From positions 2,490 through 37,697 of the forward strand of contig MFLV01000022.1 of assembly GCA_001781435.1 (NCBI GenBank): 35,208 nt of DNA, written 5' to 3'. Positions within the stretch are counted from its first letter, which is position 1; each line of letters starts with the position of its first letter. The notes beneath the pieces were generated by a model, which saw only the letters and a list, made by a program, of their open reading frames with translations, did not search any database and was not told the DNA's origin. The translations under genes were made by a program, and so were the position numbers. Shown here in pieces: positions 1-35,208 of the stretch. This DNA is from Candidatus Kaiserbacteria bacterium RIFCSPLOWO2_01_FULL_51_21 (GTDB lineage: Bacteria > Patescibacteriota > Minisyncoccia > Phycocordibacterales > 2-01-FULL-51-21).

Positions 1-381
1 ATGGGCGGAGTCGAACCGCCGTGCAAGAAAGGTTTTCAGATGAATCTACAAGTTTAGTGTGCTTTGTGTTTTAAAGACACTGCGTTAAAAACAAACCAAA
101 TCGCAGTCCCTCGAGCTCTTGATTTTCGTACATGGCGCCGAGCATGCGCCATATCTTATCCTGACGATATAACACCTCTGGCAAATAGTCAGGCAGTCTC
201 TGCCGAGATGGTAGTCTAAAAAATTAGGCTACAGCGTAAGCAGGCTGTGCGAACAGTGCCGCAAAACCAGCTTTCACTTTCGATAATGCGTTTGCATGTA
301 TCGGTGTGGAGCAGTTTAAGAAGTTACTCCAGCTTCACCTGCACAACTGAAAAATATTCCTTGTCGATGCCTGGCATCCCC
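1..381 (-). ncRNA. ssrA: tmRNA, 3' end truncated by the window edge
   Basis: Reverse complement begins GGGGATGCCAGGCATCGACAAGGAAT and ends in a T arm GGCGG-TTCGACT-CCGCC followed by CAT, which would pair with the 5' GGGGATG. The internal tag ORF GCAAACGCA...GCCTAA encodes ANALSKVKAGFAALFAQPAYAVA*. smpB lies adjacent. Confidence 0.93.
224..295 (-). other. tmRNA proteolysis-tag reading frame ANALSKVKAGFAALFAQPAYAVA + TAA
   Basis: Manual translation of the minus strand; resume codon GCA follows GATACAT, as in other tmRNAs. Confidence 0.8.
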
Positions 382-415
382 AAAATTTGTATTCGCATCG
401 ATTGCGAAAAGTGAG

Positions 416-433
416 GGGTGACCGCAGTCACCC
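416..433. terminator. Hairpin GGGTGAC-CGCA-GTCACCC between the small ORF and ssrA
   Basis: Perfect 7-bp stem; no long U tail on the minus strand, so it could be a terminator or a processing site. Confidence 0.4.
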
Positions 434-585
434 TAGTGGTAGGTTTTCTTTTTTCTTACGAGTTTGTCTGTAAGACGTCTCAGAGCTTTTTCTCGCTGAG
501 ACCTCGCAGCCTTGGTAGCGAGTACCTTGGTTGCAGTGTTTGCAAACTGCTCGGCAATTTGCTTCGCAACTTTCTTAGCCGACAT
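433..585 (-). CDS. Small basic protein (50 aa), MSAKKVAKQIAEQFANTATKVLATKAARSQREKALRRLTDKLVRKKKTYH
   Basis: Minus-strand ATG-to-TAG ORF with GGGAGAAACAA upstream; below the ORF-track length cutoff; Lys/Arg-rich and fills the smpB-ssrA gap. Confidence 0.6.
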   Translation of the reverse strand: MSAKKVAKQIAEQFANTATKVLATKAARSQREKALRRLTDKLVRKKKTYH

Positions 586-621
586 TTGTTTCTCCCAAAT
601 AAACCCACTTTTCGCAATCGA

Positions 622-1065
622 TTATTCTGTTTTCAATGTTCGCCGAATTTCTCGCTCGGTATCGCGCTTCTTGAGTACCTCGCGCTTATCGTATTTTTTC
701 TTGCCGCGAGCAACCGCCGCCGAGAGTTTTAACCGTGAATTTTTATTATATACTGAAAGGGGCACTATTGTCAAGCCTTTCTTATTTTCATACTGGGCGA
801 GCTCACCGAGTTCTTTTTTGGTAAGTAAGAGCCGCCGTGTTCGCGCCGGGTCATACTCTTTCGGGGTATTGCCGGTTTGGTAAGGAGGTATAGTTGCTCC
901 CACCAAGTACGCTTCGCCACCACGTACGACGACATGTGCGCCCTCAAGTTGTCCATGACCCGCTCGGAGCGATTTCACTTCGAAACCAAGCAACTCCAAA
1001 CCCGCCTCGTAGGTCTCGAGAATTTCATAGTTAAAGCGGGCCTTTTTGTTCTCTATTAAGTTCAT
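622..1065 (-). CDS. smpB: SsrA-binding protein SmpB
   Basis: MNLIENKKARFNYEILETYEAGLELLGFEVKSLR...GKKKYDKREVLKKRDTEREI is typical SmpB; the ATG at 1065 is preferred over the longer ORF start. Confidence 0.96.
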   Translation of the reverse strand: MNLIENKKARFNYEILETYEAGLELLGFEVKSLRAGHGQLEGAHVVVRGGEAYLVGATIPPYQTGNTPKEYDPARTRRLLLTKKELGELAQYENKKGLTIVPLSVYNKNSRLKLSAAVARGKKKYDKREVLKKRDTEREIRRTLKTE

Positions 1066-1180
1066 TCTTTTTCTGTTTTCGACTTGCCCCGTAGCCAAAC
1101 GCGAAGTGTTTGTGGTACCGGGGTGAGACTTGCCATGGACTTTTCTTTGTGTCGTTTCTGTGTATAATAACCACTCTAAC

Positions 1181-3109
1181 ATGGATATCTTCAGACGAAA
1201 TACCAAGGAGAAAAGCCAAAAAAAGGGAGCCGGCGGGAATTTGCCCGGCGGGCGGCAGTTTTGGGCAAATCTTGCCGGCACCATTCTTATTTTCCTGATA
1301 CTTCTCAGTATTTATTCCTTTATCGCAGAGAATCAGAAGGAAAAGGAAAATGTGGCACTCTCGCAACTTGCCGCGGATATTAATACGGGCAAAGTCGTCT
1401 CTGTTATCGTGAAGGGAGACATCCTCAGTCTCACCTATGTTGGCGATATCGCGAAAGAATCGAAGAAAGAAACCGATACGCCGCTTTCAGAATCGCTTAA
1501 AAATTACGGTGTTTTGCCGGAGAAACTGAGCAAAATCTCCGTCGAAGTGCAAAACCCGAGCGGCCTTCGGTTTTGGTTTGCCAATCTCGCCCCGTTTCTT
1601 ATCCCTCTCGTTTTCATTGTTTTCTTTCTTTGGTTTTTGTCCCGTCAGGTGCGCGGCGCCGGCATGCAGGCATTCACCTTCGGACAATCCAAGGCGCGGA
1701 TGATTGACCCGGCGGATAAAAATCAGCGGGTAACGTTTAAAGATGTTGCTGGCGCGCGTGAGGCGAAAGAGGAGCTTACCGAAATCGTCGATTTTCTGCG
1801 GAATCCCAAAAAATTTCTTGATATCGGGGCGCGCATTCCGAAAGGAGTGATGCTTATGGGCGCGCCGGGAACCGGAAAAACATTGCTCGCTCGGGCCGTC
1901 GCAGGCGAAGCTGGAGTTCCCTTCTTTTCGATTTCGGGTTCCGAGTTTGTTGAGATGTTTGTCGGTGTCGGCGCTTCGAGAGTGCGGGACCTCTTCCATA
2001 TGGCGAAAAAAGCGGCGCCCGCGATTGTGTTTGTCGATGAAATTGATGCGGTGGGGCGCGTGCGCGGCACGGGGGTGGGCGGCGGCAACGACGAGCGCGA
2101 ACAGACCCTGAATCAAATTCTCGTCGAGCTTGACGGTTTTGAGCCGAACGAAAAAGTTATCGTGCTTGCCGCGACGAACCGGCCGGATGTTCTTGACCCG
2201 GCGCTCTTGCGCCCCGGGCGCTTTGACCGGCGGGTAACCATTGACGTTCCCGACCGCAAGGAGCGCGAAGAGATTTTGGAAATTCATGCGCGCAAGAAGC
2301 CTTTTGCGGAGGACGTGAAACTTTCTGTCGTTGCCGAGCGTACCCCGGGATTCTCCGGCGCCGATCTTTCCTCGCTTATGAACGAGGGAGCGATTTTAGC
2401 GGCACGAGAAAACCGCAAGAAAATTTCCCAATACGATCTCATCCGCTCGATTGAGAAGGTGATGCTCGGCCCGGAGCGCAAGAGCCACATTTTAAACGCC
2501 AAGGAAAAAGAAATCACCGCCTACCACGAGGCGGGACATGCGCTTGTTTCCTCGATTCTTCCGTATGCCGATCCGGTGCACAAAATTTCAATCATCAGCC
2601 GCGGACGTGCCGCCGGCTACACGCTGAAGCTTCCCTTTGAAGACAAACGCATGCAATCGCGCAACGAATTTCTCGATGACATCGCGGTGTCGCTCGGGGG
2701 TTACGTTGCGGAAAAATTAGTCTACGGCGATTTAACGACTGGCGCTTCGAGTGATCTGCAAGTCTTGACCGCTCTTGCGCGGAATATGGTGACCCGCTAC
2801 GGCATGTCGGAGAAAATGGGACCCATGGCGCTTGAGAGCGAAGGCGGACATCCCTTGTTTGGGGCGGGGATTGGCGGCAGGGAGTATTCGGAGAAGGTAT
2901 CGGCGGAAATTGACGGGGAAGTATCCCGCATTGTGGATGAGGCATACAAGAAAGCCGAGAGCGTCATCCTAAAACACCGCGGGGCACTCGATGCGATCGC
3001 CGCGAAGCTTGTTGAAGTAGAAACGGTGGAGCGGGAAGATTTTGAAAAGCTTCTCATCGCGAATGGCATCACACCGAAGCAGAAGAAAGATATCGAACAC
3101 CAACCATAA
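1181..3109 (+). CDS. ftsH: ATP-dependent zinc metalloprotease FtsH
   Basis: Walker [12 protein letters not shown] region [20 protein letters not shown], zinc motif HEAGH, N-terminal TM segments; TATAAT at 1163 upstream. Confidence 0.97.
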
Positions 3110-3162
3110 TAAAAAAGTCTCGACCGCTTCGCGCGTCGGGAAAGAGCATTACATATTGTACG

Positions 3163-3191
3163 ATGACCCGTCCACAAAGTGGACGGGTCAT
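3163..3191. terminator. Hairpin ATGACCCGTCCAC-AAA-GTGGACGGGTCAT between convergent genes
   Basis: Perfect 13-bp inverted repeat with a 3-nt loop. Confidence 0.6.
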
Positions 3192-3463
3192 ATGAACGGC
3201 CAGGGGAGCAGTTCAAGTTGTCGGCTATCCCGTTTTATCTGAGGTTCTTTAAGGCCCGGGCCGCTTGGTTTTGCCACCATGAGAATCCTGCGAAGAGACC
3301 CGTTCCCAAAGGTGCCGCATGAACCGCAAATCACCATCCCACGCATACGCGCACTCGATTCTGCACAGGCTTCCCTGCAGTAGGGTCTTGATTCACCGTC
3401 GATGAACCACCGATCGTTGTGTTTCTTCGCTGTCTTGCAGTCAAAGAGGCACTGATGTGTCAT
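3188..3463 (-). CDS. Hypothetical Cys-rich protein (possible Zn-binding)
   Basis: Strong SD (AGGGAGGTTCCTATG); Cys pairs C-x3-C and CGSCG in the translation; no family recognised. Confidence 0.6.
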   Translation of the reverse strand: MTHQCLFDCKTAKKHNDRWFIDGESRPYCREACAESSARMRGMVICGSCGTFGNGSLRRILMVAKPSGPGLKEPQIKRDSRQLELLPWPFI

Positions 3464-3556
3464 AGGAACCTCCCTCTGCTTTCATTGTCACATAAAAAGA
3501 CCCAGAAAAGAAATATTGCCGCTCCTCGATTCACTCTAGGGCGGGTTAAAGCGAGA

Positions 3557-4672
3557 CTACGCGAGGCGTTCGATTTGCCAGGGTATGGTTTCGCCCGCCC
3601 CCATAGGTTCAATAGCTCCGCTTCCTTCTCCAAAAAGCTCAGGCACTTTGGAGGGCGATTCTTTAAGAAGCGCCTGTTCCTTGGGCGCGGGGATACCGTA
3701 AAACGCGGGACCCTTTTGGCAGGCGAAACGCACAAATTTCTCAAACCAACCTTCCCTGCCGGAATCTTTGAAGAGAGAAAAGTAGATGGAAAGTCCGACT
3801 GGCTCATTAAAAACTCCACCCGGACATCCACGACCGCGCGATTTTATGCTGATGGGGTGCGGTGCCGAGTCAGTGCCGAGAAACCCGCCACCCTCAAGGA
3901 GAAAGCTCACAAGCGCTTGTCGGTCCTCCTCCTCTTTAAGCACGGGAATAGAGTAGTCCGCCGGATTAAGGCCTCCCTGAAAGAGCCGCGTGCGATTCCA
4001 CACCAGATACTGCGGCGCAACCGTTGCCTCCACGGGGCAGCCTTTTTTCTGCCAACCACGCACCACTTCCACTCCTTTTTTGGAACTAAGATGTTCGATC
4101 ACTACTTTGAGATCGGGAAAGCGTTTGAGAATTTCTTGGACCATAAAGAGTCCCCGTTCTTCGCGCCTAAAGGGGTCTATCTCGCTGCCGTCTTTTTCCT
4201 GTACCAATTCGGTATGCACGAGAAGTACCATGCCGATTTCCTGCATAACTTCAAATACTTCGTCGAGTACTCCAAGTGCATTAAAATCAAGTCCATAATC
4301 GGAATGGGTCGTTCCAGCTTTTGGATAGAGTTTCGCGGCAATCCACGCTCCGCGCTCAAAGCCTTCGCGTACCACCTCGGGTGCGGTATCCGGTTCCAGA
4401 TAGAGCGGAACGTTCACATCAAAATGAGGATTCGTTTTATGCGCGATTGAAAGAATCTTTTTCCGATACTCGATTGCTTGGGAGGGAGTGCGGATGCGGT
4501 TTGCGCCGAGGTTTGGCATCGCCGTAGCGTAGCGGTAGCGCTTCGCGGTCTCCGGGATAACGAGCTCCATCATCTCGGGCTCCTCACGAAAGTGCACGTG
4601 GAGGTTCGCCGGCATGGGCAGTCGATAGGAGCCGCTTTCCTCATCCCATCCGATTTTTTCTTCGGTCTCCAT
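3557..4672 (-). CDS. pyrC: Dihydroorotase
   Basis: PANLHVHFRE (metal-binding HxH), KLYPKAGTTHSDYG, VIEHLSSK, GTDSAPH motifs. Confidence 0.92.
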   Translation of the reverse strand: METEEKIGWDEESGSYRLPMPANLHVHFREEPEMMELVIPETAKRYRYATAMPNLGANRIRTPSQAIEYRKKILSIAHKTNPHFDVNVPLYLEPDTAPEVVREGFERGAWIAAKLYPKAGTTHSDYGLDFNALGVLDEVFEVMQEIGMVLLVHTELVQEKDGSEIDPFRREERGLFMVQEILKRFPDLKVVIEHLSSKKGVEVVRGWQKKGCPVEATVAPQYLVWNRTRLFQGGLNPADYSIPVLKEEEDRQALVSFLLEGGGFLGTDSAPHPISIKSRGRGCPGGVFNEPVGLSIYFSLFKDSGREGWFEKFVRFACQKGPAFYGIPAPKEQALLKESPSKVPELFGEGSGAIEPMGAGETIPWQIERLA

Positions 4673-4682
4673 AGTGTAGGAG

Positions 4683-5663
4683 TTAGGCCAGCAGTTGGTG
4701 TGCACGGCGGATGACGGAGCGGATATTCCACGGCCGTAACATCGCAACCGAACCGATGAAAATGGAATCTATGCCTCGGTGCAATCCCGCTTGGACCAAG
4801 GTATCCACGTCGCGCCGACTAAGAATCCCGCCTCCTACGTTCAGAGGTTTTTCAATACCCAGGGTGCGCAGTTGCCGCAGGTATTCCGCGACGAGCGGTA
4901 AGAGCGGAGAACCCGAAAGACCCCCTCCTCCAAAAGAAGCTTCTCGTCGCGCAAGAGGAGAGCCTTCCGGAAACCAGCGTTTCCACGGAATTGCTTCCGG
5001 CAGTTCTCCGAAGGGGATAGTATTGCTAAAGCAGAGAGCGTCGCAGGCGCGGTGGCGCGCGATACTTTGTGCCGCTTCGGGAGGAACGAGAATATTGATT
5101 TTTACCACGAGCGGAATGTTGAGTCTCGAAGCCTCGTCGAGGAAAAGAGTGGCTTCACGGGCGAGTTCATGCGGGTCAAGTTTGGTATTCGGGCAACTTA
5201 GGTTGATTTGAAGTCCAATCGGCAGGCGAGCCTTTCGAAGCTCATGTTCAAGGAGTACGCAAAATTTCTGAAATTCCTCCAAACGCTCCTTCTGCGAATA
5301 ACTGACGGGCATGACCGAGATCATGAAAGGAGCTTTTTCATCGGCAAGGAGACCTTGGGCAAAAAGTTCCTGAGTGCCGGGCCCGCTTAAACCGACGGCA
5401 TTAAGAGCGATCCCTCGGGACCAGCTCCACCAGATACAGCGCGGGAATAATTCTCGGGGGCCGTAGCGTTTCTCTTTTCCTCGAAGCGGCATGTTGCCTC
5501 TATGGGGAAGGAGCGTGGCGGTCTTTGCGACCCGGGTTGACCCCGTAAAATTAAACACGAATCTTGCAAGCGGGAGATGGTGGAACCACCATCCTTCTCC
5601 GAAAAAACCACGCACACCAGCGGCGTCGAGGCAGGGGCCAAATTCAATACCGCGCAATTTCAT
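4683..5663 (-). CDS. pyrD: Dihydroorotate dehydrogenase-like protein
   Basis: INLSCPNTK, LVVKIN, NVGGGILSRRD, and C-terminal GSVAMLRPWNI; in a cluster with pyrB and pyrC. Confidence 0.82.
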   Translation of the reverse strand: MKLRGIEFGPCLDAAGVRGFFGEGWWFHHLPLARFVFNFTGSTRVAKTATLLPHRGNMPLRGKEKRYGPRELFPRCIWWSWSRGIALNAVGLSGPGTQELFAQGLLADEKAPFMISVMPVSYSQKERLEEFQKFCVLLEHELRKARLPIGLQINLSCPNTKLDPHELAREATLFLDEASRLNIPLVVKINILVPPEAAQSIARHRACDALCFSNTIPFGELPEAIPWKRWFPEGSPLARREASFGGGGLSGSPLLPLVAEYLRQLRTLGIEKPLNVGGGILSRRDVDTLVQAGLHRGIDSIFIGSVAMLRPWNIRSVIRRAHQLLA

Positions 5664-5678
5664 TGGCGTTTCTCAGGC

Positions 5679-6614
5679 TTAGCCGCTGTTAAATACCCAT
5701 CGCAAAAGCGCCATGCGAACAAAAAGCCCATAGCGGGCTTGCCGGAAGTAGGCGGCTTGCGGCATATCGTCGACTTCGCGAGCGATCTCGTCGTTGCGGG
5801 GCAGGGGGTGCATGATAATGGCTCCTTTTTGCATACGCTCGGCAAGCGTTCGATCAACACGGTAGACATTTTTAAGTCCTTCGTATTGGAGCGGGTCAGG
5901 GAAGCGTTCTTTTTGTATGCGTGTTTGATACAGCACCTGGACATCTCCGATGGCTTCCTCAAGCGTTCCAACTTCCCGGTATGAAACCCGGTGACGCTTC
6001 AGGTATGCCTTGATGTCATCCCCGACTCGTAGCTCCGGTGGAGAAATGAAGGTGATGGTGACGTTGTTAAATTTTCCGAGAAGATACGCAAGAGAGCGAA
6101 TGGTTCTTCCGTATTTTAAATCTCCCGCAAGGGCGATGGAAATGCCGTCAATGGTGTGACACTCACGATTGATGGTGTATAAATCAAGGAGCGCCTGCGT
6201 TGGATGCTGGCCGGCTCCGGCTCCGGCATTAATAATCGGAACCGCCGAGACCGCTGCGGCACGCTCGGGAGCGTCTTCCTTATTGTGTCGCAGTACGATG
6301 GCATTGGCATAGTTGCCGACAACTCGGATAGTATCCTCAAGCGTCTCGCCTTTTGCGGCTGAAGAGAACTCGTGAGCATTCTCCGTGACAATGACCCTGC
6401 CGCCTTGACGCAACATCGCGGTTTCAAATGAAAACCGAGTACGGGTACTCGGTTCGTAAAAAAGACAAGCAAGAATCTTTCCGTGGAGCGCCTCTTTTGA
6501 TTCGTGTTCTAACCGATCGGCGAGGGAGAAAAGTTCCCCGAGCAACGCCCGGTCGAACTGCTGGGATTTAATGATGTGCCGAGGTTTTGAAGGCATTAAC
6601 AAAGAGGGTAGCAC
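5679..6614 (-). CDS. pyrB: Aspartate carbamoyltransferase catalytic subunit; probable GTG start at 6614 (ATG alternative at 6596)
   Basis: FYEPSTRTRFSFETAM, HPTQALLDLYTI, HPLPRNDEI; SD GAGGTGA placed for the GTG start. Confidence 0.93.
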   Translation of the reverse strand: MLPSLLMPSKPRHIIKSQQFDRALLGELFSLADRLEHESKEALHGKILACLFYEPSTRTRFSFETAMLRQGGRVIVTENAHEFSSAAKGETLEDTIRVVGNYANAIVLRHNKEDAPERAAAVSAVPIINAGAGAGQHPTQALLDLYTINRECHTIDGISIALAGDLKYGRTIRSLAYLLGKFNNVTITFISPPELRVGDDIKAYLKRHRVSYREVGTLEEAIGDVQVLYQTRIQKERFPDPLQYEGLKNVYRVDRTLAERMQKGAIIMHPLPRNDEIAREVDDMPQAAYFRQARYGLFVRMALLRWVFNSG

Positions 6615-6713
6615 AAAATCACCTCTTTTAAAATTGAGGAAGGGTCGAGCCCCCACGGTTTTCGCAGGGTTATCAAAACAAACGCCTTCGTGTACTATAC
6701 CGGGAGGAGGTGA

Positions 6714-6914
6714 ATGATGAATCTGCGTCCCATTATCATCGGTGTAGGGCTGTATCTTGTGGTAGCGCTTCTGTATGCCATGCGCGATATCCGGAAAGGC
6801 CCCGTCAGCGAGTACCATAACAGTAAGGTCTTTAACGGCGTTACCTTTGCCGTTATCGGCCTGCTCGCGACTTCGCTCACTTGGCCCTGGCAACGGTGGC
6901 AACAACAGTCCTAA
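6714..6914 (+). CDS. Small membrane protein (66 aa)
   Basis: Strong SD GGGAGGAGGTGA-ATG; two hydrophobic segments; terminator follows. Confidence 0.65.
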   Translation: MMNLRPIIIGVGLYLVVALLYAMRDIRKGPVSEYHNSKVFNGVTFAVIGLLATSLTWPWQRWQQQS

Positions 6915-6920
6915 CCATAG

Positions 6921-6945
6921 ACGCCGGTCCCGAAGGGGCCGGCGT
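6921..6945 (+). terminator. Rho-independent terminator-like hairpin
   Basis: ACGCCGGTCCC-GAA-GGGGCCGGCGT followed by TCGCATTTTG. Confidence 0.7.
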
Positions 6946-7007
6946 TCGCATTTTGTAGGAATTTCGATACATTGATTTAATATTTTTATAGGGTACATTA
7001 AAAATCT

Positions 7008-7079
7008 GCGCGCGTAGCTCAATGGTAGAGCAGGCGACTTATATTCGTCCGGTTCTAGGTTCGAATCCTAGCGCGCGCA
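7008..7079 (+). tRNA. tRNA-Ile, anticodon TAT (UAU)
   Basis: Cloverleaf GCGCGCG-TA-GCTC-AATGGTA-GAGC-A-GGCGA-CTTATAT-TCGTC-CGGTT-CTAGG-TTCGAAT-CCTAG-CGCGCGC-A; no encoded CCA. Confidence 0.85.
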
Positions 7080-7083
7080 ATGA

Positions 7084-9225
7084 CTATTCAAAATGAAGCT
7101 CCTCGCTCCGCGAGGCAACTGCCTCGCGGAGGTTTGGGTGCTTGAGGAGCTTCGGGTCTTCGTTCAAAAGATTGCGCGCCTCAGTGCGCGCCGCCTCGAC
7201 CATTTTTAAATTCTGCATCGCTTCCATCGCAACGTCCGAGATACCCCATTGTCTGCCTCCCCAAAGTTGTCCGGCGCCGCGCAATTTCAAATCAAGCTCC
7301 GCGAGTTCGAACCCGTTTTTGGCAGTCTGTAGTGCCTTTAATCGCTCAAGGGAAGTCTTACCCTTTGTTTCAGCAAGAGCAAAGCAGAATGCCTGATGGT
7401 TACTTCGAATGACGCGGCCTCGAAGCTGGTGGAGCTGTGAGAGGCCGAACCGTTCCGCGCCTTCAATGAGAATGACGGTGGCATTGGGCACATTGACACC
7501 GACCTCAACGACGGAAGTTGCGGTAAGAATCTGAATTTTCCCCGATGCAAATTCTGCCATGATTCGATCTTTTTCTTTTGTTGTAAGTTTGCTATGCAGT
7601 ATCCCAATTTCGTATTCAGGAAAAACCTCTTTCTTGAGGCGCGCCGCTTCCGCCTTGACTGATTTTGCAAGAAGCGCCAGCTCTTTCGTTGGGTCTGGCT
7701 CGTCTATGCGCGGACAAATCACATAGGCTTGCCGGCCCTTACGAAGTTCTTCGCGAATTTTTTCATACATCTGCGCGCGTCCTTGTGAACCGACAATCTC
7801 GGTAATTATGGACTTTCGTCCGTGCGGCATTTCGTCAAGAAGAGTGAGATCAAGGTCTCCATAAATCGTAAGCGCAAGCGTGCGGGGAATCGGCGTGGCG
7901 GTCATTGAGAGGAGGTGCGGCAGAAGATGTTCTTTCTTGGCGAGTGCGGAGCGCTGTGCCGTACCGAAGCGGTGCTGTTCATCGATAATGACATAGGCGA
8001 GATGTTTAAAGCGCACGGATTTTTGAATGAGCGCGTGTGTCCCGATGAGAATCGGTATTTCTCCGTTTGCCACCCATTTCAAAAGCTGGGCACGCGAAAT
8101 ATCCGTTGCTTTGTTCGGCGAAACCTTTGAAGGAAATTTCTTGCATCCGCTTCCGGTGATAAGGCCAATATTTACTGGGAGATATTCAAAATATCTTATG
8201 AATGATTCAAAGTGCTGTTTGGCAAGGATTTCAGTAGGAGCCATGTAGGCGACTTGCAGATTGCCGAAGTCTTGCCCCTTGGGGCGGCTTACGATAGTGG
8301 CATAGGCCGTTGCCGCCGCAACGGCGGTTTTTCCTGAGCCCACATCGCCCTCAAGAAGGCGAGACATGGCGTGTGATTTTTCAAAATCTTTGAGAATGGT
8401 TTCAATTGCATGTGTTTGTGCCGCGGTCGGCATAAAAGGGAAACGTCCAATAAATTTTTCAAGGCCAGCGGTATTGACAACGATAGTAAAGGTCGGCTTC
8501 TCATCATAGGAGCGGCGCGCCTGTTGTTTCCCAAGCTGAATCAAAAAAACTTCTTCAAAGGCGAAGCGCTTGCGTGCCGCAAGGGCGTCAGAGCTTTTCC
8601 TCGGCGTATGCGCAAAAATAAGCGCCGTGGGAAGCGAGGGGAGGTTGTAGCGCTTGAGAATCTCTGGAGGAATAGGGTCGTCGAGCTTCTCAAGAATGCC
8701 CGTTTTGAAAATTTTTTGGATTGCGTAATAGAACCAAAGCGACGTAACCCCTCGACTTTCGGGATATATAGGAAGAAGCGCCGGCCCCTCCTCAAAAAGC
8801 GGTCCGCCCGGAGACCGCGGGGCCATTTCCGCGGTTTGCGGATTGGAAATATAGAGTCGCCCTTCTTTTCCCGAAACCCGGCCACGCATCGAAAGTGAGA
8901 CTCCTTCGGGGAGCATCTTAGCGAGATAGGGCTGGTTGAACCAGATAATCTTAATGCTTCCAGTGGAATCTCGAAGTATCGCCTCGGCGATCGGCACTTT
9001 GCTCCGGAAGGCTTTTCTTATTGAGAGGTTAGAGAGCGTGCCATACACAGTAACCTCCTCGCCCGGAGCGAGTTCTCCGATTGGTTCTGTCCTTGAGCCT
9101 TCTTCATAGCGAGACGGGAAATGACGAAAGAGGTCGGCAATGGTTGCGATACCGAGTTTCCGAAGCGCGCGCTCCTGTACTTGCGTAAGGCGGAAACAAG
9201 ACAAGACAAGGTCTCTCGGCAACAT
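7084..9225 (-). CDS. recG: ATP-dependent DNA helicase RecG
   Basis: N-terminal wedge/OB region, Walker A LLEGDVGSGKT, DEQHRFG, SMTATPIPRTL, HQLRGRVIRS. Confidence 0.96.
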   Translation of the reverse strand: MLPRDLVLSCFRLTQVQERALRKLGIATIADLFRHFPSRYEEGSRTEPIGELAPGEEVTVYGTLSNLSIRKAFRSKVPIAEAILRDSTGSIKIIWFNQPYLAKMLPEGVSLSMRGRVSGKEGRLYISNPQTAEMAPRSPGGPLFEEGPALLPIYPESRGVTSLWFYYAIQKIFKTGILEKLDDPIPPEILKRYNLPSLPTALIFAHTPRKSSDALAARKRFAFEEVFLIQLGKQQARRSYDEKPTFTIVVNTAGLEKFIGRFPFMPTAAQTHAIETILKDFEKSHAMSRLLEGDVGSGKTAVAAATAYATIVSRPKGQDFGNLQVAYMAPTEILAKQHFESFIRYFEYLPVNIGLITGSGCKKFPSKVSPNKATDISRAQLLKWVANGEIPILIGTHALIQKSVRFKHLAYVIIDEQHRFGTAQRSALAKKEHLLPHLLSMTATPIPRTLALTIYGDLDLTLLDEMPHGRKSIITEIVGSQGRAQMYEKIREELRKGRQAYVICPRIDEPDPTKELALLAKSVKAEAARLKKEVFPEYEIGILHSKLTTKEKDRIMAEFASGKIQILTATSVVEVGVNVPNATVILIEGAERFGLSQLHQLRGRVIRSNHQAFCFALAETKGKTSLERLKALQTAKNGFELAELDLKLRGAGQLWGGRQWGISDVAMEAMQNLKMVEAARTEARNLLNEDPKLLKHPNLREAVASRSEELHFE

Positions 9226-9290
9226 CTTGCTATTGTAACATCCCTCATTCAGGCATTTTCTTTGCGAATTTTTTTGTTCCGAGCTCTTTT

Positions 9291-9495
9291 GTGAAGCCCC
9301 ACGGCTTTACAGCCGTGGCATCTTCACTTCAGGAACCCTCGGTTCCTGACGTTCTTCCCCAGTTTTGGAAAAGGAAATCCCCAAAACTGGGGAAGAACTG
9401 TTCTCCTCCACGGAGAAACTACAGTTTCCCCGACCCCCTTCGTCTCCCCTCGCGTTCAGCCACGGCCTTACGGCCGTGGCTCTCTGCGAGCTGAG
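9291..9495 (-). repeat. Hairpin-train repeat element, copy B (expanded)
   Basis: Termini GTGAAGCCCCACGGCTTTACAGCCGTGG and GCCACGGCCTTACGGCCGTGGCTCTCTGCGAGCTGA; interior perfect 18-bp stem GTTCTTCCCCAGTTTTGG/CCAAAACTGGGGAAGAAC plus smaller hairpins. Confidence 0.85.
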
Positions 9496-11731
9496 TAAAA
9501 GAAAGAGGGGAGGGAAGCGGGCTTTTGTCGATGGAACTTAGCGGGAGGCTGATGACAACGGTGGTGCCTTCACCTTCAGCAGAGGAGAAAGAGATACTTC
9601 CCCCATGAGTCTCAATAATGTTTTTAGTAATAAAAAGCCCGAGACCGGAACCTTCCGTTTCCATATTGAGCACGTTTTTGCCCCGGAAGAATTTGGTAAA
9701 AAGACGATCCCGCTGGTCCTCCGGAACACCAACGCCGTTGTCAGCAACAGCGATACGAAGCTTATCTCCCTGTCGCTGCATGGTGACGGCTATTTTCCCG
9801 CGGGGTTTTGTGTAACGGATCGCATTTTCTAGGAGGTTTTGAAAAGCGAGACTCATTGTCTCACTGTCAAGCACCAGGAGGGGAAGTTTTTCTTTTGGCG
9901 GTACGAAGGTTACCGCGTGCCCCTTCTTTGCGATGGCCTCTTTTTCATTATTCAAGACAGCCTCCATAAGCTTGACAATATCAGTCGGTTTGAGATCTCC
10001 GACGAGCCTCCCGTCCTCAAGGCGTGCGGTGTTAAGAAGGTCGTTCACGAGCATAATCATCCTATCCGTGCTTTGATTGGCTTTTTCAATGAGCGAGGTT
10101 TGCTCTCCTGAGGGTTTTCCGGCGTAGCCGTTTAAAAACATGTCCGTCGCCCATTTGATTGTGGTCAGGGGAGTCCTCAGCTGATGGGCGGCGATTGAAA
10201 CGAATTCCCGCTTGATACTCTCGACTACCTGCTCTTTGGTTCGGTCGTGGAGCGTGAGGATCCAGCCGATGTTAACGCCGGGACTTGCGGAAAGCGTTGA
10301 GACCAAAAGTGACGCTGTTGCGGCCCGGCCATTTTTACGAAGGACCGTAACGGAGTCATTGCGGTATGGAGGATCATTTTCGGTTGCCGGGGCATACTCA
10401 AGGTAGGAAATCTTTTTTCTGTCTGTCTTAATAATGACAATTTCGTCAACCGGAAGGTTAATCGCCTTTGTTCCCGGTACGTCGATGAGTTTTTCCGCGG
10501 CGCTGTTCCAGGTAATGATTTTGCCGCTTTGGTCGATGGCGATAACGGCGTCATTGATGCCGGAGAGTACCAGTGAAAGTTTATTGCGTTCTACGGCGAT
10601 AGCCTCGCGTTCTTCTTTGAGTTCCGCGACCGACTTTCCAAGATTTTCTGCCATGTGATTGAAACCGTCCGCGAGGTCTCGCGTTTCGTCATTGCTTTTG
10701 ACCTGTACGCGGTAACTTAAATTATTTTGTCCGAATTGCTGAAGACCAGAGAGAATAAGACCAATCGGCTGCACAACATTACCCGCAACGAAGATGGCGG
10801 CAGTGGTTGCGGCAAGCGTTGCAAAAGCAAGAAGAATAAGCTCAAAATAAAGCATTTCCCGCACAATACGGAGAGCAATCGCTGCGCGTTGCTCCGTGAT
10901 GATGTACCAGCTTGGGGCAAGAATTGTTTTTTCGGTGCTGAACACCCCAACAGAAAGTTCGATTGGGATGGCGGTCCCGATGACCTCTTCCTTCGCGTCA
11001 TTGACATAACTTTGCAGGGAGTCGATGGCGGTTTTTGAGAGCGCCGCGCGCACCGAGGGAATTGACGAGAAGTCAGTTCCCGCAAGCACTAGGGAAATAT
11101 CAGGGTGGGCGATAACGATGCCTTGCTGGTTGACAATGTAGACATGCCCCGATTCTTCGACCGTGGAGGCTTCTTTGACCACGTCCTGAAGAATTCGCGC
11201 GTCAACTTCAGCGGAGGCAACACCGAGGAATTCTCCTCCTGCGGAGCGAAGCGCAATAGAAAGAGTGAAAAAGGGTTTGCCGCTTGCAAGGTACAAGGGG
11301 CCGATATAGGCGCCATGGTCACGGGCAACGATGAATTTGCTCATGGCTGACTGAACCCGCAGGTCTTCCGGCTTTACCACCTCAATGCGGTTTTTCCGAA
11401 CAATTTCTTTTCCCTCGTTATTTAAGATGGAGAGATCGGTGAAAGTGTTGGAGAGAAATAGGATTTGTTCGACGAAATTTTCACGCTGCTTCAGGGCAAG
11501 AACGGGATATACCGTTTGGATGCTTTCGAGAACGCTGAATTGGGAAACAATAAAGGTGTTTATTTCTTCCCGCGTAGTTTTTGCAATCTGATTGGCATGA
11601 TCAAGAGCATTTTGGCGCTGAGTGTTTTCGAGTTGGGTAATCGTGATTGCGGTAACGGTGAGAAGCGGCACCAGTCCAATGAGGATAAAAAGAGCAATGA
11701 GCTTTATGCGCAGTGGTATTCGTTTCGGCAT
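9419..11731 (-). CDS. Membrane sensor histidine kinase (Cache-like sensor, HAMP, PAS, HisKA, HATPase)
   Basis: Two TM segments flanking a periplasmic domain; AAHQLRTPLTTIKWATD (H-box), NLLENAIRYT (N-box), DNGVGVP, GSGLGLFITKNI. Confidence 0.93.
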   Translation of the reverse strand: MPKRIPLRIKLIALFILIGLVPLLTVTAITITQLENTQRQNALDHANQIAKTTREEINTFIVSQFSVLESIQTVYPVLALKQRENFVEQILFLSNTFTDLSILNNEGKEIVRKNRIEVVKPEDLRVQSAMSKFIVARDHGAYIGPLYLASGKPFFTLSIALRSAGGEFLGVASAEVDARILQDVVKEASTVEESGHVYIVNQQGIVIAHPDISLVLAGTDFSSIPSVRAALSKTAIDSLQSYVNDAKEEVIGTAIPIELSVGVFSTEKTILAPSWYIITEQRAAIALRIVREMLYFELILLAFATLAATTAAIFVAGNVVQPIGLILSGLQQFGQNNLSYRVQVKSNDETRDLADGFNHMAENLGKSVAELKEEREAIAVERNKLSLVLSGINDAVIAIDQSGKIITWNSAAEKLIDVPGTKAINLPVDEIVIIKTDRKKISYLEYAPATENDPPYRNDSVTVLRKNGRAATASLLVSTLSASPGVNIGWILTLHDRTKEQVVESIKREFVSIAAHQLRTPLTTIKWATDMFLNGYAGKPSGEQTSLIEKANQSTDRMIMLVNDLLNTARLEDGRLVGDLKPTDIVKLMEAVLNNEKEAIAKKGHAVTFVPPKEKLPLLVLDSETMSLAFQNLLENAIRYTKPRGKIAVTMQRQGDKLRIAVADNGVGVPEDQRDRLFTKFFRGKNVLNMETEGSGLGLFITKNIIETHGGSISFSSAEGEGTTVVISLPLSSIDKSPLPSPLSFTQLAESHGRKAVAEREGRRRGSGKL

Positions 11732-11842
11732 GTTGAAGAGCATACGTGCAATTAAGTATACCCCGAACCATTTTTTGTTTTTAGACACCGACGGTACTAA
11801 CGCTCGCCAAACTGCCTTCCCAAGGTATACTGTACAAACTTT

Positions 11843-12985
11843 ATGGCATCTAACATCGGGAAGCGCTCACTGCAAATACATAAAAAACTTGGAGGGAAAA
11901 TAGCGGTACAGTCGAAGGCATCGCTTCGCACTCGTGCTGATTTAAGTCTTTTTTACACTCCCGGTGTTGGTGCGGTTTCCTCCTATCTTGCAAAGCACAA
12001 GAAAGAGATTCGCGATTACACCATAAAGCGAAACACCGTTGCCATCGTGTCAGATGGCTCGGCAGTTTTGGGACTCGGCAATATCGGACCCGAAGGGGCG
12101 CTGCCGGTGATGGAGGGTAAAGCGATGATTTTTAAAGAGTTCGCCGGCATTGACGCGTTTCCTATTGTTCTTGCGACTCAAGATGTCAATGAAATTGTAA
12201 CAACCGTTACAAATATCGCGCCGGTTTTCGGCGGCATTAACCTAGAAGACATTTCCGCTCCGCGCTGTTTTGAGATTGAACGGCGTCTCATCGAGACTTT
12301 GGATATTCCCGTGATGCACGACGACCAGCACGGTACAGCGATCGTGGTGCTCGCGGCGCTTATGAACGCTTTCAAAGTCGTAAAGAAGCCGCTCGGAAAA
12401 GCGACTATCGTGATTGCCGGTGCGGGCGCGGCGGGTACAGCGGTTGCTAAGCTCCTCCATCGCTACGGAGTTGGTGAGCTTATCGTGCTTGATAGCAAAG
12501 GCATTTTGGGGACTCATCGGCATGGTCTGACGCCCATGAAAAAAGAATTGGTAAAAATTTCAAATCGCCGCCATCTTCAAGGCGATATTGGAGTGGCGCT
12601 TCAGGGTGCCGACGCCATTGTCGGTGTCTCGGGACCAAACACCATTAAGGAAGCGCATGTGCAAAGTATGGCAAAACGGCCTATTGTGTTTGCACTTGCC
12701 AATCCCATCCCTGAAATTATGCCCAATCTCGCGCATCATGCGGGCGCCGCCGTGGTTGCCTCGGGGCGATCGGACTTTCCCAATCAGGTCAACAACGCGC
12801 TTGTCTTTCCCGGCGTATTTCGCGGCGCACTTGACCATGGCGTGCGGCAGATCACCGAGAGAATGAAACTCAACGCCGCCAAAGCGCTTGCTGCCGTCGT
12901 CAAGAAACCTCGGCCGGATTACATTATCCCGTCGGTTTTTGACAAACGGGTAGTGAAGGTTGTCGCGAGCGCGATACGCGGATAG
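11843..12985 (+). CDS. NAD(P)-dependent malic enzyme
   Basis: LFYTPGVGAVS, SDGSAVLGLGNIGPEGALPVMEGKAMIFK, DIPVMHDDQHGTAIV, GAGAAGTAVAKLL. Confidence 0.96.
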   Translation: MASNIGKRSLQIHKKLGGKIAVQSKASLRTRADLSLFYTPGVGAVSSYLAKHKKEIRDYTIKRNTVAIVSDGSAVLGLGNIGPEGALPVMEGKAMIFKEFAGIDAFPIVLATQDVNEIVTTVTNIAPVFGGINLEDISAPRCFEIERRLIETLDIPVMHDDQHGTAIVVLAALMNAFKVVKKPLGKATIVIAGAGAAGTAVAKLLHRYGVGELIVLDSKGILGTHRHGLTPMKKELVKISNRRHLQGDIGVALQGADAIVGVSGPNTIKEAHVQSMAKRPIVFALANPIPEIMPNLAHHAGAAVVASGRSDFPNQVNNALVFPGVFRGALDHGVRQITERMKLNAAKALAAVVKKPRPDYIIPSVFDKRVVKVVASAIRG

Positions 12986-13329
12986 TTTTGTACCGCAAGC
13001 GCGGCAGCTGCGGCGGCGATAGAGAGGTCACGAAATACCACGTCTATTTGGGAGAAGTTGAACGCAACGATGGCAAGAAGAGAAAGTGTGGCGACGGCGC
13101 TTGGGACAAAGATTTTTTTGCCGGAGAGAATCCAGAGCGCTATCAGAACTTCGAAAATGCCGAAGGAATGAAGAAGAAACAACTCCTGTCCTGAAAACAA
13201 ATCAAGAAAGGACGGCGGGAAGTAGCCAACCCAGGCGGCAGGATTCAAAAGTGCTGAAATTGGGGGATAGAGAAACGCAAACGCAACTCCAATACGAAAG
13301 AGGAGAGAAACTACTCTTTCATTTCCCAT
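12919..13329 (-). CDS. DoxX-like membrane protein
   Basis: LLFRIGVAFAFLYPPISALLNPAAWVGYFP...FGIFEVLIALWILSGK; four predicted TM segments; overlaps the malic enzyme 3' end. Confidence 0.7.
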   Translation of the reverse strand: MGNERVVSLLFRIGVAFAFLYPPISALLNPAAWVGYFPPSFLDLFSGQELFLLHSFGIFEVLIALWILSGKKIFVPSAVATLSLLAIVAFNFSQIDVVFRDLSIAAAAAALAVQNYPRIALATTFTTRLSKTDGIM

Positions 13330-13338
13330 ACACCATTG

Positions 13339-13872
13339 TTACTTGACTATAACTTTCCCGAAATTTTTGGTCGAAAGATGGTCGTGATAGCCCCACTCAC
13401 CAACCGAGTTAAACGTAAATGACCACGATTGTCCCGAAGAGATTCCTTTGCAGGCATCAAAAGCGCTTCCGAAGCAGTCCCCGGGTGTTTTTTCCGGATA
13501 GACCGCGTGTGTCGGATGCATTGCGGAAGCAATCCACATGTCGTGTCCGCTTTCATTGACGAAGATTACCGTTTCTCCTTTTTTAATAGTGACCGGATTT
13601 GGGCTGAAGCCGCTTGCAGAGTAGGTGATGGTAGCGGCCGCGTTAGGCATGTCGCCCTGGCTCGGCTGCTCTCCCGGGTTCTCGCTTCCGCCAATGACTG
13701 GCATGTTATTAGAGGAAGGAGTACCAGCCGCGGGTGCCCCCGTCTCATCGGGAATAAGCCCCGAAACTTCCGGGAGCAGATTTTCAGTCCCGTTCTGCCC
13801 GAGGAGGAAAAAGCCGCCGACGATGATAATCGCAAGAACCACTACAATGCCGATAATAATTTTGGTATTCAT
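13339..13872 (-). CDS. Membrane-anchored cupredoxin-domain protein
   Basis: N-terminal TM, then YSASGFSPNPVTIKKGETVIFVNESGHDMW...GEWGYHDHLSTKNFGKVIVK. Confidence 0.85.
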   Translation of the reverse strand: MNTKIIIGIVVVLAIIIVGGFFLLGQNGTENLLPEVSGLIPDETGAPAAGTPSSNNMPVIGGSENPGEQPSQGDMPNAAATITYSASGFSPNPVTIKKGETVIFVNESGHDMWIASAMHPTHAVYPEKTPGDCFGSAFDACKGISSGQSWSFTFNSVGEWGYHDHLSTKNFGKVIVK

Positions 13873-14048
13873 GTAAAATTCTAATGAGTAATAGTCTACA
13901 GTATATCTCTACGAGGCAGAAAAGCAAAAAGTGTAAATTTGCGGTGTATTTTGAAAATAGCTCGAACGGAATTTTTACCCCACAGCGAGCTTGCTCTGCT
14001 TCTTAACGACGAGAGGTTTAACCTTGCCGAAAAAAACCTTGCCGAAGG

Positions 14049-14399
14049 CTAATCAGGGTTGCGTTTTCTGTCTTCGCGTCGAGCATAGACAAGCGTTGCT
14101 ATGGACACCACAAGTGATACAAGAATCATAAATAAGTACGTCTCAACTTCCGCGCCCAAGAAAGTCGTGTTGAAAGTTCTCTCCGGATTATATATCCATG
14201 TCCGCCATGCAAGCGCAACGTATTCCTCGGGGCCGGCAATAACCGCGAAAATAATCATCGTCCAAATAATTGCTTTCCAGTCAGTCGCAGGAAGCATGGC
14301 GGATTTTTTGCGGAGCAGGCGACCAACAACATATAGCAAAAGCGCAAGTCCGCAAAAAATTAAAATGGTCGCTGTGTATGAATATATTCCGAAGTTCAT
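14049..14399 (-). CDS. Lycopene cyclase domain-like membrane protein (CrtYd-like, motif degenerate)
   Basis: Three TM segments; WRTWIYNPERTFNTTFLGAEVETYLFMILVSLVVSIATLV resembles the small-subunit lycopene cyclase domain; adjacent paralog. Confidence 0.65.
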   Translation of the reverse strand: MNFGIYSYTATILIFCGLALLLYVVGRLLRKKSAMLPATDWKAIIWTMIIFAVIAGPEEYVALAWRTWIYNPERTFNTTFLGAEVETYLFMILVSLVVSIATLVYARREDRKRNPD

Positions 14400-14405
14400 A
14401 GTGTT

Positions 14406-14720
14406 TTATGGGTTAGCGCGTACCGCAAAAAATTTTCTCAAAAGCAAGGCAACCGTGGACACCAACATAGTGACGAAAATCATGAAAAAATATTCTTCTA
14501 GCGGCAAGCCACCGATCAAAACTCCGATGTTGGTGTCCTGCGGAAAACGCCAAATATCTGCTCGTACTGCCCAAATATCCCACGGGATACTGAAAATGAG
14601 CGCCCATATGACGCAATACAAGAATGTTTTCTTGTATTGCGAGAGGTACTTCCAGTTTATTGCCCACAAAATAATGATAGGCAACCAAACAAATATTGTG
14701 AGCCAGTAAATGTATGCCAT
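14406..14720 (-). CDS. Lycopene cyclase domain-containing membrane protein (CrtYc-like)
   Basis: IPWDIWAVRADIWRFPQDTNIGVLIGGLPLEEYFFMIFVTMLVS carries the GxPxEExxFF signature; ATG at 14720 avoids the upstream repeat. Confidence 0.8.
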   Translation of the reverse strand: MAYIYWLTIFVWLPIIILWAINWKYLSQYKKTFLYCVIWALIFSIPWDIWAVRADIWRFPQDTNIGVLIGGLPLEEYFFMIFVTMLVSTVALLLRKFFAVRANP

Positions 14721-14751
14721 GAATGAATTTATAAAAAATTTCTTTTCTGGC

Positions 14752-14930
14752 GGAGACGGGAGGAATCTCATTACTCGCTCACTTCGTTCGCTGCGTTTTA
14801 GAAACCCACGGTTTCTAACACTCGCTTCACTCGTTGTTTTCCTCCGCGGGAAACTCCCGTTTCCCGACCCCTTCCCAGGTTCGAATCCTCCCGCTCCTCA
14901 CTCGCGGGGCTCGTTTCGGAGACGGGAGGA
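14752..14930. repeat. tRNA-3'-end-bounded hairpin-train element
   Basis: 13-bp direct repeats GGAGACGGGAGGA at 14752-14764 and 14918-14930; internal hairpins TTAGAAACC-CAC-GGTTTCTAA and CGGGAAACTCCCGTTTCCCG; inverted tRNA T-arm copy at 14878-14893. Confidence 0.75.
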
Positions 14931-15003
14931 TTCGAACCTCCGAGAGGATTACTCCCCTAACTCCTTAGCACGGAGCCGCATTCGGCCACTCTGCCACGTC
15001 TCC
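14917..15003 (-). tRNA. tRNA-Ser, anticodon GCT
   Basis: GGAGACG...GCTCC-GTGCTAA-GGAGT...long variable arm...GGAGG-TTCGAAT-CCTCC-CGTCTCC-G; no encoded CCA. Confidence 0.93.
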
Positions 15004-15038
15004 AGACGTGCAAACGATACCATATTTCAGCCCATTTT

Positions 15039-15686
15039 TTAATGCGCTATCGCGACGCAGAAAATTTGTTTTGCGCCGGCGGCGCGGAGCACGGCGGAGG
15101 CTTCTCGGAGTGTCGCGCCAGTTGTCGTGATGTCGTCTAGGAGAATAACATTACGCTCGGAAATTCGCGGCGCGTTTGCAGTTGCAAACGCGCCGCGGAT
15201 ATTTTCCTCCCGCGCTGCTTTGCCTTGAAGCGAGGTTTGCGGCGGAGTATCTTTTATTTTTTGAAGCGCATCGGTTGCCAACTGGAAACTCCGGTTGCCG
15301 TCGAGGGCAGCAAGTTCTACCGCGATGAGCTCAACCTGATTGTAGCCTCGCTGCCGCTCACGAGAGTGGGAGAGGGGAACAGGCACCAAGAGAGGCTTTT
15401 CAAATGAAGAAAAAAGTTTGCGATCTGCCAGTTCTTCGATCAAAGGATCGTATAAAACTTCGGCGAATATTTTTGCAATGCGGCGTTTACCGCGGAACTT
15501 AAGCGCTAACAGGAGGTCGCGGATAAGAGGGTCGCGGTAATCGAAAAGAGAAAAATATTCGCCATCGGGAACTTTTCTTGAGAAGTGAGGCAGGAGGTCG
15601 GCGGCAGTAATCTTTAAAAGATGACTTCCTGATTCCGGCAACAGGAGATTAAGAATGTGGTCATAAAAAGACCGAAGCGGCAGCAT
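15039..15686 (-). CDS. comF: ComF family phosphoribosyltransferase
   Basis: LVPVPLSHSRERQRGYNQVELIA, and PRPP motif VILLDDITTTGATLREAS. Confidence 0.9.
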   Translation of the reverse strand: MLPLRSFYDHILNLLLPESGSHLLKITAADLLPHFSRKVPDGEYFSLFDYRDPLIRDLLLALKFRGKRRIAKIFAEVLYDPLIEELADRKLFSSFEKPLLVPVPLSHSRERQRGYNQVELIAVELAALDGNRSFQLATDALQKIKDTPPQTSLQGKAAREENIRGAFATANAPRISERNVILLDDITTTGATLREASAVLRAAGAKQIFCVAIAH

Positions 15687-15693
15687 ATTTTCA

Positions 15694-15722
15694 TTGTATA
15701 GCATCCTTGAGCGGGGTATACT
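15694..15722 (+). promoter_or_regulatory. Putative sigma70-type promoter for pilM
   Basis: TTGTAT - 17 nt - TATACT in the comF/pilM divergent gap. Confidence 0.55.
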
Positions 15723-15750
15723 GAGTCCATAGTTCTGTGTACAGACATCA

Positions 15751-16893
15751 ATGGTAAATCCTCTAGGGAAACTGTTCGGGGGCAGTATATTTGGCTTTCT
15801 CCATAAGGGCAGCTCGGTCTTAGGCATTGACATCGGCTCTTCCTCCATAAAAGTCGTGCAATTACGCAAGGAGCGCGGCGCGGCGGTTCTCGAAACATAC
15901 GGCGAGCTTTCGCTTGGCCCGTATGCCGGAATTGAGATCGGACGAGCGGTAAATCTTGATGCCGAAAAACTCGCCGAGGCACTCCTTGACGTCTTGAAAG
16001 AAGCGAATATAACGACTAAAAACTGCGGCATCTCCATTCCTTTTGCCGCAAGTCTCATCTCGCTTATAAAAATGCCCATGCTCAATGAGGCGCAATTGAA
16101 AAAAATGATTCCCATTGAGGCACGAAAATATATTCCTGTTCCCATCACTGAGGTTGCGCTTGACTGGTTTATTCTGCCGGAGGAGGGGCGGAGGTTTCTC
16201 TCTTCCGAGGCGGAGGCGGAAGGCGAAGTTGAGGAAGCAAAATTTCGTAAAGTTGACGTGCTTCTTGTCGCTATTCATAACGAAACACTTGCGAAATACA
16301 ATGCGGTGGTAGCGAGGGGGAATCTCGTGGCAAGTTTTTTTGAAATCGAGATTTTTTCGACGATTCGGTCAACCATTGTACAAAACACCACGCCCATTAT
16401 GGTAATCGACATGGGGGCGGCAACCACAAAACTCTACATTGTTGAATACGGCATTGTCCGCTCTTCCCATATCGTGAATAAGGGAGCCCAGGATATAACC
16501 CTTGCACTCTCGCGAATGCTCGGCGTTTCAGTCGCCAAAGCGGAAGAGATCAAACGAGAGAGCGGTATTACCGGGAAAAGCGGCGACCAGAACATCTCAA
16601 CCGCCGCGCTCTTGACGCTCGAGTACATTTTTTCCGAATCGAAGCGCGTGATGCTCCAGTATCAGGAGCGTTACCGTCGCAATATTTCCTCGATACTTTT
16701 TGTCGGGGGTGGGGCACTTCTCAAAGGCTTGCTTCCCCATGCGCAAACCAAATTTGAGACCGATGTCCGTCTGGGACTCCCGTTTTCGCGGACACAGTCT
16801 CCCGCTTTCCTTGAGCAAGTGCTTCTTGAGACCGGGCCGAGTTTCTCTGTAGCCGTCGGCATTGCCCTGCGCAAACTAGAAGAGATGAGTTGA
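15751..16893 (+). CDS. pilM: Type IV pilus assembly protein PilM
   Basis: LGIDIGSSSIKVVQLRK, MPMLNEAQLKKMIPIEARKYIPVPITEVALDW, VIDMGAATTKLYIVE. Confidence 0.94.
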   Translation: MVNPLGKLFGGSIFGFLHKGSSVLGIDIGSSSIKVVQLRKERGAAVLETYGELSLGPYAGIEIGRAVNLDAEKLAEALLDVLKEANITTKNCGISIPFAASLISLIKMPMLNEAQLKKMIPIEARKYIPVPITEVALDWFILPEEGRRFLSSEAEAEGEVEEAKFRKVDVLLVAIHNETLAKYNAVVARGNLVASFFEIEIFSTIRSTIVQNTTPIMVIDMGAATTKLYIVEYGIVRSSHIVNKGAQDITLALSRMLGVSVAKAEEIKRESGITGKSGDQNISTAALLTLEYIFSESKRVMLQYQERYRRNISSILFVGGGALLKGLLPHAQTKFETDVRLGLPFSRTQSPAFLEQVLLETGPSFSVAVGIALRKLEEMS

Positions 16894-17016
16894 ATAGAGC
16901 CATCGCGAGAGGGGATAACTGTCCAGAAGGACTTGTTTTATAGTATGATGGAGACTAAGCGCACAGAATGCCTCATATAATTGAGCGCTTGATTTGTTAT
17001 CGCTGTATTTTAAAAA

Positions 17017-17610
17017 ATGGAACCGAAGTTCCAAACATCGTTCATACCGAAGCAAGCTCTTGAGGAGTCCACAACCGGCCGCCGGCCGCGGGCCGCGGTA
17101 AGTGTCTTCATGGTCATCGGACTTATACTTTTTCTGGGTTCTTTAGCGTCAGTACTCGGTGTTATCCTTTACGGGGAGTTTCTCAAGCAGAATATTGAGT
17201 CAAAAAGCGCTGATCTCGAGCGGGCAAAAAATGAATTTGAGCCCGCATTGATTCAAAGACTTACTGCGCTTGACCGGCGGATGGCGGCCTCGGAGGAGCT
17301 TTTAAAAAATCATGTGAGTGTGAGCAGCCTTTTTGAGCTTCTGCAGTCGTATACGCTTCAAAACGTCCGTTTCGAGACATTTCGCTTTGCAACCAAAGGC
17401 GCAGGCTCCTCTCTTTTTATGAACGGGAGGGCAAAAAGCTTTGCAGCGGTGGCCCTTCAATCAGATGTGTTTGGAAAAATCCCTTTCATAAAAAATGCGA
17501 TTTTCGCGAGTCCGAACCTTGATCCAGAAGGCAACGTCACGTTTGAATTCAGCTCCGAGCTGGATCCGGCGCTTCTTTCCTACGTTGCCGCTCTAAAGCA
17601 GGCGCCCTAG
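17017..17610 (+). CDS. pilN: PilN-like pilus assembly membrane protein
   Basis: Single N-terminal TM plus coiled coil and beta domain; position between pilM and pilO. Confidence 0.65.
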   Translation: MEPKFQTSFIPKQALEESTTGRRPRAAVSVFMVIGLILFLGSLASVLGVILYGEFLKQNIESKSADLERAKNEFEPALIQRLTALDRRMAASEELLKNHVSVSSLFELLQSYTLQNVRFETFRFATKGAGSSLFMNGRAKSFAAVALQSDVFGKIPFIKNAIFASPNLDPEGNVTFEFSSELDPALLSYVAALKQAP

Positions 17611-17619
17611 AGGCGAGAT

Positions 17620-18153
17620 ATGAAATTAGTATTTCCCATTGTCGCTATTGTCGTTGCTCTCGGAGTCTTTTTCAGTTTCGTCGACCCAAGATATCAGGGT
17701 ATCAAAGAATTAAGAGCGCAGGAAAAGCAGTTTGACGAAGCTTTGACACGCTCGAAAGATCTCCGCTCCATTCGCGACGAAAAGCTCAAAGTATATAATA
17801 GTTTTCCTCCGGAAGATATTGATCGTCTGCAGAAACTGCTTCCCGACCACATTGATAACATTCGCTTGGTCATGGACCTTGACACAGCCGCGTCTAAGTA
17901 CGGCATGCGGCTTACCAATGTCAGTGTCGGAAAGCCCGACGAGGGGCCGGCTGAGGGGTCAGGACAGGTGAAACCATACGGTTCAATATCGGTAACCTTT
18001 TCGGTGACGACCACCTACGAATCTTTCTTGCGCTTTCTAACCGATCTCGAGACAAGCCTGCGGCTTGTTGATGTGGTATCGCTTTCTTTCAGTAGACCGA
18101 GAGGCGATGTATATGAATATACCATCACGCTTCGTACCTATTGGCTCAAATAA
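17620..18153 (+). CDS. pilO: PilO-like pilus assembly protein
   Basis: N-terminal TM, coiled coil, and SISVTFSVTTTYESFLRFLTDLETSLRLVDVVSLSF (PilO ferredoxin-like domain). Confidence 0.8.
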   Translation: MKLVFPIVAIVVALGVFFSFVDPRYQGIKELRAQEKQFDEALTRSKDLRSIRDEKLKVYNSFPPEDIDRLQKLLPDHIDNIRLVMDLDTAASKYGMRLTNVSVGKPDEGPAEGSGQVKPYGSISVTFSVTTTYESFLRFLTDLETSLRLVDVVSLSFSRPRGDVYEYTITLRTYWLK

Positions 18154-18156
18154 TCC

Positions 18157-18456
18157 ATGTTGAAAGGAAGAAAAAAAATTATTTTAGGCGCGGTAGGAGT
18201 CATAGTGCTTTTTATGCTGTACACGTTCTTTTTTACCGGCGGCGAGACTCCCGGAACGTCGCCGCTTGTTGAGGAGAGTATCGAAGGAAACGTGGCTATC
18301 GGAGAGGACCTTGTCGCGCTTCTTCTGCAGCTACAATCGATCCGGCTTGATCCGACGGTATTCAATGACCCGGCGTTTCGGAGTCTCAGAGATTTCGGTC
18401 AGCCGATTCCGGACGAGCCCGTTGGGCGCCCTAACCCTTTCGCTCCGCTCCAGTAA
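18157..18456 (+). CDS. Short PilP-like protein (TM anchor and GRPNPFAPL tail)
   Basis: Position after pilO; C-terminal RPNPFAPL resembles the PilP RRDPFxPL motif. Confidence 0.5.
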   Translation: MLKGRKKIILGAVGVIVLFMLYTFFFTGGETPGTSPLVEESIEGNVAIGEDLVALLLQLQSIRLDPTVFNDPAFRSLRDFGQPIPDEPVGRPNPFAPLQ

Positions 18457-18460
18457 GAGA

Positions 18461-18529
18461 TACGAAGTACGAATTACGAAGTACGAATCAGATTTTCCTA
18501 CTCATAATTCGTAATTCATAATTCGTAAC
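18461..18529. repeat. AT-rich inverted-repeat element of TACGAA(T/G) units
   Basis: TACGAAGTACGAATTACGAAGTACGAAT ... ATAATTCGTAATTCATAATTCGTA. Confidence 0.85.
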
Positions 18530-18532
18530 CCA

Positions 18533-20266
18533 ATGGACTTACTACCACTACTTGTCGAAAAGAAACTTGTTCGGAAAAGCGATGCCGAAGCGCTTGTAAG
18601 AGAATCGCAGAATACCGGTGAGAGCGTCGAAGCGCTTCTTCTGAAACGCGGCCTTGATCCACAGGAGCTCCTTGCAATCAAAGGGGAGCATCTTAAAGTG
18701 CCGACTCGTGTCATCGGCGAAGAAGATATTTCGTTCGATATATTAAAATATATTCCGGAAGAATCGGCGCTCCATTATCGTTTTGTTCCGCTTGCGGTCA
18801 AAGATAGCGTGCTTGAAGTGGGGGCCGTTGACCCTGAAAATACCGAAGCTCTCGATGCCTTAAGTTTTATCTCGGCGCGCATTGGCATACCCTTCAAGGT
18901 TTTTGTCATTACTGAAAATGATTTTGATAAGGTTCTTAAAATGTACAAGGGGCTTACGGGGGAGGTAAGCAAGGCAATTTCCGAACTCGATACCAGCATT
19001 GTCGTTGAAGCCCCTACAGCCAAGGAGGCGGAGGCAGAGGCAGGTAAGCACCTCAGCGAGCGCATCACAGAAGCGGCGCCGGTTACAAAGATTGTAGCAA
19101 CAATCCTCCGGTATGCCACCGAAGGCAGGGCTTCTGACATTCATATCGAACCTATGGCGACCCAAGTCAGGGTGCGCTTCCGGGTTGACGGGCTTCTCTA
19201 TACCAGCCTGCTTCTGCCGCTTAAAGTCCATCCCAATGTTGTGGCGCGGATTAAAATCCTTTCTGCCATGCGTCTCGACGAACACCGCAAGCCACAAGAT
19301 GGCCGCTTTTCAGCAACGGTGGAAGGTCGGCACATTGATTTTCGTGTCTCAACCTTTCCTGCATACTACGGCGAAAAAGTCGTCATGCGAATACTCGATA
19401 CCTCAAGCGGCTTTATTAGTCTTGACTCAGTTGGTTTAAGTGAACGTGATATGCCGATCATCCGCTCACTCATTAAACGCCCCTATGGCCTCGTACTTCT
19501 TTCGGGCCCCACCGGTTCCGGCAAGACAACGACCCTCTACGGAATGCTCAATGAGCTTGATCGCGAGCAATCTAACGTGCTCTCGCTTGAAGACCCCGTT
19601 GAATACAGCATCGAAGGCATCAGCCAATCGCAGGTGCGGCCCGAGATCGGATATACCTTTGCCACAGGTCTTCGCACAACGCTTCGACAAGATCCGGATA
19701 TCATTATGGTCGGGGAAATTCGCGATGCCGAAACAGCACAGCTTGCGGTGCAAGCAGCACTTACCGGGCACCTAGTTCTTTCAACTATTCACACCAATAA
19801 CGCCGTTGGTGCGATTCCGCGCCTTATTGATATGGGAGTTGAGCCTTATCTCATTGCCCCGACGCTCATTCTCGTGATTGCTCAACGCCTGGTGAGAACC
19901 CTATGTCCCGGGGGAGGAGAAGAAGTTCCAGTTGCGGGGAGTATCAAAACAATGATTGATGAAGAATTTAAGGATTTGCCCGCGAAGGTTCATGAGAGTC
20001 TGCCGAAAAGCGCCGCCGTCTATCGTATAAAACCGACTCCTGAATGTCCCAAAGGAACTCGCGGACGCACAGCAGTTTTTGAACTTCTTACGATGAACCG
20101 CGAGCTTGAGGCCGCCATATTGAAAAATGCTCCAGAAAATGAACTGAGAGCCATTGTGCGTCGCGAGGGGATGCTCACGATGAAAGAGGATGCCATACTT
20201 AAAGCATATAAACGGATCATCCCAATCGAAGAAGTGTCAACGCTTGGCGGAATACTTGAGGAATAA
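18533..20266 (+). CDS. pilB: Type IV pilus extension ATPase PilB (GspE family)
   Basis: MshEN-like N-terminus, GPTGSGKTTTLYGML, EDPVEYSIEGISQSQV, LRQDPDIIMVGEIRDAETA. Confidence 0.96.
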   Translation: MDLLPLLVEKKLVRKSDAEALVRESQNTGESVEALLLKRGLDPQELLAIKGEHLKVPTRVIGEEDISFDILKYIPEESALHYRFVPLAVKDSVLEVGAVDPENTEALDALSFISARIGIPFKVFVITENDFDKVLKMYKGLTGEVSKAISELDTSIVVEAPTAKEAEAEAGKHLSERITEAAPVTKIVATILRYATEGRASDIHIEPMATQVRVRFRVDGLLYTSLLLPLKVHPNVVARIKILSAMRLDEHRKPQDGRFSATVEGRHIDFRVSTFPAYYGEKVVMRILDTSSGFISLDSVGLSERDMPIIRSLIKRPYGLVLLSGPTGSGKTTTLYGMLNELDREQSNVLSLEDPVEYSIEGISQSQVRPEIGYTFATGLRTTLRQDPDIIMVGEIRDAETAQLAVQAALTGHLVLSTIHTNNAVGAIPRLIDMGVEPYLIAPTLILVIAQRLVRTLCPGGGEEVPVAGSIKTMIDEEFKDLPAKVHESLPKSAAVYRIKPTPECPKGTRGRTAVFELLTMNRELEAAILKNAPENELRAIVRREGMLTMKEDAILKAYKRIIPIEEVSTLGGILEE

Positions 20267-20326
20267 GATTCCACGACAGTAGTTCTTTTCTCGAGGTAGA
20301 ATACGCCTTATACTGTAACAATCACC

Positions 20327-20728
20327 ATGGCTCAAGAAAAATATCATATTTTCATTATTGACGACGACTCCTTTCTGCTTGATATGTACTCGTTTAAATT
20401 TAAAGGTGCGGGGCACGAGGTGGAAGTTGCGAGTGGCCCCGAAGACGCTCTTATAAAGCTCCGGGCGGGCGCAAAGCCGGACGCAATTCTTTGCGACATT
20501 GTCATGCCGGGCATGGATGGCTTTCAGGTGATTGAGATAATCAGGAAAGAGCAGTTAGCTCCCGGCGCAACGCTTATCGTACTCTCGAATCGCGGGGAAA
20601 AAGCGGATTTGGACAAGGCCAGGGAACTTGGTACCGATGCCTACATCGTAAAAGCCCGCACCGTGCCTTCAGAGGTGCTTGAGCAGGTGCTTCGGGCGAT
20701 TGAAGCGCACAAAGCAAAAAGAGTGTAA
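20327..20728 (+). CDS. Single-domain response regulator (REC)
   Basis: IIDDDSFLLDMY, LCDIVMPGMDGFQV, VLSNRGEKADLDKARELGTDAYIVKA. Confidence 0.93.
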   Translation: MAQEKYHIFIIDDDSFLLDMYSFKFKGAGHEVEVASGPEDALIKLRAGAKPDAILCDIVMPGMDGFQVIEIIRKEQLAPGATLIVLSNRGEKADLDKARELGTDAYIVKARTVPSEVLEQVLRAIEAHKAKRV

Positions 20729-20818
20729 CCACGCTAAGTACTACAATGCTACAATTTCTTTCTCCGGTGGATATGATCGAACATGTTTCTAACAGAATCA
20801 GTGCGGGATTACTTCATC

Positions 20819-20834
20819 AAGTATTATAATACTT
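20819..20834. promoter_or_regulatory. Perfect 16-bp palindrome AAGTATTATAATACTT containing TATAAT, just upstream of pilT
   Basis: Read directly; ends 4 nt before the pilT ATG. Confidence 0.5.
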
Positions 20835-20838
20835 TAAT

Positions 20839-21909
20839 ATGGCGGCAGAAGAATATAAAAAAGAGCTTGCGGAGTTGATTGAAACGGTTATACGTGAAGG
20901 CGCCTCGGACCTCCATTTTTCGGTTGGAAGCTACCCGGCCATTCGTGTTTCCGGAAGCCTCTTGCCTTTGGTGAAAAAAAAGAAACTTGCGCCGGAAGAT
21001 ACGCTCGGCTTTCTCTCTGCCATACTTCGGCCGGAGCAGATGGAGAGTTTTCTCAAGGAACGCGAAGTCGATTTTTCCTATAGTTATGCCGAACGAGCCC
21101 GTTTTCGGGGAAACGGTTTCTTTCAACAGGGAACAGCAAGTATCGCTTTCCGGTTTATTCCGCGAAGCATCAAGACGCTTGAAGAGTTGAATCTTCCGCC
21201 GGCACTCCGGACTTTCATGCAGCGGGAACAGGGCTTTTTTCTTGTCGTGGGACCGGTGGGGCAGGGAAAGTCGACAACGCTTGCTTCTTTGGTTGAAGAC
21301 ATTAACATCTCCCGTACCGACCACGTCATTACTATTGAAGACCCGGTTGAGTATTTGTTTGTCGAACAAAAATCCATTATCGAACAACGCGAAGTCGGGA
21401 TTGACACCAAAGATTTTTATAGTGGCCTCAAGTATGCTTTCCGCCAGGATGTCGACGTGATTATGCTTGGCGAAATGCGCGATCCTCCAACCATCGCGGC
21501 TGCGGTTACTGCGGCAGAAACCGGACATCTCGTGCTCTCGACCTTACATACCAACGATGCGGCGCAAACCATTGATCGCATTATCGACTCGTTTTCCTCG
21601 GTTCAACAGGACCAGATCCGTGTCCAGCTTGCCGGCTCTCTCACAGCAATTTTTTCTCAGCGCCTCGTGCCGCGGGTCTCCGGCGGTCTTATTCCTGCGT
21701 ATGAGCTTCTTATCAATAACGCCGCAGTCGCCAATCTCATCAGAGAGAAGAGGACCCACGAGATTAAAACGGTCATTGAAACTCATTCGGAGGAGGGCAT
21801 GGTTGATATGAATCGTTCACTTGCTGGTCTCGTGCGCCAGGGGGAAATTACCGTTGAAAACGCCTTTGCCCGCTCTCTCAATCCTAAACTGCTTGAGCGG
21901 TTACTCTAG
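20839..21909 (+). CDS. pilT: Twitching motility ATPase PilT
   Basis: REGASDLHFSVG, GPVGQGKSTTLASL, IEDPVEYLF, FRQDVDVIMLGEMRDPPTI, LVLSTLHTNDA. Confidence 0.96.
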   Translation: MAAEEYKKELAELIETVIREGASDLHFSVGSYPAIRVSGSLLPLVKKKKLAPEDTLGFLSAILRPEQMESFLKEREVDFSYSYAERARFRGNGFFQQGTASIAFRFIPRSIKTLEELNLPPALRTFMQREQGFFLVVGPVGQGKSTTLASLVEDINISRTDHVITIEDPVEYLFVEQKSIIEQREVGIDTKDFYSGLKYAFRQDVDVIMLGEMRDPPTIAAAVTAAETGHLVLSTLHTNDAAQTIDRIIDSFSSVQQDQIRVQLAGSLTAIFSQRLVPRVSGGLIPAYELLINNAAVANLIREKRTHEIKTVIETHSEEGMVDMNRSLAGLVRQGEITVENAFARSLNPKLLERLL

Positions 21910-22012
21910 CTTTGTCAGCTTTTAGCTTCTTTAGCAATTAGCCGTGCCAATCAGTTCATATAAAAACCTTTAATGAAGCTAATAGCTAATAACTAATAAC
22001 TAAGGAAGCTAC
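21908..22012. repeat. AT-rich inverted-repeat element of AGCTAAT units
   Basis: AGCTTTTAGCTTCTTTAGCAATTAGC ... GAAGCTAATAGCTAATAACTAATAACTAAGGAAGCTA. Confidence 0.75.
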
Positions 22013-22015
22013 TAT

Positions 22016-23218
22016 ATGTTGTTTAACTACCGAGTCCTGGATGCTTCAGGCGTTGAAAAAGCGGGAAGCATAGACGCTGTTTCTGAAGATGTCGCGATTG
22101 TGTCTCTTCAGCGGCGCGGATTCACCATTTCTGCCATTCAGTCAGTAGAAGCGAAAGAGTCTTTTCTCAGCTTTACGTTCTTCAACCAGATTACCAATCG
22201 GGATATTGTCATTCTTTCCCGCCAGATTGCGGTACTCTTTGAAGCGCAGGTCTCTGCGCTGCGCGTTTTTCGCCTACTTGCGGCGGAGACGGAAAAACCG
22301 CCTTTGGCGAAGGCTCTCACCGCCGTCGCGGACGATCTCCAGAGTGGCTTCTCTATTTCAAAAGCGCTTGAAAAACATCCGAAAGCATTCTCGCCCTTCT
22401 ATATCAACATGGTGCACGCGGGAGAAGAGGCGGGTACCCTTGGTGAGACCCTTCTCTACCTTGCAGATTACCTCGACCGCTCCTATGAAGTGACCTCAAA
22501 GGCTCGGAACGCTCTCATCTACCCGGCGTTTGTCGTCACCACATTTATTACCGTGATGGTCCTTATGCTGACGCTTATCATTCCGAAGCTAAGTGTTATT
22601 GTGGAGGAGGTTGGGCAGGAAGTGCCCTTCTATACGAAAATTGTGATAGGCGTCAGCACCTTCTTCGTCGATTACGGGCTCTTTTTTGCCGGTCTCTTGG
22701 TTCTTGGGGGATTTGCCGCGTGGCGGTACTCGCGCACAAAGCAAGGGAATCTTGCGCTTTCGGAATTTAAATTGACCATTCCCTATGTCGGATCGCTCTA
22801 TCGGAAATTGTATCTTTCTCGCATTGCCGACAATCTAAGCACCATGCTTACGAGCGGCATTACCATGGTCCAGGCGATCGAGATTACAGCAACCGTTGTC
22901 GGAAACGGCATTTATGAGCGCCTTTTGAATGAATCGGCGGAGGCGGTGAAGAGCGGGAAATCGGTGTCCGAAGCATTGGGGAAATATGAAGAAATCCCAG
23001 GCATCGTGGTTCAGATGGTTAAAATCGGCGAGGAAACGGGGGAACTCGGCACTATTCTAAAGACGCTTGCCAAATTTTATCAACGGGAAGTCACCAATGC
23101 CGTCGACACCCTGGTGGATCTTATCGAGCCAACAATGATTGTCGCGCTTGGTCTCGGTGTCGGACTTCTTCTTATGGCGATTTTGGTGCCTATCTACAAT
23201 CTCGCCTCGGCCTTCTGA
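22016..23218 (+). CDS. pilC: Type IV pilus inner-membrane platform protein PilC (GspF family)
   Basis: LSRQIAVLFEAQVSALRVFRLL, FYINMVHAGEEAGTL, MVKIGEETGELGTIL, LIEPTMIVALGLGVG. Confidence 0.96.
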   Translation: MLFNYRVLDASGVEKAGSIDAVSEDVAIVSLQRRGFTISAIQSVEAKESFLSFTFFNQITNRDIVILSRQIAVLFEAQVSALRVFRLLAAETEKPPLAKALTAVADDLQSGFSISKALEKHPKAFSPFYINMVHAGEEAGTLGETLLYLADYLDRSYEVTSKARNALIYPAFVVTTFITVMVLMLTLIIPKLSVIVEEVGQEVPFYTKIVIGVSTFFVDYGLFFAGLLVLGGFAAWRYSRTKQGNLALSEFKLTIPYVGSLYRKLYLSRIADNLSTMLTSGITMVQAIEITATVVGNGIYERLLNESAEAVKSGKSVSEALGKYEEIPGIVVQMVKIGEETGELGTILKTLAKFYQREVTNAVDTLVDLIEPTMIVALGLGVGLLLMAILVPIYNLASAF

Positions 23219-23344
23219 TGATCTGAGATATCCCCAAGGACGATTTTGAGCCATATTTTGCTCATGTATACTACGAAAGGGGGTAACCCCGGATGTGTTC
23301 ACTGTTTTTAATAGGTCGATTACAATTAAGATTGCTATAGCAAA

Positions 23345-23812
23345 ATGATTATTAACAAAAAACGAGGCTTCACCCTCATTGAACTTCTCGTCGTCATTGC
23401 GATCATCGGCATCCTTTCCTCAGTGGTGCTCGTCTCGCTCAACAGCGCTCGCAATAAGGGCAATGATGCTAAGGTGAAGGCTCAACTCTCTTCCGCTCGC
23501 GCTGCGGCTGAAATTTATTACGATACCAATAAAAGCTACAGCCCCGCAGGCACCGCAGCCGACAGTTGTGCGGCTGGAATGTTCGCTGACGCTGCTTCCG
23601 GCGTGGCAACGTATGTTAATACTGCAAATTATCCAGCAGGAACTACTATAACGTGCCATCAGGACGCAACCGCGGGTACTTCTGCCACGTCATATTCTAT
23701 GGATGCGAAGTTGAGTACCACTGACGGTGGATATTGGTGCATTGACAATACGGGAGCTTCCCAGAGGAATACTGCCGTACAAGGGGCAGGGGATGTGACG
23801 TGTGCTCCCTAG
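23345..23812 (+). CDS. Type IV pilin (copy 1)
   Basis: Class III signal KRG|FTLIELLVVIAIIGILSSV; C-terminal Cys pair. Confidence 0.95.
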   Translation: MIINKKRGFTLIELLVVIAIIGILSSVVLVSLNSARNKGNDAKVKAQLSSARAAAEIYYDTNKSYSPAGTAADSCAAGMFADAASGVATYVNTANYPAGTTITCHQDATAGTSATSYSMDAKLSTTDGGYWCIDNTGASQRNTAVQGAGDVTCAP

Positions 23813-23832
23813 GCTTCTTAAAGCGAAGGTAT

Positions 23833-23862
23833 AGAAAAACCCCGGTGCACCGGGGTTTTTCT
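23833..23862 (+). terminator. Rho-independent terminator
   Basis: AGAAAAACCCCGGTGCACCGGGGTTTTTCT palindrome with T run. Confidence 0.9.
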
Positions 23863-23873
23863 ATTGTTCTTAT

Positions 23874-24010
23874 TCAACTCGCAGAAAGTCACGGCCGTGA
23901 GGCCGGATGAATGCGAGGAGAGAGGAAGGGGGAGGGGAGCCTCTGATTAGTGAGGGAAGCTCCCGAGGCAAAGCGTAGGTGGAACAGAGTAGTTTTCCCG
24001 TGGAGCTTCA
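23874..24010 (+). repeat. Hairpin-train repeat element, copy C
   Basis: TCAACTCGCAGAAAGTCACGGCCGTGAGGCCG ... CCGTGGAGCTTCA; aligns by eye with copy B. Confidence 0.75.
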
Positions 24011-24154
24011 TTGTTGGGGGTGTTAGAACAACAGGGAAGTGCGAATCCTTTTCTATCCGCAGAGTACCCCGCCGCTTGCGGCGGGAATAGGACGAGCGGA
24101 TTTTTATTTCTCTGATATACTGAAGTAAATTAAGAAGTTTAGGCATATAAGCAT

Positions 24155-24628
24155 ATGAACAACTTTCCTAATCGGCGTCAGTTTGGTTTCACCCTCATTG
24201 AACTTCTCGTCATTGTTGCGATCATCGGCATCCTTTCCTCGGTGATAATAATTTTTCTCAATATCGCCCGCAATAAGGGTGATGACGCGAAGGTAAAGAC
24301 CCAACTCTCTTCCGCTCGCGCTACGGCTGAAATTTATTACGATACCAATAAACACTATAGCCCTGTGGGCACCATAGCTGACAGCTGTTCGGTTGGGATG
24401 TTTACTAATACTACGTCAGGTATGAGTGCGTATATGAATACTGCCAATTACCCGGCAGGAACGACGATAACGTGCCACCATAACGCAACCGCAGGCGCTT
24501 CTGCCTCAGCATATTCTATAGATGCGAAGCTGAGCACTACTGACGGCGGATACTGGTGCATTGATAACACGGGAGTTTCTAAGAGGAATACTACCGTACA
24601 AGGGGCGGGGGATGTGACGTGTAAGTAA
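24155..24628 (+). CDS. Type IV pilin (copy 2, tandem paralog)
   Basis: FG|FTLIELLVIVAIIGILSSV; nearly collinear with copy 1 through GGYWCIDNTG...VQGAGDVTC. Confidence 0.95.
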   Translation: MNNFPNRRQFGFTLIELLVIVAIIGILSSVIIIFLNIARNKGDDAKVKTQLSSARATAEIYYDTNKHYSPVGTIADSCSVGMFTNTTSGMSAYMNTANYPAGTTITCHHNATAGASASAYSIDAKLSTTDGGYWCIDNTGVSKRNTTVQGAGDVTCK

Positions 24629-24644
24629 ACGGTAGAAAAAAGTA

Positions 24645-25439
24645 ATGTACATCGCTCTTGGTATTTTTTTATTCTGTCTCGGTGCCTGCATCGGGAGCTT
24701 TCTAAATGTGGTCGTGCTCCGTTACAATACCGGACGCTCTCTAAGCGGCCGGTCGGGATGTTTTTCTTGCGGGCATACCCTTGGTTTTTTTGATTTGGTG
24801 CCGGTGCTCTCGTTTCTTTTTTCTTCCGGACGGTGCCGCTACTGCAACTCGAGCATCTCCCTTCAATACCCCCTTGTCGAGAGTGCGGTCGGAGTGCTCT
24901 TTCTTGTGCTGTACCTCAAAGGGTTCCCGTTTCTTTTGGGCATCTATCTCGCTGTAATTTTTTCTCTTCTTACGGTAATTCTGGTCTATGATATCCGGCA
25001 TAAGATTATCCCCGATCCTTTCGTATATGCTTTTATCGCTCTCTCCGCTCTTTCTCTCGGTATAGATTTTGATACGGTCACGGTCAGTACCCCGACCCTC
25101 TGGCACGCTCTTGCCGGCCCAGTTCTTTTCATGCCGTTTTTTATTCTCTGGTTCGTTTCAAAAGGCACGTGGCTTGGTCTCGGTGACGGTAAGCTCGCCT
25201 GGGGAGTGGGGTGGCTTCTCGGTCTCTCAGGGGGCACCACAGCACTTCTCATCGGCGTTTGGATTGGTGCGGTGCTGAGCATTGCACTATTACTTGGACA
25301 ATCTTGGTTGTTTCGCGGAGGAAAGCGTCTTACAATGAAAAGTGAAATGCCCTTTGCGCCGTTTATGATCCTTGGTCTCGTGCTGGTACTTTTTTTAGAT
25401 ATTAATTTTTACTCCCTTCTTTCGATCTTCTCATTTTAA
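24645..25439 (+). CDS. pilD: Prepilin peptidase (PilD/GspO)
   Basis: GACIGSFLNVVVLR, CFSCG...CRYC, YDIRHKIIPD, GLGDGKLAW. Confidence 0.95.
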   Translation: MYIALGIFLFCLGACIGSFLNVVVLRYNTGRSLSGRSGCFSCGHTLGFFDLVPVLSFLFSSGRCRYCNSSISLQYPLVESAVGVLFLVLYLKGFPFLLGIYLAVIFSLLTVILVYDIRHKIIPDPFVYAFIALSALSLGIDFDTVTVSTPTLWHALAGPVLFMPFFILWFVSKGTWLGLGDGKLAWGVGWLLGLSGGTTALLIGVWIGAVLSIALLLGQSWLFRGGKRLTMKSEMPFAPFMILGLVLVLFLDINFYSLLSIFSF

Positions 25440-25450
25440 TATCTTTCCGA

Positions 25451-26131
25451 ATGAACTTTCTAAGACATACAGACGATACCGGGTGTACTAATCGTAGGCT
25501 CACTTCGCGCCGCTTTTCCATGCGGGAAAGCGGCGCTGGGTTTTCCCTCGTCGAGCTCATGGTGGTAATTGGTTTGGTCACCGCAATTTCGGCTGTTATT
25601 CTTTTCAACCAAAGCGCGTTCCAAAACAGCATTCTTCTCGGAAACCTTGTCTATGATGTTGCGATTTCGGTCCGGGAAGCGCAGACTTATGGCATCAGCA
25701 CGCGCGGCACATCGGCGTCTCTTTTTACCTCAGCGTACGGCATACACTTCAGCTCTAACACCAATACGACACAAGTACCGAGTATCATCTCCTACCTGTT
25801 GTTTGCTGACATCGCCGCAGATGATGGCCTCTACGTATCGGGGGCTGATCAGCCGGTTCGGACACTTTCGATTCAAAGCGGCTATAAAATTGAAAAACTA
25901 TGTATGACTATCTCTCCAAACCCGGAGGAGTGCTCTGTGCCAGGCGGACAGGTATGGATCGCCGATGTCAGTTTCAAGCGCCCGTACCCGGACGCGCGCA
26001 TCAAGGTAGATCCGGGAACAGGATTTGTTGTTGCGACGGGCCTGAAAGTTGTTCTTAAGTCACCGAAGGGTGACACGCGGTATGTTGAAATTCTCCAAAC
26101 GGGCCAGCTGTCCATTCAACAGCATCTGTAA
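25451..26131 (+). CDS. Pseudopilin (GspH/FimT-like); alternative start at 25520
   Basis: GAG|FSLVELMVVIGLVTAISAVILFNQ prepilin signal. Confidence 0.88.
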   Translation: MNFLRHTDDTGCTNRRLTSRRFSMRESGAGFSLVELMVVIGLVTAISAVILFNQSAFQNSILLGNLVYDVAISVREAQTYGISTRGTSASLFTSAYGIHFSSNTNTTQVPSIISYLLFADIAADDGLYVSGADQPVRTLSIQSGYKIEKLCMTISPNPEECSVPGGQVWIADVSFKRPYPDARIKVDPGTGFVVATGLKVVLKSPKGDTRYVEILQTGQLSIQQHL

Positions 26132-26132
26132 T

Positions 26133-26675
26133 ATGAAACGGGCATATCAGAACCGAGCCTTCACGTTGGTTGAGCTTTTAGTGTCAGTCGGGATATTTTC
26201 CCTCGTCATGCTTATGGCAGTGAGCTCGCTTCTTTCTCTTGTTGATGTTGACCGCAAAGCTCAGTCAATGAAATCCGTCATGAACAATCTCAACTTCGCC
26301 ATGGAAAGTATGTCGCGGGAAATCAAGACGGGACAATTTTTCGAAAGCGTTGACAACTACACGTTCACCTATGACGATCGCCAGGGTAGGAAAGTAACTT
26401 ATTCGCTTCCGGAACATCAGATTTTACGGTCAATCGACGGCGGATTTCCCGTGCCGCTCACGGCGTCGGAAGTGGTGGTTGAAAACAGAGACCTCGGTAT
26501 CCCGCTTTTTTCTCTCGTGGGGGAAAATTGTAAGCAGGGCTCCGGTGATGTCCAGCAGCCCTATGTGCTTATTCGCATCAAGGGGAATATGAAGTTTTCA
26601 GAAAAAATAAAATCCTCGTTCAGCGTACAAACCACCGCCTCACAACGGATTTTTGATTTACCCACCTGCATATGA
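26133..26675 (+). CDS. Minor pilin (GspJ/PilW-like)
   Basis: MKRAYQNRA|FTLVELLVSVGIFSLVMLMAVSSLLSL. Confidence 0.88.
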   Translation: MKRAYQNRAFTLVELLVSVGIFSLVMLMAVSSLLSLVDVDRKAQSMKSVMNNLNFAMESMSREIKTGQFFESVDNYTFTYDDRQGRKVTYSLPEHQILRSIDGGFPVPLTASEVVVENRDLGIPLFSLVGENCKQGSGDVQQPYVLIRIKGNMKFSEKIKSSFSVQTTASQRIFDLPTCI

Positions 26676-27199
26676 AACCGGAAAAATCAAAAAATAGCGG
26701 ATTCACTCTGGTAGAGATGCTCGTTGCGATTATGGTGCTTTCTCTTGCGGTGGCGGGCCCCCTTACCGTGGTGAGTAAAGGCATTTCAAATACGGCGTAT
26801 GCGAGAGATCAGATTACCGCGGTGTTTCTTGCTCAGGAAGGAATGGAGGCGGTGCGTAATCTGCGGGATAGTAACGGGCTTGCCGGCGCCCCATGGCTTC
26901 AACAGTTTGACTCTTGTGCGGCCGCTGATTGCGGTATCAATATTATCGGCTCACCGCCCGCGATAACCGTGAATACCTGCTCAGCGCTTGGGAACTGCCT
27001 CCTCTATTACAATGACTCCATTGGATTGTATAACCACCAAACCGCAGGCACGGAACCGGCGCGTTTTTCCCGCAGCTTCCGGCTCGTACCCGTTGATGAA
27101 AAAGAGGCTCGGCTTACGGTTACCGTCTCGTGGCAAACGAACGCGGTTCTTCCGTCTCGGACATTCACGGTTACAACAGAGCTTTTAAATTGGCAATGA
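26672..27199 (+). CDS. Minor pilin (PilV/GspI-like)
   Basis: KNSG|FTLVEMLVAIMVLSLAVAGPLTVV; MEAVRNLRDSNG; overlaps the previous stop by 4 nt. Confidence 0.88.
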   Translation: MKPEKSKNSGFTLVEMLVAIMVLSLAVAGPLTVVSKGISNTAYARDQITAVFLAQEGMEAVRNLRDSNGLAGAPWLQQFDSCAAADCGINIIGSPPAITVNTCSALGNCLLYYNDSIGLYNHQTAGTEPARFSRSFRLVPVDEKEARLTVTVSWQTNAVLPSRTFTVTTELLNWQ

Positions 27200-27202
27200 G
27201 GA

Positions 27203-27305
27203 TAGCTTCTAACTGTTAGCTTCGTTAGCTTTAGAAAAATGTATTACAAAAAAAATAAAAAATCAAAAACTGAGCATATTCAGGCTAACGAAGCTAAAAG
27301 CTATA
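27203..27305. repeat. AT-rich inverted-repeat element of GCTAACGAAGCTAA units
   Basis: GATAGCTTCTAACTGTTAGCTTCGTTAGCTTTAG ... CAGGCTAACGAAGCTAAAAGCTATAG. Confidence 0.8.
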
Positions 27306-27820
27306 GACGAAGAGCTTCCTCTGGCTTTGCAATGCTTTTTGCGGTGTTCATCGCGGGACTCATGACTTCCATTGCGCTTGCGATTTTCAATATCACGGTA
27401 AAAGAAATTGCGCTTGCGGGCACCGGAAGGGAGTCCCAGTTTGCGTTTTATGCGGCAGATGCTGGATGGGAGTGTGCTTCCTATTGGGATATAAAAGGCG
27501 GGTCGTTCATGGACCCGCCTTCAAGCGGTATCTTTTGTAATTCCCGTGACGTCGCTGCCCGTCCGTGGATTGTCACTGTTGATCCCGCTGCGGAGTCAAC
27601 CACAACAAAATTTATTGTTGATTTCCCGGTTGCAGATGGGAACGTGTATTGTGCCGAGGTTACCGTGAAAAAACAAAACCTTGGCGGGGGTAAACGTTCA
27701 ACCGTTGTCGAGTCGCGCGGCTATAACGGCGGATACCGCGATAACAGCGCACCAGCTCCGGACGATTGCCTCGGCGAGGCGCCGAACAAAGTTGAACGGG
27801 GTCTCAGGACGAATTCTTGA
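27239..27820 (+). CDS. PilX-like minor pilin
   Basis: SSGFAMLFAVFIAGLMTSIALAIFNITVKEI, then a PilX-like AFYAADAGWECA; position at the end of the minor pilin run. Confidence 0.75.
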   Translation: MYYKKNKKSKTEHIQANEAKSYRRRASSGFAMLFAVFIAGLMTSIALAIFNITVKEIALAGTGRESQFAFYAADAGWECASYWDIKGGSFMDPPSSGIFCNSRDVAARPWIVTVDPAAESTTTKFIVDFPVADGNVYCAEVTVKKQNLGGGKRSTVVESRGYNGGYRDNSAPAPDDCLGEAPNKVERGLRTNS

Positions 27821-27869
27821 TATTTATCTACTAGCCTTTTGCAAAAATGCCTCAAAGGCGATGTTTTTT

Positions 27870-30067
<2,198 letters not shown>

Positions 30068-30071
30068 CGAC

Positions 30072-30362
30072 ATGATTGACCGCAATACCATCGAAAAACT
30101 TGCAGGGCTTTCCCGCATTAAGATTTCTGAAAAAGAAAGTGCGGCTCTTGCTGAAGACCTTGAGCGTATTGTCGCGTATGTCTCCCAGGTGACTGAGGCT
30201 TCGGCCGAAACTCCCACGCCTATAAAACCCATGATGCACAATGTCTTGCGTGAAGATAAGGAGCCGCATGCGCCCGGTATCTTTACCGAAGCATTACTTA
30301 CGCAAGCGCCGGCGACAGTACGCGCTCTGGTGAAAGTGAAAAAAATCATTGCTCAAGACTGA
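30072..30362 (+). CDS. gatC: Asp-tRNA(Asn)/Glu-tRNA(Gln) amidotransferase subunit C
   Basis: IEKLAGLSRIKISEKE...LRED; immediately upstream of gatA (TGATG overlap). Confidence 0.9.
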   Translation: MIDRNTIEKLAGLSRIKISEKESAALAEDLERIVAYVSQVTEASAETPTPIKPMMHNVLREDKEPHAPGIFTEALLTQAPATVRALVKVKKIIAQD

Positions 30363-31777
30363 TGACCATTGAGACAAAACAGCTAACGGTTGCCCGTGCA
30401 GCAAAAGCGCTCAAAGCGCGGGAGTTTAGTGCGGTTGAGCTCACCGAACAATTTCTAGAAAACATTACTGCGGAAAATCCCAATCTCAACGCGTATCTTG
30501 AAATCTTTGAAGATTCTCTGGAGCAGGCAAAGCATGCTGACGAGATCCTTGGCCGCGGAGAAGGAGGCGTCCTTACCGGCATTCCGATTGCGGTGAAGGA
30601 CAATATTTTAATTGAAGGGAAGATTGCTTCCGCCGCATCGAAAATGCTTGAAAATTATCGCGCCGCGTATGATGCCACAGTTATTCGCAAACTTAAGGAA
30701 CAAGGCGCAGTTTTTTTGGGGCGAACCAACATGGATGAATTTGCGATGGGAGGCTCTACAGAAAATTCCGCGTTTGGTGCCACAAAGAATCCCCATGATA
30801 CAGAACGTGTCGCGGGAGGCACATCGGGAGGATCAGCCGCCGCTGTTGCCGCTGATATGACACTCGCGGCGCTTGGCTCGGATACCGGCGGCTCAGTGCG
30901 TCAGCCAGCGAGCTTTTGCGGCGTAGTCGGGTTAAAACCGACCTACGGCGCAGTTTCTCGTTTTGGACTTATTGCGACTGTATCTTCTTTTGATCAAATC
31001 GGACCTCTCACCAAAACAGTTGAAGACGCCGGACTCATGTTCGGTCTCATTTCGGGAATTGATCCAAAGGACTCAACGACGCTTTTGGACGAGTCGCGCC
31101 AAACCTCTGAGAAAGAAAAAATGACTGTTGGCATACCGCGACACCTTTTCAAAGAGGGTGTCGACGCTGGGGTGCTCCAAGCCTTTGAGAAAATGGCTAA
31201 AAAGCTTTCCGACAGAGGCCACCGAATTGTAGACATTGAACTTCCTTCCATCTCGTACGCTCTTTCCTGTTATTACGTCATTAATTTTGCTGAGATTTCA
31301 TCAAATCTAGCCCGTTTTGACGGAGTGCGTTATGGTCTCCACGTTGACGGGATTGATCTCTTAGGCGACTATACGAAAACACGGGGTGCGGGTTTTGGCA
31401 CGGAAGTGCGCCGTCGTATTCTTTTGGGTACCTATGTGCTCTCTGCCGGCTACTATGACGCCTATTACGGCAAAGCGAACACGGTACGGCAACGTATCAC
31501 GAATGATTTTCTCGATGCTTTCAAAACGGTCGATTGTATTGCGACTCCAACAACACCCTTTCCTGCCTTTCGGTTCGGAGAAAAAAATGACCCACTTGCT
31601 ATGTATGCCGCAGATATCTTTACCGTGCCTGCCAATCTCACAGGAATGCCGGCGCTCTCCGTGCCAATGGATCCAGTTGTTCGCGACGGAGCGACACTAC
31701 CGGTTGGTTTTCAACTTACGGCACCTCACCGAGGAGAGCCGGCGCTCTTTCACTTAGGGAAGATTCTCGAGATATAA
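30362..31777 (+). CDS. gatA: Asp-tRNA(Asn)/Glu-tRNA(Gln) amidotransferase subunit A
   Basis: IPIAVKDNI, TNMDEFAMGGSTENSAFG, GGTSGGSAAAVAA, GSDTGGSVRQPASFCG. Confidence 0.97.
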   Translation: MTIETKQLTVARAAKALKAREFSAVELTEQFLENITAENPNLNAYLEIFEDSLEQAKHADEILGRGEGGVLTGIPIAVKDNILIEGKIASAASKMLENYRAAYDATVIRKLKEQGAVFLGRTNMDEFAMGGSTENSAFGATKNPHDTERVAGGTSGGSAAAVAADMTLAALGSDTGGSVRQPASFCGVVGLKPTYGAVSRFGLIATVSSFDQIGPLTKTVEDAGLMFGLISGIDPKDSTTLLDESRQTSEKEKMTVGIPRHLFKEGVDAGVLQAFEKMAKKLSDRGHRIVDIELPSISYALSCYYVINFAEISSNLARFDGVRYGLHVDGIDLLGDYTKTRGAGFGTEVRRRILLGTYVLSAGYYDAYYGKANTVRQRITNDFLDAFKTVDCIATPTTPFPAFRFGEKNDPLAMYAADIFTVPANLTGMPALSVPMDPVVRDGATLPVGFQLTAPHRGEPALFHLGKILEI

Positions 31778-31779
31778 CC

Positions 31780-32349
31780 ATGGACATTCGATTTCTCAAT
31801 CTCGAGTATCTGTTTCTCCTTATTTATAATCTGCTTACCGGGCAGCATGAGACAAGCATTCCGGGGCATCTCTTAGAGTATTGGGAGACCTATAAAATCA
31901 TAGCCACCTTCCTTACGCTCTTTCTTGCCACCGGGATCATCTATTGCGTGGTTCGCATCTTTCAAATTCGTAAAGAGGAGCGCGCCGAGCTCGGCATTAT
32001 TTTCAAACCCGTAACTTCAGAAGAAAAGCAAAATACCGACTGGGAGCGGATCCTTGAGCATAGCAAGTCGGATAACCCCAATGACTGGAAACAGGCGATT
32101 ATTGATGCCGACGTCTTGCTTGAAAAAATGGTGGATGTCATGGGGTATCGTGGCGAAAATCTGGGTGAAAAGCTGAAGCAGATCGAACAAAGCGATTTCA
32201 AAAATCTCGACAATGCGTGGGAAGCGCACAAGGTACGTAACCAAATTGCGCATGCCGGCTCGAACTTTGTGCTTACGGAGAGAGAAGCGCGGCGCGTTAT
32301 TGATCTGTACCGTCAGGCGTTTGAAGAGTTCAAGTTTTTGGAGAATTAA
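31780..32349 (+). CDS. Hypothetical membrane-anchored protein
   Basis: TM segments then a soluble helical domain; start follows the gatA stop. Confidence 0.75.
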   Translation: MDIRFLNLEYLFLLIYNLLTGQHETSIPGHLLEYWETYKIIATFLTLFLATGIIYCVVRIFQIRKEERAELGIIFKPVTSEEKQNTDWERILEHSKSDNPNDWKQAIIDADVLLEKMVDVMGYRGENLGEKLKQIEQSDFKNLDNAWEAHKVRNQIAHAGSNFVLTEREARRVIDLYRQAFEEFKFLEN

Positions 32350-32352
32350 AAC

Positions 32353-32379
32353 AAAAACACCGCCTGCGGCGGTGTTTTT
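32353..32379. terminator. Bidirectional terminator
   Basis: AAAAACACCGCC-TGC-GGCGGTGTTTTT. Confidence 0.9.
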
Positions 32380-32419
32380 GTTGCTTGCTCGCACTGAGCG
32401 AGCGAAGCGAGTCGAAGTG

Positions 32420-32490
32420 TTGCGGGGCCGGGATTTGCACCCGGGACTTCAGGTTATGAGCCTGACGAGATACTACTCCTCCACCCCGCT
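32420..32490 (-). tRNA. Initiator tRNA-fMet, anticodon CAT
   Basis: AGCGGGG...TCAGG-CTCATAA-CCTGA...CCGGG-TGCAAAT-CCCGG-CCCCGCA-A; unpaired A1:A72 is an initiator hallmark. Confidence 0.85.
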
Positions 32491-32598
32491 GTCTTGGAGA
32501 TACCGTAACATTCTACACAAAAAATAATTTTTCGCAATGGAAACGCCCGCTGGAATTTTTGCGTTTCGTGCTAAAAATGCTATCGTAATTTTGTTTTC

Positions 32599-32669
32599 GC
32601 CGGTGTAGTTCAATGGTAGAACGAAGGACTCATAAGCCTTAAACAGAGGTCCGATTCCTCTCACCGGCA
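32599..32669 (+). tRNA. tRNA with CAT anticodon, probably elongator Met
   Basis: GCCGGTG-TA-GTTC-AATGGTA-GAAC-G-AAGGA-CTCATAA-GCCTT-AAAC-AGAGG-TCCGATT-CCTCT-CACCGGC-A. Confidence 0.82.
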
Positions 32670-32707
32670 TCTGGAACTTTTTCTCCGCGGTAGAGTTGTA
32701 AATATTG

Positions 32708-32914
32708 ATGAAACGGGTTGCACTATACCTTTTTGTATTTTGTCTTTTTGCCTGCGCGACACTCGTATTAGTTTTTATTTGGGCAGGGGGGCCATCTTCG
32801 CCGCTCTTATTTCAAGTAGCCGCTTCTCTCTTTGTAGTTGGTCTCACCTCCTTTCTCGTGTGGTCGCTCACCACCTTTTTTGAGCTCAGAGATAAAATTG
32901 CGAATCACTCTTAA
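32708..32914 (+). CDS. Small membrane protein
   Basis: ATG at 32708; two hydrophobic segments. Confidence 0.55.
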   Translation: MKRVALYLFVFCLFACATLVLVFIWAGGPSSPLLFQVAASLFVVGLTSFLVWSLTTFFELRDKIANHS

Positions 32915-32962
32915 GTGAATAGCTGGTTAGTATTATCCCCTGTCACGGCGTATGCTTGATAT

Positions 32963-33655
32963 ATGCCGATGTATCGAGCAGTAAATACTAATTTCTTCAA
33001 AAAGTGGTCACCGGAGATGGCCTATGTTCTCGGCTTTTTTGCCGCAGACGGCTCAATGCTTAAAAATAATCGCGGGGCGCATTTTATAGAATTTCATATT
33101 ACTGACCGAGAGCTTCTTTATGCTATTCGTGTCGCTCTTGGCTCAAATCATAAAATTGCCGTACGCGATCGTCACAATGAAAAATGGAAGATTGGGTACC
33201 GACTCCAGATTGGAAGCAAAGAAATCTACAGCGACTTAAAGCGACTAGGTTTCTCACAGGCGAAAAGTAAGACATTGCACTTCCCAGCAGTCCCAAAAAA
33301 ACACATTCGCCATTTTGTCCGAGGTTATTTTGATGGCGATGGAAATGTGTATTTCAAGCAGCATTGGGCGAAGGACCGAAATAAGATGAGATGGCATTTT
33401 ACCTCACGTTTTACTTGCGGGTCTCATCCATTTCTTATCTCACTTCTTGCTCTTCTTCGAAAGAATGGGGTAGAAGGAGGGTTCATCTTAAAGAAAGAGC
33501 GAGGGTATGAATTGGTTTTCAGTCATCGCGATAGCCTTGCACTATATGCATTGATGTATAATAATGTTTCCGGTAGTTTGTTTTTGAAGAGGAAGCACAA
33601 CATCTTCCAAAAAGCAATTGCTACCTTGTATCCAAAACCGCAGATGCGGCCGTAG
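32963..33655 (+). CDS. LAGLIDADG homing endonuclease (two-motif)
   Basis: YVLGFFAADGSM and HFVRGYFDGDGNVY are the two LAGLIDADG helices; stop TAG at 33653-33655 lies within the tRNA gene. Confidence 0.92.
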   Translation: MPMYRAVNTNFFKKWSPEMAYVLGFFAADGSMLKNNRGAHFIEFHITDRELLYAIRVALGSNHKIAVRDRHNEKWKIGYRLQIGSKEIYSDLKRLGFSQAKSKTLHFPAVPKKHIRHFVRGYFDGDGNVYFKQHWAKDRNKMRWHFTSRFTCGSHPFLISLLALLRKNGVEGGFILKKERGYELVFSHRDSLALYALMYNNVSGSLFLKRKHNIFQKAIATLYPKPQMRP

Positions 33656-33927
33656 CTCAACTGGTTAGAGCACTCGCCTGTAGACGTGCAGCTTTCTACC
33701 GAAAGGGTAGATTGAAACTCTCTGGGATAACGGTGAAGGCTAAATCTTTCGTATAAGACATGCGAACACCGTGGGAACCCCTCGTTAAGGAATGGGGGGG
33801 CGCCGTAGAGACTAGATACCGGAGCACCTAACAGTGAAAACTTATGGTGAAGATATAGTCCATGCCACTATGAAAATAGTGGGGAAGTGCACGCGAGAGG
33901 TTGCCGGTTCAAGCCCGGTCGGCCGCG
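33646..33927 (+). tRNA. Intron-containing tRNA-Asp(GUC); exons 33646-33681 and 33890-33927
   Basis: Joined exons: GCGGCCG-TA-GCTC-AACTGGTTA-GAGC-A-CTCGC-CTGTCAC-GCGAG-AGGTT-GCCGG-TTCAAGC-CCGGT-CGGCCGC-G; loop CUGUCAC and G73 are typical of bacterial tRNA-Asp. Confidence 0.88.
33682..33889 (+). ncRNA. Group I self-splicing intron (~208 nt) in the tRNA anticodon loop
   Basis: P1 CUGU|/GCAG with U.G at the 5' site; P2 CTACC-GAAA-GGGTAG; R/S elements GAGACTAGATACCGG and GAAGATATAGTCC forming P7 (GACUA/UAGUC); P8 CACC/GGTG; P9 CCACTAT-GAAA-ATAGTGG; terminal G at 33889. Confidence 0.92.
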
Positions 33928-33954
33928 CAAAATAACCGTAGGTCGGTTCAAAAG

Positions 33955-33980
33955 TGATCGCCCAACAGGCGGTCATTTTT
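33955..33980 (+). terminator. Rho-independent terminator after the tRNA
   Basis: TGATCGCC-CAACA-GGCGGTCA-TTTTT. Confidence 0.75.
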
Positions 33981-33994
33981 GTTACAATGAGCTC

Positions 33995-34663
33995 ATGAGA
34001 AGAGAAATTGAACTATTTGCAGAAGACCTCGCCAAGAATCCAAATATCCTTGGGGTGGCAGTGTTTGGTTCAGTGGCACGGGGTGACAACAGACCCGACA
34101 GCGATGTCGATCTCTTTGTTCTTACGGACGGACTAGAACGAAGAAAGATAGAGAAGATTGGAAACCTGAATTTTGAGATGGTCTATAGTTCCGAAGAAGG
34201 GGCTCGTTCTTTCGCAAAGAATAGAATGGACTCTTTTCTTAATCTCTGGAAAGACGCTAAGATTTTGATCGATAAGAGTGGTGGGCTTGCTCGCCTGAGA
34301 GAGTATGCAATTGAAACTCAAGATGCTGGAAAGCCAGTGGTGCCAGAATGGAAACGAGAGCATCTTGAGTTTGACACTCGAGATTCCTTACAGGGAGCGA
34401 GGGCTATTATGCAGGATGATGTCTCAACAGCAGAGATGTATTTGCAGAGAATGGTGTTTGGACTCCTTCAGTTTTATTTTGACGATCACAGTGTTTGGAC
34501 ACCTCCTCCTAAAAAACAACTGAAATGGCTTCGAGAACAAGATAAAGCCATGGCTGACAAATTCGATGCATTTTACACAGCATCTTCCATACAAGACCGG
34601 TTTAATGTAGCTTCGGAATTGGTAGACACTTTCTTTAAGTCAGGGACGAAAATACAGTCCTGA
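33995..34663 (+). CDS. Nucleotidyltransferase-domain protein with a C-terminal helical domain
   Basis: GVAVFGSVARGDNRPDSDVDLFVL (Pol-beta superfamily GSxxRG...DxD). Confidence 0.85.
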   Translation: MRREIELFAEDLAKNPNILGVAVFGSVARGDNRPDSDVDLFVLTDGLERRKIEKIGNLNFEMVYSSEEGARSFAKNRMDSFLNLWKDAKILIDKSGGLARLREYAIETQDAGKPVVPEWKREHLEFDTRDSLQGARAIMQDDVSTAEMYLQRMVFGLLQFYFDDHSVWTPPPKKQLKWLREQDKAMADKFDAFYTASSIQDRFNVASELVDTFFKSGTKIQS

Positions 34664-34751
34664 TTCTCACGTATCTTAGTTCCAACAGCGTCCAGTACGT
34701 TGCGCACTAAAGGCGCTTTTTTAAAGAACGGTGAGGGTATATCCTTAAGGA

Positions 34752-35153
34752 ATGGAGTCAACGCTCAAAGCATGGATAGTCACGGTGGCTCTCTACTCCA
34801 CTGTGGCGCCGTTTCTTTTTCTTGTGCTTGCTCCGTATTTCAAAATATTTAATACGTCGTACCGGAGTTGGTTTCTCATACTGCTCGGCACTGCCGTTGT
34901 TTCTTATCTGATACCTCTATTATGCTGGGCAACGGGTCTGAGTACTTTCCCTTTTCGCATACTGAACGGCAGTCCCTATATCAAGATTATTGGGGACGCT
35001 ATCAATGTGGTCGTTATATGCTTTGTCTTTCACCACTTACTCAATAGATTTTATCAAGCCTCTTGGAAACAATCTCTCCTGCTCTTTATTTCATCTTCGG
35101 TAATACTATTCGCGGTTGTTTTTGGCGTTATCTATGGGCTACCCTCGCCGTGA
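34752..35153 (+). CDS. Hypothetical multi-pass membrane protein
   Basis: 133-aa ORF with about four hydrophobic segments. Confidence 0.55.
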   Translation: MESTLKAWIVTVALYSTVAPFLFLVLAPYFKIFNTSYRSWFLILLGTAVVSYLIPLLCWATGLSTFPFRILNGSPYIKIIGDAINVVVICFVFHHLLNRFYQASWKQSLLLFISSSVILFAVVFGVIYGLPSP

Positions 35154-35208
35154 CGGTAAGGGGGTAGTCTATTGCGAGGCATTTTATGCAGGGGGCTTGA
35201 AATGAGGA

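Follow-up and report, generated by a model that had tools for sequence, protein, structure and literature searches.

The window analysed here is a stretch of 35,208 nt (G000:C22:2490-37697) from a genome of 629 kb, assembled in 28 contigs and 92% complete. Relatives carrying these repeats are almost all labelled Parcubacteria/Patescibacteria, and the genome very probably belongs to that group. The window carries a train of hairpins whose termini recur at two further loci. The question raised by this locus is whether the three copies, named A, B and C below, belong to a mobile element without a transposase gene of its own and, if so, which kind of enzyme moves it and what the structured sequence between its ends might be.

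Three copies with common ends and their relatives in the genome

The proposal that three loci have their termini in common was borne out by motif searches. Left-end motif CTCGCAGARAGNCACGGC, searched with up to three mismatches allowed, has three matches in the window, all of them exact, at 9473-9490 (minus strand), 23878-23895 (plus) and 27985-28002 (plus). The chance expectation is 0.24 per window and three matches occurred in 0 of 100 shuffles. Right-end motif CCGTGGRGCTTCA is likewise matched exactly at all three loci, once in each and in the correct order, and the ends of A, B and C agree in order and register. Element extents were set by boundary alignment.

Copy C (9291-9494, minus strand) is a full element of 204 bp located 3' of TTTAC. 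Its 199 nt identical to a twin on another contig (G000:C11:75659-75865), with unrelated flanks beyond, indicate that the unit moves, or has moved, as a whole. The left end (9449-9494, minus) consists of an outer stem CTCGC/GCGAG, an internal loop AGAGAG/CTGAA and an inner stem CCACGGCC/GGCCGTGG, and corresponds to a left end of the IS200 type, with a hairpin followed by TGAATGCG-like sequence. It is followed by the interior, hereafter the core (9328-9448, minus), which comprises the GACGAAGGGGGTCGGGGAAAC hairpin (P2), GTGGAGGAGAACAG, a P3 hairpin and the P4 hairpin AGGAACCGAGGGTTCCT. P3 is predicted to fold into a perfect 18-bp stem (9351-9398, minus), and the perfect stems found at its place in other copies are unrelated to it in sequence. 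The right end (9291-9327, minus) reads GTGAAGATG-hairpin-GGCTTCAC. As single-stranded DNA the whole copy is predicted to fold with -69.6 kcal/mol (z = -12.4) into a left and a right hairpin with three inner hairpins between them, one of which is the 18-bp stem.

Copy B (23874-24011, plus strand) is a truncated copy of 138 bp, 3' of TTAT, in which the left end and a degenerate start of the core are joined to the right tip CCCGTGGAGCTTCAT. The original prediction credited copy B with a CACGGC-type hairpin at each end and a perfect stem of 18 bp, a lettering that mixes the second and third loci; these structures are real, both CACGGC hairpins being intact, but they belong to the copy at 9291-9495, and the copy at 23874 retains only a decayed left hairpin, lacks the right CACGGC hairpin and folds with z = -3.2. 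Copy A (27981-28023, plus) measures 43 bp and is terminal-only (solo): as predicted, a single hairpin is joined directly to the left and the right outer flank. It occupies a site 3' of TTTAC within the 5' region of ligA. Over 27876-28055 a direct copy of AAAGTGGTGCGGG stands on either side of it and an inverted one, ATACCCCGCACCACTTT, lies upstream, an arrangement that resembles the layout of target copies at core loci described below. A terminal-only copy of a second subfamily, with the design of copy A and other sequences, is present at 24053-24117 (plus), where left end CTATCCGCAGAGTACCCCGCC is fused to right end GGCGGGAATAGGACGAGCGGATTTTTATT. Elsewhere in the window, a tmRNA gene (1-381, minus; Rfam 94.7 bits) is cut by the window edge, and a sub-threshold match to the group I intron family (33670-33882, plus; RF00028, 41.2 bits against a gathering threshold of 50) stands directly behind a LAGLIDADG-like ORF at 32963-33655.

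Searching the whole genome by pattern and with a 189-nt query led to the identification of further copies with conserved boundaries, which is contrary to the refuting outcome named in advance, a lack of additional copies or of boundary conservation. Six are full copies of about 186-205 bp (C11:4633, C11:75659, C15:10607, C15:19119, C23:1282 and C22:11780, the last being copy C), and no fewer than three are derivatives shortened by deletion (C5:33052 and copies A and B). The second subfamily, which has different hairpins around the same interior, is represented by full or partial copies on C4, C5, C11 and C14 and also by terminal-only copies. The core of copy B and that of the C5 copy meet the right tip at CCGTG(G). 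Because core and right end have this short sequence in common, both copies may have arisen by deletion at microhomology.

Ends of the IS200/IS605 type and their transposase partners

Copies in this genome follow TCTAC, TTTAC, TTCAC, GTTAC, TTAT, TTTAT or similar sequences and terminate in CTTCAC or CTTCAT, with subterminal imperfect hairpins at both ends. T(T/C)A(C/T) is present on their 5' side, right flanks are unrelated to left flanks, and there is no target duplication. The trait of classical DDE MITEs, terminal inverted repeats with a short target duplication of fixed length, is not seen in the window copies. Subterminal hairpins and a target tetranucleotide flanking the left end are features of IS200/IS605 elements (PMC6006769). 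The window elements agree with these: a hairpin lies near each end, a tetranucleotide precedes the left end on its 5' side, and the target is not duplicated. The assignment of the ends to the IS200 type is well supported. In contrast to IS200/IS605 elements, the window elements contain no transposase gene, and no canonical IS200 tnpA was found in their genome (92% complete).

Two relatives supply the missing partner, since the left end of the window elements equals the one that precedes tnpA in each of them. Taylorbacteria RIFCSPLOWO2_01_FULL_50_130 (MHSB) has a sister element in 11 copies, of which ten measure 202 bp and one 305 bp. Most of them follow TTTA, their right boundary falls exactly at GTTTAC, and there is no target duplication. 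A single Y1 transposase match (105 bits) is present in MHSB, and directly upstream of its tnpA (L195) we find the left end AATGACCCGCCAGAGCTCCCTGCGCTCCGCGCAGGGATGAATGGCGG (AATGACCCGCCAGAGCTCCCTGCG..CGCAGGGATGAATGGCGG), which over 48 nt has 85% identity with that of the gene-less copies. In the second relative (G074), which carries elements like those of the second subfamily, an IS200-type tnpA (L162) is preceded by CCGCAGAGTTCCCCGCCCCTTGGGGCGGGGATGAATGCGG (CCGCAGAGTTCCCCGCC..GGCGGGGATGAATGCGG), a motif present in the gene-less copies of G074 and in the second subfamily of the window's own genome. The fuzzy left-end motif gives 0.005 chance matches per shuffled locus. As to the right ends, the MHSB contig stops about 117 nt after tnpA, and the L162 right end terminates in TTCAT with a different hairpin. 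No match between right ends of tnpA-bearing and gene-less elements was made, so the link to the transposase comes from the left end; it is for that end that the suggested check for a TnpA with matching ends succeeded in both relatives. An AAAG-like foot and the complementarity between GTGAAG and CTTCAC hint at a possible pairing of guide tetranucleotides at the hairpin feet with the cleavage sites. No empty site could be shown in a relative of the same genus, the genomes being too diverged.

Our preferred reading, to which we assign a probability of about 0.74, is that A, B and C are non-autonomous elements of the IS200/IS605 type, similar to the palindrome-associated transposable elements (PATEs) of Haloquadratum, carrying the core as a separate passenger that enters by target copying and fold-back. 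The reaction would depend on a Y1/HUH transposase acting in trans. Binding to the subterminal hairpins of single-stranded DNA, this enzyme would cleave 3' of T(T/C)A(C/T) at the left boundary and after TTCA(C/T) at the right tip. The unit of 190-205 bp would then change place with no duplication of the target, and the core of about 75-100 nt would be carried along between the IS200-type ends. Movement by a Y1 enzyme is what we infer from the ends; the presence of any Y1 gene shows no association with the core among 98 relatives (17/25 core-positive against 42/73 core-negative genomes). Copy A would result from a deletion between the two similar end hairpins, and copy B would be a truncated copy. 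PATEs lacking their core, of which only the termini are left, have been described (PMC3119063), and the reading of copy A as a terminal-only derivative agrees with these. The window elements are also like PATEs in being too short for a transposase and in having near-terminal IS605-type palindromes, no target duplication and terminal-only core deletions (PMC3119063). They differ in being bacterial (Parcubacteria) and in having a conserved, structured core which also occurs solo at tRNA genes.

A structured core at tRNA genes and other gene ends

An exact-pattern search of the genome_contigs collection with the interior GGGTCGGGRAAACNNNNGTTTYCCCGTGGAGGAR located the core family at 97 loci. Nearly all are labelled Parcubacteria, Paceibacteria, Patescibacteria or Berkelbacteria, and a few only 'bacterium'; one contig labelled Polynucleobacter (L118, SSFP01000121) is probably misbinned Patescibacteria. 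The core is present in 25 of 98 relatives of the same order. Neither the viral contigs searched nor the Rfam covariance models (E <= 1) gave a core match, and a HEARO-type RNA was rejected as its identity on the latter ground. No published description of the core was found in the literature covered, bioRxiv and most subscription papers lying outside that coverage.

Alignment of the cores reveals invariant single-stranded stretches around an invariant P2 hairpin. P3 is optional and wholly different in sequence between copies with its pairing kept; a non-essential stem that is kept paired explains this, so that a special mechanism for P3 hypervariability is not needed. P4 shows compensatory changes: its positions 5, 7 and 8 pair in 40, 40 and 36 of 43 distinct arms, as against 30.9, 23.8 and 20.3 after shuffling of partners. 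Since palindromes can also be kept paired by template switches during replication (PMC8794818, PMC7202029), this covariation supports the hairpin but by itself is no proof of a functional RNA. Three loci (L042, L069, L078) form a core subfamily whose P4 loop contains an additional inserted hairpin (CACATCGGTAGATGATGTGCA...).

In 47 of the 97 loci the core is located directly behind an intact sense tRNA gene, at least 16 isotypes being represented, where about 0.5 such loci are expected (an estimate from tRNA density). At the remaining sites gene names were read from sequence alone. The core is found at the 3' end of rpsI (L041, L120, L123 and L029), at the 3' end of an L33-like ribosomal protein gene (L070, L090), and at the 5' ends of protein genes, namely glycosyltransferase-like starts (L036, L101), a metal-binding-domain-like start (L115) and murD (L025). 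Two of these copies are in the window's own genome: L029 (G000:C9:6815) at the rpsI-like 3' end and L025 (G000:C8:12511) at the murD-like 5' end, where two different versions of the gene start flank the core.

The loci have a common layout: the end of the target gene (F1), usually a terminator hairpin, an inverted copy of F1 (R), the core, a short tail and a second direct copy of the target end (F2). Direct target copies score 30 or more in 46 of 82 non-redundant loci, compared with 1.5% of mismatched pairs, and in 44 of 85 loci at least 13 of 15 positions of R are complementary to the upstream flank of the locus itself, compared with 0.1% of shuffled arms. In most cases F2 either has two neighbouring T-loop bases changed relative to F1 (TC becoming GA, or RA becoming TT) or contains AGCGAAGCG. 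At the inspected loci with such differences between the two copies (L050, L069, L101 and L115), R agrees with F1. Two units stand in tandem at L043. The spacing between target copies is always small and larger versions with cargo between them were not found; nor did the surroundings of the 97 loci yield a helper gene, recurring ORF clusters being either overlaps with the element or the tRNA, or ordinary neighbours. At L070, L090, L041 and L120 the C-terminal residues encoded by the two target copies agree fully or almost fully, and the codons show many synonymous differences, so that one copy probably derives from another lineage by horizontal transfer.

Nearly identical cores with arms matching different tRNAs occur within single genomes: Cys, Gln and Lys in FW305_bin.8, Asp, Tyr and Ile in Gw_Eff_bin_394, and Gly, His and Leu in WHONDRS bin.51. 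This implies that each arm is written from its target, during insertion or later, and is not passed on together with the core.

Origin of the core and alternative readings

We propose that the core inserts at a hairpin-bearing gene end with copying or duplication of that end, and that the inverted arm would be made by fold-back (template-switch) synthesis on the target. Insertion with target duplication and a fold-back arm is moderately supported. Template-switch repair of palindromes is a published process (PMC8794818, PMC7202029), and the perfect-palindrome arms seen in copies of the window's own genome (the right ends of L002 and L006 and the left end of L015) resemble its products and count for fold-back synthesis. 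Fold-back predicts an even decay of the whole inverted arm; several loci (e.g. L114) where only the 12-15 nt next to the core are still complementary, and L129, whose arm is poor despite 97% identical direct copies, count against it. In both subfamilies of the window's own genome the left end is shaped F1-hairpin-R and the right end F2-hairpin, as if a core had once inserted at the palindrome of an IS200 end and the composite had then moved.

Mobility of the core itself is what these comparisons point to. More tentatively, and at less than even odds, the core would be a new mobile, gene-less module of Parcubacteria, about 75-100 nt in length, that enters tRNA T loops and gene ends, preserves gene function by duplicating those ends and writes a target-specific inverted copy, and that IS200-type elements took up as a passenger. 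A published counterpart is SMR-A of Haloquadratum, a small mobile repeat which inserts into palindromes, among them those of IS605-type elements, and whose mode of mobilisation is not known there (PMC3119063). Both are gene-less, about 110 bp in size and inserted at palindromes. The core differs from SMR-A, however, in lacking inverted terminal repeats of its own, in residing mostly at tRNA T loops and gene ends and, where SMR-A makes no duplication, in having direct and inverted target copies.

Insertion into a T loop with reconstitution of the tRNA end is classical behaviour of integrases. A phage that integrates at a T loop provides an example (PMC1762012), and it may be asked whether the target end, hairpin and inverted arm are together a folded, attC-like recombination site for a tyrosine recombinase. 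The tandem array of units at L043 and the synonymously different gene ends flanking L070, L090 and L120 would fit such a site. A tyrosine recombinase is encoded in all 25 core-bearing genomes, but as 95 of the 98 genomes have one the association says nothing. The element is gene-less, an integrase gene is not linked to it and target-specific arms are rewritten within a genome, and we regard the integrase explanation as unlikely.

In a second alternative the core is a guide-like RNA, and its arm R, passed on with the core instead of being copied from the target, directs insertion at a complementary tRNA. At each locus R covers the junction and is complementary to the target present there, the core is structured with a covarying P4, and the 2-nt change or 9-nt insert in the second target copy spoils pairing with R, all of which speaks for such a guide. 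However, the near-identical cores with different tRNA-matched arms in one genome would then need an arm rewritten on arrival, and in a gene-family presence test reverse transcriptase, IS110 and TnpB genes were not associated with the core. Reverse transcriptases occur in 10/25 core-positive and 36/73 core-negative genomes, and IS110 genes show no association among the 98 relatives; the window's own genome has neither. Guidance by an inherited arm thus appears quite improbable. A discrete core transcript with its 5' end at NGGAAAGGGG, if found, would support an RNA intermediate.

For the window copies themselves, the hairpins could be REPs moved by the genome's own RAYT-like gene. REP/BIME sequences with RAYT (TnpA-REP; PMC2817692, PMC8266576) are, like the window elements, gene-less palindromic repeats moved, or presumed to be moved, by a Y1 enzyme, and the single-hairpin copies (copy A and the solo copies of subfamily 2) do look REP-like. 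The only Y1 gene of the genome (L001, G000:C27:15548-15850) is moreover of RAYT size (230 aa). Yet this gene is surrounded by different palindromes (ACTTGGAGGCTTAGCCTCCAAGT), several copies of which lie inside and around the ORF with the reading frame apparently intact, and its locus contains no matching left end. The window elements, by contrast, are units of about 190-205 bp with fixed asymmetric ends, do not match this locus, and have left ends like those that precede IS200-type tnpA in relatives. Mobilisation by RAYT is accordingly given little weight by us, and the earlier description of a REP- or MITE-like non-autonomous element is upheld in a form closer to PATE/IS200 than to REP/RAYT.

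Omega RNAs, the guide RNAs of TnpB, are placed directly before the right end of their elements. The structured interior has just such a placement and the ends are of the IS200/IS605 type, so that it might be taken for an omega RNA kept without its protein in the remnant of an IS605-type tnpB element. A Cas12f1-like/TnpB domain was detected in 2 of 41 genomes searched and not in the window's own, there is no Rfam match and no recurrent linked gene at the 97 loci, and IS200 ends are wholly absent from most core loci; this identity was rejected and is very improbable. Inheritance in place as a conserved cellular RNA or terminator gene, for which the conserved structure and the terminator hairpins at many loci might speak, is scarcely credible and already refuted for the two-ended copies by the twin of copy C, the 11 sharply bounded MHSB copies, the many tRNA isotypes and the target repeats.

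Under our preferred reading of PATE-like elements with a passenger core, the window copies add a new case from bacteria to a kind of IS200-derived element known from haloarchaea and now from the candidate phyla radiation, in which terminal-only relics are also produced as they are in haloarchaea. Recognition of the interior as a separate and far wider structured module, located mainly at tRNA genes, goes beyond what a reading of the window's letters could see, and to a specialist this module with its target-copied arms would come as the surprise. Should the core be mobile, it would have settled in tRNA genes of at least 16 isotypes and left them unbroken, with an arm matched to each target even where the cores are nearly the same, and its target-copying route of insertion would be one undescribed for gene-less bacterial elements in the papers found. 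In practical terms, many Parcubacteria genomes owe antisense tRNA ends, terminators and spurious ORFs to these repeats.
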